Assembly (NCBI GenBank): GCA_018402585.1
Contig: JAGYIO010000001.1
Span: 310,001-374,000, forward strand
Direction of reading: 5' to 3'
Source of the DNA: Chthoniobacterales bacterium
Lineage (GTDB): Bacteria > Verrucomicrobiota > Verrucomicrobiia > Chthoniobacterales > JACTMZ01
DNA: 64,000 nucleotides
Shown piece after piece: positions 1-64,000 of the stretch. Positions within the stretch are counted from its first letter, which is position 1; the number at the start of each line of letters is the position of its first letter. Under the pieces are notes generated by a model, which was not told the DNA's origin, searched no databases, and was given only the letters and a program-made list of their open reading frames with translations. The translations under genes were made by a program, and so were the position numbers.

Positions 1-46
1 ACCCCGGGGCCGAAGGACAAAATCTGAAAGCGATGGGCCCTTGGTA
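1..46. repeat. Dispersed repeat, partial copy at window edge
   Basis: The first 46 bases closely match 13911-13955: both carry ccccggggccgaaggacaaa and then a variant of atgggcccttggt. In each place the segment lies beside REP-type palindromes, and here it abuts the left end of a MITE-like element. It is probably the right part of a longer dispersed repeat cut by the window edge. Confidence 0.6.
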
Positions 47-290
47 TTAGCCGTAACGATGCAGAGGCTGTCGTGTTTTCTCTGCACTGGCCGAGGTAAA
101 CGCTTGTTCAGGGCGAATCAACTTTTGGTGAACAATGTCGCGCCTGACCAAGGGGCACGGGCAGCCTGCCCGCCGTGCGCGGGTCCCGCCCGTCACGACC
201 TGACAACACAGCCGGGGACGGCTGTGCCCCCTGGAAAACCGAGCCATGCCGTGTTTTTATTGCTCCTCCGACTGCATCGATGCGGCTTAG
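47..290. mobile_element. MITE-like element with REP core, copy 1
   Basis: A 244-bp non-coding element. It starts ttagccgtaacgatgcag and ends ctgcatcgatgcggcttag, which are imperfect inverted repeats of about 18 bp. The centre (about 149-233) holds two facing GC-rich palindromes with a cacgggc...gcccgt type stem and flanking ggggc/gcccc. The same architecture occurs at 44305-44550 and 57679-57905. It carries no gene, so any movement would need a protein in trans. A RAYT-type transposase is the natural candidate for the REP core, but the terminal repeats may need a different enzyme. Confidence 0.7.
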
Positions 291-320
291 TTCCCTTCGT
301 TACCTTCTGTTCAAAAACTC
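290..320. repeat. Short dispersed repeat (ttcccttcgttaccttctgt type)
   Basis: The sequence ttcccttcgttaccttctgt followed by tcaaaa recurs at 22059-22105, 22656-22703 and, degenerate, at 37611-37645. Here it fills the gap between the MITE-like element and the priA stop codon. Confidence 0.6.
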
Positions 321-2546
321 CTAGAGCAACGCCACCGGATCCACATCCACGGCGACATGCACATCCTTCGGCAGCTTGATCGCCCCCAAACTCTCCTTGA
401 TCGCCTTGGTCAGGGCCCGGATCTGCTTCCCCCGCGCCACGACCTGATACCGGTACATCCCGCGAACCCGCGCCAAGGGGGCTGGCGCAGCCGGACTGAC
501 CATCACGGTGTGCGGCACGGCCGCGGTTAGTTTCTGGGCCAAGGTGCGCGCCGCGAACTCCGCTTTTTGCGCGGTATCCGCCCGCGCGGTGAGCAGAACC
601 AGATGCGAATAGGGGGGGTGCCCGAAATTGTGCCGCATCTCCAGTTCGTGCGCGGCAAAGCCGTCGAAGTCATGCGACTTGGCAAACTGGAGTGACGGAT
701 GCGCCGGGGAAAAAGTCTGCACGATCACCTCGCCCTCCGCATCCCCGCGACCCGCGCGCCCCGCAACCTGCACGAGGAGCTGGAACGTCCGCTCCCCCGC
801 GCGGAAGTCCGGCAGATGCAACGCCGAATCCGCACTGATGATCCCGACCAAAGTAACCCCCGGAAAATGCAGTCCCTTGGCGATCATCTGCGTGCCGACC
901 AGGATGTCGATTTTCCGGCTGCGGAACGCCCCGAGCGTTTCGTGGTACGCGCCCTTGCGCGTCATGGTGTCCGAATCCATCCGCGCCACCCGGGCCGAGG
1001 GAAACATCTTCTTTACCACCGCCTCGACCTTTTCCGTGCCGACGCCGCTGAAAGCAATTTGCGGGTCGTGGCAATCCGGACACCGCCGCGGTGGCTTTTG
1101 CGCGTAACCGCAGACATGACAACGCGCCAGGTCCACCTTTTTGTGCAAGGCGAGCGAGACGCTGCAGTGCGGACACTCCACGTTCTTCCCGCAGGACTTG
1201 CAGGCCAGCACGGTGAAAAATCCGCGGCGGTTGAGAAAAAGAATGGTCTGCTCCCCCTTGGCCAAGCGCGACTCAATGGCCAGTCCCAGCTTCGGCGAAA
1301 TAAACTGGTCATTGCGCTCACCGTCCTTACTCCGCAAACGCATGTCGACCACCCGAAAGACCGGGAGCACGCAGCCGTCATGACGGTGACTCAGCTCGAG
1401 CAAAGCGTATTTCCCCTTCCGGCAATTCTCGAAACTTTCGAGTGACGGGGTGGCCGATCCGAGCAGCACCGCGCACGGCTCCATCTTCCCGCGCACCACG
1501 GCGAGATCGCGCGCCTGGTAACGCGGTCCCTCGTCCTGCTTGTAGGAATTGTCATGCTCCTCGTCGATCACGATGAGCCCGAGATTTTCCAAGGGCGCGA
1601 AAACCGCCCCGCGCGCGCCGATAACAATGCGCGCCTGACCACTCCGCACCCGGTGCCATTCGTCGTGACGTTCCCCCTCGCTCAAATGGCTGTGCAGCAC
1701 CGCGACCGCAATCCCTTGCGGCGTAAAGCGCGAGGAGAAGCGCTCGACGGTCTGCGGGGTCAGGGCAATTTCCGGGACCAGCACAAGTGCCGTTTTTCCC
1801 GCTTGGAGCACCTCGTCGATGGCGCGGAGGTAAACCTCCGTCTTCCCGCTGCCCGTAATCCCTTTCAAAACGATCGGCTGGTGCGCGGCCGGATCATGCA
1901 AGGCCGGACGTATCCCTTCCAAGGCGTGCTCCTGCTCGGCACTCAAGACCGGCGGCTGCGAGGCCACAAATTCCTCCGATCCGAGCGGGGCGCGCCGCAC
2001 TTCCTCCGCTCTGACCTCGACCAACCCGCGCCGCACGAGCGTTTTCACCGCAGCATCGGAAGCACCGGTCTCGGCCATGAGTCGCGCCACAGCCACCGGA
2101 CCGTTGATTTGCAAATGTTCGAGAACCGCCGCTTGGCGCGGGGCCTTGGTCCGCAGGGCCGCGATCTCCTCCGCACTGAGCGGCTTGGCCAAGGAAGCAA
2201 ACTTGCGCTTGAGCGGCGCATGCCCCGTCTCCCGCACCGCGCGCGGCAAAACGCAGCGCAAGGCATCCTGTTCGTCGCACCCGTAATACTCCGCCATCCA
2301 CTTCGCCAGTTTCAGCAGCACCGGCGTGATCTGCGGACGTTCGTCCATCACCGCCGCGAGCGGACGCACTCCCGGGGCCGAGGTCGTTGCCGCCACCGCC
2401 ACCACCGTCCCGATGACTTGCCGGTTGCGCAGTGGCACGCGCACCCGCGAACCCGCCGCCACCCGCCCGTCCCAACCCGCCGGAATCTCATAGTCGAGGG
2501 TCTTCCCCGTCGAGCGGTCGAGGATCACCTGGGCAAAGCGCGGCAT
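321..2546 (-). CDS. priA: Primosomal protein N' (replication restart helicase PriA)
   Basis: PriA is a 3'-to-5' superfamily 2 helicase that recognises stalled forks and loads the replicative helicase for restart. The 741-aa length matches the family (E. coli 732). Visible parts are an N-terminal DNA-binding domain, Walker A GITGSGKTEVYL near residue 229, the DEEH box in VIDEEHDNSYKQ near 325, and a zinc-binding insert with CxxC pairs (CKSCGKNVECPHC, then CHVCGY and CPDC) around residues 448-490. The conserved motif VGTQMIAKGLHFPGV follows. The ATG at 2546 begins MPRFAQVILD, a typical PriA N-terminus. It is the last gene of a leftward series; MITE-like repeats follow its stop. Confidence 0.97.
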   Translation of the reverse strand: MPRFAQVILDRSTGKTLDYEIPAGWDGRVAAGSRVRVPLRNRQVIGTVVAVAATTSAPGVRPLAAVMDERPQITPVLLKLAKWMAEYYGCDEQDALRCVLPRAVRETGHAPLKRKFASLAKPLSAEEIAALRTKAPRQAAVLEHLQINGPVAVARLMAETGASDAAVKTLVRRGLVEVRAEEVRRAPLGSEEFVASQPPVLSAEQEHALEGIRPALHDPAAHQPIVLKGITGSGKTEVYLRAIDEVLQAGKTALVLVPEIALTPQTVERFSSRFTPQGIAVAVLHSHLSEGERHDEWHRVRSGQARIVIGARGAVFAPLENLGLIVIDEEHDNSYKQDEGPRYQARDLAVVRGKMEPCAVLLGSATPSLESFENCRKGKYALLELSHRHDGCVLPVFRVVDMRLRSKDGERNDQFISPKLGLAIESRLAKGEQTILFLNRRGFFTVLACKSCGKNVECPHCSVSLALHKKVDLARCHVCGYAQKPPRRCPDCHDPQIAFSGVGTEKVEAVVKKMFPSARVARMDSDTMTRKGAYHETLGAFRSRKIDILVGTQMIAKGLHFPGVTLVGIISADSALHLPDFRAGERTFQLLVQVAGRAGRGDAEGEVIVQTFSPAHPSLQFAKSHDFDGFAAHELEMRHNFGHPPYSHLVLLTARADTAQKAEFAARTLAQKLTAAVPHTVMVSPAAPAPLARVRGMYRYQVVARGKQIRALTKAIKESLGAIKLPKDVHVAVDVDPVALL

Positions 2547-2573
2547 GGCGGGAGCTTATCCGGTCCGACGAGG

Positions 2574-2659
2574 GCCTCAATCAGCCTTTGCAGGGCGCCC
2601 ATCCCCGGCCGCCGCGGCAGAGGATGCGGCTCGCGGGGACGCTCGCCCTCCAAGAAAAA
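2574..2659. repeat. 85-bp direct repeat, left of hicBA
   Basis: Begins gcctcaatcag and ends gctcgccctccaagaaaa, and closely matches 3184-3268 in the same orientation. The core is a GC-rich palindrome of the ggcggccgtccccggccgcc type, degenerate here, followed by atgcggctcgcggggacgc. The two copies bracket the hicBA pair. Shorter relatives lie at 24471-24497 and 47341-47394. Confidence 0.75.
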
Positions 2660-2728
2660 GGCCCTCTGCGGTCTCCCGAAAAACCAATTATGAAGATCGG
2701 AATCCCGACTCGCCGACCGGGCCAAGAA

Positions 2729-2923
2729 TCAAGCTCCCTTCGGAACTTCGATGCCCAACCGGCGGCAAATTGACTTGGTGGTAAATCGCTTCACCTCCTT
2801 ATGCCGCGGGACAGCTTGCATCTCCCCCGTCGCCAGATTCCGCCAGATCGAATGCGAACCCCCTTCGCGCACCAAGTCACAACCGTATGAACGGAGATGC
2901 GCCAGCAGCGCCTCCCGCTTCAC
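2729..2923 (-). CDS. hicA: HicA-family toxin (mRNA interferase)
   Basis: A 64-aa double-stranded RNA-binding-fold protein of the HicA family, expected to cleave mRNA until bound by HicB. The key feature is the catalytic-histidine region GGSHSIWRN; the C-terminal segment FTTKSICRRLGI is also family-like. A GTG start at 2923 is chosen because it overlaps the hicB stop as GTGA, giving tight translational coupling; the longer in-frame extension upstream only reads through hicB and has no family similarity. The antitoxin-first order (hicB then hicA) is the reverse of the E. coli order but common elsewhere. The pair sits between two 85-bp direct repeats. Confidence 0.85.
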   Translation of the reverse strand: MKREALLAHLRSYGCDLVREGGSHSIWRNLATGEMQAVPRHKEVKRFTTKSICRRLGIEVPKGA

Positions 2924-3138
2924 GCCGCCACCACTTGAAGCAGGTCTCCCTTGGAGAGCAACCTCTCGGCTTCGTCCCGGCGAAACTGCAGAACTTCTTT
3001 CACCGCATCCTTCAAATTCGCGATGCATTCCTCGCGGGTCTCACCTTGGCCGTTGGCCTCGGGAAACTCCACACAGGTCGCAGCAAAGCCCGTTTCGCCG
3101 TCGAGCGCGCAATCATGCAGCACGGCTGTAATATCCAT
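2920..3138 (-). CDS. hicB: HicB-family antitoxin
   Basis: A 72-aa partial-RNase-H-fold antitoxin beginning MDITAVLHDC. It has the typical HicB core, a beta strand with GFAATCVEFPEANGQGET followed by the helix REECIANLKDAVKEVL. It should bind HicA and block its active site. The ATG at 3138 is preferred over the upstream in-frame ATG at 3183, whose extension has no family features. The short form lacks a clear C-terminal helix-turn-helix or ribbon-helix-helix domain, so autoregulation is not obvious. Its stop overlaps the hicA GTG. Confidence 0.85.
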   Translation of the reverse strand: MDITAVLHDCALDGETGFAATCVEFPEANGQGETREECIANLKDAVKEVLQFRRDEAERLLSKGDLLQVVAA

Positions 3139-3183
3139 AGCTGGATAATTATGGCGCCCGGACAACGTGTCAAACGCGCGCAC

Positions 3184-3268
3184 GCCTCAATCAGGCATTG
3201 GAGGGCGGCCGTCCCCGGCCGCCGCGGGATAGGATGCGGCTCGCGGGGACGCTCGCCCTCCAAGAAAA
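3184..3268. repeat. 85-bp direct repeat, right of hicBA
   Basis: Right-hand copy of the repeat at 2574-2659. Its palindrome is intact here: ggcggccg-tccc-cggccgcc, an 8-bp stem with a 4-nt loop. It lies between the hicB start and the yjbQ stop. Confidence 0.75.
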
Positions 3269-3285
3269 CACGCTTTGTCGTTTCC

Positions 3286-3705
3286 CTATTTTCCGACCAC
3301 CGAGACAACAATCTCCCGCTGGTGCGGCGCGTGACGGTGTTCGAGAAGGAAGATGCCCTGCCACGTGCCGAGGGCCATGCGGCCACCAGTTACGGGAATG
3401 GTCTCGCTCGTGCGGGTCACCGTCATGCGCAGGTGACTGGCCGTGTCGTCGGGACCTTCCATGGTGTGCACGTGCCATGCTTCGCCGTCCGGGGCAATCC
3501 GGTCGAGAAACTCATGCAAATCCTCCCGCGCCGAAGGATCGGCGTTTTCGAAAATGACGAGGCTCGCACTTGTATGCCGGACAAACACCATGACCATGCC
3601 CTCTTTCAGTCCGGACGCATGAAGCATGCGCGTCACTTCGTTGGTGATTTCGTAACTTCCCCGCCCGCGGGTGCGGACTTCGAAACTCTCGGTCTTGGCG
3701 ATCAT
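3286..3705 (-). CDS. yjbQ: YjbQ/UPF0047 family protein
   Basis: A 139-aa member of the UPF0047 (YjbQ) family, usual length 130-140 aa. Family marks are FVRHTSASL near residue 42, EGPDDTASHLR near 83 and LGTWQGIFLLEHR near 112, which supply the conserved histidines and acidic residues of the putative metal-containing active site. Some members have weak thiamine-phosphate synthase activity; the physiological role is not settled. The ATG at 3705 gives a normal N-terminus. It stands alone between a repeat and the downstream-encoded serine hydrolase. Confidence 0.92.
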   Translation of the reverse strand: MIAKTESFEVRTRGRGSYEITNEVTRMLHASGLKEGMVMVFVRHTSASLVIFENADPSAREDLHEFLDRIAPDGEAWHVHTMEGPDDTASHLRMTVTRTSETIPVTGGRMALGTWQGIFLLEHRHAPHQREIVVSVVGK

Positions 3706-3731
3706 TGGTCAGAACTCTCAACCCTCATCCC

Positions 3732-4880
3732 TCAACTCTCAACTCCGTAGAGAGCTTGCACGAGGCGGGCCGGGCGCGACTCGCGCAGCACGCCATTTTC
3801 CATCCGGTTCATGACGTAGGCAAAGCCGATCCTGTTTTCCGGGTCGGCGAAGGCGAGGCTTCCGCCCGCTCCCGGATGCCCGAAGGCCGTAAGAGACGGA
3901 CCGAGCGTGGAGCGCACTTTGGCGCCCGCGGCGTCGAGCGGGTCCATCATAAAGCCGGCCGAAAAGGCGGTCGGTTGTTGGAGCACGAGGTCACGTCCGT
4001 TGCTCGCACGTTGGGTCAGCGCCTCGTGCCACGGACCGTGGAAAAATTCCCCCGCCGCCAGACGGTCGTAAAACCGGGCCAAAGACCGCGCATTGCCGAT
4101 CCCGCCGAAAGAAGGAATCGAGGCGCGCCAGACTTCCGGCCGGTTTGTGGCGGCCGCGCCGACCACCCCCGACGGCTGGGCGAACGATCGCGCGGTGAGC
4201 GACGCCCGGTCAGCCAAAGCATTTTCAAACGGTCCCGGTTCTGTCAAATCTTCGACCCGCGCCGCGTGCATCCGCGCCACATGGCCATCCAACTCCGCCG
4301 GTAACCCAATCCAGAACTGCAGCGCCAGCGGATCCCCGAAGGCTTTGCGCCAATACGCGCCGAGCGACAGCCCCGCGGTGCGCCGTACGAGAGCATCGAG
4401 CAAATAACCGAAGGTTCGCGGCGCGTAACCGTGCGCGGTGCCCGGCGCCCAATTCGGCACCTGCGCGGCCAGCGCGGCCGCCACCCCTTCCAAGTCAAAA
4501 ACCTCCAAGCCGCCCTGCTCGAGCACGGCCAAACCGGCCCGGTGGGCGAGCAGGTCGGAGATCGTCACCTTGCTTTTTCCGGCCGCCCCAAATTCCGGCC
4601 AGACCTCGGCCACGGGGCCCCCGAGAGGGACCTTGGCTTCCTGCAAGGCATGCAGGGCACAAGCCGCCGCCGGACCTTTGGTCGCCGACCAGCAGAAAAC
4701 AATCGTGTCCTCGGTCCATGGTGATGTCTGCGCCGCATCGCGCCACCCGCCGCCGAAGCGCAACAACTCGTGGCCGTCCTGCCAGACACAGACCTCGGCA
4801 CCCAGCTCTTCCCCCCGGGCGAAATGATCCTCGAAGGCCGCCCGCACCCGCGCGGAGGCGGCCCCGTCGATGGGCTTCAT
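3732..4880 (-). CDS. Beta-lactamase-fold serine hydrolase
   Basis: A 382-aa protein of the class C beta-lactamase/esterase (EstB-like) superfamily. The nucleophile motif SxxK is SATK in CWSATKGPAAA near residue 70. The YxN equivalent is probably within HGYAPRTFGY, and the third element is HPGAGGS rather than KTG, which is usual for esterase-type members. No signal peptide is seen, so it is probably cytoplasmic, more likely an esterase or amidase than an antibiotic-resistance enzyme. Its ATG overlaps the TPR gene stop (ATGA), indicating co-transcription. Confidence 0.85.
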   Translation of the reverse strand: MKPIDGAASARVRAAFEDHFARGEELGAEVCVWQDGHELLRFGGGWRDAAQTSPWTEDTIVFCWSATKGPAAACALHALQEAKVPLGGPVAEVWPEFGAAGKSKVTISDLLAHRAGLAVLEQGGLEVFDLEGVAAALAAQVPNWAPGTAHGYAPRTFGYLLDALVRRTAGLSLGAYWRKAFGDPLALQFWIGLPAELDGHVARMHAARVEDLTEPGPFENALADRASLTARSFAQPSGVVGAAATNRPEVWRASIPSFGGIGNARSLARFYDRLAAGEFFHGPWHEALTQRASNGRDLVLQQPTAFSAGFMMDPLDAAGAKVRSTLGPSLTAFGHPGAGGSLAFADPENRIGFAYVMNRMENGVLRESRPARLVQALYGVES

Positions 4881-5341
4881 ACCAACTTGCCGATAACGTC
4901 TTCCAAATCAGGATCGTAACGCGCGATTTCCCGGAATTTATCGTCCAGATTGAAGCTCATCTGCAGATAGCTCTGCGCCTCCTCCGGATTGCCCAAGACC
5001 GCGTGGTAGCAGCCGAGATTGTAAAAATAGACCGGCTCACGGAGCAGCGAGGCCGGGCCCTCCTGCAACAAAGCCATCGCCTCGGCGGTGCGGCCGAGTT
5101 CATGCAGGCAGAAGGCGCCGTGGATGTAGCCGAGGGGCAGGTCCGGACGGTCGGTGCGCAAAGTCTGGCAGGCGGTCAGCGCCTCCGGCCACCGCCGCGC
5201 GCGCATGAAAATATAAACCCTCAACTGGGCCACACCCTCGTGGCCACGTTCCTCCGCCGGCACCCGCTCCAATTCGGCAAGCGCCTCGTCCGCCATGCCC
5301 AACTCGAGATATCCTTGGGCGGCATTGATGTAATGTTGCAG
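4877..5341 (-). CDS. Small tetratricopeptide-repeat protein
   Basis: A predicted soluble helical-repeat protein of about 154 aa with TPR-like units such as YFYNLGCYHAVLGNPEEAQ. The first ATG leaves a truncated first repeat: the frame remains open upstream through QHYINAAQGYLELG, which completes a TPR helix, so a CTG at 5341 or a TTG at 5302 is a better start than the ATG at 5296. It lies between uvrC and the serine hydrolase gene, and its stop overlaps the latter's ATG. The specific function is unknown; TPR proteins usually mediate protein contacts. Confidence 0.75.
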   Translation of the reverse strand: MQHYINAAQGYLELGMADEALAELERVPAEERGHEGVAQLRVYIFMRARRWPEALTACQTLRTDRPDLPLGYIHGAFCLHELGRTAEAMALLQEGPASLLREPVYFYNLGCYHAVLGNPEEAQSYLQMSFNLDDKFREIARYDPDLEDVIGKLV

Positions 5342-5355
5342 GGCGATGAGCGTAG

Positions 5356-6951
5356 CTAAGGCGAAAGGCGGCGGCCGCGCAACCGTTTCGCCGCCTCGCC
5401 GCCGAGGGAATCCCTGATTTGCAGGGCCAACTTGGGGCCGATTCCCGGGACCGCGGCGATGTCCTCGACCGTGACACGGCGCAAGCGCTCGACCGAACCG
5501 AAAGCGCGCAACAGCGCCTGCTTGCGCGATTTGTTCACGCCCTCGACATCATCCAGACGGCTCTCGGAGACCCGGCGCTTCATCAACAGTTGGTGGTATC
5601 CGTTGGCCACCCGGTGGGCCTCGTCCCGGATGCGCTGGAGCAATTTCAATCCCCCGCTCTCGTGCGACAGACGCAAAGGCTGCGGGTCGTTCGGGAAATA
5701 AATTTCTTCCCGCTCCTTGGCCAGTCCGATCACCGGCTGCCCGCGCAGCCCGAGCCGGCGCAACTCGTTGACCGCGCTGGACAATTGCCCGCGGCCACCA
5801 TCGACCACCACGAGATCCGGAATACGGTCCGCCGCGGGCATAAGCAGCCGAGCGACCGCCTCACCGGCCTCCTCCTGGCTAAATTCGGCGGCCTCCGGAT
5901 GCACTTCGCGCGCCACAGCCAGCAGCCGCGCATAACGCCGGCGCACCACCTCGGCCATACTCGCAAAGTCATCCTGTCCCTCCACCGACTTGATCCGGTA
6001 ACGCCGGTAGCTGCTCCGGTCCGGCACACCGTCCTTGAAGCGGACCATCGAAGCCACCACATGCGTATTCGTGATATTGGAAATGTCGAAGCACTCCATG
6101 AGGACGGGCGGGCGCGGCAAGCCGAGGGCCTCCCCGAGTTCGTTCAGGTCGGCTAGCGGGTTGACCGCGCGGGGCAAAGCATCCCCGCGCAGAAAACGCC
6201 GCGACTTCGCCGAGGTGCGCCGCAGCGCGGTGACCAGATCACGCAGCGCCGCTGCCTTTTCAAAATCGTGCCGGGCGGCCGCGGCCTGCATTTCCTGCTC
6301 CAACTCTTCGGGCACGTCTTTGCTCCGGCCCTCCAGAAATTTACAGGCCTCAAGCACCCGCGCACCGTAGTCCGCCTCGCTGATCTTGCCAGCGCATGGT
6401 GCAGAGCAATTTTTGATGATGTCGTCGTGGCAGTGAAGGTAGTCTTTCTCGGTCGGCACGCGCGGACGGCAGGAACGCAAGCCGTATTTGCGTTTGAGAA
6501 TCTCGAGGGTGGCGCGCAGTGCCCCCGAATGCGCGTAGGGTCCGTAGTAGCGCGCGCCATCGTTCTTCTTCAGCCGCACAAGGGAAAATTTGGGAAAGGG
6601 ATCGTCCAGGTTGACTTTGATCGAGAGGAAATTTTTGTCGTCGCGGAATGATATGTTGTACTTCGGCCGGTATTCCTTGATCAGCCGACCCTCGAGCAAG
6701 ACCGCCTCGGCGTCGGAACGGACCACGTGCAAGGTGAAATCCCAGACCGAGTCGAGCAAGGCCCGAGTCTTCAGGTCGGCCATCCGTGAGCGCGCCGGGG
6801 TGAAATAGTTTGCCAGCCGCTTGCGCAAATCGCGCGCCTTGCCCACATAAATGACCCGGTTGAGCCGGTCCCGCATGAGGTAAACCCCCGGCTTGTGCGG
6901 CACCTCGTGCAACCGGGCGCGGAGATCAGGCTTGTCGGGGGCTGCAGGCAT
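5356..6951 (-). CDS. uvrC: Excinuclease ABC subunit C
   Basis: UvrC makes the dual incisions of nucleotide-excision repair. At 531 aa it is shorter than E. coli UvrC (610). Domains in order: GIY-YIG nuclease (PHKPGVYLMRD... VIYVGKARDLRKRL, residues 10-45), UVR helix (AARHDFEKAAALRDLV, about 205), RNase-H-like nuclease with LMECFDISN and LVVVDGGRGQL, and C-terminal helix-hairpin-helix (VEDIAAVPGIGPKLALQI). The ATG at 6951 (MPAAPDKP) is chosen; the frame runs far upstream but that part is non-coding antisense to the next gene. UvrA is encoded 10 kb away; uvrB is not in the window. Confidence 0.96.
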   Translation of the reverse strand: MPAAPDKPDLRARLHEVPHKPGVYLMRDRLNRVIYVGKARDLRKRLANYFTPARSRMADLKTRALLDSVWDFTLHVVRSDAEAVLLEGRLIKEYRPKYNISFRDDKNFLSIKVNLDDPFPKFSLVRLKKNDGARYYGPYAHSGALRATLEILKRKYGLRSCRPRVPTEKDYLHCHDDIIKNCSAPCAGKISEADYGARVLEACKFLEGRSKDVPEELEQEMQAAAARHDFEKAAALRDLVTALRRTSAKSRRFLRGDALPRAVNPLADLNELGEALGLPRPPVLMECFDISNITNTHVVASMVRFKDGVPDRSSYRRYRIKSVEGQDDFASMAEVVRRRYARLLAVAREVHPEAAEFSQEEAGEAVARLLMPAADRIPDLVVVDGGRGQLSSAVNELRRLGLRGQPVIGLAKEREEIYFPNDPQPLRLSHESGGLKLLQRIRDEAHRVANGYHQLLMKRRVSESRLDDVEGVNKSRKQALLRAFGSVERLRRVTVEDIAAVPGIGPKLALQIRDSLGGEAAKRLRGRRLSP

Positions 6952-7026
6952 CTCCGGTCCAATATAGCCGCTCCAGCCGCCCCCGCCATCCTTGCATCGG
7001 ACAAACAGACCGCTAATCTTTGCGCT

Positions 7027-7749
7027 GTGAGACCGCTCCCGGTTGCCTCTGCCATCTTGCTTACGGTTACCAGCGCCCGAGCGCAGGAGGTTATACCGCC
7101 CGTCCGCGCAGAGATCAATTTGTGGCAGGTCATGCTTTCCGGCGGCCCCGTCATGATCCCTTTGGGCATCCTTTCGGTCATCGCCGTAATGCTCATTCTG
7201 GTCTACCTTTTCACCATGCGGCGCGGCGCAATCGTGACCAAGCGCTACATGACCACCGCGGACGCCCTCCTGCGCAAAGGGGATTACCTCGGGCTTCTCG
7301 CCATTTCCAGCCGCCATCGCGAAGCCGTGGCGCGCATCATGCAACGCACGCTCGATTTTGTCACCCAACACCCGGAAGCCACCCTGGCCGACGCCCGCGA
7401 AATCGCCGAAACCGAAGGAACCCGCCAAGCCGCCGCCCTCAACCAGCGCATCACTTACCTGGCCGATATCGGCACCATCGCCCCGATGGTCGGACTATTC
7501 GGGACCGTGCTCGGCATGATCAAGTCGTTTAGCGTGGTGGCCAGCGACATCGTGGCCTCGCGGCCCATCATGCTGGCCGAGGGCGTCTCGGAGGCCTTGG
7601 TCACCACGGCAACCGGTCTGGTCATCGGCATCCCGGCCATGGCCGCCTATTCTTTTTTCCGCGGACGCGCCCAATCGCTCATCGCAGAGCTCGAGGCGGC
7701 TTCGACCCAGTTGATGGCCCTGATGTCCGTGGCCTTCACCCGGAAATAA
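7027..7749 (+). CDS. MotA/TolQ/ExbB-type proton channel protein
   Basis: A 240-aa inner-membrane protein. A GTG start at 7027 yields a signal-like segment (VRPLPVASAILLTVTSARAQ), then TM1 (MIPLGILSVIAVMLILVYLF), a cytoplasmic helical loop, and the conserved ExbB/TolQ TM2-TM3 core, IGTIAPMVGLFGTVLGMI and ATGLVIGIPAMAAYSFF. Such proteins pair with ExbD/TolR to couple proton flow to outer-membrane energisation. No exbD/tolR partner is adjacent; a small lipoprotein follows instead. Divergent from uvrC with a gap of 75 bp. Confidence 0.88.
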   Translation: MRPLPVASAILLTVTSARAQEVIPPVRAEINLWQVMLSGGPVMIPLGILSVIAVMLILVYLFTMRRGAIVTKRYMTTADALLRKGDYLGLLAISSRHREAVARIMQRTLDFVTQHPEATLADAREIAETEGTRQAAALNQRITYLADIGTIAPMVGLFGTVLGMIKSFSVVASDIVASRPIMLAEGVSEALVTTATGLVIGIPAMAAYSFFRGRAQSLIAELEAASTQLMALMSVAFTRK

Positions 7750-7807
7750 ACTGCGCACCCTCTCATTTTTTGCTGCCATCCGGCCCGGCCGGGGCTATCA
7801 ATCCACA

Positions 7808-8194
7808 GTGCGTTGGAACCCACTTATTATTCTCCTGTGCGCCGGCCTGACCGCCTGCGCCACACCGGAAAATCGCCGCGAACTTTTCGGCCCGTGGTAT
7901 CCCTACAAGCCGATCCCCTTCAAACCGCCGGAGCGGGATGTGAATGACCGCGTGATCCAACCTGTCGTGGCCCCGAGCGAGAACATCGTGCATTACGGCC
8001 CCGACCAGAAGGAACTCATCCTCGGCACTTGGGGGATGGCCGGGCACCGACCGAGCATGCAATACCCCAGCACTCCCTGGAGCACGGAAGAGCGCATCAT
8101 CCGCCGCTACAACGGCAAGGGTTTGCAGGCGCAGGAAATCGCAGCCCGCGAGCGCGCCCGAACCTACGCGGCCGGTTCATCTGCGGTCAGATAA
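7808..8194 (+). CDS. Small predicted lipoprotein, function unknown
   Basis: A 128-aa protein with a GTG start, hydrophobic leader and lipobox LTAC (ILLCAGLTACATPENRR), so predicted to be lipid-anchored. The mature part is hydrophilic and proline-rich, with tryptophans in GPWYPYKPIPF and LGTWGMAG and a helical, basic C-terminus. No family was recognised. It follows the ExbB-like gene by 58 bp, so a shared envelope role is possible but only inferred. Its last 31 bp overlap the 3' end of the convergent rdgB. Confidence 0.7.
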   Translation: MRWNPLIILLCAGLTACATPENRRELFGPWYPYKPIPFKPPERDVNDRVIQPVVAPSENIVHYGPDQKELILGTWGMAGHRPSMQYPSTPWSTEERIIRRYNGKGLQAQEIAARERARTYAAGSSAVR

Positions 8195-8778
8195 GCGACC
8201 AGCGCGGCCAGCGCCCGCCCGCGGTGGCTGCAGGCGTGTTTCTCGCGCGGAGTGTACTCCGCGAAGGTCCGGCGGCTTCCCTCGGGGACGAATAAAGAAT
8301 CGTAACCGAATCCACCCGCACCCCGCTCCGCTGGCGCGATGAAACCTTCCACCGCGCCGGAGAAGGTCCGGACCACCTCCCCCTTCCTCGCCAAGGCCAG
8401 CAGGCAACGGAAACGCCCGCGCCGCTCGCGACCGCGCACCTCGCCCAGTTTTTCGCGCAACAGCGCACGATTGGCCGCCATGTCGGCGTCTTCGCCCGCG
8501 AACCGCGCCGAGCGCACGCCCGGTGCCCCACCCAGCGCATCGACCTCAAGCCCCGAGTCATCCGCCAGCACCCACCCATCGTAGTGCGGCGACGCCGCCA
8601 GTGCCTTCAGCTTCGCGTTCTCCTCGAACGTCTCTCCCGTCTCCGCCACCTCCGCCAGATCCGGCCGCGCCGTGAGATCCTCGACCTCCCATCCGGCACC
8701 CAGAATCTCCCGCACCTCGCGCGTTTTGCCGGCATTGCGCGTGGCGAGGAGCAGGCGTTGTTTTGACACCTCGTTCAT
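8164..8778 (-). CDS. rdgB: dITP/XTP pyrophosphatase (RdgB/HAM1 family)
   Basis: A 204-aa house-cleaning nucleotide pyrophosphatase that hydrolyses dITP, XTP and related non-canonical purine triphosphates. Family signatures are [17 protein letters not shown] at the N-terminus, the metal and substrate site [43 protein letters not shown], and the C-terminal SHRGRAL. The ATG at 8778 (MNEVSKQRL) fits the family; the frame extends further upstream but only antisense to leuS. It overlaps tail-to-tail with the lipoprotein gene. Confidence 0.95.
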
Positions 8779-8808
8779 TCCCGCCAAAATGCGCGCTTCT
8801 CCAGTCCC

Positions 8809-11800
8809 ATGTCGAGCCAACGCAAACAATACCCCTTCCCGCAATTCGAGCCCAAGTGGCAGCAACGCTGGACCGAAACCGCGGCCTTCCGCACGCCGAA
8901 CCCGGGTGAGATGGACTTCGATCCGGCCAAACCAAAATACTACGTTCTCGACATGTTCCCCTACCCGAGCGGCGAAGGACTCCACGTCGGCCATCCGGAG
9001 GGTTACACCGCGACGGATATCCTCGCGCGCTGGCACCGCATGCGCGGCTTCAACGTTCTCCACCCCATGGGCTGGGACGCCTTCGGTCTGCCCGCCGAGC
9101 AATACGCGGTTAAAACCGGACAGCACCCCGCGGTGACCACGGCCAAGAATGTGGCGCGCTTCCGCCAGCAGCTCGACCGGATCGGCTTCAGCTACGATTG
9201 GTCGCGCGAGGTCAACACCACGGATCCGGACTACGTCCGCTGGACCCAGTGGATTTTCCTGCAGATCTACAACTCGTGGTTCAACCCCGCGACCAACCGG
9301 GCTGAGCCGATTTCGACCTACGAGGGCGCCGACCCGGACAGCGTCCGCCTCGCCTACGTCGCCGAAATGCCGGTCAACTGGTGCCCGGAACTCGGCACCG
9401 TCCTGGCCAACGAAGAAGTGGTCGACGGCAAAAGCGAGGTCGGCGGCTTTCCGGTCGAACGCCGCCCCATGCGCCAGTGGGTTCTGCGCATCACCGCTTT
9501 CGCCGAACGCTTGCTCACCGGTCTGGAGACCCTCGACTGGCCGGAATCAATCAAACTCCTGCAAAAAAACTGGATCGGACGCAGCGAAGGTGCCTTGGTT
9601 GATTTCGTCCTCGAGTCCGGCGAAAAGCTCACCGTCTACACCACCCGCCCCGACACCCTCTTCGGCGCCACCTATCTGGTGCTCGCCCCGGAGCATCCGC
9701 TCGTCGCGACCATCACGACTGAGGACCAACGTCCCGCGGTCGACGCCTACATCACAGCCGCCGCGACAAAATCCGAACGCGACCGCCAAGACGCGTCGAA
9801 GGAAAAATCCGGTGTCTTCACCGGCGCGTATGCCCTCAATCCGGTGAACAACGAACGCATCCCGGTCTGGATCGCCGACTACGTCCTCACCGGCTACGGG
9901 ACCGGCGCCATCATGGCCGTCCCCGCCCACGACGAACGCGACCACGAGTTCGCCCAAAAATTCCACCTCCCCATCATCGAGGTGGTGCAGTCCCAGACAG
10001 GGGGCACGGGCGTCCCGCCCGTCACGACCAGTTCCACACCCTTCTTCGAACCTCTCCAACAAATCACCGAGCACGAGCGCAACCTCCCGCACTGGCAACA
10101 AGGCGCCAAATACTACTTTGTCACCTGGCGTCTCGCCGACAGTCTGCCCGCCGAAGTCATCCACCACTGGCAACTCGAGGCCCAAGCATGGCGTGCCGCC
10201 CGCCAGCAACCTCTCGGCGAGGCCGACCTTGCCGAATACCACCGCCTCTTCTCCGACCGCATCGAGACCGAACTCGACGCAGGCCGCGGCGCATGCATCC
10301 TGCGCGACCCCGCGCTCGCTTCCCTCGTCGCGGAAGCTCTCCACCACTTCGACGGCGAGCGCTACGATGTTGTCTCATTCGTCATCATGCCGAACCATGT
10401 GCACGTTCTTTTCCGCATGGGCGATGCCGAGGATCTGGCCAAGGTCGTCCACAGCTGGAAAAGCTTCACCGCCCGCGAGATCAACAAGGCACGCGGCACC
10501 AACGGACCAGTTTGGCAGGACGAGTATTTCGATCGCATCGTCCGTGACGAGAGTCACCTCCATCAACTGGTCGGCTACATCGAACGCAACCCCGAGAAGG
10601 CAGGGCTGAAGGATGCCATACGATACACGGCCGAGACGGCCGTGCCCCCTGCCCAGACCGGAACGGCCGCTCCCCCCCCAGGGGGCACGGGCGTCCCGCC
10701 CGTCACGACCCGCTCCACACCCTTCTCCCCCTTCACGGGTGAAGGCACCGCGATCAACTCCGGCCTCCTCGAGGGACTCCCCACCGCCGTGGCGAAAAAC
10801 AAAATCACCGCGTGGCTCGCCGAACACCAACTCGGTCGCGCCACCGTGCAATTCAAATTGCGCGACTGGCTTTTTTCGCGGCAACGCTACTGGGGCGAAC
10901 CTTTCCCCGTCATCTGGGAAAACGGACGCCACCGCGCCCTCGACGCCTCCGAACTTCCCGTCCGCTTGCCGGAGCTGGCCGACTTCAAGCCGACCGGCAC
11001 GGCGGAGCCTCCGCTGGCCAAGGCCACGGACTGGGTCCGCTACTCCGCGACCGCCACCCGCGAGCTGAACACCATGCCGCAATGGGCCGGGTCTTGCTGG
11101 TATTACCTGCGCTACTGCGACCCGCGGAACGGCGAGCGCTTCATCAGCGAAGAAGCCGCACGTTATTGGCTCGGCGAGGGCAAAGAAAAACCCGGCGGCG
11201 TCGACCTCTACGTCGGCGGCACGGAACACGCCGTGCTCCATCTCCTCTACTCGCGCTTCTGGCACCTCGTGCTGCACGATCTCGGACACCTCCCCACGCC
11301 CGAACCGTTCCAGCGACTCGTCAACCAGGGCATCATCCTCGGCATAGATGGACAAAAAATGTCGAAGAGCCGCGGCAACGTGGTCAATCCGGACGAAGTG
11401 ATCGACGCTTACGGCGCTGACGCCTTCCGGCTCTACGAAATGTTCATGGGCCCGCTCGAGCAAATGAAGCCGTGGAGCATGAAGGGGGTCGAAGGCGTCT
11501 ACCGCTTCCTCGCCCGCGCCTGGCGCCTGGTCATGAGCGAAGACCAGGAGGGCCACTGGCAGCTCTCGGCCAAAGTAGCCGAGGTCGAACCGACCGCGGC
11601 CCAACTCCGCGTCCTCCACGCCACGATCAAAAAAGTCAGCGCCGACCTCAGCACGCTCTCCTTCAACACCGCCATCTCGCAGATGATGGTCTGCGTCAAC
11701 GAACTCACTGCCGCGCAAAAATGCCCGGTTTCCGCCCTGCGCACCTTGCTGCTTCTCCTCAGCCCCTTCGCCCCGCACATGGCGGAGGAACTTTGGGAGC

Positions 11801-12078
11801 AGCTCGGTCGAAAATTCCCCGGCTTCGCCGGCGCCGCGCAGACCCAAGTCTGGCCGACTCACGACGAATTGCTCCTGGTCGAAAACGAGGTGGAAATCGT
11901 CCTGCAAATCAACGGCAAGGTCCGCGACAAACTCGTCATGACCAAAGACGCCACCCGCGAGCAACTCGAGGCCGCGGCCCGCGCCCGCGAAAAATTTACC
12001 GCCCAGCTGGCCGGCAAAGAAATTGTCAAAGTCATCGCCGTCCCCGGCAAGCTGGTCAATTTCGTCGTCCGGGGCTGA
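8809..12078 (+). CDS. leuS: Leucyl-tRNA synthetase with in-frame RAYT transposase insertion
   Basis: Class Ia synthetase charging tRNA-Leu. The 1089 residues exceed the usual 810-870; residues about 397-640 are foreign. Before the insert: [13 protein letters not shown] (HIGH region, about 59), editing-site [13 protein letters not shown], and [19 protein letters not shown] (about 365-383). After it: [30 protein letters not shown] at about 850, and the anticodon-binding and C-terminal domains. The insert occupies the loop between the editing-site aspartate segment and the end of the CP1 domain, a position where LeuRS families vary in length. No stop or frameshift occurs, so one polypeptide carrying a transposase domain is predicted. 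ATG at 8809 ([18 protein letters not shown]) is the standard start. Confidence 0.95.
9999..10726 (+). mobile_element. REP-associated tyrosine transposase (RAYT) unit embedded in leuS
   Basis: A Y1/HUH transposase of the TnpA_REP group read in the leuS frame. Its body (about 10046-10630) starts [20 protein letters not shown], then [14 protein letters not shown]. It has the HUH pair in [11 protein letters not shown] (LeuRS residues 530 and 532), [27 protein letters not shown], and the likely catalytic tyrosine in [14 protein letters not shown] (residue 590). Flanks are direct repeats 9999-10045 and 10680-10726 (47 bp, 2 mismatches), each with a REP hairpin acgggcg-tcc-cgcccgt. An inverted palindrome (acggccg-aga-cggccgt) lies near 10628. 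Repeat spacing is 681 bp, exactly 227 codons. Nothing indicates inactivation. Confidence 0.9.
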
Positions 12079-12135
12079 ACCGCGCTTGCAACTGGCGGGA
12101 TCGGAGCACTAGGTTGCGGTCGAGATCCCCCTCGC

Positions 12136-13548
12136 ATGAAGAACCCTCTGGCCGGTCTTGTCGTTGTCATTTTCGCCACTGCGGCCCATGCCATGGAGGA
12201 CCGCTTTTGGGATTACTACACCCCTTATCCGAGCAATTACATCGGCTCCTCCCAATGGTGGGCAGGTGATGCCGCCAGCGGTGACTGGTGGGGTACCCGC
12301 AACTGGCTGGATGAGGACCGCGGCGTGGAATTCTCTTTCACCTATGTCAACAACTTGGCCGGCAATCCCAGCGGCGGGTTGAGTCAGGGTTTCACCTACA
12401 CGGACAACATCGCCTTCGGCACGAAGCTCGATTTGGAAAAACTCATCGGCTGGCGCGGCGGCACTTTCACCATCGCGGCGACCGACCGCAACGGCAACAG
12501 CCTATCCCGCGACTACATCGGCAACCAATTCACCGTGCAACAGGTCTACGGCGGACAGACCGTCATTCTCACCGACCTCCACCTCACCCAGAAGTTTTGG
12601 AACGAAAAAGCGGAGGTCAAGGCCGGACGCTTTTCCTCCGGTGACGACTTTGCCAGCTCCCCTCTCTACTGGCTCTACATGAACAATGGCATCGACGGCA
12701 ACCCGCAGGCCTTGCCGGTCAATGCCTCCTTCTCCGCCTACCCATGGGCCAGTTGGGCCGCCCGCCTGCGCGTCGATCCTTGTCCGGAATGGAACGTCAT
12801 GGCCGGTATCTACCAGGTCTCGAACAAAACCTTCAACCGCGAACTCCACGGGGTGAATTTTTCCTTCGAAGAAAGTGACGGCGTCATGATCCTCGGACAA
12901 ATCGGCTGGACCCCGGAATTTTTCAAACGTCCCGTGACCCGCGCTGCGGCGGACTCCGCCTCCACCGCCAAAGCCGCCATCGCGCCGGGGGACGGCCGGG
13001 TCGTCTTCGACCATGACGCGGAGAACGCGACCGTGGACTCCAGCATGCGCGGCTTGCCCGGGCACTATTGGTTCGGCGGTTACTACTCGTCCTGGTCCTA
13101 CCCGCAATTCGGAACCGCCGACACCGCGGCGAATGCCTACGGCTTCTACTGGCACGCGGACCAGATGGTTTTTCAGGAAGATCCGGGCAGCAGTCAGGGA
13201 CTCACGCTCTGGACCGCCTTCGTGCTCTCACCGCAGGAAAACACCGCCAAGCTTCCCTTCCAATGGAACTGCGGCGCTGCCTACCAAGGGCTGCTGCCGC
13301 AACGCGACCAAGATACCACCATGTTCGGTCTGGCTTACGGGAATTTCAGCGCTGACTACGGCAACGCCGGAGACGCCTTCAACGGCGATCCCGTCAGCTA
13401 CGAGATGGCCCTCGAGTGGGGCCACCGGGTGCAGCTTTCGAACTTCCTCTACATTCAGCCGAACCTCCAATACATCGTACAGCCCGGCGGCACCGGCTCC
13501 ATCCCCGATGCCCTCGTCCTCGGCATGCAGATCGGCGTGACCTTCTAA
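12136..13548 (+). CDS. OprB-family carbohydrate-selective porin
   Basis: A 470-aa outer-membrane beta-barrel with a signal peptide (MKNPLAGLVVVIFATAAHA). Near the N-terminus is the OprB-like block SGDWWGTRNWLDEDRGVEF, followed by alternating amphipathic strands rich in W, Y and G (DNIAFGTKLDLEKLIGW, LTDLHLTQKFWNEKAEVKAG). The C-terminus ends in an aromatic residue (LGMQIGVTF), as expected for Bam-dependent assembly. It should admit sugars or other small polar solutes. It follows leuS by 57 bp, probably with its own promoter; malQ lies beyond the repeat block, convergent. Confidence 0.85.
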   Translation: MKNPLAGLVVVIFATAAHAMEDRFWDYYTPYPSNYIGSSQWWAGDAASGDWWGTRNWLDEDRGVEFSFTYVNNLAGNPSGGLSQGFTYTDNIAFGTKLDLEKLIGWRGGTFTIAATDRNGNSLSRDYIGNQFTVQQVYGGQTVILTDLHLTQKFWNEKAEVKAGRFSSGDDFASSPLYWLYMNNGIDGNPQALPVNASFSAYPWASWAARLRVDPCPEWNVMAGIYQVSNKTFNRELHGVNFSFEESDGVMILGQIGWTPEFFKRPVTRAAADSASTAKAAIAPGDGRVVFDHDAENATVDSSMRGLPGHYWFGGYYSSWSYPQFGTADTAANAYGFYWHADQMVFQEDPGSSQGLTLWTAFVLSPQENTAKLPFQWNCGAAYQGLLPQRDQDTTMFGLAYGNFSADYGNAGDAFNGDPVSYEMALEWGHRVQLSNFLYIQPNLQYIVQPGGTGSIPDALVLGMQIGVTF

Positions 13549-13583
13549 TACCAACGTCCTTTTGCTTTTCGACTCCCGAGTAA

Positions 13584-13822
13584 CTCGCGTTACGGCGGAC
13601 CCGCCGGGCGAGTCGACTTCTGGTTTGGGCAGGGGGCACGGGCGTCCCGCCCGTCACGATCCAAACCCATCGGCAGGATGCCGATGCCACACCCCAATGA
13701 CTTGAGTCACGGGCGTCCCGCCCGCAGGGTCTTTCGAAAAACGGGCGAGACGCCCGTTCCCCTTGGGCTTTGCCGCCCCAGTTACTCCCAGCACACACCC
13801 GCCAACGCGCGGGTTTAAGGAC
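13584..13822. repeat. Composite REP block, about 235 bp (copy A)
   Basis: From taactcgcgttacggcggac to cgcgcgggtt this segment is roughly 90% identical by eye to 35590-35825. It contains a direct REP (acgggcg-tcc-cgcccgt), a catcggca-gga-tgccgatg hairpin, another REP and an inverted REP (acgggcg-aga-cgcccgt), spaced as in copy B. No gene lies in it. Such BIME-like arrays may act as transcription attenuators or nuclease-resistant 3' ends, here after the porin. Confidence 0.75.
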
Positions 13823-14132
13823 TATGGATCGAGTGGTAGGGCTGGGCCTCCGGACCGGCCGTGTCGAATCCCAGAGAAGGTTCGCGGTCGGCCCGGAGGT
13901 CCGACCCTACCCCGGGGCCGAAGGACAAAGTCCAAATGTAATGGGCCCTTGGTCTAAGCCGCCCAAGACCAAACCTCCCCAAGGGAAACGGGCGTCTCGC
14001 CCGTTTTTCGTTACGACATCCCGGGCGGGACATCGCCCGTGCTCAAAAAAACGTAGCATGGGCATCCTTGCCCATGACGACCCAACCCCATCGGCAAGAT
14101 GCCGATGCCACCTTCTCTCCCACCACCTCAAC
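13823..14132. repeat. Further palindromic repeats between porin and malQ
   Basis: The rest of the 584-bp gap. Inverted segments flank 13850-13915 (gtagggctgggcctccgga against tccggaggtccgaccctac type arms). A dispersed repeat at 13911-13955 matches the window start. An acgggcgtctcgcccgt hairpin lies near 13989 and gggcatccttgccc and catcggcaagatgccgatg hairpins at 14059-14110. No credible gene: the ORFs crossing it read through palindromes. Confidence 0.65.
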
Positions 14133-15851
14133 TCACCCCCCGTAACGCCCTGTCTCGCGCATCGCCCGCTTGATGCGTCCGAGCTTTTCCGGCCAGTGCT
14201 CGCTCCATTCGCTGATCGGCACCGGAAATCGCTCGGTCCAATTCTGGTCGCCGATCGCCCCGGGCACATTGAAACGCTCGGACGTGCCGAACAAATCCGT
14301 GATCAGGTTGACTGCCAACCACGAGTTGCTCGCGAACAAACCGCGGAGCAAACCCTCGTGGATCTCGTCACTCCACGGCGCCGGAAGCGTGACATGCATC
14401 TCGGCAAAACGGCAGATCGCCTCCATCTGCCACGCCGCCCGGCCCGCCCGTTCCTCGTCGCCAGACTGCGAGTCCGCATACCACGCGTCCCAGTAAGCGT
14501 GCAGTGCCGGATGGTCATGCGTGGCATAGGTGGCGAGAGAAAGACGCTCGTATTCGCGCCCCGGGGTCGGCCAGCCGTCCGGCGCGATTTCCCAGAGTGG
14601 GATCTTGAAGCCGGGAATTTCCTGCGCCCGGAGCACCGGACGCACATAGGGCGACATCTCGCCGAGGTCTTCGGCGATGAGACGGTGCTGCCCCGTTTCC
14701 TCCACGATCATACGGAACAAACGATCGCCCTGCCCGCGATTCGTCTCACGGCTCTCCCCCGACGAATCATCGCCCGGCACAAATCCTGGCAAAACCCCGC
14801 CGGTCCGCGCCTTGGCCTCGTCCTCGCTCAAGGGCAAAAATTCTGTGTTGCGCTGCGGAGGCCAGGGGAAACTGTAAATGCGGAAGAACCCCAGCGCGTG
14901 ATCAACACGCAAGAAATGGAAAATTTCCATCGTGGTGCGCAGGCGCTGACGCCACCAGGCATAATCGTCTTTCGCCATCTCCTCCCAGTGGTAAAGCGGG
15001 AAGCCCCAATTTTGACCCCACTTGGCGGTAAAAGGATCGGCCGCGAAAACCTTCTCCGGCGGCGCACCCGCCCAACGCGTCAGGTCGAAAATCTCGGGCT
15101 GGGCAAAGACATCCGCACTGAAAACACTCACCCCCACCGGAACATCGCCGACCAGTGCCACGTTCCGCCTGTCGCCGTAAGTTTTCAGCTCGGACCATTG
15201 GCCGTAAGCCACCCACTGCACAAACGAAAAGAAAGCACGCAAAGCGCGGACCTTCCGCTTGTCTGCCGGTGAGGCGGAGGCCAGCCACTTCTTCGCCGCA
15301 GCATATGTCCGCTGCTTCTTCGGCCAGAGATCGGTGTTCTCATTCTCCCCATGCCAGCGGACCAACGCGCGGAAGAGGGTGTAAGGCTCCAGCCACGCGG
15401 CATTCTCCTTGACCCAGGCGGCAAACTTCTTGGCCCGCCGTGTTTTCTCCCTGATCTGCTTGATCTTGAAATTTTTCCACGAGGTCTCGAGCAATTCGCC
15501 CTTTAAGGCCCGCACCCCGCGGTAATTCACCTTACCCTCGCGCAGCGCCGCCACATCATGTTTGGCGCAGATTTTTTTGTAATCCGCCACCGGCAAGTCC
15601 TTCAGCAGCTTAGGATTGGTCGCAATCGTGGTCGGATCCAGCGCGAGCGAACTGATCGTGTTATAAGGACTGTTGTCGCCCCCCGTTTCGTTGATCGGCA
15701 GCACCTGCACCAAGCCGAAGCCGTGCTCCGAGGCCCAATCGACCATCTCCTTCAGCGACTCCGTGTCCCCGATGCCGAGGTCGTTTTCGCTCCGCAGGGC
15801 AAAAAGAGGGGCGAGCAGGCCGGACAACTTTTGCTTGGGGGATAGTTTCAT
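14133..15851 (-). CDS. malQ: 4-alpha-glucanotransferase (amylomaltase)
   Basis: A GH77 enzyme that transfers alpha-1,4-glucan segments in maltodextrin and glycogen metabolism. The 572 residues match compact, DPE1-like members (E. coli MalQ is 694). Family blocks are LGIGDTESLKEMVDWA and VQVLPINETGGDNSPY near the N-terminus, GDVPVGVSVFSADVFAQPE, FLRVDHALGFFR (nucleophile region), LIAEDLGEMSP (acid/base glutamate) and ATYATHDHPALHAYW. The ATG at 15851 (MKLSPKQK) is preferred to an upstream TTG. It may use products entering through the neighbouring porin, but that link is inferred. Confidence 0.95.
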   Translation of the reverse strand: MKLSPKQKLSGLLAPLFALRSENDLGIGDTESLKEMVDWASEHGFGLVQVLPINETGGDNSPYNTISSLALDPTTIATNPKLLKDLPVADYKKICAKHDVAALREGKVNYRGVRALKGELLETSWKNFKIKQIREKTRRAKKFAAWVKENAAWLEPYTLFRALVRWHGENENTDLWPKKQRTYAAAKKWLASASPADKRKVRALRAFFSFVQWVAYGQWSELKTYGDRRNVALVGDVPVGVSVFSADVFAQPEIFDLTRWAGAPPEKVFAADPFTAKWGQNWGFPLYHWEEMAKDDYAWWRQRLRTTMEIFHFLRVDHALGFFRIYSFPWPPQRNTEFLPLSEDEAKARTGGVLPGFVPGDDSSGESRETNRGQGDRLFRMIVEETGQHRLIAEDLGEMSPYVRPVLRAQEIPGFKIPLWEIAPDGWPTPGREYERLSLATYATHDHPALHAYWDAWYADSQSGDEERAGRAAWQMEAICRFAEMHVTLPAPWSDEIHEGLLRGLFASNSWLAVNLITDLFGTSERFNVPGAIGDQNWTERFPVPISEWSEHWPEKLGRIKRAMRETGRYGG

Positions 15852-16021
15852 GAGCAAGCCCCCATATTTTGCCTGGCGCCCAGGCTGTCCGGAAGTGCAA
15901 ATCGCGCGGCCTTAAACAAAATTTGGTGTCTGCCTATTACTTCCTGCTTGTTCAACTTGCGGAACGGGTTTAAAGGCACTAAGAGTCTGCAAACCATTCA
16001 TCTGCACCACATTTTATCTCT

Positions 16022-16342
16022 ATGGCAAATCTCACCAAGCGCGACATGGTCGTCAAAATCTCGGACGAAGTCGGGGTCACCCAGCAAGAGACCTTCGCCG
16101 TGATCCAGAAAACCCTCGAGCAGATCACCGACAGCCTGGCGGCCGGCGACAACGTCGAGCTGAGAAATTTCGGGGTCTTTGAAGTGCGCTTGACCAAATC
16201 CCGCGTCGGCCGCAACCCGAACAAACCCGAAACCGACGTCGTCATCCCCGCCCGGGCCACGGTCAAGTTCAAGCCCGGCAAAATCATGCGCCAGCGGGTC
16301 CTCCTCCGCACCGCAGAACTGAGCAAACCAAAAGGCGCCTAA
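16022..16342 (+). CDS. HU/IHF-family DNA-binding protein
   Basis: A 106-aa nucleoid protein. It starts MANLTKRDMVVKISDEVGVT, has the dimerisation helices (IQKTLEQITDSLAAGDNVEL), RNFGVFEVRL, and the DNA-clasping arm with RVGRNPNKPE, where the conserved RNP occurs. A C-terminal extension past FKPGKIMRQRV makes it slightly longer than the typical 90 aa. HU and IHF subunits cannot be separated with confidence here. The 170-bp AT-richer upstream gap, divergent from malQ, should contain its promoter. Confidence 0.93.
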   Translation: MANLTKRDMVVKISDEVGVTQQETFAVIQKTLEQITDSLAAGDNVELRNFGVFEVRLTKSRVGRNPNKPETDVVIPARATVKFKPGKIMRQRVLLRTAELSKPKGA

Positions 16343-16516
16343 CGGGCTCCGGCGACCCTATTTGCCCCAAGTAAGGGTTGGCTCGGCCACCAGATGTGGG
16401 CGGTTTGTCTTCCTGCCGCGACGAAATTTTTCATTTGGCGCGTTGCCTAAGGCACACTTTCGGCTATTTTGTGCGGTCCTCTGGCGGAGACCCGACCCGT
16501 CGACCAACCATCCGGC

Positions 16517-19500
16517 ATGTCCAACCGCCAGCGCCCCGCGACCCAGCACCAAGTCCTCCGCATCCGCGGTGCGCGCCAAAACAATCTCCGCGGCATCGAC
16601 CTCGATCTCCCCCGCGGCCTCCTCCACGTCATCACCGGCCCGAGCGGTTCGGGTAAGTCTTCCCTCGCCTTCGACACCATTTATGCCGAAGGCCAGCGGC
16701 GCTACATCGAGACCTTCTCCCCCTACACGCGTCAATTCTTCGACCGCATGGACAAACCACGCGTCGACTCGATCGAAGGTATCCCGCCCGCCATCGCCAT
16801 CGAACAAGCGAACGGCGTCAAAAACACCCGCTCGACCGTTGGCACCATCACGGAAATCAACGACTACCTCAAACTCCTCTTTCCCCGCCTCGCCGTCGCC
16901 GCGTGTCCGCAATGCTCCAAGCCGATCCAACCCGAAACCGCCCGCAGCATCGTCCGCGAGGCCATGCGGCGCTTCGCCGGACGCACCGTCCTCGTCACCT
17001 TCCCGGTCGGCACCGGGGACCTCGAAAAGCGCTCACCCGCCCAATTTTTCGAGTTTCTGCAGCAACAAGGTTACCTCCGCGTCTGGCTCGAGAAAAAAAT
17101 CCTCCGCGTCGACGAGACCCCACCCAAAAAACTTCCGCCCGTCCTCCACGTCATTCAGGACCGCCTCGCCGCCTCGGATGAAACTCGCCTGACCGAAGCA
17201 ATTGAAACCGCCTTGCGTTTGGGCAAAGGACGTATCCTTCTGGTCGACGCCGAAACCCACGAAAGCCACCCGTTCTCCACCGGTTGGCACTGCGCCTGGT
17301 GCGACCTCGACATCCGTCCGCCCACCCCCGGACTCTTCAGCTTCAACCACCCGCTCGGCGCCTGCCCGGAATGCCGCGGCTTCGGGCGGGTCATCGGCCT
17401 CGACTGGCAACGCGTCATCCCCGACCGCTCGCGCACCCTGGCCGAAGGCGTGGTCCGCCCGTTCCAAAGTGGCATGTCCCAAGAATGCCAAGCCGACCTT
17501 CTCCGCCACGCGCGTAAACGCGATCTCGACCTGCACTGCCCGTTCGAAGACCTGCCGCAGTCCGATCAGGACTGGGTCATCAAGGGCGAACGCCGCCCCG
17601 GTGAGGCCTTGTCGGAAGTCTGGGACAACGACCGTTGGTATGGCGTGCAGGGTTACTTTAATTGGCTCGAGACGAAAACCTACAAGATGCACGTCCGCGT
17701 GCTCTTGAGCCGCTACCGCAGTTACAACGAATGTCCGAAATGCCACGGCGGACGCTTCCAACCCGAGACCCTCAACTACCGGCTGGCCAGCGCGCAGGAT
17801 GAAGCCCTCACCCTCCCCGAGATGGCCCACCGCCCGATCAGCCGCCTGCGCGAATTTCTGGTCGGCCTGCAAATTCCCCAGGGCGACCACACCACGCAAC
17901 TCCTCCTCGACCAAGTCACCTCGCGCCTCTCCTACCTTGAGGAAGTCGGCCTTGGTTACCTCACCCTCGACCGCCCGACCCGCACCCTCTCCGGCGGCGA
18001 AGTCCAGCGCGTCAACCTCACCACCTGCCTCGGCGCCTCGCTGGTCAACACGCTCTTCGTCATGGACGAACCCAGCGTCGGCCTCCACCCGCGCGATCTC
18101 GGACAACTCCTCAGCATCATGCGCCGCCTGCGCGACAACGGGAACACCCTCCTTGTCGTCGAACACGAGGAAGCCGTGATCCGCGCCGCCGATTGGCTGA
18201 CCGACATCGGTCCCGGCCGCGGCGAAACCGGCGGACAACTCATGTTCAGCGGTCCGCCCGCCCAAATCGCCGCGCAAAAAGATTCCCTCACCGCCGATTA
18301 CCTCCTCGGCCGCCGCTCCATCCCCATCCCGGCCAAACGCCGCAAAACGAAAAAATTCCTCAAGCTCCGCGGGGCCTCGCTCCACAACATCGAAAAACTC
18401 GACGCCGACTTTCCCCTTGGCGTCTTCACTTGCGTGACCGGGGTCTCCGGCTCCGGAAAATCGACCCTGGTCCACGGCCTCCTCCACCGCAACCTCCTCC
18501 GCGAACGGGGCGAACCGGTCGAGGAAGACGCCGGCACGATCAAGAAACTGACCGGCATCGAACACGTCGGTGAAGTCGTCATGATCGACCAGTCCCCGCC
18601 CGGCAAATCCTCCCGCTCGACCCCCGTGGTCTACCTCGGAGCATGGGACCACATCCGCGACCTCTTCGCCCAAACCCCCGCCGCCAAGGGCGCCGGCCTC
18701 GGCCCCTCCACCTTCAGCTTCAACTCGAACAGCGGACGCTGCGAACGCTGCGCCGGTCTCGGCTACGAACGCATCGAGATGCAATTCCTCAGCGACGTCT
18801 CCCTCGTCTGCAGCTCCTGCGGCGGCAAACGCTTCCAGCCCCACGTGCTCCGCGTCCACCTGGACGGACAATCCGTCCACGACGTCCTCGAAATGACCGT
18901 CACCCAGGCCATCACCTTCTTCAAAGATTTCCCCAAGCACCAAAAAATCACCGTGCCGCTGCAAACCCTCGAGGACGTCGGACTCGGTTACCTCCGGCTC
19001 GGGCAACCGACCAGCTTCCTCTCCGGCGGAGAATCCCAGCGCCTCAAACTTGCCGCCCGCCTCGCCGACACCGAAGCCGAGGCCTCGCTCCTCCTCTTCG
19101 ACGAGCCGACCACCGGACTGCACTTCGACGATATCGCCCGGCTCCTCGGCGTCTTTCACCGTTTGGTCGAAGCCGGACACACCATCATCGTCATCGAACA
19201 CAATGTGGAAGTGATCAAGTCGGCCGACCACGTGATCGACATCGGCCCCGAGGCCGGGGCCGAGGGCGGCAAGATTGTCGCCGCGGGCACGCCGGAAGAA
19301 GTCGGGCAAAGCCAAGAGTCCCGCAGCGCCCCCTTTCTCAAAGCGGCCCTCGAAGAGCCAAACCACGAAGCCACCCTCCTCGCCGCCGAGCCCCTGGCCC
19401 CGCCCGTGGCCGCGAACCACAACCGCATCCGCATCACCGGGGCCCGCGAGCACAACCTGAAAAATATTTCCCTCGAAATTCCCCGCGACGAATTCGTGGT

Positions 19501-22024
19501 CGTGACCGGCCTGAGCGGTTCGGGCAAATCTTCCCTCGCCTTCGACATTCTCTTTGCCGAAGGCCAGCGCCGCTTCCTCGACTGCATGTCGACCTACGCC
19601 CGCCAGTTCGTCGAGCAGATGGAAAAGCCGGACGTCGATCATATCGACGGGCTCCCCCCGGCCGTGGCCATCGAGCAACGCATCTCGCGCGGAGGCGGCA
19701 AATCCACCGTGGCCACCATTACCGAAGTCTACCACTTCCTCCGCCTCCTCTACGCCAAGCTCGGCACCCAATACTGCCCGGCCTGCCAAGTCCCCGTCGC
19801 CACCACCACCCTCGCCGAGGTGGCCGATAAGGTCCGCACCGCCTCGCAAGCCGGACCCGTCCAAGTCTTCGCCCCGTTGGTCAAATCGCGCAAAGGCTAC
19901 CACAAGGAAGTCGCCGAGTGGGCCGTGCGGCATGACTTCACCACCCTGCTGGTCGACGGGAAGCTGATCAAGGCGGACAAATTCCCTGAACTCTCCCGCT
20001 ACCGCGAACACTCGATCGATGTCCTCGTCGGCCAAATTAGCAAAGCCTCCGAGGAAGACTCCCTCGCCCTGGCCCGCCGCGCCCTCGAAATCGGCAAGCA
20101 TACCGCCCGCCTGGTCCGCGGCACGGAGAGCGAACTGCTCAGCACCGAAATGGCCTGCCCCTCCTGCGCCCGCGCCTTCGAACCGCTCGACCCGCGCATG
20201 TTCTCCTTCAACTCCCCCCACGGCTGGTGCCAGACCTGCCGCGGGTTCGGCCTGGTCTATGACAATGCAGTCAAGACCGACCAGGCCCGCACCCAACTCG
20301 AAGCCGATCTGCAGGAGGAACAGGCCCGGGAGGAAGCGGAGAAGGATGTGGCCCGCCCCTGCCCGGATTGCGAGGGACTACGGCTCAATATCGTGGCCCG
20401 CAACGTCCGCGTCGACCAGCGTCCCATCGCCGACTTCACCCGCGCCAGCGCCCGCGATGCGGCCGAAATACTCGACACCCTCGTTTTCCGCAAACACCAC
20501 GACCCTCTGGCCGCCGACATCCTCCCCGAGATCCGGCAACGCCTCGGCTTCATGCAACGGGTCGGACTCGACTACCTTACCCTCGACCGGCCCGCCACCA
20601 CGCTCTCCGGCGGCGAAGCCCAGCGCATCCGCCTCGCCGCCCAACTCGGATCGAACCTCCGCGGCGTCCTCTACGTTCTCGACGAGCCGACCATCGGACT
20701 GCACGAACGCGACAACCGCAACCTGCTCGACGCCCTCGAGGAACTGGTCAAACAGGGCAATTCCCTGCTCGTGGTCGAACACGACGAGGAAACCATGCGC
20801 CGCGCCACCCGGATCATCGACCTCGGGCCCGGGGCCGGCCGGCGCGGCGGCGAAGTGATCGCCTCCGGAACCCTCGAGGAAATCCGCGCCTCGAAAGACT
20901 CCGTGACCGGACGGTTCCTGGCCAACCCGCCCCAACGCCCGTCGCGCGGCAGCCGCCGTTCCCTCAAGGACAAAGATCTGCACTGGCTCGAATTGAAAGG
21001 CGCCTCCCTGCACAACCTGCAGAATATCGACGCCCGGATCCCGCTCGGACGCCTCACCGTAGCCTGCGGCATTTCCGGGTCGGGCAAATCATCACTCTTG
21101 CGCGGCACGCTTGTCCCGGCCTTGAAGGACGCTATGACCCGCCGCGGACGCAAACCTTCCCGCAAAGCGGTCCCGCCCCCCTATGACAAATTGCTCGGGG
21201 CCGAGCACATCGCCGGCGTCCACATGGTCGATCAATCGCCCATCGGCAAAACCTCCCGATCCACCCCCGCGACCTACATCAAAGTCTTCGACGAAATCCG
21301 CCAACTCTTCGCCGGACTCCCCACCTCCCGCATGCGCGGCTACACTGCCAGCCGGTTTTCCTTCAACACCGACGGTGGACGCTGCGAGACCTGCCTCGGC
21401 CAGGGCGCGATCAAACTCGAGATGAGTTTCCTCCCCTCCAGCTGGCTCCCCTGCAGCGAGTGCAATGGCAGCCGCTACAACCACCAGACCCTCGACATCA
21501 CCTACAATGGCAAGACCATCGCCGATGTCATGCGCATGACCGCGGCCGAGGCCGCCGAATTTTTCGATGCCCATCCGAAAATCCGCCACGCCCTCCGTCT
21601 CCTCGTCGAAACCGGCCTCGGCTACCTCACCCTCGGCCAGCCCAGCCCCACCCTCTCCGGAGGCGAAGCCCAACGGATCAAACTGGTGACCGAACTCTCC
21701 CGCACCGGGGCGACCAAAGGCCGCCGCTTGCGCGAAGACCAACGAGGCAACTTCTATCTCCTCGAAGAACCGACCATCGGACTCCACATGGCCGACGTCG
21801 AACAACTCATCGGCATCCTCCACCGCCTGACCGACGAGGGCCACACCGTCGTGGTCATCGAGCATAACCTCAGCGTCATCGCCGAAGCCGACTACGTGAT
21901 CGAGATCGGACCCGAAGCCGGGGCCCAAGGCGGACAACTCGTCGCCGCCGGCCCGCCCGAAGAGGTCGCCCAAGTCCAAGGAAGCCCCACCGCCCCCTTC
22001 CTCAAACCCCTTCTGAACTTGTAG
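16517..22024 (+). CDS. uvrA: Double-length UvrA, excinuclease ABC subunit A (four ABC modules)
   Basis: The DNA-damage sensor of nucleotide-excision repair, but 1835 aa instead of about 940: two UvrA-like halves in tandem. Walker A motifs lie near residues 41 ([10 protein letters not shown]), 642 ([10 protein letters not shown]), 997 ([10 protein letters not shown]) and 1517 ([11 protein letters not shown]). There are four LSGGE signatures ([48 protein letters not shown]). Each half carries CxxC zinc modules, for example CAWCDLD with CPECRGFG and CERCAGLG with CSSCGGKRF. UvrA normally dimerises, so this chain may be a covalent dimer. ATG at 16517 ([10 protein letters not shown]) is chosen; the upstream open frame has no family similarity. 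Whether a normal-length uvrA exists elsewhere cannot be seen. Confidence 0.93.
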
Positions 22025-22058
22025 CGGCGGTCTCTGACCGCCGGGACCCCTCAGTCTT

Positions 22059-22105
22059 CGTTCCCTTCGCTACCTTCTGTTCAAAACCTCCCCGCCCTTG
22101 CCCGC
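22059..22105. repeat. 47-bp direct repeat, left of phd/relE
   Basis: Runs from cgttcccttcgctaccttct to cgcccttgcccgc and matches 22656-22703 nearly base for base in the same orientation. The two copies bracket the TA pair. Related shorter copies lie at 290-320 and 37611-37645. Confidence 0.8.
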
Positions 22106-22116
22106 GGCTGTTTCCC

Positions 22117-22130
22117 ATTGTATAGACAAT
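22117..22130. promoter_or_regulatory. Candidate TA operator palindrome
   Basis: An inverted repeat, attgt-atag-acaat, ends four bases before the antitoxin ATG. Phd/YefM antitoxins typically repress their own operon through such a site. Only the sequence and position support it. Confidence 0.45.
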
Positions 22131-22134
22131 AGTC

Positions 22135-22386
22135 ATGTCTGCTACCTACAATATGCGCGAGGCCCAAGCGAGCTTGCCCAAACTCTGCCGCTCCGGACGC
22201 CGTTTCGTCATCTCCAACCGCAACCGCCCCGTGGTGGTCGCCCTCCCGGTCGATGATTTCGAGGCCCTGATGGAGACCCTTGATGTCTTGGGCGACCCCG
22301 CCGCGATGAAGGCCGTCCAATCCGCGCGCGCCGGCAAAACCAAATATCGATCGCTTAATTTGGCCGATGAAAATTTCGGCCTCTGA
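22135..22386 (+). CDS. Phd/YefM-family antitoxin
   Basis: An 83-aa antitoxin with the Phd/YefM N-terminal fold: MREAQASLPKLCRSGRRFVI and RPVVVALPVDDFEALMETLD. The C-terminal half (AVQSARAGKTKYRSLNLADE) should wrap the toxin. The ATG at 22135 follows a small palindrome that could be its operator. It overlaps the toxin start by 20 bp, so translation is coupled. It lies between 47-bp direct repeats. Confidence 0.88.
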   Translation: MSATYNMREAQASLPKLCRSGRRFVISNRNRPVVVALPVDDFEALMETLDVLGDPAAMKAVQSARAGKTKYRSLNLADENFGL

Positions 22387-22645
22387 CCAAGTAGCCACCT
22401 GGCTCACCGCCTTGCCGCCCCAGACCAAGAAGCGCGTCCGCACGGCTCTGCGCAGCTTGGCCCGGGGACGGGGCGACATCAAAGGACTGCAGGGTGACCT
22501 CGAAGGTTTTAGCCGCCTGCGCATCGGCGGCATCCGCGTTCTCTTCCGTCAAACCTCCACCCGTGAATTCCGCCTCGAATACGCCAACACCCGCGACGTG
22601 GTTTACGAGATGTTCCGGCAGTTCCTCGCCGCACAGGATGATTGA
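22367..22645 (+). CDS. RelE/ParE-superfamily toxin
   Basis: A 92-aa basic protein of the RelE/ParE fold, starting MKISASDQVATWLTALPPQT. Family features are the helical hairpin (KKRVRTALRSLARGRGDIKG), GFSRLRIGGIRVLFRQ, and the terminal strand and helix (RDVVYEMFRQFL). It probably acts as a ribosome-dependent mRNA interferase, though ParE-like gyrase toxins share the fold and sequence alone does not separate them. It overlaps the antitoxin gene. Confidence 0.87.
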   Translation: MKISASDQVATWLTALPPQTKKRVRTALRSLARGRGDIKGLQGDLEGFSRLRIGGIRVLFRQTSTREFRLEYANTRDVVYEMFRQFLAAQDD

Positions 22646-22655
22646 AAAAACACCT

Positions 22656-22703
22656 CGTTCCCTTCGTTACCTTCTGTTCAAAACCTCCCCCGCCCTTGCC
22701 CGC
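22656..22703. repeat. 47-bp direct repeat, right of phd/relE
   Basis: Second copy of the 22059-22105 repeat, starting about 10 bp after the toxin stop and ending 27 bp before the next gene. It differs by a single substitution and one extra C. Confidence 0.8.
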
Positions 22704-22730
22704 ACCGCGCATCCCGCTTAAACCCTTCCC

Positions 22731-24041
22731 GTGCTGAATTACATCTGGCTCGCTCTCGTCCTCGGCGCCGTGCTCCTCGGCGGGCTGACCGGACAACTCC
22801 CTGCGGTGACCGAAGCCGCCTTCGAGTCGGCCAAGACCGCGGTCATGACCATCGCCCTGCCGCTCGCCGGCGTCATGGCCCTCTGGCTCGGCATCATGCG
22901 CCTGGCCGACAAATCCGGACTCATGCACGCCCTGGCCCGCGCCCTGCGCCCGCTCATGACCCGCCTTTTCCCCGAGGTCCCCGCCGAACACCCCGCAATG
23001 GGGTCGATGATCATGAACATGTCGGCCAACATGCTCGGCCTGGCCAATGCCGCCACCCCACTCGGGCTCCGGGCCATGCAGGACTTGGAAAAACTCAACC
23101 CGCGCCCCGGCACCGCAACCAACGCGATGTGCACCTTCCTCGCACTCAACACCAGCTCCGTCCAGCTCATCCCGGCCAGCGCCGTCGCCATCCTCGCCGC
23201 CGCCGGCTCCGTCCAACCCACCGCCATCATCGGCACCGCACTGGTCGCCACCCTCTGCTCGACCATCGCCGGACTCACCGCGGTCAAGACCCTGGAAAAA
23301 CTTCCCTTCTACCAACTCCCCCCGATCACGGCCGAGGACGAGAAAGTAAAAAAGACCGAAGTAGCCGCGTCCCCCGAACCGGTCACCGCCGCACCGCCAG
23401 CCCCCCTCGCCCTCTGGTCGCGCCTCGTTCTCGCCGCCTTCGGCCTCTTCTTCTTATTCCTCCTCTGGCGCACCGCCGGTCAAGGCTATGACGGCGACCG
23501 TGGTTGGTTCGCGTCTTATGTCACCGCCATTTCCCTCCTCGCCATACCTTTTCTCCTCTCGTTTTTTCCTCTCTATGCCGTGCTCCGCCGGGTTCCGGTC
23601 TACGAAGAATTTGTCGAAGGCGCCAAGGAAGGTATCCAAGTCGCCCTGCGCATCATCCCGTTCCTCGTCGCCATCCTCGTGGCCATCGGGATGTTCCGCG
23701 GTGCCGGTGGCATCGACCTGATCAGCCGCGCGCTCGATCCGGTTTTCCAAGTGGTCGGCTTCCCCACTGAACTCCTCCCCATGGCCCTCATGCGTCCACT
23801 GAGCGGCAGTGGGAGTCTCGGCATCTTTTCCGAACTCGTCGCCACCCACGGCCCGGACAGTCTCCTTGCCCGCATGGCCGGCACCATCATGGGGAGCACG
23901 GAGACAACTTTCTACGTTCTGGCCGTCTATTTCGGCTCCGTCGCCATCCGCCGCACCCGCCACGCCGTCCCCGCCGGCCTCATCGCCGACTTCACTGGTC
24001 TTGTCGCCGCCATCGCCATCTGCCGCCTCGTCTTCGCCTGA
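22731..24041 (+). CDS. SpmA/SpmB-type membrane protein (nucleoside-recognition Gate domains)
   Basis: A 436-aa polytopic membrane protein starting at GTG. The N-terminal half is SpmA-like: LPLAGVMALWLGIMRLAD, MGSMIMNMSANMLGLANAAT and TFLALNTSSVQLIPAS. After a charged linker near residues 200-225, the C-terminal half is SpmB-like, with EEFVEGAKEGIQVALRIIPF, MRPLSGSGSLGIFSE and GSTETTFYVLAVYFGSV. In Bacillus these are two proteins needed for spore-core dehydration. Here they form one chain in an apparent non-sporulator, so a transport role is more likely; the substrate is unknown. Confidence 0.88.
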   Translation: MLNYIWLALVLGAVLLGGLTGQLPAVTEAAFESAKTAVMTIALPLAGVMALWLGIMRLADKSGLMHALARALRPLMTRLFPEVPAEHPAMGSMIMNMSANMLGLANAATPLGLRAMQDLEKLNPRPGTATNAMCTFLALNTSSVQLIPASAVAILAAAGSVQPTAIIGTALVATLCSTIAGLTAVKTLEKLPFYQLPPITAEDEKVKKTEVAASPEPVTAAPPAPLALWSRLVLAAFGLFFLFLLWRTAGQGYDGDRGWFASYVTAISLLAIPFLLSFFPLYAVLRRVPVYEEFVEGAKEGIQVALRIIPFLVAILVAIGMFRGAGGIDLISRALDPVFQVVGFPTELLPMALMRPLSGSGSLGIFSELVATHGPDSLLARMAGTIMGSTETTFYVLAVYFGSVAIRRTRHAVPAGLIADFTGLVAAIAICRLVFA

Positions 24042-24047
24042 CCAACC

Positions 24048-24076
24048 GCAGGGGGCACGGGCGTCCCGCCCGCCAC
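24048..24076. repeat. REP palindrome
   Basis: A cagggggcacgggcg-tcc-cgcccg palindrome directly after the SpmA/B stop, the same family as the leuS repeats. It may form the 3' hairpin of the upstream transcript. Confidence 0.7.
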
Positions 24077-24101
24077 GTCCAACACCTCCACCCCAAAATC
24101 C

Positions 24102-24467
24102 GTGCCATCCGTGCCATCCGTGGTTCAAAAAAACTCCAATCCCCATCCCGAGCCCCGCTACCTCTGCCAACGCTGCGGCAACTGCTGCCGCTGGCCCGGC
24201 TTCGTCCGCCTCGACGACAACGAAATCAACGCCATCGCCGCCTTCCTCCAACTCACCCCCGCCGAATTCATCGCGCAACACACCCAACTCCGCCCCAGCC
24301 GCTCGGGTCTCATGCTGCAATCGAACCCCGACGGCTCCTGCATCTTCCTCCAGGGCGTCAACACCTGCACCATCCAGCCGGTCAAACCCCAGCAATGCCG
24401 CGACTTTCCCAACAAATGGCGCTTCGACGGCTGGCGGGAGCAGTGCGAGGCCATTGAGGTTTCCTAA
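24102..24467 (+). CDS. YkgJ-family cysteine-cluster protein
   Basis: Up to 121 aa. Family hallmarks are the cysteine cluster CQRCGNCCRWPGF, then DGSCIFLQGVNTCTIQPVKP and QCRDFPNKW, matching the zinc- or iron-chelating YkgJ group. The function is unsettled; a metal-binding redox or maturation role is often proposed. The start is uncertain: GTG codons at 24102, 24111 and 24120 lie in a short internal repeat (ccgtgccat units), and the conserved part begins near RYLCQRC. Confidence 0.82.
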   Translation: MPSVPSVVQKNSNPHPEPRYLCQRCGNCCRWPGFVRLDDNEINAIAAFLQLTPAEFIAQHTQLRPSRSGLMLQSNPDGSCIFLQGVNTCTIQPVKPQQCRDFPNKWRFDGWREQCEAIEVS

Positions 24468-24470
24468 CCT

Positions 24471-24497
24471 GGAGGGCGGCCGTCCCCGGCCGCCGTC
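24471..24497. repeat. REP palindrome, ggcggccg class
   Basis: ggcggccg-tccc-cggccgcc immediately after the YkgJ-like stop: the same hairpin as in the 85-bp hicBA repeats and at 47341-47394. Confidence 0.7.
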
Positions 24498-24538
24498 AGC
24501 GTCTTGACAACGACGCTATTACGGCGTGACAAAGTCTT

Positions 24539-24826
24539 ATGACAACGCTGAGCCCGACCAAAGCCCGCGCCAACCTGACCTCATGGCTCAAAGCGGCTGC
24601 CGAGGGAGAGGATGTGGGGATCCTTTATGGCGAACATGTCATCGCCCTGCGCCCCGTCACGGTGGAGTCGTCCGACTACGCCCTCCGCGAATATGGGGCG
24701 ACCGCGGACGACTTGCGCCGGGCTGCAGCCAAAGCTCATGACGAGATTGAAAAAGACCGCAAGGGCGGGCATGGAAAGACACAATCCAACAACCGTCGCC
24801 GGGGACGGCGACGCTACAAAATGTAG
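24539..24826 (+). CDS. Orphan Phd-like antitoxin with palindrome-derived tail
   Basis: A 95-aa protein whose N-terminus resembles Phd/YefM antitoxins (MTTLSPTKARANLTSWLKAA, GEHVIALRPVTVESSDYAL). No toxin gene follows. The last residues (NNRRRGRRRYKM) are encoded by a GC-rich palindrome (gtcgccggggacggcgac, then a gtagcggcggcg repeat), so the original 3' end and a toxin gene were probably lost when the repeat arrived. The protein may still fold, because Phd tails are disordered. It may regulate a toxin encoded elsewhere or be decaying. Confidence 0.65.
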   Translation: MTTLSPTKARANLTSWLKAAAEGEDVGILYGEHVIALRPVTVESSDYALREYGATADDLRRAAAKAHDEIEKDRKGGHGKTQSNNRRRGRRRYKM

Positions 24827-24850
24827 CGGCGGCGTCCCCGCCGCCGGTCG
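24793..24850. repeat. GC-rich palindromes after the orphan antitoxin
   Basis: gtcgccggggacggcgac, then gtagcggcggcgtccccgccgc. A related gtagcggcggtctctgaccgccg palindrome follows uvrA at 22021-22043. It supplies the last codons and stop of the antitoxin frame. Confidence 0.6.
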
Positions 24851-24897
24851 TTCCTCCGCGCTCTCTGTGCCCCTTACGGTTTCCGCAAATCACCCCT

Positions 24898-27069
24898 CTA
24901 CAACAACCGATCTCCGCCCGCGCTCGCCGGCACGAACGCTTCAAACTTCCCCGCCAGCTCATCGAGCTTGGCCGAGTAATACGCCGTGTTCTCGTCGCGG
25001 TTTTTCGGATCCCATTCCTTGACCAGCTTGGCGCTCTCGTAAGCTTTCACCGTCTTCCTCGTCCCGGTGATGTAATACGTGACCCGATCCCCCGCCTGCA
25101 TCTTGCGTCCGCTCTTCAAAGCCAACTCAAAGGCCGCCGAGCGATTGCGCGACGAAGCGGCAATCTTCTTCTGGTAAGCTTCGAGCGAATCCTGCAACGC
25201 CTCGGTCTTGGCAAACATCTCCGGCTCCCACGTCCGTTCCCTTAGCGCCTTGGCGAACTCCGCGTGCATCGACGGGATCACCTCCGGCTTCCCTTCGAGC
25301 AAGGCCCGCACCGCCCGCTCGATGAAAACCCGCTGGAATTTTTCCAGTCCGCGCGACTTCAAGGCCGCACCTTTGATCGACAACTTTCCGTCCTCCGCCA
25401 AGAGTGCGTAATTCTTCGCCTTGTAGCTGAACATCGCGGTGTAGCGCGCATCGAATTCCACCTCGATCCCCTCCGGCAGGGTGGCGGCCAGCTCCCGGTA
25501 GAGCCCGTCCCAACTGGCCTCCTTCGGCGGGAGGAAATAAATGCCGTCCGTGTCGATTTCGATCACCTCCGCCCCGCGCTGACCCAACCAATCCACCATC
25601 CCGCGCAAAAGTTCGCGCCCTTTGGCCGTGACCGCGGCTGCCGCCTCGAAATCGGCGAAGTTTCCCTGCGCAAATCCGAGATACCCGTAAAAGCTGTTGA
25701 TCAGGATTTTGAAAGTCCCCTGCAGCGCGTCGAGATGCGCTCTTTGTGCACCCGTGGCCGAACGCATGGCTGACTTCGCTTCCAGCCGAAACTTCCGCAG
25801 CCGCCCCAGCATGTCGCCGAAAACGCCCAGCGTGTCGGACTCCGGGAAAATCCCGAAGGCCAACATGACCGAGGGATAGAGCGACGCGATGTCGCAGTGC
25901 CACACGCCGCGCGCCACTCCGGTAAAAAAGATGTCCGTGTATCCACCCTCGAACCGCTGCACCTCGGACAGGGCCGGCACCGCTTGCCCCTGGCGCAAGT
26001 ATTCCCGCAGAAACAGGCTGTTGATCTTCGTCGCGTTCCCGCGAATGACCACATCCTGATAGTTGTAGGGAAAAATCGTCGCTTGCCTGAACCATGCCGG
26101 ACTCAAGGCGGCGGAAAGTCCGCGCGTCTCGCGCACGTCTTGCAGGGCATATTTCTCGAATGTCTCCCGGTCCGTGGCGTGTGCTCCGGTGATTTCCCGA
26201 GCGCCGAGTTCCACCCGGTCCTCCTCGGCCACGCTGAAATGCCGCGCCGCCGCCTTGAGCCCTAAGCTCTCCATCTCCCGCGCACCCACATCGTGGAACT
26301 GCACCAGAAACAACGTGTCCACCACATGCCGCCCGTGGATCTCGAACTTCCTGTATTGAATGAGCCGCTCGGCGATCTGCAAACGCGACGGATGCGACCG
26401 CAGTGCGCTCCCGTCGCGGCCTAAGTCCAATTTGACCTTCAGTTTCCGCGCCCGCGCCTCGAGGTAAGGCAGGTCGAACCGGAAAATATTGTGCCCCTCG
26501 AGCACGTCCGGGTCACGTGCCCGGACCAGTGCGACAAACTTTTCCAGCGCCGCTTTTTCCTGCGCTTCATCCGCGGGGTCATCGACCACGAGGATTTCCT
26601 CCCAGCCCGAACTGTCGCTCAGCGCGATGGCCAAAAGCGGATCACGCGCCGCCTCCGACATGGCCCCATCAAGCCCGGTGTGGGTTTCGATATCGACCTG
26701 CATCCGCCGCAGATCTTCGAAGGCCATCCCTTTGAACAAGGTGCGTCCGCTCGCCAGTAAGTATTGGTGTGCCAGATCGGTGAGCGCAAAGAGTTCACGC
26801 TTGTAAGTCGTCTTGGCCTTGGAGAAGGCCGTCACATGGTCAAAGGAGACGGCAAACTTGAAGGCCCCTGCTCCCTGCAATTCCTGCAACTCCCCCGGCA
26901 CCGGCTCCATGGCCCAGGCAAAAGGCCGATGCACCACCTCCTCAACCACCGTCCTCTCGCCCTCCCGCCGGTAAATCTGCACCTGGTCCGGCGCGACAAA
27001 TTCGACGGCGACGATACCCGCAGTCGGATCCGCGCCAAAAAGCACGAGGTCATGCTCAATCCCAGTCAC
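24898..27069 (-). CDS. Family-B DNA polymerase (Pol II-like)
   Basis: A 723-aa polymerase with N-terminal 3'-5' exonuclease and C-terminal polymerase domains. Exonuclease motifs: MQVDIETHTG (Exo I), EGHNIFRFDLPYL (Exo II), YALQDVRET (Exo III). Polymerase motifs: CDIASLYPSVM (A), KILINSFYGYLGF (B), EIDTDGIYF (C, DTDG). All metal-binding aspartates are present, so both activities are predicted. It is slightly shorter than E. coli Pol II (783). The role is probably repair or translesion synthesis. No phage genes are nearby, so it looks chromosomal. ATG at 27069 (MTGIEHDLVLF). Confidence 0.93.
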   Translation of the reverse strand: MTGIEHDLVLFGADPTAGIVAVEFVAPDQVQIYRREGERTVVEEVVHRPFAWAMEPVPGELQELQGAGAFKFAVSFDHVTAFSKAKTTYKRELFALTDLAHQYLLASGRTLFKGMAFEDLRRMQVDIETHTGLDGAMSEAARDPLLAIALSDSSGWEEILVVDDPADEAQEKAALEKFVALVRARDPDVLEGHNIFRFDLPYLEARARKLKVKLDLGRDGSALRSHPSRLQIAERLIQYRKFEIHGRHVVDTLFLVQFHDVGAREMESLGLKAAARHFSVAEEDRVELGAREITGAHATDRETFEKYALQDVRETRGLSAALSPAWFRQATIFPYNYQDVVIRGNATKINSLFLREYLRQGQAVPALSEVQRFEGGYTDIFFTGVARGVWHCDIASLYPSVMLAFGIFPESDTLGVFGDMLGRLRKFRLEAKSAMRSATGAQRAHLDALQGTFKILINSFYGYLGFAQGNFADFEAAAAVTAKGRELLRGMVDWLGQRGAEVIEIDTDGIYFLPPKEASWDGLYRELAATLPEGIEVEFDARYTAMFSYKAKNYALLAEDGKLSIKGAALKSRGLEKFQRVFIERAVRALLEGKPEVIPSMHAEFAKALRERTWEPEMFAKTEALQDSLEAYQKKIAASSRNRSAAFELALKSGRKMQAGDRVTYYITGTRKTVKAYESAKLVKEWDPKNRDENTAYYSAKLDELAGKFEAFVPASAGGDRLL

Positions 27070-27164
27070 GACGCCACCTTAACCAAATCATCTAGCGGAC
27101 GCCAGCCGAGCAAAGCGAAACGGGCGGCCACACAGCAAAGCCAACTGATCTGGCCGTCGCTGCC

Positions 27165-27455
27165 CTACTTTCCTTGTCTCCCCAGTCCCGGCGAAGGGAC
27201 TTGCCATTCCTCCGTGAGGCGAAGCTTCCGCACCACCAACTCGTCGATCTCGAGACGCCGTATCCGCGCGCGGCCCACAGCCAAAGTGCCGATCGCCAAG
27301 GCGCCGACCGCCACCGCCCCCACGGCCACGGCACCGATCGCCAACGCGCCAAGAATTTGCCCAACGTTTAGGCGCGCCAAGCCGGGACCGGACAGACCAC
27401 GACGTGCACCGCGCCAATAAAGCGCTTTGACCAAATCATTAAGACGACAACCCAC
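27165..27455 (-). CDS. Small protein with AVG-type short repeats, function unknown
   Basis: A 96-aa frame from a GTG start. The centre is a regular series of AIGAVAVGAVAVGALAIG pentad-like units, followed by charged strands (IRRLEIDELVVRKLRLTEEW). The periodicity suggests a beta-solenoid or glycine-zipper-like structure; similar small proteins are known in other bacteria without assigned function. It lies between the polymerase and the accessory zone. The repeat coding could also be a compositional artefact, but the ordered ends argue for a real gene. Confidence 0.5.
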   Translation of the reverse strand: MGCRLNDLVKALYWRGARRGLSGPGLARLNVGQILGALAIGAVAVGAVAVGALAIGTLAVGRARIRRLEIDELVVRKLRLTEEWQVPSPGLGRQGK

Positions 27456-27870
27456 AAGCCAGAATTATGCCCGAAGACTCCTGACTCATCAATCGGGCAT
27501 TAGGGGGGATTTTCGATCTACAGCCTGAGACGTCATCGCCGATTTGATCGGCGCGGCGGGTTGGGTTGTGGCCTTGGCATCCTGCCGATGCCGTCTGGTT
27601 ATCAGGGGCAAGATGCCGTGCTACTTTCCGGCAAAGCTGCCGCACCGCACGCGAAAAGCTTCCATGAAACCGCGGTAGCCGGAATGAGGCCGAAGAATTT
27701 AACCACCGATACCACCGGGAGCACGGCTGCCAACGCAGACGGGAAAGAAAAGCGTCCGCACAGCCGCCTTGATGATGAGATTACTCATTGGCATTCCACC
27801 CAACGTCCGCGCTGACCTACGGCCACTGGCTTTTGGCCTGCCACCTGCTCGAGGTATTTCTCCCCGCAGA
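27456..27870. other. Gene-poor spacer with palindrome remnants
   Basis: A 415-bp gap. Visible are ggcatcctgccgatgcc-type palindrome pieces near 27576-27620, an AT-richer stretch (27690-27740), and no open frame with coding character. It separates the conserved polymerase region from the brnTA/integrase zone. No integron attC site could be identified. Confidence 0.5.
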
Positions 27871-28116
27871 TCACACAGCCTGCGCAGTGCGCTCTTCTTT
27901 GATGCGCTCGCTGAGCCACACCTTGATGATGGACTGACGGGTGACACCGATGAGATCCGCTTGGCGATCCAGTTGTTGAATCATCCAGATCGGCAAATCA
28001 ACGTTAACGCGCTTTTGATCGAGGTTGGGCCGCCGCAGCGTTGTCATGTCGAGGTAAGGAAGAATGTCCTCCTTGCCCTCGTCGAAAATCTTATCCAGTT
28101 CTTCTGCTTTCATCAT
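27871..28116 (-). CDS. brnA: BrnA-family antitoxin (CopG/ribbon-helix-helix)
   Basis: An 81-aa antitoxin. The C-terminal ribbon-helix-helix is clear: KRVNVDLPIWMIQQLDRQAD, then IGVTRQSIIKVWLSERI. The N-terminal arm (EELDKIFDEGKEDILPYLD) fits toxin contact. BrnA binds BrnT and represses the operon. It overlaps the brnT 3' end by 26 bp, the usual toxin-first arrangement of this system. Confidence 0.88.
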   Translation of the reverse strand: MMKAEELDKIFDEGKEDILPYLDMTTLRRPNLDQKRVNVDLPIWMIQQLDRQADLIGVTRQSIIKVWLSERIKEERTAQAV

Positions 28117-28366
28117 ATATTTCCTCCTCGGCGGGTCTCGCCCGCCGCACTGAAATCAAGCGGACCTTCGAAGACCGCTCGGTGAAGAAGGCGATCCATA
28201 TCTTGTCCCGGCGACAGGCGATGAGTGCTTCGCGCGGCTCTGAGTCGCTGCGCGCATCGATCATCGCGGCATGTTTGTCGTTCCATAACTCCTGTGCCTT
28301 TTTGAAATCGATTTTGTGCTTCCGGAGGTTTGCCTCGCTCTTGGCGGGGTCAAACTGGAATTCCAT
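28091..28366 (-). CDS. brnT: BrnT-family toxin (RelE-like ribonuclease)
   Basis: A 91-aa toxin that should cleave RNA and arrest translation. Family features are MEFQFDPAKSEANLRKHKID, FKKAQELWNDKHAAMID, and the strand with IWIAFFTERSSKVRLISVRR, followed by RPAEEEIY. Length and order match canonical brnTA. The ATG at 28366 lies against a short inverted repeat that may be the operator. Confidence 0.88.
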   Translation of the reverse strand: MEFQFDPAKSEANLRKHKIDFKKAQELWNDKHAAMIDARSDSEPREALIACRRDKIWIAFFTERSSKVRLISVRRARPAEEEIYDESRRTG

Positions 28367-28379
28367 AATTGGAGATTAT
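28365..28379. promoter_or_regulatory. Candidate brnTA operator
   Basis: An inverted repeat, ataat-tggag-attat, overlaps the brnT start codon. BrnA-type repressors bind such short AT-rich palindromes. Position and symmetry are the only evidence. Confidence 0.35.
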
Positions 28380-28535
28380 CTATACCTTAATGGACGTCAA
28401 GCTGCAACTCGGTGGTGGAGCCAACCGATTCGGCTCAGGCACGTTGTAAAACAACCGCTATGTCCGAAACCCTCCGCCTCATAACGTCCGCCATGAGTGA
28501 TACCAATGTCCCCTTGGTCGCGGACCATCGGCTCG

Positions 28536-28602
28536 GGCAGGGGGCACGGGCGTCCCGCCCGTCTCGATCAGAAAGCACGGGCGAGACGCCCGTGCCCCCT
28601 GT
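28536..28602. repeat. Facing REP pair (BIME-like)
   Basis: cagggggcacgggcg-tcc-cgcccgtc, then 13 bases later the inverted gcacgggcg-aga-cgcccgtgccccctg. This is the cleanest two-REP unit in the window and matches the core of the MITE-like elements. It truncates the Avd-like frame. Confidence 0.8.
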
Positions 28603-28614
28603 TTCGCAGAAGTC

Positions 28615-28798
28615 CAAAAGCTACGGGACGCCGGTATAACGCGCGGTAGCGGGCCGGCAGCACATCGACCACCCCGTCCGCCAAGCGCGGGCCCAAGACG
28701 AAACGCTGATTCTTCGGAAATCCATCCACACGATCCAGCACCCACTTCGTGTAGTCATACCAGGTGGCCAGCGCTTTCGGTAGTTCCTCGCGGGACAC
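28615..28798 (-). pseudogene. Truncated Avd-like four-helix-bundle gene
   Basis: From a GTG at 28798 the frame reads VSREELPKALATWYDYTKWV, then DRVDGFPKNQRFVLGPRLAD, matching the first half of Avd/four-helix-bundle proteins (the FPKNQRFVLG segment is characteristic). After about 45 residues similarity ends, and the frame runs into the REP pair at 28536-28602, so the last helices are missing. Avd is the accessory protein of diversity-generating retroelements, but stand-alone relatives exist and no reverse transcriptase is visible here. Confidence 0.6.
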
Positions 28799-28899
28799 GG
28801 CAAATGCTCAAAAAAATTTCGACCGCTCCGCGGCTTCCTGTGGCCGGGACGGCTGCACGCCGCCCCGGCTCAAAGAGGAAAAGGGCAAAGGGCCAAAGA

Positions 28900-29841
28900 T
28901 CAAAGGGAACCCTTCCGGCGCTTCCAAAGATACAACGCTCCTGCTCCCATCAACACCAGCACGTAGGTCGAGGGTTCAGGGACACTCGCGACACGAAAAC
29001 CGATGTTGGCGTTCTCGATCGTCGGGAAGTCGACGTTCCGGAGCGAGGAGCGCAAGTTGAGCTCGGTGGGGAACCAGTCGCCACCGCGGATCGCGCGAGT
29101 CTCGGACGACAAGCTGTTTGACCCGTCAAAAGCACTTTCATTCCACTCCCACACATTGCCGCCTTGGCCCATCGTTCCATACGGGCTCAAAGCGCCGGCA
29201 ACATCCACTCCCGCAGGCCCCTGCTCGAACGGTTGATCGTAAACCGCCGTGCCCGCGTTGGTCCCGCTGGCCACCGCCGTTGGGACACTGCTGCTCGCCG
29301 TGGGATAAAGGAAATAGTTCGACCCGCCCGGATTGTAATACGCTGCCTTATACCACTCGTTCTCGCTGGGCAGAAAATAAAAGGCGTCCTTGTTCCGGTA
29401 GAGATTGGTTCCGCCCGCTGTCCAAGCCTGCTCGCTGCTCCACAGCGCCATGCTCCAGCTTCCGTTGCTGAAGGTCAGATCATAGGCTGCCGTCTTCGCC
29501 GAGTTCGTGTTGAGGAAATTGACAAACGCCGCCGCCTCATACCACGAGATATTAGCCGCTGGTTGGTTTCCCGTCCACGGCCCCGCCGTGACATTCGACA
29601 TCCCGCTGGCCGTCGCCTTGGTGATGGCATCCTGGGTGATTTCATATTTGCCCACGCGGTATTCGTAGGGTACGGCTCCGTAGCCCGTCGTATCGGCCAC
29701 ATTGCCCGCATTGCCGATGTTAGCGAAATCAATCGTGAACTCATTGCCGCTCGTGCCGAACGTGTCGGCCTGCGCGGCGGGTTGGATGTTGAGGGTGAAT
29801 GCGGTCAACAGCACCGCCGCAAGACGGGTAGATTTTTTCAT
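28900..29841 (-). CDS. Secreted FGE-sulfatase-fold protein with PEP-CTERM sorting signal
   Basis: A 313-aa protein with a signal peptide (MKKSTRLAAVLLTAFTLNIQ), then an FGE/SUMF1-type domain: YEYRVGKYEITQDAI, ANISWYEAAAFVNFLNT, FYFLPSENEWYKAAYY, GNVWEWNES, and RAIRGGDWFPTELNLRSSLR with NIGFRVAS. It ends with PEP-CTERM (VPEPSTYVLVLMGAGALYLW then KRRKG), so it should be exported and processed by an exosortase system. The catalytic cysteines of true formylglycine-generating enzymes are not evident. It is probably structural, adhesin-like or a binding protein. Confidence 0.85.
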   Translation of the reverse strand: MKKSTRLAAVLLTAFTLNIQPAAQADTFGTSGNEFTIDFANIGNAGNVADTTGYGAVPYEYRVGKYEITQDAITKATASGMSNVTAGPWTGNQPAANISWYEAAAFVNFLNTNSAKTAAYDLTFSNGSWSMALWSSEQAWTAGGTNLYRNKDAFYFLPSENEWYKAAYYNPGGSNYFLYPTASSSVPTAVASGTNAGTAVYDQPFEQGPAGVDVAGALSPYGTMGQGGNVWEWNESAFDGSNSLSSETRAIRGGDWFPTELNLRSSLRNVDFPTIENANIGFRVASVPEPSTYVLVLMGAGALYLWKRRKGSL

Positions 29842-30084
29842 GGTTCGAGTTTGTTTGTGGGTGAGGCCGTGGGGTTCGCCAACAAGACTACGGCGTTACC
29901 AGGATTGCAGGCTCACGGCCGTGGAGCCTGAAAAAGTGGCAACAAATCAAATCGCCAATTACCGACTTGAGAAAGCGCAAGCAGAAAATCCGGTGCTTAG
30001 GAGCCACTATCGATAAGCGCATGGCGGCAGGACTCACTTTCCACCCGCTCATCGCCCTACCCACTCTGATGTTCCTCTGGCGAT
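29842..30084. other. Spacer between FGE-fold gene and integrase remnant
   Basis: A 243-bp gap with the FGE gene leaving leftwards and the integrase remnant pointing right. It contains a short inverted repeat (caggctcacggccgtggagcctg, 29909-29931). An integron attI site would be expected in this position, but none can be recognised by eye. Confidence 0.4.
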
Positions 30085-30373
30085 GTGGAATTGCCCGACG
30101 GCGTCGCCCTCAAATACGGCGGACGCGCCCGCGAATGGGGCTGGCCATACGTGTTCCCCGCGCCCGGATTTTCCGTCGACCCGCGGACCGTGCAAGAACT
30201 GCTCGGACACTCCGACGTCAGCACCACCATGATTTATTGACTCGGGCCGCGCCGCGGCCTCTTGCCCTGCGGGTCCCGCAGGCGCGGGATCTGCCCCGAG
30301 CCCTCCCCGGGCTCCGGTGCTCGCAGGTCCTCAACCGCCCCGGCCTGGCCGTGCGCAGTCCGTTGGACCGGTA
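30085..30373 (+). pseudogene. intI: Decayed integron integrase (IntI-type tyrosine recombinase)
   Basis: The frame reads VELPDGVALKYGGRA and then REWGWPYVFPAPGFSVDP, the IntI-specific region, and jumps directly to RTVQELLGHSDVSTTMIY, the box II catalytic segment, followed by a stop. The intervening part, including the HTLRHSFATHLL box, is deleted. After about 85 bp of GC-rich palindrome the true C-terminus resumes as VLNRPGLAVRSPLDR and stop (about 30325-30372). The N-terminus and the first catalytic arginine region are absent. Clearly inactive, but the family assignment is strong. Confidence 0.82.
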
Positions 30374-30581
30374 GAGCTGCTTACCGAGCTTGGTCAAACT
30401 CCAGGGCAGTCGCGGAACCTGAGATTCGAAGCACCCCGCTTATGCCCTCGACACAGCTCGCGGTCTTGCGTCCGAGCAGATGCCCGGTGAAAAGTCCCGT
30501 CCCCGAGTCCTCCCCGCTACATCCCATCGAGCGGCAATAAAAACCGCACAGCCTCGGGTTTCAGACCCAACTCTTTACCTC

Positions 30582-30818
30582 TCACCTCACCACCCGCTTG
30601 AACACCGCCACATCCTTCCGCGTAAATCCCACCAACTCCCAACCCTCCGCCCCCCGCACATTCAGCATCTGCTCGAGATTCCGGTTTTTCATCCCCGCGC
30701 TCAGCACCAAGTATTCCCACTTCGGCGTCCGCGCCTCGGCCAGGGAAGACAGACCGAGAAAAACCCCCGCCGCCAAAGCGACGACCATCATTCGCGACTT
30801 GCCCAGCGCAATCATCAT
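30582..30818 (-). CDS. Small exported DUF4177-like protein
   Basis: A 78-aa protein with a signal peptide (RMMVVALAAGVFLGLSSLAEA). The mature part, PKWEYLVLSAG then MLNVRGAEGWELVGF, fits the short DUF4177-type fold, with the WEY start and LN..GAEGWELV motif. The start could be either of two adjacent ATGs (30818, 30815) or a later one. The function is unknown. It is separated by 75 bp from the downstream end of the metal transporter operon. Confidence 0.7.
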   Translation of the reverse strand: MMIALGKSRMMVVALAAGVFLGLSSLAEARTPKWEYLVLSAGMKNRNLEQMLNVRGAEGWELVGFTRKDVAVFKRVVR

Positions 30819-30893
30819 GCCCTCAAACTGACCCCGCCCCACCCCCGGAAGCGAGCCCGAAATCACCTACCGGCCAAGACCAGCCGTTCTCCC

Positions 30894-31835
30894 CTACGCG
30901 TGGACCGTTGGATCCGGGAGCACCGCTCGCCGCGGACGCATCACCGCCCAAGCCAGCAAGAAAAGCAGGGCCCCGACCACCACCATAGCTCCGGCCGGAG
31001 AGCAGTTGAGCCAAACGGAGACCTGATAGCCCAGCAGACTGCTCAGCGCCGCATGCAAAAAGACCAAGACGAACCGAACCGGCAAACGATCCGACAACTG
31101 CGCGGCAAACATCGGCGGCACGACCAGCATGGCCACGGCGAGAATCGCCCCCACCGCTTCAAAGACGGAGACGATGACGATCGAAAGCACCGCCATCAGA
31201 CCGTAGTGCCAGATCCCGGTGCGGAGGCCGAGCGATCTGGCCAGCGCCGGATCAAACGACGTGACCAACAACTCCTTGTAAAACACCGCGACGAGCACGA
31301 GCAGTCCGACCAGCACCCCGGCAATGCGCACCACCGGAGCCGGGCCGAGCGTGAGTCCGAAAATCTCCACCGCCGGATCGAGCGGGACGAAAGCAATCTC
31401 CCCGTAAAGCACGCATTCGGCATCCAGGTGCACCGGGCCCTTCATCTCGGCCAGACTGAGCAGAACCACCCCGGCGGCGAACAAGGTGGTGAACGCGATG
31501 CAGATGGCCGCATCGGTTTTGACCCGGGATTGACGATGGATAAATTCGATGATCCCCACGGTGAGCAAGCCGGTGGCCACCGCCGCGACAAACATCACTG
31601 TGGTGCCTCCCGAGCGGAAGATCATGAAGGCCACGACCAAGCCGAACAAAATGCTGTGGCTGATCGCGTCGCCGACCAGCGCCATGCGACGCAGCAGCAG
31701 GTAAGTCCCGACCAGCCCGCAGGTCGCCGCCACGAAAAAACCCATAACCACAATCCAGAAGGAGACCATGAAGTCCTCCGTCCACGGTTGCACCATGACC
31801 CTCTGCCATTCGAAAGCCGGCACAAACCCGGTCAT
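30894..31835 (-). CDS. mntD: Metal ABC transporter permease (ABC-3 family)
   Basis: A 313-aa integral membrane protein with 8-9 predicted helices. ABC-3 signatures include GLVGTYLLLRRMALVGDAIS, SHSILFGLVVAFMIF, TDAAICIAFTTLFAAGVVLL and AVGAILAVAMLVVPPMFAAQ. It forms the membrane channel of a Mn/Zn/Fe importer together with the fused permease encoded just upstream (ATGA overlap at 31832-31835). Manganese is inferred from the MntR gene and operators of the locus. The symbol is by analogy to Mnt/Tro systems. Confidence 0.88.
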   Translation of the reverse strand: MTGFVPAFEWQRVMVQPWTEDFMVSFWIVVMGFFVAATCGLVGTYLLLRRMALVGDAISHSILFGLVVAFMIFRSGGTTVMFVAAVATGLLTVGIIEFIHRQSRVKTDAAICIAFTTLFAAGVVLLSLAEMKGPVHLDAECVLYGEIAFVPLDPAVEIFGLTLGPAPVVRIAGVLVGLLVLVAVFYKELLVTSFDPALARSLGLRTGIWHYGLMAVLSIVIVSVFEAVGAILAVAMLVVPPMFAAQLSDRLPVRFVLVFLHAALSSLLGYQVSVWLNCSPAGAMVVVGALLFLLAWAVMRPRRAVLPDPTVHA

Positions 31836-33286
31836 GGCGCCCCGCCTTTCCCCCCAAAGCCCGCCACCCGTGCGGTCGGCGGCGGTCCGCCCGCCAAATC
31901 GGCCAAACCCGGGATCAATTTCCCGTGCGGATCACGCCGCGCAAAATTCAACCGCCGCTCCAAGCGACGCACCGTTTCGTCCCCCAACACATGCTCGATA
32001 ACCTCGGCATCCTCGTGCACGTGATCCGGAGCCAGCTGCGCGGCATTGGTCAGATAAAGCTCCCACAGCCGGTGATTACGCACGATCTCGCACGCTCTCT
32101 GCCGCCCTTCGGGCGTGAAGGCGACCCGTCCGTCCGCCTCCGTGGCCAGTCCCGCCCGTTGCAACTCACCAATCTCCCGCCCCGCTCCCGCCGCCGTCTC
32201 GTGCCGACGCGCCGCCACCCCGTCGACCGCCACCACCTCCTCGCGGAAACCGCCGTCCTCCATCACGTGGTAAATCGCCTTGAGGGTGTTCTCCCGACGA
32301 ATCCGCGCGGCCCGCGACCGTCGCCGCCACAACCGCCCGACGATCCCGTGACGCGGAGCAAAAAGCAGCGCGAGCACGAACAAGGCCGCCGCGGCCAGGA
32401 CCATGAACGGCCCGGTCGGCAAGCTGCGCCCGGTGAAAGAAAAGAAAGCCCCCGCCGCCCCGGCCAGCATGCCGAACCCCGCCGACCAAGCCAGCATGGC
32501 GCCCATCCGATCGGTCAGCAGGAAGGCGGCCGCCGCCGGAATGATCAGCATGGCCGAGACCAAAACCACGCCGACCGCCTGCAGAGCCGAGACGATCGCG
32601 AAGGCGAGCAGCAGCATGAGGCTGTAGTGATACAACTTCACCGGCCACCCGAGCGACCGCGCGAATCCCTCGTCGAAACTGGTCAGCACATACTCTTTGT
32701 AAAAAAGCCCCACCGCCCCCAAAGCCAGCACGGTCACTCCGGCCAGCAACCACACATCTTCCGGACCGAGCGCCGCCGCCTGGCCGAACATGAAGCCGTC
32801 CAACCCGCTCTTCGCCCCGCCCGGCAAATTCTGGATCATGGTGAAGAGCACGATGCCCACCCCGAAAAACGAGGAGAGGACAAAGCCCAGCGCCGCGTCC
32901 TCCCGGTGTTTCGTCGTGGCCCGGATCCATTGCACCACGACCGCACCCAACAAACCGGCCCCGACCGCACCGGCAAAAATCGCCGCCGGATTCTTGGTCA
33001 TCCCCCACAAAAACCCGAGGGCCACCCCGGGCAAGACGGCATGCGAAAGCGCATCACCCATCAAAGCCAGCTTGCGCACCACGAGGAACGCGCCCATCAA
33101 CCCGCAACACAGCCCGAGCAACATCGATCCGCCCAGCGCATAGCGCACCGACGGATCCTGCAGGCTGAAAAATCGCGCGGCCTGCGCACCGAAATCCCAC
33201 TCCACCATTTCCCCGATGCGCGCCGCCTCGGCCGGCGCGGCGGCCAGCAGCACCAGTCCCGCCGCGAGCCAACCCGTCCTCATCAC
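31832..33286 (-). CDS. mntC: Metal ABC permease fused to a DtxR-type metal-sensing domain
   Basis: A 484-aa fusion. Residues 1-330 are an ABC-3 permease with a signal-like first helix, GLMGAFLVVRKLALMGDALS, SHAVLPGVALGFLWG and LQAVGVVLVSAMLIIPAAAA. Residues about 340-470 resemble a DtxR/MntR protein: a winged-helix-like segment (RRENTLKAIYHVMEDGGF), FTPEGRQRACEIVRNHRLWE and HVHEDAEVIEHVLGDE, then DPHGKLIPGL with typical metal-ligand histidines and glutamates. The DNA-recognition helix looks weak, so the tail may sense cytoplasmic metal and gate transport rather than bind DNA. It overlaps mntB and mntD by four bases each (ATGA). Confidence 0.9.
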   Translation of the reverse strand: MMRTGWLAAGLVLLAAAPAEAARIGEMVEWDFGAQAARFFSLQDPSVRYALGGSMLLGLCCGLMGAFLVVRKLALMGDALSHAVLPGVALGFLWGMTKNPAAIFAGAVGAGLLGAVVVQWIRATTKHREDAALGFVLSSFFGVGIVLFTMIQNLPGGAKSGLDGFMFGQAAALGPEDVWLLAGVTVLALGAVGLFYKEYVLTSFDEGFARSLGWPVKLYHYSLMLLLAFAIVSALQAVGVVLVSAMLIIPAAAAFLLTDRMGAMLAWSAGFGMLAGAAGAFFSFTGRSLPTGPFMVLAAAALFVLALLFAPRHGIVGRLWRRRSRAARIRRENTLKAIYHVMEDGGFREEVVAVDGVAARRHETAAGAGREIGELQRAGLATEADGRVAFTPEGRQRACEIVRNHRLWELYLTNAAQLAPDHVHEDAEVIEHVLGDETVRRLERRLNFARRDPHGKLIPGLADLAGGPPPTARVAGFGGKGGAP

Positions 33287-34059
33287 GGCTCCTCCCCGAG
33301 CGACTGGACCACGTCGGACAAAATGGTCAGCCGCCCCCCGTAAGTTTTCTGCAGCAGCTCCGGAGTGAACACTTCCGCCGTCGGCCCCGCCGCCACCAAG
33401 CGCATGTTGAGCAGGACCAGACGATCGAAGTAATCCCGCGCCGTCGACAAATCATGGTGCACCACCACCACCGTCTTGCCCCGCGCCTTCATCTCGCGCA
33501 GCAAATTAATGATCGCCGCTTCCGTCGCCGCATCCACCCCGGCAAAGGGCTCATCCATGAAATACAGATCGCTTTCCTGGGCCAATGCTCGCGCCAGGAA
33601 GACCCTCTGACGCTGGCCGCCGGACAAATTGCCGATCTGCCGCTTGGCCAGCGGCAGCATCTGCACCTGGTCGAGGCAAGCCCGCGCAATCTCCCGGTCC
33701 GCCCGGCCCGGACGCCGCCCCGGCGGCAGGTGTCCGTAGCGGCCCATCAGGACGACATCCATCACGTTGACCGGAAAATCCCAGTCCACCGACTCCCGCT
33801 GGGGAACGTAACCCGTGCGCCGCGCGTTTTGGGCCAGCGTCCCGCCGAAGATTTTGACCCAACCTGCCGACAAGGGAAGCAGACCCAGCACCGCCTTAAG
33901 CAAGGTCGACTTGCCCGCCCCATTCGGGCCGATGATCCCGGTCAGACTCCCCGCCGGCACGGTCAGATCGACCCCGTAAAGCACCGGGCGCCGGTCGTAA
34001 GCCACCGTCAAATCATGCACCTCCAAGGGCGGGGCCGTGGTGGAAAAATCTTTCATCAT
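33283..34059 (-). CDS. mntB: Metal ABC transporter ATP-binding protein
   Basis: A 258-aa ABC ATPase. Walker A GPNGAGKSTLLKAVLG, Q-loop region YVPQRESVDWDFPVNVMDVV (typical of Mn/Zn importers), signature LSGGQRQRVFLARAL, Walker B DLYFMDEPFAGVD and switch histidine VVVHHDLST are all present. First gene of the mntBCD operon. The ATG at 34059 (or the adjacent 34056) lies only two bases from an operator palindrome, leaving no room for a Shine-Dalgarno site, so initiation may be leaderless or nearly so. Confidence 0.93.
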   Translation of the reverse strand: MMKDFSTTAPPLEVHDLTVAYDRRPVLYGVDLTVPAGSLTGIIGPNGAGKSTLLKAVLGLLPLSAGWVKIFGGTLAQNARRTGYVPQRESVDWDFPVNVMDVVLMGRYGHLPPGRRPGRADREIARACLDQVQMLPLAKRQIGNLSGGQRQRVFLARALAQESDLYFMDEPFAGVDAATEAAIINLLREMKARGKTVVVVHHDLSTARDYFDRLVLLNMRLVAAGPTAEVFTPELLQKTYGGRLTILSDVVQSLGEEP

Positions 34060-34061
34060 GA

Positions 34062-34077
34062 TGTAGCAGATGCTACA
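34062..34077. promoter_or_regulatory. MntR-type operator between mntB and mntR
   Basis: A perfect palindrome, tgtagca-ga-tgctaca, two bases upstream of the mntB ATG. The same design occurs at 35510-35525 before mntA. A tgtcaa (ttgaca on the minus strand) at 34113-34118 could be the -35 element for mntB, with a weak -10. Binding here should repress mntBCD and perhaps mntR. Confidence 0.8.
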
Positions 34078-34137
34078 TTACACCCTCATATCTACGCCGG
34101 CCCGACCCGGTGTGTCAAACCTCCATTCCCCGCCGTC

Positions 34138-34578
34138 ATGCCCGCCCGCACCCGCGACACCGCCGCCATCCAACGCCACACCCGCCGCGCCCATGCCCAA
34201 GAGCGCGCCCAAGACTACGTCGAGGCCATCGCCGACCTCATGGCCGAGCAAGGCGAGGCCCGGGCCACGGAGATCGCCCGTTCGCTCGGCGTGACCCACG
34301 TCACCGTCATCCGCACCGTCCAGCGCCTTCAGCGGGAGGGACTGGTCAAAACCCTGCCTTACCGCTCCATCTTCCTCACCCCCGCCGGCCGCGCCCTCGC
34401 CGCGCGGGCCAAAGAACGCCACCAGACAGTCGTCGCTTTCCTCGAGGCGCTCGGAGTGCCCGTCACGGCCGCCCGCGCCGACGCCGAAGGCATCGAACAC
34501 CACGTCAGCCCCGCCACACTCGCCGCAATGAACAAATTCCTCGCCGCGCAACGTCCGCGCCGCCGGACCGGAAAATAA
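34138..34578 (+). CDS. mntR: Manganese-dependent transcriptional regulator MntR
   Basis: A 146-aa DtxR-family repressor. Its winged helix includes ERAQDYVEAIADLMAEQGEA, ATEIARSLGVTHVTVIRTVQ and RLQREGLVKTLPYRSIFLTP. The metal-binding and dimerisation part contains RHQTVVAFLEALGV and DAEGIEHHVSP. It lacks the SH3-like third domain, as MntR does. The ATG at 34138 is used because the longer open frame upstream runs antisense through mntB. It is divergent from mntBCD and convergent with mntA, so the regulator sits between the two parts of the importer. Confidence 0.92.
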   Translation: MPARTRDTAAIQRHTRRAHAQERAQDYVEAIADLMAEQGEARATEIARSLGVTHVTVIRTVQRLQREGLVKTLPYRSIFLTPAGRALAARAKERHQTVVAFLEALGVPVTAARADAEGIEHHVSPATLAAMNKFLAAQRPRRRTGK

Positions 34579-34591
34579 AACACGCGACCGG

Positions 34592-35506
34592 CTAATACTC
34601 ACCGGACCCACTCAGGCCCGCCACGATGGTGGCGAGGTTGTAACGCATCATCCCGTCGTAAGTGCCGACATCGTAACCATCCTCCATTTGACCCGGCTCG
34701 CCCAAGGCATCGGAAAAAAGCTCTCCCCCGATCCGCACCCCCGCATCTTGGGCCACGCGCTGCAAACCGGCTGGGTTGACGCTGGTTTCCACGAAAATAG
34801 CCGGCACTTTTTGCTCGCGCAGAAAGTCAACCAGTCCGGCCATATCGGACAAACTCGTTTCGCTCACCGTGGAGATCCCCTGGAGCGCGATGACCCGGAA
34901 ACCGTAAGCCCGGCCGAAGTAATTGAAGGCATCGTGACTCGTCACGAGGATGCGTTGCTTCTCCGGCACCTTGGCCGCTTGCTCGCGGCACCAGGCATCC
35001 AGCGAGCGCAACCTGGCGGCCAACTTCTCCCCGTTCGCCCGATAGACCGGCGCACCCTCGGGATCCGCCTCCGACAAACCGGTCACCACCGCAGGCACCG
35101 CCTCGGCCCAGAGCGAGGCGTCGAGCCAAATATGCGGATCAGAAAATCCCGCGGAATCCTCCGGAGAAAGCAAGCGACTCTCCGGCACCGACTCGCTCAC
35201 TGCAAAGACTTTGACCCCCTGCCGGCCCAGCCGGGTGAACAAATCCCCGAGCCGGCCCTCCAAATTCAAACCGTTGTAGAAAATTGCGTCCGCCTTGGCC
35301 AAGCGCGAGGCGTCCGCCGCGGTCGGCTTGTAAAGATGCGGGTCGACCCCGGGGCCCATCAGTTGCTGCACTTCGACCCGCTCCCCGCCCGTCTGCCGGA
35401 CCAGATCGGCCACCATCCCGGTGGTGGCGACAACTTTTAGTTCGGCGGCCGGCAAGCCAACCCCGCCCAGCAGCAAACACCCGGTGATAGAAAGATATTT
35501 TTTCAT
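34592..35506 (-). CDS. mntA: Metal ABC transporter substrate-binding protein (TroA/ZnuA family)
   Basis: A 304-aa periplasmic cluster A-I binding protein. The signal peptide is MKKYLSITGCLLLGGVGLPA. Metal ligands are expected in GPGVDPHLYKPTAADASRL (first His), DPHIWLDASLWAEAV (second His), the HDAFNYFGRAYGF segment, and VGTYDGMMRYNL (Asp). The histidine-rich loop of ZnuA is absent, which favours manganese or iron. It is transcribed separately from mntBCD but carries the same operator, so the locus is co-regulated. ATG at 35506; the upstream TTG frame crosses the operator. Confidence 0.92.
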   Translation of the reverse strand: MKKYLSITGCLLLGGVGLPAAELKVVATTGMVADLVRQTGGERVEVQQLMGPGVDPHLYKPTAADASRLAKADAIFYNGLNLEGRLGDLFTRLGRQGVKVFAVSESVPESRLLSPEDSAGFSDPHIWLDASLWAEAVPAVVTGLSEADPEGAPVYRANGEKLAARLRSLDAWCREQAAKVPEKQRILVTSHDAFNYFGRAYGFRVIALQGISTVSETSLSDMAGLVDFLREQKVPAIFVETSVNPAGLQRVAQDAGVRIGGELFSDALGEPGQMEDGYDVGTYDGMMRYNLATIVAGLSGSGEY

Positions 35507-35509
35507 AAA

Positions 35510-35525
35510 TGTAGCTTTAGCTACA
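35510..35525. promoter_or_regulatory. MntR-type operator upstream of mntA
   Basis: A perfect palindrome, tgtagct-tt-agctaca, ending three bases from the mntA ATG. It shares tgtagc...gctaca with the mntB operator. It overlaps the expected transcription start of the promoter at 35530-35558, so a bound repressor should block initiation. Confidence 0.85.
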
Positions 35526-35529
35526 ATCT

Positions 35530-35558
35530 GCAATAACGGCTACGGACGGTTCTGTCAA
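35530..35558 (-). promoter_or_regulatory. Predicted sigma70-type promoter of mntA
   Basis: On the minus strand ttgaca (35558-35553) is followed after 17 bases by tattgc (35535-35530). Transcription should begin near 35523, inside the operator, giving a leader of only about 17 nt. Confidence 0.6.
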
Positions 35559-35589
35559 AAGATTTCCAAGTCGGGCGGCTCCCCCTCCC

Positions 35590-35825
35590 CACTAACTCAA
35601 GTTATGGCGGACCCGCCAGCCTGTGGTTCGGGCAGGGGGCACGGGCGTCCCGCCCGTCACGATCCAAACCCATCGGCAGGATGCCGATGCCACACCCCAA
35701 TGATTTGGGTCACGGGCGTCCCGCCCGCATGGTCTTTTGGAAAACGGGCGAGACGCCCGTTCCCCCTGGGCTTTGCCGCCCCGGTTACTTCCCAAACCAC
35801 ACCCGCCGCGCGCGGGTTCAGGGGC
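35590..35825. repeat. Composite REP block, about 235 bp (copy B)
   Basis: Near-duplicate of 13584-13822 in the same orientation, with the same order of REP, catcggca-gga-tgccgatg hairpin, REP and inverted REP. It fills the 311-bp gap between mntA and hisF and touches the hisF stop codon. No gene is visible in it. Confidence 0.75.
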
Positions 35826-36609
35826 TCCCGACCAAGTCCATCGACCCGCCCGTCATCCGCACCGGCACCCCGCGCTCCGCGAGAAACGCTTTTACCTCCC
35901 CAACCGTGTATTCTCCGAAATGGAAAATGCTTGCGGCCAGCACCGCATCCGCCCCCGCCTCCTGCAACACCTCGGCCATGTGCTCCAATTTCCCCGCCCC
36001 GCCACTGGCAATGACCGGAATGCTCACCGCCTCACTCACCGCCCGGACCAACTCCAGGTCGTAACCTTCTTTCGTCCCATCCGCATTCATACTCGTGAGC
36101 AAAATCTCCCCCGCCCCGAGTTCCTCCACCCGCCGCGCCCACGCCACCGCTTCCAAGTCCGTCGGATTCCGCCCGCCATGCGTGTAAACCGTCCATCCGC
36201 CTTCCGGACGCCGGCGCGCGTCGATCGCCACCACAATGCACTGCGATCCGAATCGCTCCGCGCCCTCGCGCACCAGTTCTGGACGCTGGAGGGCCGAGGT
36301 GTTGATGCTCACCTTGTCCGCCCCCGCCCGTAACATCACCTTCATGTCCTCGACCGAGCGGATCCCGCCCCCCACAGTCAAGGGCATGAAGCACTCCGAG
36401 GCTGTCCGCTCCACGACGTCCACCATGGTCGCGCGGGCCTCGGAAGAGGCCGTGATGTCGAGAAAGACCAACTCATCCGCCCCCTGCGCATCATAAGCCT
36501 TGGCGCACTCCACCGGATCCCCGGCGTCGCGCAGGTCGAGAAACTTTGTCCCCTTGACCACGCGCCCGCCAGTCACGTCGAGGCACGGGATAATGCGTTT
36601 GGTCAGCAT
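35818..36609 (-). CDS. hisF: Imidazole glycerol phosphate synthase, cyclase subunit
   Basis: A 263-aa TIM barrel that, with HisH, makes IGP and AICAR in histidine synthesis. Catalytic aspartates are in [16 protein letters not shown] (near residue 11) and [10 protein letters not shown] (near 130). Phosphate-binding loops are [17 protein letters not shown] and [12 protein letters not shown] at 36609 ([12 protein letters not shown]) matches the family; the frame's upstream extension is spurious. No other his gene is adjacent. Confidence 0.97.
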
Positions 36610-36693
36610 CTCTCGAGAATGCCCGCCGGCAGCCCTCAGCGCAATCCGCCGTATTTCCTTTGCCTGCGCACTCCTGTTTTTTAGCTTCCATCG

Positions 36694-37299
36694 ATGCGAG
36701 TGTTTTTTTGCGCGGCCCTCTTGACCACCGCCGTGGTCTTGCTCACCGGTTGCGCCAGCACAAGCGGTGTCGGGCGCTTCAGCACCGTGGTTCTCGATGC
36801 GGGCCACGGCGGCATCGACCGGGGAGCCAAGGGGGTGGATAATTCCAGCGAAAAAATCTACGCCCTTGATACGGCCAAGCGGGTGGAACGGGGGCTCAAG
36901 CGGGCCGGCTACCGCGTGGTCATGACCCGGAAACGAGACAACTTCATCACCCTGCCCTCACGCGTGGCGGTTTCCAACCGCCGGCGCAGCGCCGTTTTTG
37001 TCAGCATCCACTACAATTGGGCGCGTAACTCAGGGGCCAGTGGTACCGAGACTTTCTACTCCAATTCGAAATCCTACCCACTAGCCGCCAACATTCAGCG
37101 GGAGTTGGCCCGTTTCACCAACAACCGCGGGGTAAAGCGCTCCCGCTTCCACGTCCTGCGCAACAACGCCCGACCCGCGGCCCTCGTAGAGTGCGGCTTC
37201 CTCTCCAATGCCGGCGACGCACGCAAAGCCCGCTCCGCCTCCTACCGCCAGCGGGTGGCCAACGCCATCGTGCGCGGCATCGTGAAGTCGTCAAGGTAA
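36694..37299 (+). CDS. N-acetylmuramoyl-L-alanine amidase (Amidase_3), lipoprotein
   Basis: A 201-aa zinc amidase that cleaves the MurNAc-L-Ala bond of peptidoglycan. The leader ends in the lipobox LLTGCAST, so it is probably membrane-anchored. Zinc ligands and catalytic Glu are in [16 protein letters not shown] (His), the following NSSEK (Glu), [11 protein letters not shown] (His) and [14 protein letters not shown] (Glu). It is compact, with no AMIN or SPOR domain. Divergent from hisF with an 84-bp gap; a role in division or wall turnover is inferred. Confidence 0.92.
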
Positions 37300-37654
37300 G
37301 GCCGGGTGCCCCGAGCGCCCAAGCAACACCCCGACGCTCCCCCGCGATGTGATCGTCGTCTTCGTCTCCGCCCCTCAAAACTTCCTTCCCTTATGTAAAA
37401 AAAACTCTGCTCATGTCTGCTCCGCGAGCACTCTACCTTGGGGAGAGAAATTTCCGTTGCCCGCACTCCGCGCCTCGAACTGAGCAATCTCTCACGGAGA
37501 CACGAAGAGCACGGGACTAAAAAATCACCGGAAACCCACTCTGCGACCTCTATGCCCTCTGCGCTTTTCCAAAGAATCGCGCTCGAAGTACACGATCCAC
37601 CGGGGCCTCCCCCTTCGTTGCCTTCGTTACCTTTTGTTAAAAAAACTCCGGTCT
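37300..37654. other. Gene-free spacer after the amidase
   Basis: A 355-bp convergent gap between the amidase and atpC. It contains a degenerate copy of the ttcgttaccttctgttcaaa repeat at 37611-37645 and a stretch (37490-37580) of low-complexity phrases such as cacggagacacgaagagcac typical of dispersed repeats. No gene or clear terminator hairpin was found. Confidence 0.5.
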
Positions 37655-38074
37655 TCAAACCGAGCGTCGACGGCGCTTCACCCCGAGCATAGCCAAGTTG
37701 CGCTTCAGCCCGGCTTCCAATCCGGCCGCTTCCTCATCACTCATGTTCGCCGCGTTGGCCAGCGCGGTCTGGGCCCGCTCGATCGCCTTGGCCACCGCAT
37801 CCTCATCGATCTCGCTCTCGCGCGCCACCATATCGGTCAGGATGGAAATGCGGCCGGGCGTGATCTGGGCGAAGCCCTCGCCCACCGCGGCGTAGGTCGT
37901 CTTGCCGTCGTTGATCACGGCCAACTCGCCAGGCTCGAGCATGGTCATGAGCGGCTCGTGCTGCGGGAGCACACCGATTTCCCCGGTCGTGGTCGGGATG
38001 ACAACTTGGTCGACCTGCGCCGCAGTGCTGACCCCGGCGGGCGAGACGATTTCAAACTGGATTTTGGCGGCCAC
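37655..38074 (-). CDS. atpC: ATP synthase F1 subunit epsilon
   Basis: A 139-aa central-stalk subunit. Its N-terminal beta sandwich shows FEIVSPAGVSTAAQVDQVVI, TTTGEIGVLPQHEPLMTMLE and GEGFAQITPGRISILTD. The C-terminal helical hairpin (EDAVAKAIERAQTALA, EEAAGLEAGLKRNLAMLGV) that regulates ATP hydrolysis is retained. Last gene of the atp operon, 3 bp after atpD. Confidence 0.95.
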   Translation of the reverse strand: MAAKIQFEIVSPAGVSTAAQVDQVVIPTTTGEIGVLPQHEPLMTMLEPGELAVINDGKTTYAAVGEGFAQITPGRISILTDMVARESEIDEDAVAKAIERAQTALANAANMSDEEAAGLEAGLKRNLAMLGVKRRRRSV

Positions 38075-38077
38075 GCT

Positions 38078-39496
<1,419 letters not shown>

Positions 39497-40369
39497 TTAG
39501 CCCATGGCGATCTGGGCCGAGGAAATCTCGAGGATTTCCGTGGTGATCGCGGCCTGGCGTATTTTGTTGTATTCAAGGGTAAGGTCTTTGATCAGCGACT
39601 TGGCATTGTCGGTGGCATTCTTCATCGCCACCATGCGCGCGCTCTGCTCGGAAGCGCGGGCGTTGAGGATCATGGCATACAGCTCGTTGCCGATGTAAAA
39701 AGGGAGCAACGCGTTGAGCACTTCCTGGGGGGAAGGTTCGAATTTGAAGGCCGACATGGCTTCTTCCACCGCGGAATCGGTCTCCTCCGCATGCTTGCCG
39801 CCCATCTCGAAGGAGGCAATGGGGAGCAGTTCGTGCGCCGAAGGCACCTGGATGAGTGTGTTGATGAAATCGGTGTAGAGCACGACGGTCCGGTCGCACT
39901 CGCCGGCCAGGAATTTTTCGATGATGAATTGCGAGACGGGTTTGACCTCGCCGTATTCCGGCGTGTCGCGCATCGGGAAGTCGGCCAGCAGCGGACGCTT
40001 GGTCCGGGCCAGGAAATCGACCGCCTTTTTGCCCGAGGCAATGAAGCTGGTCGTGGCGGAGTCGAATCGCTGGATCTCGCGAAAAAGGTTTGTGTTCAGT
40101 CCGCCGCAAAGGCCTTTGTCCGTCGCGACGACATAGACCAGCGTGTGATGGACCGGGCGGGCCTGGAGGAGCGGATGGAGTTCGTCCTCGCTGTGCTTGC
40201 TCAGGGAAACCAGCACGCGGTTGAGCATCCGGGCATAGGGCCGGGCATCCAAGGCGCGCTGCTGCGCCTTGCGCATTTTCGCCGCGGCGATCATTTGCAT
40301 CGCCTTGGTGATTTGCGCCGTGTTGCGGACCGATTTGATCCGGCGGCGGATGTCCCGTGTGCTCGGCAT
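39497..40369 (-). CDS. atpG: ATP synthase F1 subunit gamma
   Basis: The 290-aa rotor shaft. The N-terminal coiled helix MPSTRDIRRRIKSVRNTAQI with TKAMQMIAAAKMRKAQ, the Rossmann-like VATDKGLCGGLNTNLF, and the C-terminal helix SARMVAMKNATDNAKSLI with LEYNKIRQAAITTEILEI are all present. It follows atpA by 6 bp. Confidence 0.97.
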   Translation of the reverse strand: MPSTRDIRRRIKSVRNTAQITKAMQMIAAAKMRKAQQRALDARPYARMLNRVLVSLSKHSEDELHPLLQARPVHHTLVYVVATDKGLCGGLNTNLFREIQRFDSATTSFIASGKKAVDFLARTKRPLLADFPMRDTPEYGEVKPVSQFIIEKFLAGECDRTVVLYTDFINTLIQVPSAHELLPIASFEMGGKHAEETDSAVEEAMSAFKFEPSPQEVLNALLPFYIGNELYAMILNARASEQSARMVAMKNATDNAKSLIKDLTLEYNKIRQAAITTEILEISSAQIAMG

Positions 40370-40375
40370 GGGTCT

Positions 40376-41908
40376 TTATTTGTAAAATTGGGCGAACTCG
40401 TCCAAGGCAGCCTTCAATTCAACGCCCAGCGCGTCGTCGATCGCTTTCTTCGTGCGGATGCTTTCGAGGAGCGACGCTTTGCGCGTCTCGAGGAATTCCT
40501 GCAGCTTGGCTTGGAAGTCTTTGATTTTCTCGACCTCCACTTTGTCCATGTAGCCCTGCTGCATGGCATAAAGCACCGCCGCCTGCATTTCGACCGGCAG
40601 CGGCTGGTATTGCTGCTGCTTGAAAAGTTCGACGATGCGCCGTCCGCGCTCAAGGAGGCCTTTGGTTTTGTCGTCCAAGTCGGAACCGAATTGGGCGAAG
40701 GCCGCCATTTCACGGAACTGGGCCAGCTCGCCCTTGATCTTGCCGGCCACCTGCTTGATCGCCTTGATCTGCGCGGCGGAACCGACGCGGCTGACCGACA
40801 GACCCACGTTGATCGCCGGACGAATGCCTTGGTAAAACAAGTCACCCTCGAGGTAGATCTGGCCGTCGGTGATGGAAATGACGTTGGTCGGAATGTAGGC
40901 CGAGACGTCACCGGCCTGCGTTTCGATGATGGGCAATGCGGTGAGTGATCCCCCGCCCGCCTCTTCACTCAAACGCGCGCTGCGCTCGAGCAAACGGGAG
41001 TGGAGGTAGAAGACGTCGCCCGGATAAGCTTCGCGGCCGGACGGCCGCTTGAGCAGCAGGGACACCTGGCGGTAGGCCACGGCCTGCTTCGACAGGTCGT
41101 CGAAAACGATGAGCGCATCCATGCCATTGTCCATGAACCACTCGCCGATCGCCGCTCCGGCGAAGGGCGCGAGGTATTGGCTGGCCGCGTCGTCCGAGGC
41201 CGAAGCCACCACCACGATGGTGTAAGGCATGGCGCCTTCTTTCTCCAAGGTGGCGATGACCCGCGCCACGTTGGCGTTCTTTTGGCCGATGGCCACATAG
41301 ATCGAATAAAGCGGACGGAAATCTTTGTCGCCCGAGGCTTCGCCCTGCTTGTTCAGGCGGGCCTGGCTGATGATCGAGTCGATCGCCACCGTGGTCTTGC
41401 CGGTGGCGCGGTCGCCGATGATCAGCTCACGTTGTCCGCGGCCGATCGGAATCATCGCGTCGATCGCCATGATGCCGGTCTGCACCGGTTGGGTCACGGG
41501 GCGGCGCTTGATGATGCCGGGGGCGATTTTTTCCAGCGGATAGTAGGTGGTCGCCTCGATCGGCCCCTTGCCGTCGATCGGTTCGCCGAGCGTGTTGACC
41601 ACGCGGCCGAGGAGCGCTTTGCCCACCGGGATGGAAAGGAGACGTCCGGTTGTCTTGACCTCGTCGCCTTCTTTGATGTTTCCGTAGCTGCCGAGGAGAA
41701 CGACACCGACTTCGTTTTCCTCGAGGTTGAGGGCGAGGCCGAAGACGCCGCCGGGGAATTCCACCATTTCGTTGAGCATGACATTGCTCAACCCCTCGAC
41801 GCGGGCGATGCCGTCGCCGACTTCGCGGACTTTGCCGGTGTTGGTGTGCGCGGCGCCGGCTTGCAGGCCTTTGATCTTGGATTCGATTTCTTCAACGAGT
41901 GTGCTCAT
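40376..41908 (-). CDS. atpA: ATP synthase F1 subunit alpha
   Basis: The 510-aa nucleotide-binding, non-catalytic partner of beta. Motifs include the P-loop [15 protein letters not shown], the family signature [17 protein letters not shown] and the N-terminal [20 protein letters not shown]. Full length with ATG at 41908. Confidence 0.98.
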
Positions 41909-41931
41909 GGGCTTGGTTTTTTAAAGGGGGT

Positions 41932-42318
41932 TCAAACGGGTAAGGCTGCGAGACGGGCGCGGACACTGCCGTCCCACACGTCACTCCCGACGCGCACGCG
42001 CAGACCGCCGATCAGATCGGGACGCACCGCGGTTGCAAAGGTTAGGTCGTCGCCGTGGGTCCGGGTGATTTCAGCACGGACTTCCTGCATGGCGGCTTCG
42101 GAGAGGGGCGTGGCGCTTTCGATCACCGCGTGGCGGCGCTCCAGCTCGAGGCGCACCAAACGGGAAAAAACCTGCAGGATTCCCAGGTATCCGCGCGGTT
42201 GGTCTCTCGCCACCACTTCGGTCACGGCCCGGACCCGCACCGCGTCGAGCCGTCCGCCGGTCAGACAACCACGGAAGAGCGAACGGGCCGTTTTGCGGGC
42301 CTCGCGGGGAGATCTCAT
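41932..42318 (-). CDS. atpH: ATP synthase F1 subunit delta, unusually short
   Basis: Position between atpF and atpA and the sequence identify the peripheral-stalk subunit OSCP/delta. At about 128 aa it is far below the usual 175-180. It has an N-terminal helix-like start (RSPREARKTARSLFRGCL) and the C-terminal part (ERRHAVIESATPLSEAAMQE, then DLIGGLRVRVGSDVWDGSVR). About 45-50 residues of the N-terminal helical bundle that normally caps F1 are missing between them. ATG at 42318 is preferred to 42345, which lies at a REP palindrome. A degenerate upstream segment lost to the REP is an alternative. Confidence 0.85.
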   Translation of the reverse strand: MRSPREARKTARSLFRGCLTGGRLDAVRVRAVTEVVARDQPRGYLGILQVFSRLVRLELERRHAVIESATPLSEAAMQEVRAEITRTHGDDLTFATAVRPDLIGGLRVRVGSDVWDGSVRARLAALPV

Positions 42319-42335
42319 CGGCGTGGAGAGAAAAA

Positions 42336-42402
42336 GCACGGGCATCCTGCCCGTGATGTCAGGAGGTGACGGGCGGGACGCCCGTGCCCCTTGGTCAGAA
42401 GT
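42336..42402. repeat. REP palindromes inside the atp operon
   Basis: agcacgggca-tcc-tgcccgtg, then gtgacgggcg-gga-cgcccgtgcccc, between the atpF stop and the atpH start. Such a hairpin pair could modulate expression of the downstream F1 genes or stabilise the upstream Fo mRNA. Confidence 0.75.
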
Positions 42403-42418
42403 GCTGTTGCCGGCTTCT

Positions 42419-42928
42419 TCACGCTGCGATCTCCTTGATCGTTTCGTCGTTGAGGCGTTTCTGGTCGTCAGCGGTGAGGATTTTGCCGGTCACTTTCGAG
42501 GTCGTGGCGGCGACCAGGCCGACCATGGCGTTCTTCACTTCGGCCTCCATCTTGCGGCGGTCCTGTTCGATCGATTCGTGGGCTTTGCGGATCACGCCCT
42601 CGGCCTCGCCGATGGCCTCCTGCACGCGTTTTTCGCGCACCGCTTCGGCGCTGGCCCGGGCCTCGTCGATCAGGGCTTTGGCTTCCACGTCAGCTTTGCC
42701 GAGGATTTCCTTGTAGCGCGCGTCGGCGTCGGCCAGTTGCTGCTTGATTTTCTCGGCGTTTTCCTGCGCCTCGGCAATGCGGCGGCGGCGCTCGGCCAGC
42801 ACGTTGACGATCGGACCGAAGGCGTATTTGTTCAGCACCCAGTAGACGATAATAAAGATGATCGTCTGGGCGATGAACTTCGGCCAGGTGACGCCGAACT
42901 GGCTGAAAAGTTGTTGGACGATTTCCAT
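42419..42928 (-). CDS. atpF: ATP synthase Fo subunit b
   Basis: A 169-aa stator subunit. One N-terminal transmembrane helix (FIAQTIIFIIVYWVLNKYAF) is followed by a long charged coiled coil (LAERRRRIAEAQENAEKIKQ and on). ATG at 42928 (MEIVQQLFSQFGVTW) is chosen over a GTG three codons upstream. Only one b-type gene is present, so a homodimer is expected. Confidence 0.95.
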   Translation of the reverse strand: MEIVQQLFSQFGVTWPKFIAQTIIFIIVYWVLNKYAFGPIVNVLAERRRRIAEAQENAEKIKQQLADADARYKEILGKADVEAKALIDEARASAEAVREKRVQEAIGEAEGVIRKAHESIEQDRRKMEAEVKNAMVGLVAATTSKVTGKILTADDQKRLNDETIKEIAA

Positions 42929-42977
42929 GGTGGGCACGGAGGCAGGCCGTCCCGCGAACGGGACGGCCCGGTGAGTT

Positions 42978-43217
42978 TTAGCGTCCGCCGAACGCGAGGA
43001 TCAGGGCGTAAATGGCGATGGCTTCAGCCAGCGCCATACCGATGATACCGAGGGTCAGGACCTTGCCGAAAGCGCCAGGGTTGCGTCCGACCGCTTCCAC
43101 GGCCTTGGCGCCGACCATGCCGATGCCGATGGCGGCCCCGGCGCCGGCGATGGCGAGGGTGAAACTTCCGGAGATCCCCGCGGTGGCCGCGGCTTCTGCG
43201 ATGATAGGTGTGATCAT
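42978..43217 (-). CDS. atpE: ATP synthase Fo subunit c
   Basis: A 79-aa helical hairpin of the rotor ring: GAGAAIGIGMVGAKAVEAVG (helix 1), polar loop RNPGAFGKV, and GMALAEAIAIYALILAF (helix 2) with the ion-carrying glutamate. The AEAIAIY context, without the Q and ES(T) ligands of Na+ enzymes, indicates proton coupling. Confidence 0.96.
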   Translation of the reverse strand: MITPIIAEAAATAGISGSFTLAIAGAGAAIGIGMVGAKAVEAVGRNPGAFGKVLTLGIIGMALAEAIAIYALILAFGGR

Positions 43218-43283
43218 GTTATGTCTTCTGTTGTTGTTGGTTCACGCCGCCCACGCTCTGGGCATGGTCCCGGCGGGAAAGTT

Positions 43284-44150
43284 TTAGTGCGCGTCCTCCT
43301 CGTCGTGGGTGGTCGACAAGGTGATGTAGACCGCGCAAAGCAGGGTGAAAACCATGGCTTGGAGCAGTCCGATCAGCAATTCGAGGAAGTAAAAAGGAAG
43401 GGGGAGAATAACACTCGAGAGGTAAGCGATAAAATCCGGCAAGCCGAGTTGTTTGCCGAGGGTCAGCATGGTGACCAGGAGGTTCTCCCCGGCAAAGACA
43501 TTGCCGAAAAGACGCAGCGACAGGGAAACCGGACGAAAAGCGATGGAGACGACCTCGATCACGCCGACCATGAAAAAAATCGGCATGAGCACGATGGCCA
43601 TAAAGCCCTTCAGCCCGCCCTTCACCCCGAACATGTGCTTGAGGAAACCGCCCACCCCCATTTCGCCGATCGACCAGTAGAGCCAGAGCGCCATGAAGAC
43701 GAGGGCCATGGCCAAAGTCATGTTCAGATCAGCCGTGGTCGGACGCAGGATGGGCACTTTGAGATTGTCCGCACTGATGCTGTGCCAGGCCCCGACTTGC
43801 GCAGAATCGGCCGCGAAACCAATCGAACCGACGCCAGGCAGCAGCGCGAACCAGTTGGAGACGAGGATAAAAATAAACAGGGTAGCAAGCAGTGAGAAAA
43901 CCTTGCTCACCATGTGCGGTCCGACAATTTCCTCCACCGTGTCGTAAAGCGTCTCCACGATCGCCTCGAAGCGATTCTGCGCACCGTCCGGCACAAGTTT
44001 GACCTTTTTTGTCGCCCGCCGGGCAAACAAGAGCACAATCCCCATGACCAACAACGAGACAAAAATCGAATTGGTCAGCCAATCGGCTTCCAAGAAAAAC
44101 TTGTCGGCATAAAGCGGGATGGCGGCGGCAATCGGGAAAGAAAAGCTCAT
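43284..44150 (-). CDS. atpB: ATP synthase Fo subunit a
   Basis: A 288-aa membrane subunit forming the proton half-channels. The conserved arginine is in FRPVSLSLRLFGNVFAGE and the C-terminal helices include FYFLELLIGLLQAMVFTLLC. The N-terminal region is extended and exported. First gene of the operon; no atpI/uncI gene precedes it, since upstream lies a promoter-sized gap and a MITE-like element. Confidence 0.96.
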   Translation of the reverse strand: MSFSFPIAAAIPLYADKFFLEADWLTNSIFVSLLVMGIVLLFARRATKKVKLVPDGAQNRFEAIVETLYDTVEEIVGPHMVSKVFSLLATLFIFILVSNWFALLPGVGSIGFAADSAQVGAWHSISADNLKVPILRPTTADLNMTLAMALVFMALWLYWSIGEMGVGGFLKHMFGVKGGLKGFMAIVLMPIFFMVGVIEVVSIAFRPVSLSLRLFGNVFAGENLLVTMLTLGKQLGLPDFIAYLSSVILPLPFYFLELLIGLLQAMVFTLLCAVYITLSTTHDEEDAH

Positions 44151-44304
44151 CGGAGATAAAAAAGCCGCAAGCGCGAACTCGCGGCCGAACGCTTCTTATA
44201 AGCCTGTCTAATAGTCCGACTCAAGAGCGAATTAAGCCTGCGAACCGCACAAAAACCGTGGCCAGCCCCATGGTAGGGCCCGCTGGCCCAGCGGGCCGCT
44301 TGCT

Positions 44305-44550
44305 CTTAGCCGTAACGAGGCAAAACATTCTGCCTTTTCCGGCGCTGCCACAGAGGCGCGTGTGGGCGGGAGTTGACTAACTATTTGGTGAGCGAGTTGG
44401 CGCGTGGCCAAGGGGCACGGGCAGCCTGCCCGCCGTGCGCGGGTCCCGCCCGTCACGATCAGACAACACGGCCGGGACGGCCATGCCCCCTGGAAAAACC
44501 AAGCCAAGCCGTGCTTTTATTGCCTCTTCAACTGCATGGATACGGCTTAG
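44305..44550. mobile_element. MITE-like element with REP core, copy 2
   Basis: A 246-bp element with ends cttagccgtaacgaggcaa and ctgcatggatacggcttag, imperfect inverted repeats. Its left arm (ggcgggagttgactaactatttggtgagcgagttgg) is almost identical to copy 3, and its REP core matches copy 1. It lies in the 441-bp gap upstream of atpB and past the 3' end of the symporter gene. Small inverted segments at 44270-44300 and 44569-44600 flank it. Confidence 0.75.
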
Positions 44551-44591
44551 CTCGGATTCAGAAATGCAGCGGTCCGCTGGGCCGGCGGACC

Positions 44592-46121
44592 CTACCGACT
44601 GGAGGATTGGCGCTGCGCCCCGCAGAACCGGCTCACCCCCAGCCCGACCAAAAGGATGACCAACGTCCCGACCACCACGGTCATGAAGCTGTGGAACGGG
44701 CTTTGCAATTCCTCCGGCCACAACTTCGACCCCGGCGTGAGGGTCATCCAGAGGATAACCAGGACCCCGGCGAGCACCGCAGTGATCGCCGCCGGATTCC
44801 CCGCCCGCCGCGAGATCAGCCCGAGCAAAAACAGCCCCAGCATCCCGCCGGCAAAAATCCCGGAAAGCGTCCACCAGGCATCAAGCGCCGCTTTGACCCC
44901 GATCATGGCCAGCGCCACGCCCGTGCCCAGCGCGCCCCAGACCAGCGACGCCCCGTGCAGCACGCGCATCGACTCGCGCTCACCGGCCTCCGGCCGGAAA
45001 AACCTTTGATACCAGTCGGTCAACAAAAGTGTGGCCGAAGAATTCAGGCTGGTCGAAACCGTGCTCATCGCCGCGGAAAAAATCGCCGCGAGGAGCAGTC
45101 CCTTGGCCCCGGGTGGCAACTGGGTGAGGATGAAATAGGGAAGGATGCGATCCGCCTGATCCGCCCCCTGCAATGCGGCGGGCAAAAGGTCCGGCTGTGT
45201 TCCGTAGAAAACAAAGAGCCCCGTGCCGATGAGGAAAAAAACGGCGGAGACCGGAAGGTAAAGCATCCCGCCGACCCACAAGCTGCGCCGCGCCGCGGTT
45301 TCCGACCGCGCCGCCACATAGCGCTGCACGTAATTCTGGTCGATGCCGAAATTTTGCAGGTTGATCACGATCCCGTAGGCCAGGACGACCCAGAAGGTCG
45401 ATTCGCCCAAGGACGCCCCGAAGCTGCCGAGCGAAAATTTGTCGTGGGCCACCGCATAGTCCCAACCGGCGACCGCACCGTCCGGCAAACCGGCAACGAG
45501 AAGCAGGAGACACAAAAGCGCGCCGGCCATGAGAATGATGGCCTGCACCGCGTCGCTCCACATCACGGCGACAATCCCCCCGAGCATGGTGTAAAGAATG
45601 ACCGATATCCCCGTGAGCAGGATGATCCAGTGCATCTCCCAGCCGAGCAGCAGGTGCATGGGCAGAGCCATCAAAAACATGACCGATCCCATCCGCGCCA
45701 ACTGCGTGAGCAGATAGCAGACCCCCGCATAGACCCGGGCCCACGGGCCGAACCGCGTCTCGAGATGGCTGTAAGCCGAGACCGCGCCGGTTGCGCGGTA
45801 ATAGGGCACGAACCAGCGCGCCGCGATCCAGAGCGCGAGGGGCAGGGACAGACTGAAGACGAAAGCATTCCAATTCCCGGCAAAGGCCCGCCCCGGCAAG
45901 GCGAGAAAGCTGATGCTGCTCAAATAGGTGGCGAGGATAGACAGCCCGACGACCCAACCCGGCATCGCGCCGTCCGCCTTGGTGAACCCCGCCGCGGTCG
46001 AACTCCGCCCCGAGCGGTAAAAATAAACCCCCACCCCGAGCATGGCGGCAAAATAAACGCCGAGCACCAGCCAGTCGCTGAACGGCAAGGCGACCACTGC
46101 CGCTCCTTCACCTTTCATCAT
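44592..46121 (-). CDS. Sodium/solute symporter (SSS family)
   Basis: A 509-aa transporter with about 13 membrane helices. Family motifs include MPGWVVGLSILATYLSSISF, LPGRAFAGNWNAF, IQ-rich helix IVINLQNFGIDQNYVQRYVA and the Na+ site region LLAAIFSAAMSTVSTSLNS. The substrate cannot be read from the sequence; because nagZ follows, an amino sugar, muropeptide sugar or sialic acid is plausible. ATG at 46121 (or 46118) is used because the upstream extension has no helix and is basic. Confidence 0.9.
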   Translation of the reverse strand: MMKGEGAAVVALPFSDWLVLGVYFAAMLGVGVYFYRSGRSSTAAGFTKADGAMPGWVVGLSILATYLSSISFLALPGRAFAGNWNAFVFSLSLPLALWIAARWFVPYYRATGAVSAYSHLETRFGPWARVYAGVCYLLTQLARMGSVMFLMALPMHLLLGWEMHWIILLTGISVILYTMLGGIVAVMWSDAVQAIILMAGALLCLLLLVAGLPDGAVAGWDYAVAHDKFSLGSFGASLGESTFWVVLAYGIVINLQNFGIDQNYVQRYVAARSETAARRSLWVGGMLYLPVSAVFFLIGTGLFVFYGTQPDLLPAALQGADQADRILPYFILTQLPPGAKGLLLAAIFSAAMSTVSTSLNSSATLLLTDWYQRFFRPEAGERESMRVLHGASLVWGALGTGVALAMIGVKAALDAWWTLSGIFAGGMLGLFLLGLISRRAGNPAAITAVLAGVLVILWMTLTPGSKLWPEELQSPFHSFMTVVVGTLVILLVGLGVSRFCGAQRQSSSR

Positions 46122-46192
46122 CCGCAAACCTCCGCGTTTTAGCCGCAGCTCGAAAAATTCTCTCAACCCTCATCTCTCATCCCTCAACCTTC

Positions 46193-47290
46193 CTAATACA
46201 GCTCCACCGGCGAGCGCTTCCCGTCTTCCTCGCTTTTCTCGCGTGCTTTTTCCTCGCCCAGCGTGGCCACCCGCAAAGCCCAGATCTCCCGATTGATCGC
46301 TTCGAACGCCGCAGGCGAAAAATCCATGGGCGGTGCCATCTTCTTTTTGAAAGCCGCCACCCGTCCGAGCGAAGTGGCCAGCAGGTCCGCTGGCTGCTTC
46401 CCCAGCACGGCCCGCGCCTGTTCGAGCACCTCCACCCGGTGACAAATCATAAGCAAGTCATTCCCCGCGGCCAAGCCGAGGGCCAGCATCTCCTCGAAGA
46501 GTGTCGTGTTGAGGATCGCCCCCATGTCCAAGTCGTCGGTCATGACCAATCCGTCGAATCCCATTTCCTCCCGGAGCAGACCGTTGATCATGACCGGCGA
46601 GAGCGAGGCCGGGCGCCTCTCCGGATCCAACGAGCCATAGTGAATGTGACCGATCATCATGCTGTCGACCAGCGGCGCGAAATGACGGAAGACCGCCAGC
46701 TCGTTCGCCTCCATCTCGGTCCGCGCACGCTCGATAACCGGGAAGGAATGGTGCGGATCCTCCACCGCCGCGGCGTAGCCCGGAAAATGCTTGCCGCAAC
46801 TGAGGATCCCGCCGGCCCGCAGCGCCGTGTTGAATGCCCCGGCCAGCGCGATAACTTGCTCGACCGTTTTTCCATAGCAACGCCCGCGCAGCGAGTTGTC
46901 CGCCTCGTCGTCGAAGGAAAGATCGAGCACCGGACAAAGATCGAGATTGAACCCGAACAGCCGCAGGAGTTTCGCGGTCAGCTCCCCGTGCCGCCGCACC
47001 AGTTCCGGATTCCCCCGCTCGCGCAATTGCTGCGCATTGGGCGGCTCCTCGCCGATCAAACGCAAGCGCGAGACGCGGCCGCCTTCCTGATCGATGGTCA
47101 CGACCGGTTCGACCGCCGAAAGGTCGCGCAGATCCTCGATCAACTTCCGCACCTGTTCGGGCGACTCGATATTGCGCCCAAAAAGAATAAACCCGCCCGG
47201 CTGGATCCGCCGGAACATAGCTGCCGTCTCCGCCTCCAGTGCCGTCCCGGGCACCCCGACCAGAAGCAACTGACCGACCTCGTTCGACAT
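46193..47290 (-). CDS. nagZ: Beta-N-acetylhexosaminidase, GH3 (NagZ-like)
   Basis: A 365-aa glycosidase that removes GlcNAc from muropeptides during wall recycling. Key regions are VVTIDQEGGRVSRL, DLCPVLDLSFDDEADNSL, SCGKHFPGYAAAVEDPHHSF (with the catalytic His of the NagZ loop) and LVMTDDLDMGAI (nucleophile Asp). No signal peptide, so cytoplasmic as expected. The helical C-terminal tail is longer than in E. coli NagZ. Co-oriented with the symporter gene 71 bp downstream. Confidence 0.93.
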   Translation of the reverse strand: MSNEVGQLLLVGVPGTALEAETAAMFRRIQPGGFILFGRNIESPEQVRKLIEDLRDLSAVEPVVTIDQEGGRVSRLRLIGEEPPNAQQLRERGNPELVRRHGELTAKLLRLFGFNLDLCPVLDLSFDDEADNSLRGRCYGKTVEQVIALAGAFNTALRAGGILSCGKHFPGYAAAVEDPHHSFPVIERARTEMEANELAVFRHFAPLVDSMMIGHIHYGSLDPERRPASLSPVMINGLLREEMGFDGLVMTDDLDMGAILNTTLFEEMLALGLAAGNDLLMICHRVEVLEQARAVLGKQPADLLATSLGRVAAFKKKMAPPMDFSPAAFEAINREIWALRVATLGEEKAREKSEEDGKRSPVELY

Positions 47291-47340
47291 GCGCGTTGAA
47301 AAACCAGATCCGTCTCCAAGTGTCGAGTAGAAGAAAACCT

Positions 47341-47394
47341 GGGAGGGCGGCCGTCCCCGGCCGCCGCGGCTCGCGGGGACGCTCGTCCTCCACA
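47341..47394. repeat. REP palindrome, ggcggccg class
   Basis: gggagggcggccg-tccc-cggccgccgcggctcgcggggacgctcg, a shortened relative of the hicBA-flanking repeat, between recQ and nagZ. Confidence 0.7.
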
Positions 47395-47401
47395 GCGCGA
47401 T

Positions 47402-49249
47402 TTATTCCCCCGCAAAGCGCTGCCGCGGTTTGGTCGACAACCATCCCCCAATCGCGGCAAGGAAGACTTGTCCGTAATCGGACAACTTCCGCTCCCCCAC
47501 CCCCGGCACCTGCAGCATGGCCATCTCGTCCCGCGGATACTCCCGCGCCATGTGCCGCAGCGTCGCATCGGAAAAGACCACATAGGGCGGCACATTGCGC
47601 CCCCGGGCCAACTCGGCCCGCAATTTGCGCAGCACCTCAAAGAGCCCCTCGTCGCAGGCCACCTCGCCGGACCGCGCCCGGCGCTTCTTCGGCCCCGCCG
47701 CATCCTGCACCGGCCGGACCATCGGACGGGTCAAAGCGACCTTTTCCCGCGCCCGCAGCACCTCGACCCCGCGCTCGGTCACGCTGACTGTGGCAAATTT
47801 GTCCTCCGAGGCCTCGAGCAATCCGAGCCGGAGTAATTGGCGTCCGAGATCGACCCAATAAGCCCGCGGATGCTCGCTTCCCACGCCATAAGTGCTGACC
47901 GTCTCATGCCCCCAGCGCAGGATCTTTTCCGATTTGCCGCCGGTCAGCACCTCGACTGCATGCTGCAGCCCCGTGCTGAACCCGCTTTTCTGCCGCAACC
48001 GCAGCACGCAGCTGAGCAACTTTTGCACATCCGTGGTCGCATCCCATTTTTCCCGCGGGGCCAGACACTGGTCGCACGCGCCGCAATTTTCCTCCGTCCA
48101 TTCCTCCCCGAAATATCCGAGCAAGGAAACCCGCCGGCAGCGCTCGTCCTCCGCAAAATGGGTCATCTTCTCCAACTGGATCCGCGCCTCCCGCCGGGCC
48201 TGCAAGTCGGTGATCTCCTCAAAAAACCTCAGATACTTCACCACGTCGCCCCGCGAGTAGAGGAGCAGACAGTCGGAGGGCAACCCGTCGCGCCCCGCGC
48301 GTCCGGTTTCCTGGTAGTAGCTTTCGACGTTCTTCGGCAGGTCGGCATGGATCACGTAGCGCACGTTCGGTTTGTTGATCCCCATGCCGAAGGCGATGGT
48401 GGCGCAAATGACCTGCAGGTCGTCGCGGAGGAACTTTTCCTGGTTGCGCGCCCGTTCCTCCGCCTCGAGCCCCGCGTGGTAAGGCGCCGCCTTGATCCCC
48501 GCCTGGCAGAGCGCCGCGGCGAGCGACTCCGCCGCCCGCCGCGACTGCGCGTAAACAATCCCCGCCTCATCGGAACGCTCCCGCACGAATTGCACCACCT
48601 GCGCCGCAGCCTTGGCCTTCGGGATGACACGGTAATTCAGATTCGGACGATTGAAGCTCGCGAGAAAAATCTCCGGCTCCCGCAATTCGAGCTGCTTGCG
48701 GATATCTTCCCGCACCCGCGGGGTGGCCGTGGCGGTCAGGGCGAGGAGCGGGAGTCCGGGGAAACTTTCGCGCACCTCGCGCAAGCGCCGGTATTCCGGA
48801 CGGAAGTCGTGACCCCACTCGCTGATGCAATGCGCCTCATCGACCGCGAGGGCCTTCATCCCCCACTCCGCCAGCTTGGGCAAAAAATCCGGCAGCATGA
48901 GCCGCTCCGGCGCGAGATAAAGGAGCCGGTATTCGCCGGCATACAACTTGGCGAAACGCTTGCGGGCCTCGGCCGAATCGAGGGTCGAATTCAAAAAGGT
49001 CGCGGCCACCCCGCTGGCCGTCAGTTGGTCGACCTGATCTTTCATCAAGGCAATGAGCGGAGAAACCACCACGGTCAAACCGTCCCGCACCAAAGCCGGC
49101 AACTGGTAGCACAGGCTCTTCCCCGCCCCCGTGGGCAAAATGGCCAAGGTGTCGCGCCCGGCGAGGAAGGACTCCGCGATCTCCCGCTGGTGCGGACGAA
49201 AGGTGTCGTAGCCGAAGACTTCTTTCAGCTTTTGTTCCAGCGCGGGCAT
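47402..49249 (-). CDS. recQ: ATP-dependent DNA helicase RecQ
   Basis: A 615-aa 3'-to-5' helicase. ILPTGAGKSLCYQLPAL is Walker A, VDEAHCISEWGHDFRPEY carries DEAH, and QETGRAGRDGLPSDC is motif VI. A zinc cluster (CRRVSLLGYFGE...CGACDQCL) and winged helix follow. The C-terminal HRDC domain (PPYVVFSDATLRHMA, QVPGVGERKLSDYG) is present. ATG at 49249 (MPALEQKLKEVFGY) is standard; the upstream open frame is antisense repeat DNA. Confidence 0.96.
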   Translation of the reverse strand: MPALEQKLKEVFGYDTFRPHQREIAESFLAGRDTLAILPTGAGKSLCYQLPALVRDGLTVVVSPLIALMKDQVDQLTASGVAATFLNSTLDSAEARKRFAKLYAGEYRLLYLAPERLMLPDFLPKLAEWGMKALAVDEAHCISEWGHDFRPEYRRLREVRESFPGLPLLALTATATPRVREDIRKQLELREPEIFLASFNRPNLNYRVIPKAKAAAQVVQFVRERSDEAGIVYAQSRRAAESLAAALCQAGIKAAPYHAGLEAEERARNQEKFLRDDLQVICATIAFGMGINKPNVRYVIHADLPKNVESYYQETGRAGRDGLPSDCLLLYSRGDVVKYLRFFEEITDLQARREARIQLEKMTHFAEDERCRRVSLLGYFGEEWTEENCGACDQCLAPREKWDATTDVQKLLSCVLRLRQKSGFSTGLQHAVEVLTGGKSEKILRWGHETVSTYGVGSEHPRAYWVDLGRQLLRLGLLEASEDKFATVSVTERGVEVLRAREKVALTRPMVRPVQDAAGPKKRRARSGEVACDEGLFEVLRKLRAELARGRNVPPYVVFSDATLRHMAREYPRDEMAMLQVPGVGERKLSDYGQVFLAAIGGWLSTKPRQRFAGE

Positions 49250-49469
49250 AAAGGGAGAGCATCTTCGCGGCGCGCCTTTACGTCGAGGTTGGAGCGGCGG
49301 CCCACAACCACCCAAGGTGGGGCCGGGGCCTCTGGACCCGGCGGGCGGTGGCCTGCACCCGGCGCGTCGGGGACGCCGCGCCCTGCCTGGGACGAGACCG
49401 CGACGACAACCTCTCGACTCCGCAAACAAAAAGACGGCAAAAATCTCTCCACCTCCCTAAGCTTACGAG

Positions 49470-50030
49470 ATGCGCCTCGGCATTTTCGGCGGGAGCTTCG
49501 ATCCGGTCCACCACGGACACCTCATCCTGGCCCGCGCCGCCCTCGAAGAACTCGGCCTCGACCGCATTATTTTTATCCCGGCCCAGCAATCGCCGCACAA
49601 AACAGACACCAAACCCGCCAGCGCGCAGGACCGCCTGGCCATGATCCAGCTCGCCCTGGCGGGCGAAAACGGATTCGAAACCGCCGACCTCGAATTGCAC
49701 CGCCCGCCGCCCAGCTTCATGGTGGACACCTTGCGCGAGCTGCAAACCTCCCATCCGCACGACGAATTCGTCCTCCTCATCGGCGCCGACCAAGTTCCGA
49801 AGTTCGACACCTGGCGTGAACCGGACGAGATCCGCCGCCTTGCCCAGCTTGCCGTCCTCGACCGCGCCGGCCACGAAACTACGCACGATTGGCCCGTGGT
49901 CCGCCGCCTCATCGACCTTTCTTCCACCGACCTCCGAGCCCGCGTCGCCGCCGGCCGGAGCATCCGTTATTTGACCCCGGACGCGGTCTGCGATTACATC
50001 GGGCTGAAAGGTCTTTACCGCCCCGCGTGA
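49470..50030 (+). CDS. nadD: Nicotinate-nucleotide adenylyltransferase
   Basis: A 186-aa enzyme converting NaMN and ATP to deamido-NAD. MRLGIFGGSFDPVHHGHLIL holds the GxFxPxHxGH nucleotide-binding motif, and VLLIGADQVPKFDTW, ISSTxxR-like LSSTDLRARVAAG and YIGLKGLY complete the family pattern. It overlaps rsfS by the GTGA, a pairing seen in many bacteria. Confidence 0.97.
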   Translation: MRLGIFGGSFDPVHHGHLILARAALEELGLDRIIFIPAQQSPHKTDTKPASAQDRLAMIQLALAGENGFETADLELHRPPPSFMVDTLRELQTSHPHDEFVLLIGADQVPKFDTWREPDEIRRLAQLAVLDRAGHETTHDWPVVRRLIDLSSTDLRARVAAGRSIRYLTPDAVCDYIGLKGLYRPA

Positions 50031-50392
50031 CATCCAACTCCGAATCCATCGCCCTCGCCGCCGCCCACGCTGCGGCGGGGAAAAAAGCCGTAGACCTCCG
50101 CATCCTTGATCTGCGCCAGCTCTCGAGCTTCGCCGACTACTTTGTCATCTGCACCGGCACGAGCGAACCGCACCTTAAAGCCATCGGCTCCGAGATCCGG
50201 GAAAAACTCCGCGACGACCTCAGCCTCAGCGCCCACTCGGACGGCTCCCCGGCCAGCCAGTGGATCGTCCTCGATTACCACGGCGTCCTGGTCCACATCT
50301 TCCAAGCCGAAAAACGCGACTTCTACGATCTGGAATCCCTCTGGCGCGACGCGCCCGTGGTGCCGTTCGAGGATGTGCCACCGCCGCGCTGA
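50027..50392 (+). CDS. rsfS: Ribosomal silencing factor RsfS
   Basis: A 121-aa protein that binds uL14 and prevents 50S-30S joining under starvation. Markers are DLRQLSSFADYFVICTGTSE, HLKAIGSEIREKL, PASQWIVLDYHGVLVHIF and RDFYDLESLW. GTG at 50027 overlaps the nadD stop; a longer frame inside nadD is not used. C-terminus DAPVVPFED is normal. Confidence 0.95.
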   Translation: MTSNSESIALAAAHAAAGKKAVDLRILDLRQLSSFADYFVICTGTSEPHLKAIGSEIREKLRDDLSLSAHSDGSPASQWIVLDYHGVLVHIFQAEKRDFYDLESLWRDAPVVPFEDVPPPR

Positions 50393-50555
50393 GCGGTGGT
50401 TGGCCGAAAAAGCCCGCCAGGCGCAAAACAGGCCACCAAAAAAAAGCCGCCTCCGATCTGAGGGCGCTCCGGCAGCGCAAGGCAGAGCAGGAACGGCGCC
50501 GGCCAAAGCGTGACGGGCCGCGCCAAAGCTGCACCGGCCAGGACCGCGGTCGCCG

Positions 50556-51614
50556 TCAGTCGCTACCCGTGCCGCCCAGCTCGATTTTGAAGACAGCCGG
50601 CCCCTCGCCGTGCTCCCAGAATCCAGCCACCTCCGGCCCGTAGGCACCCGGGAGCTGCGAAGGGCTCGCGCGGTCGAAGTCGGCCCTGAGGGTGAAGGTG
50701 CGGGTGTCGATCCCCTCGTAACCGTAGGGCTGGCCGCTGACCGGATCGGTTTTGTTGTCGATGAAGGTTCCCGGATTTCGGTCGCACTCCTCAAGCGAGG
50801 CCGGCAGGCGCTTCTGCTCCCGGTAAAACGCATCCACCTTGGCGTAAATCGACCGCAAATCCTGCACGCGCTGTTCATCAAGCGCCCGCGCCCGCGCCTC
50901 AAGCGGCCCGCCGGCCAACCAGACGGCCGCCACTACCACCACGGCGACCAAAGCGCACAAGGCAGACCGGACCAAGGCCGGCGCGGCCCGCGCACCCTCG
51001 CGCAGTCCACCCAGCAACGACCAGATCACTCCACCGGCCAGGGCGGCCACCACCGCGGCTTTGCCGACAAAGCGCAAGGTGAGTTCACCGCCGAGAAACT
51101 GCACGACCAGCGCCACGCCATCACCGAGCAAGATGAGCGAGGCGATGAGCAGCGCGAGATAGGAGAGCCAGCGCCGCACGGGGTCCAGCCTGCGGGCGGG
51201 ATTGGCCACCAAGTCGGCACGCACGCGCCGGGCGACCAAGGCAAACAAGGGGAAAGCCACGACGAGCGAGGCTACGCCGAAACGCAACGAATCCGTCACC
51301 GCGGAAGCCGCCTCCCCCGGCACGGGGAAAAGGATGTTGATGAAATCGAAGAGCAAAGAACCGAGCGCGATGACCCAAACCCCGAGCGCGAAAAACATGA
51401 GCAAATGCAGGAATGCTTCCCGCGGGCTACCCGAGGCCTGACAACGCGGCACCGGCAACGGCAAGCCCGCATCGACGAAGGAATCCAGCCCCTCCTCGAT
51501 TTCCTTGGCCGGCCATCCGGCCTGTCGCAGGCCCCGCGAGACTTCGTCCCGTCCGACTCCGCGGACCAGCGCATCCCGCACAAATTGCTTGAGGCTTGAA
51601 GCATCCACCCGCAC
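50556..51614 (-). CDS. Multi-pass membrane protein with DUF5671-like region
   Basis: A 352-aa protein from a GTG (VRVDASSLKQFVRDALVRGV). An N-terminal helical domain (DEVSRGLRQAGWPAKEIEEG) of a type common before membrane segments is followed by four to five helices (HLLMFFALGVWVIALGSLLF and WLSYLALLIASLILLGDGVA among them), matching the DUF5671 pattern, and a soluble C-terminal part (RSIYAKVDAFYREQKRLPAS, DPVSGQPYGYEG) resembling the C-terminal region of pseudopilin-like proteins. The function is unknown. It probably shares a transcript with the next small membrane protein upstream. Confidence 0.75.
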   Translation of the reverse strand: MRVDASSLKQFVRDALVRGVGRDEVSRGLRQAGWPAKEIEEGLDSFVDAGLPLPVPRCQASGSPREAFLHLLMFFALGVWVIALGSLLFDFINILFPVPGEAASAVTDSLRFGVASLVVAFPLFALVARRVRADLVANPARRLDPVRRWLSYLALLIASLILLGDGVALVVQFLGGELTLRFVGKAAVVAALAGGVIWSLLGGLREGARAAPALVRSALCALVAVVVVAAVWLAGGPLEARARALDEQRVQDLRSIYAKVDAFYREQKRLPASLEECDRNPGTFIDNKTDPVSGQPYGYEGIDTRTFTLRADFDRASPSQLPGAYGPEVAGFWEHGEGPAVFKIELGGTGSD

Positions 51615-51700
51615 ATTGAAAAAGCTCTGCTTCCCCGCGGCAACAGGAAAAAGCGCCGGCCCTTGCCCCCCACCGACTTGCCCCCGGCGGGCTGCGGTGG

Positions 51701-52012
51701 TCAGAAAAATCCGGGCCGGCAGGAGCCAGCCACGAAAAATGCGAGCAGACCGAGGAAAGGCAGGGCCAGGCTGGCATACCACCACAAGCTACGTCCCGCC
51801 GGAAAGGCGGCGATCCAAAGACCAGCGATCGCGACGAGGCAGAGCAAGGGAAACGAGAAAATCGCTCCGACCAGAGCCCAAGTGGCGAGCTGCTCTTCCG
51901 TGCCCGGAGGATCAAAGAAAAAGGGGGCCATGCAGACCAGCACCAGCGAAGAGGCGGCGGCCACCAGCAGCACCAAAGTGAAAAAAATGGCCGCCACAAC
52001 GCGCATTCGCAT
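51701..52012 (-). CDS. Small membrane protein, three predicted helices
   Basis: A 103-aa hydrophobic protein starting MRMRVVAAIFFTLVLLVAAA, with further helices LATWALVGAIFSFPLLCLVA and LWWYASLALPFLGLLAFFVA. No family recognised. It ends 86 bp before the DUF5671-like gene in the same direction. ATG at 52012 is preferred over 52042. Confidence 0.6.
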   Translation of the reverse strand: MRMRVVAAIFFTLVLLVAAASSLVLVCMAPFFFDPPGTEEQLATWALVGAIFSFPLLCLVAIAGLWIAAFPAGRSLWWYASLALPFLGLLAFFVAGSCRPGFF

Positions 52013-52115
52013 GGTCGTAAAGATGCCCGGCCCGGCCCTCAAAACAAGGCCCGATTATTTGCCGAAGCAAACGAAGATGGACAGCGGAGCTCTTCCAACC
52101 TATCGAAGCGGAATT

Positions 52116-52523
52116 ATGAAAGCATACCTCATCTTGGCCTTCATCGTGGTTGCGGGCGGTTCGGTCGGCGATTTGCCGGCCCAGACCCAATCCGCAATGA
52201 ACGCAGAAACGGCCTCGGAGTTTCGCGCGGCCGACGAGGCCCTGAACACGGTCTACCGGCAGATTCTTGAGGCATACGCCGAGGACCAAGTGTTCCTCGC
52301 CAACCTGCGGGAAGCGCAACGTGCTTGGATCGCCTTCCGCGACGCGCAGCTCAAAATGAAATACCCCGACCGCGAGCCGGGCTACTACGGCAGCATTCAG
52401 CCGGTTTGCGAGGCAAACTACCTCGCCGCACTGACCCAGGAACGGACGAAAGCGTTGCAAGTCTGGCTCGACGGGGCGGTCGAAGGCGACACCTGTGCCG
52501 GCTCGGTGAAAACCAATCCATGA
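52116..52523 (+). CDS. LprI-type (DUF1311) exported protein
   Basis: A 135-aa protein with a signal peptide (MKAYLILAFIVVAGGSVG). The mature domain has the DUF1311/LprI pattern: EFRAADEALNTVYRQILEAY, then LREAQRAWIAFRDAQLKMKY and two cysteines (VCEAN, DTCAG). LprI proteins bind or inhibit lysozyme in some species; the general role is unclear. Followed by a lipoprotein gene 74 bp downstream. Confidence 0.85.
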   Translation: MKAYLILAFIVVAGGSVGDLPAQTQSAMNAETASEFRAADEALNTVYRQILEAYAEDQVFLANLREAQRAWIAFRDAQLKMKYPDREPGYYGSIQPVCEANYLAALTQERTKALQVWLDGAVEGDTCAGSVKTNP

Positions 52524-52597
52524 AGCTGCGCGGCGGAGCTCGACCAAGCCGGCCGCGCAATTTTGCGCAGGACCAACCGGCCAGCTTCGGAAAAGCG

Positions 52598-52939
52598 ATG
52601 AAGACGCGCCGGGTTTTGTTTGCCCTGACCGCTGCCACGTTGCTTGCCGGTTGCCGCGGGCAACCAGTTCCGCCAGAAAAGGCCGCTTTCGTCGGTGAAT
52701 GGCAAGCAGAGACCATGTATTTGCTCATCACCCAGGATGGTTCCGTGCTCTACCGTCGCCTCAAGGCGGGCGCAACCAGCTCCCTCGAGGGTCCGTTCAA
52801 AGGTTTTGTCGGCGACAAATTCCGGGCCGGTATCGGTCCGATCGGCCGGACTTTCACCGTGACAAAACCTCCCCACCGCGCCGGCGGGCAATGGAAAATG
52901 GTCGTGGACGGTGTCGAGTTGACCAGGACCCGTGGATAA
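52598..52939 (+). CDS. Small predicted lipoprotein
   Basis: A 113-aa protein with leader MKTRRVLFALTAATLLAGC; the lipobox is LAGC. The mature part (FVGEWQAETMYLLITQDGSV and GGQWKMVVDGVELTRTRG) suggests a small beta-barrel or lipocalin-like fold. No family assigned. Probably cotranscribed with the DUF1311 gene. Confidence 0.75.
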   Translation: MKTRRVLFALTAATLLAGCRGQPVPPEKAAFVGEWQAETMYLLITQDGSVLYRRLKAGATSSLEGPFKGFVGDKFRAGIGPIGRTFTVTKPPHRAGGQWKMVVDGVELTRTRG

Positions 52940-53092
52940 AGTGTCCGGCCCTGCTCGACCACCCCGGGTATCCCGGGGAACCGCACCTTTTCCTCAATCT
53001 TTCCCCAGGTCCGTCTGGCCCTTTCGAGCCGGCAGAATCATCCCCGCAAAAAAGCTTGCGACCGTCGACAGATTCGGAAAAATTCGCGCATC

Positions 53093-53632
53093 GTGAAATC
53101 CGCCCTGCCCTCCCTCCTCATTATCGCCCTCTGGGCCCTCGCCGGGCCGGTCACCGCCCGGGCCCAAACGCAAACTCTCCATTACCCGACGGAAGACGAA
53201 TCGATGTTCACCATCAAGGCGCCCGGCGACTGGGAGGTCACCGGGATCGACGAGGTGGGGGATTTCGGCTCCCTCGAAAGCGAAAATGGCTCCATCCTGC
53301 AATTCCGCGCCATCGAGTGCGAAAACGAGAAAGAGCTCGAAGCCGAAATCGAGGCCATCACGGAATCGACCGTCGAGTTTCTCGAGGAGAACTACACCGA
53401 CATCGAACTGGGCGACGTGCAAGAGTTCGAGATCGAGGGCCTGCCCGCTTTCCAGCTTGGGGGAGACGGCAAGGACACGGATGGCGACGATGTCAAATTC
53501 GTCTCGGCCATCATCATTCTCGGCCCGACCACCATCGCTGAAATCTGGGCCGCGGCCTATGCCGAAGATTTTCGTTCGGCCGAAGCCACCTTGCGCTCTT
53601 TCAAGCCGGCGGCTCCGGTCGCCGCAGAATAA
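53093..53632 (+). CDS. Exported PsbP-like/unknown protein
   Basis: A 179-aa protein starting at GTG with a signal peptide (VKSALPSLLIIALWALAGPV then TARAQ). The mature domain is acidic, with MFTIKAPGDWEVTGIDEVG and, later, AEDFRSAEATLRSFKPA, a layout like the PsbP/DUF1795 fold that follows a substrate-binding or envelope pattern. The function is unknown. Convergent with, and abutting, the transglutaminase-like gene. Confidence 0.7.
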   Translation: MKSALPSLLIIALWALAGPVTARAQTQTLHYPTEDESMFTIKAPGDWEVTGIDEVGDFGSLESENGSILQFRAIECENEKELEAEIEAITESTVEFLEENYTDIELGDVQEFEIEGLPAFQLGGDGKDTDGDDVKFVSAIIILGPTTIAEIWAAAYAEDFRSAEATLRSFKPAAPVAAE

Positions 53633-54802
53633 TCAACGCCCGCCGACGTCGCTGCTGATCGGCAGGATGCCCAGATTGCGGGCCGCCGCGACATCGATCA
53701 ACCTGTAGTCCAAATTCTCGTCGAATTTCTCCGCAGCCTCAAGCAAAGCTTGGGTGCCCGCGTCGATCGCGGCCTCAAAGGTCGCCCACGACTCTTCGTT
53801 GCGCTTTTCCTCGGGGTCGAATTTAAGGAATGACTGCAGCCGCTTGGCATCGACTTTAGCGAGATCCGCCGAACCCATCATGGTCGTCTCCAGACCAACC
53901 ATGGTCTCGTCGTCGAGCGAGAAGGCGAGGAACATGTGCCCGGGCACCGTCACGAGGTGCGGATCCAGCCCGATCTTCCGCAGCACCGCGGCAAGCAGCA
54001 CGGAACCGTCCACGCAATTGGCCTGGGCGGCTTTGACCGATTCATCGAAGAGGCGCACGTGTTGGCTGCCGACCGATCCGGATTCAGCCGCCGTGGTGGT
54101 CACATCACTGTAACGGAGCCCCTTGCGTTGCATCACATTCCAGATGGCGAAAACCTGCATGAGCACTTGCTCCGGATCACGGCTCTGGAAACCGTCGAAG
54201 GAAGCGACAATATCCGTGTCGAGCGCCTCCTTCAGCGTCTGGTCGACCCACGGGTGATTCTCGTTCACATAAGCGGCGAACAACCAGGAGAAGTCCGAGT
54301 AATCGTCCTCGTCGTCCGATTCGACCACGACGAAAAGACAGTCGTTTACCGTGCGCAGCGTGGCCGTGACCGTCTTTTCGCCGAGACTCTCGCCGTCGAC
54401 TTTCAACTCCATGATGACGTCAATCGGCACCGTCTGGCGCACCGTGGCCAGCTTGTCATATTTCCAGGCAATCTTGGGGTAGATGGTCAGCGTGTCGTCG
54501 CTCCCGGCCGTTCCCGTGGCACGACTCGCGCGCATCAGGTCGTTTTCACGGATCTCCAGCGTGACCTTGCTGCCCTCCGGAATTCCCTCGATGGCGGTGC
54601 CGACGTTGCCCTGCAGGTCGCCGATATGATTGCCCTCCCAGGTCGGAAAAATCTCGTCCTCCGGCTTGACCGTGGCCGTTCCAATGATCAGCGAAGGAAA
54701 AATTTGGCTGTCCGGGTAAATCTCCGGCTCCCACTCGACCTCGGCGAGCGCCGAGACCGCACCGGCGATCGAGAAAACAGTGAGCGCGATAAACGTTTTC
54801 AT
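53633..54802 (-). CDS. Exported transglutaminase-like protein
   Basis: A 389-aa protein with a signal peptide (MKTFIALTVFSIAGAVSALA). The N-terminal half is beta-rich (GNHIGDLQGNVGTAIEGIPE). The C-terminal half has a papain-like transglutaminase core: QANCVDGSVLLAAVLRKIGL supplies the Cys, and VTVPGHMFLAFSLDDETMVG the His region. Proteolysis, cross-linking or a non-catalytic binding role cannot be told apart. Its ATG overlaps the TMEM43-like stop (ATGA), so the two probably function together at the envelope. Confidence 0.8.
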   Translation of the reverse strand: MKTFIALTVFSIAGAVSALAEVEWEPEIYPDSQIFPSLIIGTATVKPEDEIFPTWEGNHIGDLQGNVGTAIEGIPEGSKVTLEIRENDLMRASRATGTAGSDDTLTIYPKIAWKYDKLATVRQTVPIDVIMELKVDGESLGEKTVTATLRTVNDCLFVVVESDDEDDYSDFSWLFAAYVNENHPWVDQTLKEALDTDIVASFDGFQSRDPEQVLMQVFAIWNVMQRKGLRYSDVTTTAAESGSVGSQHVRLFDESVKAAQANCVDGSVLLAAVLRKIGLDPHLVTVPGHMFLAFSLDDETMVGLETTMMGSADLAKVDAKRLQSFLKFDPEEKRNEESWATFEAAIDAGTQALLEAAEKFDENLDYRLIDVAAARNLGILPISSDVGGR

Positions 54803-55947
54803 GCCGCCTGCTTTTTTTTGCCGAAGGCGCGGAAACCGAAGACCGCAGCCGCCACGGCCAGAACGAGCAGAGCCATGCCGAGCAACGGACGAAAAACCAC
54901 CCAGGCAATGGCGATCACGGTGAGGGCGAGGGCCAGGGCGAGAAGGAAAGCGATCAGGCCGGTGGCAGCCCCGACCAGATTGCCGAAGAGAGGCACAATG
55001 TCGGCCAGCACCGCGAGCGGGGCGAAGATCAGACCGAATCCGATCCAGATAAGAATGAAACCTCCGAGACGCACCAACCAGGTGATCAGGGTGTTGGTCG
55101 CGATGGCGTCCTCGAACATCTGCTGCGCCGGCACCTTGCCCGAAACGATCATCGCGATGGCGCCGCCCGCCTTGGTCTGGTAGTCGGCGAACGAATCCCC
55201 GTTCTGCGCCGCGACAAGGCTGACCGGACCGGGTTCGACCACGGAGAACTTGAGGCGCGCGTCGCCGACCTGCGGTTCTGCCGGATTGGCCCCGAGATAA
55301 ATGCCACCCTTGGCGGGCCGGGCATCCTCGGGCCAGGCCGCACCCTCGGGCCGCCCGCGCACCGGCAAGTCTTGGAAGTCGGAAAGCTGACTGATGAGAT
55401 CCGGCGAAAGGAAAAACGCGCCGACCGCCACTTCCTCCGCGTCCCACGTCATACTCTCGTAAGGAAACTCGGAGGGGTTTTCGTGTCCCTCCGGATTCTG
55501 AAAATTCGCAGAGTCGACCGGCCAACTGCTCCACTCTTTGCTGTAGCTGTAGGTGGTCACAGTTTCTTCGCCGCCCCCGAGCTTTTTGCGTGTCTCGCTG
55601 CTTTGCTTTTCCTTCCACTGATACATCTCCACCTCCCGGCGCAGGCGGAGGCCATGGGCCGAGATGCTGAATTCTTCATCGGCCAGAACTTCCTCCGTGG
55701 CGGCCTCGGCCGAAAGGTGCACGAGTTTGCCCTCGTTCGCGGCGTCCACCTGCTCGGCGCTCACGTTGAGGACCAATCCCTGACCCTCCTTGAGCGTCTG
55801 GTAGGTTTTAACCGCACGACCTTCGTTCCAAAAAAGCAGGCCGATGCCGATGACAAGAAGGACGAGCCCGGCAATGATGCCGGTAAAAGCTTTGCCGAGG
55901 CGGCTGAACCAGTTGGAACTGCTGGTGACTTGGAAGGTGTCGGGCAA
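54799..55947 (-). CDS. TMEM43 (LUMA)-family membrane protein
   Basis: A 382-aa protein. An N-terminal helix (AFTGIIAGLVLLVIGIGLLF) is followed by WNEGRAVKTYQTLKEGQGLV, a large extracytoplasmic domain with SFADYQTKAGGAIAMIVSGK, and a C-terminal cluster of helices (LVRLGGFILIWIGFGLIFAP, LALTVIAIAWVVFRPLLGMA), the TMEM43 layout. The bacterial function is not established. Coupled by overlap to the transglutaminase-like gene. Confidence 0.85.
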   Translation of the reverse strand: MPDTFQVTSSSNWFSRLGKAFTGIIAGLVLLVIGIGLLFWNEGRAVKTYQTLKEGQGLVLNVSAEQVDAANEGKLVHLSAEAATEEVLADEEFSISAHGLRLRREVEMYQWKEKQSSETRKKLGGGEETVTTYSYSKEWSSWPVDSANFQNPEGHENPSEFPYESMTWDAEEVAVGAFFLSPDLISQLSDFQDLPVRGRPEGAAWPEDARPAKGGIYLGANPAEPQVGDARLKFSVVEPGPVSLVAAQNGDSFADYQTKAGGAIAMIVSGKVPAQQMFEDAIATNTLITWLVRLGGFILIWIGFGLIFAPLAVLADIVPLFGNLVGAATGLIAFLLALALALTVIAIAWVVFRPLLGMALLVLAVAAAVFGFRAFGKKKQAA

Positions 55948-56121
55948 ATTATTAAAGTGCTGCGACTAGGGATATAGTTTTCGTGCGCCCCACCGTGCAA
56001 GCGCAAAACCCATAACCGCCGTGGTGGCGATGTCCGGCTTTACTGGACGCGAAACCCGTCTCCTTGGCCGGCAATACCCTCACCCTCGGGTCAGCGCGTT
56101 CTCACCAAACACAGTCTTCGA

Positions 56122-57270
56122 TCAGTTCAGCGCGGACTCGATCGCTTCAGCGAGGGGCACAACTCCGGCGTCTTCATTGTTGGCGAGGACGATGACCGTC
56201 ACGCCACTGCTCAGGTTCCGCTGGTAGTAGGTTGCTGTTCCCATCCAGCTTCCGGTGTGGGTGGCATATTTTTCCCCATCGGCCTGCCCGATTGTCCAAC
56301 CGAAGCCGTAACCATTCCCCTCTTCATCTCTGATCGGCTGGCCATTGTCGAAGGTGCCATTGGCAAACAATTCATCCGTGACCTCCTCGGGCCAGAGCGC
56401 GGGCCGGGCGAGCGCGTGTTCATACCGCGCAAGATCCCGCAGACTGGTGAAAACATTGCCGTCTCCTTCCGTGACCGTCGGGTCATCGCTGGGCTCGAAC
56501 TTCCCGCCCCCACCCTTGTAGCCGGAGACAACGCGGTCCGGGTGGGCGGGCCTTACCAGCCCGGTGCTCTCTATGCCAAGCTTGTCCCAGAGGCGAGCGT
56601 GCAACACCCCGGACAACGTGTCGGACTTGTCTGCCGCGGCGACCAAGCTGCCGAGCGCGACGTAGCCGCTATTGGAGTAATCGAATTTCTCGCCGGCGGC
56701 ATGATCCTGCCTTTGTTTGGCCAGCCATTCCAGCACCTGCGCATTGGTCGTTTGCGCTCCGTAATCGAAACTTTCATCGCCCGAGAGATAGTCGGTCAAC
56801 CCGCTGAGATGATGCACCAGATCGCCCACCGTCACCGCGCGTCCCTCAAATTCAGTTTGGGCAAAGACCGGCAGCAACTTGGAGATTGGCGTCTTCTCGC
56901 CATAAAGGCCGTCCTTGATTTGCAGCATCGCGACCAGTGCCGTCATCTGCTTCGAGAGGGAGGCAAGGTCGAACAAGCTGTCGGCATCCACTTTTTGGCC
57001 CGATGCGAGGTCGGCCACCCCGTAACCCTTCATATGGAGCACTTCACCGCCTTTCATGACCAGAACTCCCAACCCGGGCGTCTCATCACCAATGTAGGGG
57101 GCGACAACTTCATCGACCGATTGGAGTTCAGGGTCTTGGGCCAAGACCAACGCGGGCCAAAGAACTGGAGTGGCGAGAAGCGCAGGGATAATTTTCCGCA
57201 AGAACCGAGCCGGGGCAGCCGCAGGTTGCGGTTCGCTCGAGGAGAATGGGCAATGCAGGGAACTTTTCAC
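56122..57270 (-). CDS. Exported beta-lactamase-fold serine hydrolase
   Basis: A 382-aa protein with a basic N-terminal region and a hydrophobic signal (LLATPVLWPALVLAQ). SxxK is SLSK in DLASLSKQMTAL near residue 104; YxN is YSN in KFDYSNSGYVALG; the third motif is HTGSWMGT. All three active-site elements are intact. Probably a penicillin-binding-like peptidase or esterase. A perfect inverted repeat, ctcatct-ccc-agatgag at 57319-57335, lies just upstream. It is unrelated in detail to the hydrolase at 3732-4880. Confidence 0.87.
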   Translation of the reverse strand: MKSSLHCPFSSSEPQPAAAPARFLRKIIPALLATPVLWPALVLAQDPELQSVDEVVAPYIGDETPGLGVLVMKGGEVLHMKGYGVADLASGQKVDADSLFDLASLSKQMTALVAMLQIKDGLYGEKTPISKLLPVFAQTEFEGRAVTVGDLVHHLSGLTDYLSGDESFDYGAQTTNAQVLEWLAKQRQDHAAGEKFDYSNSGYVALGSLVAAADKSDTLSGVLHARLWDKLGIESTGLVRPAHPDRVVSGYKGGGGKFEPSDDPTVTEGDGNVFTSLRDLARYEHALARPALWPEEVTDELFANGTFDNGQPIRDEEGNGYGFGWTIGQADGEKYATHTGSWMGTATYYQRNLSSGVTVIVLANNEDAGVVPLAEAIESALN

Positions 57271-57469
57271 AATTCGGGTGTGGGGTGATCGAGACCGTGG
57301 GTTCCCAAATCAGGCTGTCTCATCTCCCAGATGAGATGCTCACCACTTTGCAACCGGAAAACAAGCAAGGCGCTGCCACAACGCTTTTCTCCCACGCCGA
57401 CGGCGACGGATGATTAGGGTCAGGAGCGAGCCCTCTCATAAAGAAGCCAGAGCTGATGTCGCAGCAGAC

Positions 57470-57640
57470 CAATTGCTTCCGTGCCGTGGCCGGAAACGTC
57501 TAAAAATGCGGGTTCTCGGCCCCGCAACTGACCACCGAAATCTCCATATCCTTGAAGCCGACCTTCTCGAGTAAGCGGGTCAACTTCACCCCAGAAAACC
57601 CGAACCAAAGGTGCACATAAAAAGCACTTTTTTGCTGGAG
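57470..57640 (-). pseudogene. Degenerate partial copy of the arsR-methyltransferase 3' end
   Basis: The plus-strand stretch from gccgtggccgg to gtgcacataaa aligns by eye with 58647-58785, the last part of the arsR-methyltransferase gene (shared phrases include atatccttgaagccgacctt / acatccttgaagccggcctt and cagaaaacccgaaccaa / cggaaaacccgagccag). It has indels and no intact frame. It is separated from the functional gene by a MITE-like element and the membrane protein gene. The rest of the 666-bp gap (57271-57469) holds one small inverted repeat and no gene. Confidence 0.7.
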
Positions 57641-57678
57641 CAACCCGAAATTTGAGTGCGTTGAATGCTCCGTTTAGT

Positions 57679-57905
57679 CTTAGCCGTAACCATGCAAAAC
57701 ATTCTGCCATTTCTGGCACGGCCACAGAGTCGCGTCTGGGCGAGAGTTGACTAACTATTTGGTGAGCGAGTTGGCACGTGGCCAAGGGGGCACGGGCGTC
57801 CCGCCCGTCACGACCCGACAACACGGCCGGGACGGCCGTGCCCCCTGGACAGACCGAGCCCAGCCGCGCTTTTATTGCGTCTTCAACTGCATGGATACGG
57901 CTTAG
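57679..57905. mobile_element. MITE-like element with REP core, copy 3
   Basis: A 227-bp element. Ends cttagccgtaaccatgcaa and ctgcatggatacggcttag are inverted repeats with few mismatches. The core holds cacgggcg-tcc-cgcccgt, then acggccg-gga-cggccgt and gccccctgg. The inverted palindrome is almost the one after the leuS transposase (acggccg-aga-cggccgt at 10628). It ends 32 bp from the stop of the next gene. Confidence 0.78.
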
Positions 57906-57936
57906 GCAAAAACTAAACTACCAGGCCTGAGCACTC

Positions 57937-58641
57937 TCAGACTGCCGCCGCGCCCGACATCTCGCGCGCGATGAAGATCATGAGCAGGCACGAGGCGCTG
58001 TTAAGAAAAAGATAGAGCAGGAACTGCAGCTCGGTGGGCAACGCATAGAGCGCGATCAAGGCCGGCACCCAAAAAAACAGGTTCGGTAGGTAGAGCGGAA
58101 TCAACCGCTGGAGAAAGACGGAGGGGGTCAACGCGGCCCAAGTTCTCCCCCAACGGTAGCTCTTCTCTTGCCAAGCGAACCAGACCACGACGAGCGGCAG
58201 GGCAAAAAGCGGCGCGAAGACGAGCTGGTCGACCAAAATTTTCAAGGCCACCGCCGTGACCACGCCAAAGCCGTCAAACCACCCGCCCTGCGCGCGGTAG
58301 AATTCATTCACGGCCAAACCGAGAATCGCCATCAATCCGGACAAATGGAGCCAGTCGCGCCAGGTCGGCGCGGGCCGGCCGGGCAGACGCAACCAAGCCT
58401 TGAGTAGTTCGGGCAAGACCGCGCCGCTGAAAATGTTGGCCGCAACGACAAAGAGGAGGCCGCCCGCCGATTTCCACTGCAACAACCAGTGGGCCACGTC
58501 GCGCACCGCTCCGCCCGCATAATAACCCGCCGCGAGGAGGCCGGCGAAAATTTGCAGCGCGAGAAAGGCCGGCCAATACAACTTCAAGGCCATCCCGGCC
58601 GGCGCGAGGCTCGTGGCCCAAAAACCCCGGCTTCTGCTCAT
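57937..58641 (-). CDS. Polytopic membrane protein, possibly Mpv17-like
   Basis: A 234-aa protein with five to six helices (LYWPAFLALQIFAGLLAAGY, LLFVVAANIFSGAVLPELLK, LVFAPLFALPLVVVWFAW, LIPLYLPNLFFWVPALIALY). The central DQLVFAPL and a later W/N-containing helix pair are reminiscent of the Mpv17/PMP22 family, but the match is partial. It overlaps the arsR-methyltransferase stop by ATGA and so is part of the methyl-cycle locus; the function is unknown. Confidence 0.7.
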   Translation of the reverse strand: MSRSRGFWATSLAPAGMALKLYWPAFLALQIFAGLLAAGYYAGGAVRDVAHWLLQWKSAGGLLFVVAANIFSGAVLPELLKAWLRLPGRPAPTWRDWLHLSGLMAILGLAVNEFYRAQGGWFDGFGVVTAVALKILVDQLVFAPLFALPLVVVWFAWQEKSYRWGRTWAALTPSVFLQRLIPLYLPNLFFWVPALIALYALPTELQFLLYLFLNSASCLLMIFIAREMSGAAAV

Positions 58642-59558
58642 TTGTGCGCCGTGGCCAGCACCGTCTGGAAATGCGGGGCCTTGGCCTCGCGACTCACGAC
58701 CGAAACCTCGACATCCTTGAAGCCGGCCTTCTCGATCAGCCGGACCAACTCCACTTCGGAAAACCCGAGCCAGACGTGCGCGTAAAGGGTGCGCGCCTGC
58801 TCAAAGGAGTGGCTCAAAAGATCCAGCACCATGAGCCGTCCGCCCGGTTTGAGGATCTTGTGCGCCGCGGCCAGGGCTTTGCCCGGACTCGCCGCGTGGT
58901 GCAGCGCCTGGCTGAAGAGCGCCAGATCCACCGCACCCGCCTTGATCGGCGGATCGTCAATCTCACCCAGCCGGTATTCCAAATTTTTCAGCCCGTGCTC
59001 GGTGGCCAGCTTGGACCCGAATGCGACCATGGCCGGCGCGTTGTCCACCGCAATGACCTTCTTGGCCGTCCGGGCCAGCAGTTGCGAAAGCGTTCCCTCG
59101 CCCGCCCCGAGATCCGCGATGACCATGGGCGGGAGCAGCCGGAGCAAACCGTGCGAGAGCGCCCGCCAGGACCGCCCCGGCACATAAGTGCGCCCGAACT
59201 TGCCGGCCAACTGGTTGAAGTATTCCCCCGCCTTGTCCTGCCGCTGACGCAGCACCAGCTTCACCGCCGCGTCGTCCTGCGCCGCCTCAGGCAATTCCTC
59301 GCCGCCGCTTTCGATCAATTCGGCAATGGCCGACGGCACCGCGCCCCCGCGGGCGTAATAAATGTTCTTGCCCGCCCGCCGGTCGGCCACCAGCCCCTCG
59401 GCTTTCAGTTGGGCCAGATGGGCGCTGGTCCGCGATTGCCCCATCCCGAGAATCTGCTGTAACTCGGCCACAGTAAGCCCTTCCTGTCCGAGCAGACGGA
59501 GAATGCGCAGCCGCGTGGGGTCGGAAAGGAGCTTGAGAATTTTCAAAGTGCCGGGCAT
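58638..59558 (-). CDS. ArsR-family regulator fused to SAM-dependent methyltransferase
   Basis: A 306-aa fusion. Residues 1-85 are an ArsR-type winged helix (LLSDPTRLRILRLLGQEGLT, RTSAHLAQLKAEGLV). Residues about 110-306 are a class I methyltransferase with the SAM-binding loop VIADLGAGEGTLSQLLA, VIAVDNAPAMV, LALFSQALHHAASPGKAL and PGGRLMVLDLLSH. Divergent from metK, it may sense SAM or SAH through the methyltransferase domain and control the metK-ahcY operon. That link is inferred from context. A decayed partial copy lies at 57470-57640. Confidence 0.92.
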   Translation of the reverse strand: MPGTLKILKLLSDPTRLRILRLLGQEGLTVAELQQILGMGQSRTSAHLAQLKAEGLVADRRAGKNIYYARGGAVPSAIAELIESGGEELPEAAQDDAAVKLVLRQRQDKAGEYFNQLAGKFGRTYVPGRSWRALSHGLLRLLPPMVIADLGAGEGTLSQLLARTAKKVIAVDNAPAMVAFGSKLATEHGLKNLEYRLGEIDDPPIKAGAVDLALFSQALHHAASPGKALAAAHKILKPGGRLMVLDLLSHSFEQARTLYAHVWLGFSEVELVRLIEKAGFKDVEVSVVSREAKAPHFQTVLATAHK

Positions 59559-59560
59559 AT

Positions 59561-59590
59561 TTTTGATAGACGCATCAAAATATCATGATA
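59561..59590. promoter_or_regulatory. Candidate divergent operator between arsR-MT and metK
   Basis: Two adjacent symmetric elements: ttttgat-agacgc-atcaaaa (59561-59580) and tatcatgata (59581-59590). The first starts two bases upstream of the arsR-MT ATG. A tatgat (59589-59594) could be the metK -10 box. ArsR-family proteins bind such palindromes. Confidence 0.65.
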
Positions 59591-59660
59591 TGATGATGGG
59601 TCACGAGCAAAAGCGGTGCCAGCCGGCGGCCTTTCCTTCTTTTCCGACCTTTCAGTTCCC

Positions 59661-60845
59661 ATGACCTCTGACTACATTTTTTCCTCCGAGTCGGTCGGCG
59701 AAGGCCACCCGGACAAAGTTTGCGACACTATCTCCGATGCGGTGCTCGATGCGTGTTTGGCCCAAGACAAAAAAAGCCGCGTGGCCTGCGAAACGCTGGT
59801 CAAGAGCAACCTCGTGGTGCTGGCCGGTGAAATCACCACGGACGCCAAATTTGATTTCGAAAAGATCGTGCGCCGAGCCATCGGGGAAATCGGTTACCTC
59901 AACGACGACGACGTTTTCCACGCCGACAAGGTGATCATCACCAAAGCGATCACCCGGCAGAGCCAAAACATCGCGCAGGGCGTCGACGCGAAGAAAGCCA
60001 AAGGCAAAAAAACCTCCGAGCAAGGCGCCGGCGACCAAGGGCTGATGTTCGGCTACGCCTGCAACGAGACGCCGGAGCTGATGCCCGCGCCGATTATGTT
60101 CGCCCACCGCCTCGGCCGCGAACTGACCAAGATCCGCAAGAGCGGTAAAGCGCCCTGGCTCCGCCCCGACGCCAAGACGCAAGTCTCCGTGCGCTACGTC
60201 GACGGCAAGCCGAAGGAAATCACCGCCGTGGTTGTCTCCACGCAGCACGCAGACGGCGTTTCCCACCACACGATCGAGAAATTCCTCATCAACCACCTGA
60301 TCAAGAAAGTGCTCCCGGCCAGACTACTGACCCAGAACACCGAGTATCTGGTCAATCCCACGGGCAAATTCGTGATTGGCGGACCGCAGGGCGACGCCGG
60401 CCTGACCGGACGCAAAATCATCGTCGACACCTACGGTGGCATGGGCCGTCACGGCGGCGGCGCTTTCAGCGGCAAGGACCCGAGCAAAGTCGACCGCAGC
60501 GCCGCCTACATGGGGCGCTGGGTGGCGAAGAATATCGTGGCCGCCGGCCTGGCCGACCGGGCCGAAATCCAATTCGCCTACGCCATCGGTTATCCCAAGC
60601 CGGTCTCGGTCACGATCGACACCTTCGGCACGAACAAAGTGAGCGAGCGCAAACTTCAGAAAGCCGTCCTCGACACCTTCAGTTTCAAGCCGGCCGACAT
60701 CGTCAGACAACTCAACCTCCTGCGCCCCATCTACAGCAAGACGACCAACTACGGTCACTTCGGCCACAAGTCCGGCCTGAAGTGGGCCCCGTGGGAGGAC
60801 ACCGGCAAAGCCAAAGAACTCCGCCGACGCGCCGGGCTAAAATAA
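59661..60845 (+). CDS. metK: S-adenosylmethionine synthase
   Basis: A 394-aa enzyme making SAM from methionine and ATP. Signatures are [40 protein letters not shown] (the catalytic loop) and [21 protein letters not shown] at 59661 ([11 protein letters not shown]) is chosen over an upstream in-frame TTG that reads leader sequence. It heads the methyl-cycle series, with ahcY downstream beyond the four-helix-bundle cassette. Confidence 0.98.
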
Positions 60846-61292
60846 GTTTTAGGTTTGTAAGTTTTAAGTTTTAAGAACATGGCCTACCAGAGTTTCGAGG
60901 ATCTTGAAGTTTGGCAACGCGGCTGCCGGTTGGCGGTCGACGTATTCAAAGCTTTTGATCGCTGCAAGTCTGCCGGCCTCAAGTCTCAGGTCGAGCGCTC
61001 TGCTCTGTCTATTCCTTCCAACATTGCCGAAGGCGCGGAACGCGGAGGCGCGAAGGAGTTCGGGCAATTCCTCAAGATCGCCAAAGGCTCTTCCGGCGAA
61101 TTGCGCACCCAGCTCTACATCGCCGGACGCCTCAACTATCTGGCGTCCACCCAAGTCCGCAGTCTCGTAAATGAAGCGCGTGAAGTCTCCGCCATGACCG
61201 AAGGCCTCCGCAAATCCATCATCCGCAAAAACCCCGTTAAATAACACCCAACTTACAAACTTAATTCTTAAAAACTTAAAACTACACCCTTT
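60846..61292. mobile_element. AT-rich inverted-repeat cassette carrying a four-helix-bundle gene
   Basis: The stretch 60846-60878 (gttttaggtttgtaagtttt, then aagttttaagaac) and 61250-61292 (aacttacaaacttaattctt, then aaaaacttaaaac) are AT-rich and carry inverted gtttgtaagtt / aacttacaaac (11 bp, exact) and gttttaagttttaag-type arms (one extra T). They stand out from the GC-rich surroundings and bracket one ORF. The layout recalls S23-type intervening sequences, which carry this protein family in rRNA genes, but here it is between metK and ahcY. Confidence 0.6.
60879..61244 (+). CDS. Four-helix-bundle protein (S23/Avd-related)
   Basis: A 121-aa protein of the four-helix-bundle (23S rRNA intervening-sequence protein) family: MAYQSFEDLEVWQRGCRLAV, then SIPSNIAEGAERGGAKEFGQ and SSGELRTQLYIAGRL. 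The SIPSNIAEG motif is diagnostic. Such proteins are basic and may bind nucleic acid; some are encoded in rRNA intervening sequences or accompany retroelements. It lies in a repeat-bounded cassette between metK and ahcY, probably cotranscribed with them. Confidence 0.93.
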   Translation: MAYQSFEDLEVWQRGCRLAVDVFKAFDRCKSAGLKSQVERSALSIPSNIAEGAERGGAKEFGQFLKIAKGSSGELRTQLYIAGRLNYLASTQVRSLVNEAREVSAMTEGLRKSIIRKNPVK

Positions 61293-61322
61293 CCACAACC
61301 AACCATCAAATCAAAGAAAACC

Positions 61323-62672
61323 ATGAGCACCACCACCCTTAAACCCACCAACGTCGCGCACTCCAAAGTTGCCGACCTCAGCCTGGCCGAATTCGGCCGC
61401 AAAGAAATCGATCTGGCCGAAACAGAAATGCCCGGCTTGATGGCCCTGCGTAAAAAATACGGCAAAACCAAGCCTCTGGCCGGTGCTCGCATCGCCGGAT
61501 GCCTGCACATGACCATCCAGACGGCCGTGTTGATCGAAACCCTGGTTGAACTGGGCGCCGAAGTCACCTGGTCGAGCTGCAACATTTTTAGCACCCAAGA
61601 CCACGCTGCCGCAGCCATTGCCGCCGCGGGCATTCCGGTTTACGCCTGGAAAGGCGAAACCGAAGAGGAGTTCCAATGGTGCATCGAGCAAACCATCCAC
61701 TTCCCTTCCGGCAAGCCCCTCAACATGATTCTGGACGATGGCGGTGACCTCACCGACATGGTGCACAAGAAGTATCCCGAACTGCTCGCCGGGATCAAGG
61801 GCATCAGCGAAGAAACCACAGCCGGCGTCCACCGCCTGCAGCAATTGGTCGAAACCGGCCAACTCAAAGTCCCCGCGATCAACGTCAACGACTCGGCCAC
61901 CAAGAGCAAATTCGACAACCTCTACGGCTGCCGCGAATCCCTGGCCGACGGCATCAAGCGCGCCACCGACGTCATGCTGGCCGGCAAGGTCGCCGTGGTT
62001 TGCGGATACGGGGACGTGGGCAAAGGCTGCGCGCACTCGCTGCAACGCTATGGCTGCCGCGTTATTGTCACCGAGATCGATCCGATCAACGCCTTGCAGG
62101 CCGCGATGGAAGGTTTTGAAGTGACCACGATGGAAGCCGCGGCCAAAGAGGGCAATCTGTTCGTCGCCGCCACCGGCAACCGCGACATCATCCTCGGCCA
62201 GCACATGCTCGAGATGGCTGAAGATGCCATTCTTTGCAACATCGGGCACTTCGACACCGAGATCGACATCGCCTGGCTGGAAAATGAAGTTGCTGCCGGC
62301 CGGGTGACCAAGGACGAAATCAAGCCCGCGGAGATTGGTGCGGTTGAACGCTACACCTTCAAAGCCTCTGGCCGCTCGGTCATCATTCTGGCCAAGGGCC
62401 GCTTGGTCAACCTGGGCTGTGCCACCGGTCACCCCAGCTTCGTCATGAGCACCTCGTTCACCAACCAAGTGCTCGCCCAGCTCGAGCTGTGGGAGCGGGG
62501 AGAACAGTATGACGTCAATATCCACCTGATGCCCAAGATCCTCGACGAGGAAGTGGCTCGTCTGCACCTTGACAAGCTCGGGGTGAAACTGACGGTTCTA
62601 ACCAAAGATCAGGCAGATTACATGCACGTGCCGGTCGAAGGTCCCTACAAGCCGAACCACTACCGCTACTAA
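61323..62672 (+). CDS. ahcY: Adenosylhomocysteinase (SAH hydrolase)
   Basis: A 449-aa NAD-dependent enzyme that splits SAH to homocysteine and adenosine, closing the methyl cycle with metK. Features include [36 protein letters not shown], the NAD-binding [18 protein letters not shown], and the C-terminal [17 protein letters not shown] at 61323; full length. Confidence 0.98.
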
Positions 62673-62675
62673 CAC

Positions 62676-62697
62676 GCGATCGCTCGGCGATCGCGTG
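62676..62697. repeat. Short palindrome after ahcY
   Basis: cgcgatcgctcggcgatcgcg, a perfect hairpin immediately after the ahcY stop, upstream of the intrinsic terminator. It may be a mRNA 3'-stabilising element or a dispersed repeat. Confidence 0.5.
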
Positions 62698-62744
62698 AGT
62701 TGGCAGTGTTCAGTTGCTAGTTTACAGGCCAATCAAGACAAAAG

Positions 62745-62776
62745 GCCGTCCCGCGAGGGGCGGCTTTTTTCTTTTC
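62745..62776 (+). terminator. Intrinsic terminator of the metK-ahcY operon
   Basis: gccgtccc-gcga-ggggcggc (one T-G wobble) followed by ttttttctttt. A GC-rich stem with a U-tract 70-100 bp past ahcY is the typical design. Confidence 0.85.
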
Positions 62777-62796
62777 CCAGGTAGGGACGACCTGCT

Positions 62797-62945
62797 TTGT
62801 GGTGAACAGTTTCGCGCGTGACCAAGGGGGCACGGGCGTCTCGCCCGTCACGACCCGACAACACGGGCGAGACGCCCGTGCCCCCTGGACAAACCGAGCC
62901 CAGCCGCGCTTTGTTTGCACTTCCTTCTGCACAACCCCGGCTCAG
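62797..62945. mobile_element. MITE-like element, degenerate copy 4
   Basis: It shares with copies 1-3 a gtggtgaaca-type left arm, the core with cacgggcg-tct-cgcccgt and acgggcg-aga-cgcccgt, and the cccagccgcgcttt stretch. The right end ctgcacaaccccggctcag is a mutated terminal repeat; the left repeat is unrecognisable. Confidence 0.6.
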
Positions 62946-62969
62946 CGTGAGCCAGGCCGACGACCTACT

Positions 62970-63066
62970 CCTCGTGGCATGGGCATCCCTGCCCATGAAG
63001 ACACAGAATTCATCGGCAGGCCTCCTGCTCGTAGAGCTTACGGCTCGGAGAGATGCCGATGCCCCT
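62970..63066. repeat. Palindromic repeat remnants before the uricase stop
   Basis: atgggcatccctgcccat at 62979-62997 and parts of the catcggcagg...gccgatgcc class, separated by about 60 bp with ctcgtagagcttacggctcgg. Related to the hairpins at 14059-14110. No gene. Confidence 0.5.
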
Positions 63067-63087
63067 TCCCCGCACCGCTCACCACCC

Positions 63088-63912
63088 CTACCGCGTAAAC
63101 ACCGCCTCGATCTGGCCATGCGGCTCGTCCGTCGCCGTGAACACCACATTCGGATTATCCAAGCCGAAAGGCTGCAGATTGATCAAATTGCAATGCTTGT
63201 TCGGCAAAGCCATCGATATCTCGTCGATTTCCGGCACCGCGGCAAAGGCCGCCTCGGCCATTTCCGCCATGGTCGTTTGCACCGAGGGACTGAAGTTGTC
63301 GCAGAACGGCCGCAGCATCGCCTCACGGATCTTTTCATTGGCCGCACGAAAACTCGCCGGATGTTTCGTCCAGTGCCAACCCGCCGTGACCGAGCTGGCG
63401 AAGATGCGGTCCTTTGTCTCGGGCAGCGTGGTGAACTCACACTTCGGGTAGTCGGAAAACCCGCTTTCTGTCGACTTGAGGATGAGCCAGTCGGTCACCC
63501 CGGACGAAAGTTCCTCGTCCCCCGCCTTGACCACCGCCTTGACCCAAGGCACCGGCGAACCCGGCGCGGTAAAGCTGTGGTTATGGTCACCGAGGCGTTC
63601 CCAGACGCGCTGGCGGATCTCAATGTGGGCGCGCTGCACCTGCTCGTAGCGCTGCACAAAATGACGCCCCAAATGCAGGGCAAACATTTCCATCTCCTCG
63701 GTCAGGTGGTCGCGCGCCAGAACATTAACCGTGTTCTTCACCGTGTCGGTCAGCACGAGCTTGCTGTTGTCGCCCTTGGTGTAGGACGTCTCGAAGTCGC
63801 CTTCGAGCAGAGCTTGCACCTCGGCTTCGATCACGGTGTGACGAGCGCCCTCGCGCAGAATTTTGACCACGCGAACGCGGGCCTTGCCGTAGCGGTGGGA
63901 GGACAACTTCAT
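63088..63912 (-). CDS. Urate oxidase (uricase)
   Basis: A 274-aa cofactor-free oxidase converting urate to 5-hydroxyisourate in purine breakdown. Motifs are MKLSSHRYGKARVRVVKI (catalytic Lys), YTKGDNSKLVLTDTVKNTVN (Thr), LGDHNHSF, SGVTDWLILKSTESGFSDY and the C-terminal FTATDEPHGQIEAVF with the catalytic His. ATG at 63912 is preferred over a start 14 codons upstream. No other purine-degradation gene is in view; the window ends 88 bp beyond the start. Confidence 0.95.
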   Translation of the reverse strand: MKLSSHRYGKARVRVVKILREGARHTVIEAEVQALLEGDFETSYTKGDNSKLVLTDTVKNTVNVLARDHLTEEMEMFALHLGRHFVQRYEQVQRAHIEIRQRVWERLGDHNHSFTAPGSPVPWVKAVVKAGDEELSSGVTDWLILKSTESGFSDYPKCEFTTLPETKDRIFASSVTAGWHWTKHPASFRAANEKIREAMLRPFCDNFSPSVQTTMAEMAEAAFAAVPEIDEISMALPNKHCNLINLQPFGLDNPNVVFTATDEPHGQIEAVFTR

Positions 63913-64000
63913 CAGATCCACCAAGCTACAAAATCCCTGCCGCTCTCCAAACACATTTCCTCGGGCCGAAAAGCCTGATAAGCAATTTCTCGAAATGTCC

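Follow-up and report, generated by a model that had tools for sequence, protein, structure and literature searches.

Does a transposase embedded in an essential enzyme drive its own spread? The question is raised by a leuS reading frame in the window (the whole 64,000-nucleotide stretch of Chthoniobacterales DNA analysed here, to which all positions refer), in which an earlier note, made from the sequence alone, had placed a RAYT transposase inside leucyl-tRNA synthetase (LeuRS). As claimed there, the frame was open over 1089 codons, with no stop in 8809-12078, insert included, and in an NCBIfam profile search its product matched TIGR00396 (leuS_bact) with 993 bits (cut-off 548). The synthetase motifs on both sides of the insert were also found intact, HVGH (8983-8994), TTRPDT (9640-9657) and PAHDERD (9922-9942) lying before it and KMSKS (11356-11370) after it; we take these to have their LeuRS motif roles. 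Alignment to the LeuRS of close relatives, which the note had proposed, placed 247 residues of the window protein (residues 395-641) where G006 and G001 hold 8, and the insertion point lay in the CP1 editing domain, in a variable loop whose length differs among solved LeuRS. A second intact leuS, which by the note's reasoning would have made this copy dispensable, was not found above the cut-off in the source genome assembly (G000; a draft of 35 contigs, 89.6% complete, ~10% missing).

Table 1. Features of the leuS locus and REP copies, in window coordinates.
Feature	Position	Strand	Evidence
leuS reading frame with embedded RAYT, 1089 aa	8809..12078	+	open frame and TIGR00396 match
LeuRS N-terminal part: HVGH and most of CP1 editing domain, residues 1-394	8809..9990	+	profiles, motifs, solved LeuRS
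5' REP (CAGGGGGCACGGGCGTCCCGCCCGTCACGACC), translated in frame	9998..10029	+	matches consensus of 29 distinct exact-core REP contexts
RAYT domain, residues 409-606	10033..10626	+	Pfam, NCBIfam, alignment, structure match
HUH motif PNHVH	10390..10404	+	both His (H530, H532) invariant, 46 aligned sequences
Catalytic Tyr codon (putative), Y590 of YIERNP	10576..10578	+	invariant, 46 aligned sequences
3' REP, inverted, 88% complementary to 5' REP; RAYT element end as in relatives	10627..10651	-	repeat comparison, relatives
Extra direct copy: 5' REP and first RAYT codons (STPF)	10679..10726	+	repeat comparison
LeuRS C-terminal part: rest of CP1, KMSKS, anticodon-binding domain; residues 642-1089	10732..12075	+	profiles, motifs
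Dispersed REP core copy	13635..13654	+	window scan
Further exact REP cores in window	28543, 35638, 42369(-), 57789		window scan

The insert contained the complete Y1/HUH transposase domain that had been read from the sequence. Pfam Y1_Tnp matched residues 517-594 with 40.1 bits (cut-off 23), the HUH and Tyr residues were invariant (Table 1), and NCBIfam REP_Tyr_transpos (NF047646) matched residues 498-603 with 75.1 bits, just short of its cut-off of 80; Y590 is presumably the catalytic Tyr, a role that we assign from general knowledge. Membership of IS200/IS605 was not indicated, as NF033573 reached 22 bits against a cut-off of 55 and near-identical copies were lacking: G000 has three further RAYT-like loci, and these are 30-36% identical. 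A structure model of the fusion predicted the RAYT domain with high local confidence and showed low-confidence, linker-like insert ends; over LeuRS the full-fusion model was poor (mean pLDDT 60.4, pTM 0.39), probably because the permitted alignment was almost entirely RAYT, and it is usable for the RAYT domain only. Foldseek matched the domain model to TnpA-REP 4er8 (rank 49, E 2e-5, TM by target 0.59, rmsd 7.1), which supports a TnpA-REP fold, and 4er8 was also the top sequence match, but a weak one (E 0.0036).

A REP lies on both sides of the RAYT, direct at its 5' end and inverted at its 3' end (Table 1); the 5' REP hairpin is 7 bp, and the DNA folding of the REP was unremarkable (z -1.9 and -1.5). 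The two direct repeats that the earlier note had taken as the bounds of the insert were confirmed, as 48-nt copies with 96% identity spaced 681 nt apart, but, judged by relatives, the element itself ends at the inverted REP. The extra direct copy may be what is left of a second element in tandem; tandem RAYTs are present in L192. Counted with at most 2 mismatches, the REP core occurred 186 times in G000 versus 0 for a reversed control pattern; G002 had 4 REPs and the remaining 9 members of the genus 0-13. Four RAYT-like loci were seen in G000, and only the LeuRS-embedded one is flanked by REPs; no REP was found near the other three, one of which is interrupted by a stop. Since the embedded RAYT is the only REP-flanked one seen there, its predicted activity may have mobilised the 186 REPs of this genome. 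Among other LeuRS-RAYT carriers, REP cores numbered 24 in G433, 53 in G434, 6 in G437 and 3 in G438, the last two counts falling inside the range (0-10) of 11 relatives that showed no LeuRS-RAYT, and a stricter 26-nt REP pattern gave 0-4 in all four. The G437 and G438 counts do not support the idea that a LeuRS-RAYT generally leads to REP amplification.

The same fusion was found in G002, 91% identical over its full length and with the frame open. A single match ran across the insert in at least 8 of 384 class genomes, and 15 distinct LeuRS-RAYT fusions with LeuRS on both sides were found at the CP1 loop, a number that makes assembly error very unlikely. Many of the genomes compared are MAGs. 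The leuS of G010 carries an in-frame REP in the same loop, and occupied and empty leuS alleles were mixed within genera. Between G000 and G002 the insert dS was 0.109, whereas that of the host parts of leuS was 0.487 and 0.449. In a comparison of 9 of the 11 genus genomes (leaving out G005, whose leuS is split between contigs, and G008), the leuS of G002 was closest to the empty allele of G006, with dS 0.14 and 0.20. Directly 3' of the insert, 30/180 nt differed between G002 and G006, compared with 45/1080 beyond (p 1e-8), and over the same tract 19/180 nt differed between G002 and G000. Judged from these sequences, the insert is younger than its host leuS gene and, because its dS is far below that of leuS, the nearest allele is empty and the 3' tract is divergent, it was transferred between species into the corresponding loop of leuS, where signs of recombination lie immediately 3' of it. 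Vertical inheritance with leuS from the ancestor of G000 and G002 was ruled out by the dS values and the empty nearest relatives. The donor to G002 was another lineage, since its 3' tract is only partly G000-like. Allelic transfer with co-conversion of flanking sequence, as in homing, was thus seen in one mapped event, to which plain recombination would look identical.

The LeuRS case of the earlier note is a real fusion, and one instance of an arrangement that recurs in many host genes. RAYTs were also embedded in CarB, RecG, AlaS, ValS, ThrS, ClpB, MetH, TsaC, MqnA, RarA, restriction genes and others, amounting to 88 distinct embedded RAYTs flanked on both sides by the same host protein and 14 with a host on one side; 9 of the 88 are frames that supplied reference sequences, and their host calls therefore rest on profile models. 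Because long frames were picked for length, besides L049 and L050 (context of known leuS loci), with 16 standalone regions as controls, the sample says nothing on the frequency of embedding; 71 of 113 listed RAYT rows (>=98 bits) lay in frames >400 aa, some of them without a supported host (L192, L213, L221). A RAYT tree of 162 rows, with short and duplicate rows left out, had 40 host-label changes versus a shuffled mean of 92, and a second RAYT type had 8 versus 14. RAYTs grouped by host site across families and one site could hold different lineages. MqnA RAYTs nested among CarB RAYTs and a RarA RAYT among ClpB RAYTs. At the CarB site, 39 of 47 pairs with host dS <1.0 differed by >35% in the insert protein, the pairs not being independent. 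The mixture of occupied and empty alleles within genera, together with these dissimilar inserts in similar CarB hosts, indicates that inserts have been gained, lost or replaced, and the suggestion that an insert so placed would be protected against loss is therefore half true.

Most embedded RAYTs keep their catalytic residues. HUH was kept in 122/122 full-length embedded RAYTs and HUH plus Tyr in 113/122, as against 61/63 and 57/63 standalone ones, and the insert dN/dS was 0.30 for the G000/G002 pair, 0.13-0.36 in 14 of 16 other close pairs and 0.66-0.67 in the two pairs with the divergent L241. An ATG was present within 45 codons upstream of 35/108 embedded versus 50/54 standalone RAYTs, or 29/77 versus 50/54 within the same RAYT type only (p 5e-11); counting GTG and TTG too, some possible start preceded 86/108 and 52/54, respectively. 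These catalysis and start counts exclude short matches, 9 duplicates, L001, L003, L049, L050 and 13 frames >330 aa for which no host was supported; for 23 of the 125 embedded rows behind them, host support was assigned by hand, partly from the flanks alone. In the window insert itself no in-frame ATG, GTG or TTG was found between VVQ and LPHW, and the first possible start is ATG 527, directly before HUH. As far as sequence can tell, the RAYT insert is thus one with its catalytic residues kept, under purifying selection and with no start of its own before the catalytic motif.

Could the locus nevertheless yield something other than a single fused enzyme? If the assembly or the binning were at fault, or if this leuS were broken and another copy lay elsewhere, the REP repeats at the insert borders and the draft state of the genome would fit. 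But the fusion recurs in separate genomes, each with substitutions of its own, a single leuS was found in the 89.6% complete G000, and the frame is open in both the window and G002. These results contradict a chimera and a second leuS, and we give this reading practically no credence. Another reading, which we hold to be very improbable, supposes that protein splicing, RNA splicing or proteolysis takes the RAYT out, or that internal initiation also yields a free RAYT, with the consequence that LeuRS works without RAYT or RAYT without LeuRS. The presence of 247 extra residues in the editing domain of an essential enzyme could be understood in this way, and the nearest possible starts upstream of the RAYT, the GTG codons of LeuRS V392-V393, are in frame just before it. 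Yet no intein model (or Hint splicing domain) was among the Pfam or NCBIfam matches at E <=0.001, in line with the earlier note's remark that splicing motifs are lacking, and Rfam gave no match at E <=1 over 8500-12400, which leaves an intein or intron reading without support; moreover, the insert has no start codon before residue 527, and its linker-like ends make a tolerated domain plausible.

A more serious rival, though one that we still consider unlikely, is that RAYTs land anywhere but last, with their frame open, only where they have entered a tolerant loop of a conserved gene in frame, each as an inert passenger, the transfer between species being ordinary recombination of leuS fragments. 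This would require no new activity and agrees with the variable length of the CP1 loop among solved LeuRS, the short tract around the transferred insert and the inconstant REP amplification in carriers of a LeuRS-RAYT. Retention of the catalytic residues in most embedded RAYTs and dN/dS <0.4 in 15 of 17 close pairs are unexpected for an inert passenger, and the grouping by host site across families, with different lineages sharing one site, also argues against it. Selection of this kind, and the fixed sites in several tRNA synthetases, would instead suit a domesticated regulatory domain that equips LeuRS with a new function, for instance the binding of REPs in the LeuRS mRNA or a coupling of REP spread to amino acid supply, and that the host retains to its own benefit; the functionally mixed hosts (CarB, RecG, ClpB, restriction genes), the patchy occupancy in genera and the dissimilar inserts in similar hosts are unlike a host function, and we see little chance that this accounts for the inserts.

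The reading that we favour, and think likely, is that the REP-bounded RAYT is a translated extra domain in the CP1 loop of the only LeuRS found, and that it is active, spreading and one of many embedded lineages. We read the window RAYT as captive and probably active, spreading in a homing-like way. One polypeptide of ~120 kDa would be made, combining tRNA-Leu charging with a single-strand nuclease/transposase; the element would persist through an essential reading frame that keeps the RAYT frame open and would spread as the in-frame allele is copied into empty alleles via homologous recombination, and the window RAYT would stand as one among RAYT lineages at fixed sites in essential enzymes. 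More tentatively, and with the odds somewhat against it, embedded RAYTs might form a class of non-splicing homing elements. Each lineage would then be specific to a single loop in a single essential enzyme and would nick empty or rival alleles as single strands in replication or transformation, after which recombination would copy it, while the RAYT protein would stay a permanent domain of its host enzyme, supply the REP population of the genome and now and then start a lineage at a new site.

Inteins and homing endonucleases likewise sit in frame in essential enzymes at fixed sites, with site-tied lineages, patchy occupancy and a divergent tract on transfer, and embedded RAYTs share all of these features, including the tract beside the transferred insert. 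Unlike inteins, they have no splicing domain that we could find, and the insert presumably stays in the protein; unlike homing endonucleases, the embedded enzyme is an HUH transposase, and cutting of empty alleles is only a proposal here. With RAYT/TnpA-REP the window element shares the HUH and Tyr core, flanking REP hairpins, dispersed genomic REPs and the 4er8 fold match, but no start precedes its catalytic motif, and it occurs as a domain within an essential enzyme, at a site where such inserts recur. In the texts consulted, RAYTs, with their REPs, REPINs and REPtrons, are handled as independent genes (PMC8049555, PMC6006769, PMC3733652), and in one survey a small number of members longer than expected were discarded, being put down to fusion or faulty annotation (PMC6006769). 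In-frame intragenic REPs and RPEs, with inserts of 20-82 aa, are described from Rickettsia and Opitutus terrae in conserved genes including tRNA synthetases (PMC3733652); these too are palindromic repeats translated within conserved genes, as in the leuS of G010, but section 15 of that paper mentions no enzyme, whereas here an entire transposase is embedded. Searches of the text of open-licence PMC papers showed no account of an essential enzyme that carries a RAYT in frame, LeuRS included, as the earlier note had supposed.

The component parts are known, and in-frame life in essential enzymes appears to be an undescribed lifestyle for a mobile element. An insert in an essential gene is expected either to disappear or to splice itself out; the complete HUH transposase described here forms a domain of tRNA synthetases, CarB, RecG and other proteins, throughout a bacterial order and also outside it. 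Overlong transposase matches discarded in surveys may belong to this class. The embedded RAYTs show a route by which universal enzymes can gain inserted domains, their sites form a natural collection of tolerant insertion loops, and embedding suggests a way for RAYTs to persist.

The earlier note had described an open leuS frame in which LeuRS motifs were kept on either side of a Y1/HUH transposase, and the analysis bore this out: the frame runs for 1089 codons without a stop, the NCBIfam model leuS_bact matched it at 993 bits (cut-off 548) in stretches that flank the insert (residues 395-641 of the LeuRS frame), and the Pfam Y1 domain was recognized inside it at 40.1 bits. The RAYT (REP-associated tyrosine transposase) model NF047646 gave the insert 75.1 bits, slightly below its cut-off of 80. 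As for a second leuS, a possibility the note had raised, the window's gene was the only one above cut-off (other matches ≤79.7 bits) in its genome, G000, an assembly of 2.46 Mb in 35 contigs that is 89.6% complete. In the predicted structure, which is usable for the RAYT part only and not reliable in the remainder, residues 411-610 had block pLDDT values of 84-98 with one block at 69, and Foldseek matched the predicted RAYT domain to 4er8.

Coordinates of features in the window
Feature	Position	Strand or orientation	Remark
leuS frame with insert	8809-12078	+	
5' REP of element	9998-10029	+	same layout as G433, G434, G437 and G438
HUH motif	10390-10404	+	within Y1 domain of insert
Catalytic Tyr	10576-10578	+	within Y1 domain of insert
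3' REP of element	10627-10651	inverted	same layout as G433, G434, G437 and G438
Extra direct REP	starts 10679	direct	includes first RAYT codons; additional to inverted end
UvrA-like protein	16469-22021		1851 aa, repeated UvrA modules

No in-frame ATG, GTG or TTG was present in the insert from VVQ to LPHW, and from LPHW to the HUH residues the sole possible start is codon 527, immediately ahead of the motif; from this distribution of codons, the transposase would most simply be made as part of LeuRS. Alternatively, it may arise by internal initiation within LeuRS itself, where the nearest possible starts upstream of the insert are the GTG codons of V392-V393. An ATG lay within 45 codons upstream in 35 of 108 embedded RAYTs versus 50 of 54 standalone ones (29 of 77 versus 50 of 54 for the window's type alone), while any of ATG, GTG or TTG was found in 86 of 108 versus 52 of 54. 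All 122 full-length embedded RAYTs retained HUH, and 113 of them the Tyr as well, with corresponding counts of 61 and 57 among 63 standalone RAYTs, in a sample biased towards intact copies because all were found via similarity to intact ones. The insert dN/dS was 0.30 between G000 and G002, the other genus member with a LeuRS-RAYT. Of the 16 further pairs whose insert dS was <1.2, 14 fell in the range 0.13-0.36, and the two involving the divergent locus L241 gave 0.66-0.67.

In the LeuRS structures solved for T. thermophilus and N. gonorrhoeae, the site corresponds to a length-variable loop directly after the PAHDxRDxEFA segment. Nine of 11 genus genomes had leuS without a RAYT (eight complete genes plus G005, where the site is readable on one contig), and G006 and G001 carry eight residues where the insert would be. 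The leuS of G010 (L014) holds an in-frame REP (GGTGVPPV) and no RAYT in the same CP1 loop, possibly a landing site or a remnant. The LeuRS-RAYT elements of G433, G434, G437 and G438 have a REP at the start and an inverted REP at the end. We read the extra direct REP of the window as a putative remnant of a tandem copy; tandem RAYTs exist in L192 (G267:C330), whose frame 4174-6324(-) is open for 717 aa and holds two with equal match scores and no supported host.

Between G000 and G002, dS was 0.487 and 0.449 in the leuS flanks versus 0.109 in the RAYT. Among the nine genus genomes compared, the G002 leuS was nearest that of G006 (dS 0.14 and 0.20) and next that of G001, both empty, and the G000 leuS fell outside this grouping. 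From the low insert dS and the empty nearest alleles it follows that the insert postdates the split of its hosts and was transferred into the same position. Upstream of the insert (5'), the G002 sequence was G006-like up to 18 nt from the junction (86/93 informative sites); on the 3' side, it differed from G006 at 30 of 180 nt (further out 45 of 1080), and many of these sites agree with G000. As this 3' tract also departs from G000, at 19 of 180 nt, a related lineage probably served as donor.

The fused protein was matched across the insert as one match in at least 8 of 384 genomes of the class. A RAYT search found matches in 143 of 213 genomes of the order, and among the matches listed (98 bits or more) frames longer than 400 aa held 71 of 113 RAYT rows. 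When fetched long frames, standalone controls and named contigs were each compared with host references, 88 distinct RAYTs had one host protein on both sides (CarB 32, RecG 16, LeuRS 15, AlaRS 6, ClpB 4, MetH 4, TsaC 4, ValRS 3, ThrRS 3, HsdR 1), of which nine, the HsdR row included, are source frames of the references that match by construction and whose hosts rest on profile models; another 14 had a host on one side only. Curated models for CarB, ValRS, AlaRS, ClpB, MetH, TsaC, ThrRS and RecG scored over cut-off; that for HsdR was under cut-off in L039 and over it in three proteobacterial MAGs, and in L045 the RAYT model alone matched. Among other groups of bacteria, Pfam added RarA, MqnA, MmeI, PriA and a Mur ligase as hosts; PglX and adenosine deaminase were matched under cut-off. 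L134, from a record whose title does not call it a MAG, is a CinA with a RAYT at its C-terminal end. The site was near-constant across the rows of each host except MetH, which has two; one MetH frame (L258, G358:C150:1-7200) holds two RAYTs at different places, the first at the contig edge. The CarB site holds a RAYT of the second type in L242 (G458:C183) and L263 (G495:C99), so the same loop is used by different lineages. A further CarB with an embedded RAYT (L234, G505:C82) is interrupted by a stop towards its C-terminal end, which may reflect either real decay or an error of sequencing.

A tree built by a quick method from 162 RAYTs of the window's type required 40 changes of host label against a shuffled mean of 92.1, with 0 of 200 shuffles as low. 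CarB RAYTs accounted for 2 changes in 34 rows and TsaC RAYTs formed one clade; MqnA RAYTs nested among CarB ones and a RarA RAYT among ClpB ones, and the RAYTs of a single genome, G056, were scattered (L034 in CarB, L036 in ValS, L269 alone). The window's RAYT belongs to a clade (SH-aLRT 99) whose six rows all have LeuRS as host and represent two families. LeuRS labels changed 5 times over 15 rows, 2 of these forced by well-supported branches, so the LeuRS loop was probably colonised more than once. The second type followed the same trend (8 changes versus 14.1 shuffled), with MetH and ThrS RAYTs not clearly clustered. At the CarB site, 47 pairs of hosts had dS <1.0, and in 39 of these pairs the inserts were >35% different (47% in G500/G505, host dS 0.21); alleles were mixed in one genus, occupied in G056 and G303 and empty in G354, G044, G036, G464 and G462.

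REP cores numbered 186 in G000, 13 in G010, 4 in G002 (two of them bordering the RAYT in leuS), 3 in G007 and 1 in G003, and the remaining six genus members had none; the reversed control pattern matched once in G003, once in G007 and nowhere in the nine other genomes. The REPs of G000 lie within larger repeat units, some tandem, spaced ~222-232 bp (e.g. L075 at 1501, 1733 and 1955). Three further RAYT-like loci of G000 are 30-36% identical to the insert over part, and no REP (≤4 mismatches) was found within ~1.5 kb on either side of them; one of the three, L292 (G000:C1:413793-414095, minus), is interrupted by a TGA. The leading candidate for having spread the REPs of G000 is therefore the RAYT embedded in its LeuRS. 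The f7 carriers had 24 (G433), 53 (G434), 6 (G437) and 3 (G438) REP cores, and the range was 0-10 in 11 relatives where a LeuRS-RAYT was not seen; abundant REPs are not a general rule among carriers of a LeuRS-RAYT.

Earlier papers (PMC3733652, PMC8049555, PMC6006769) already describe RAYTs, REPs and small REPs read in frame. Searches of open-licence PMC papers turned up no report of a complete RAYT forming an in-frame domain of an essential enzyme. We class the insert as a RAYT whose lifestyle is new, and in which embedded RAYTs would resemble inteins and homing elements in behaviour but not in descent.
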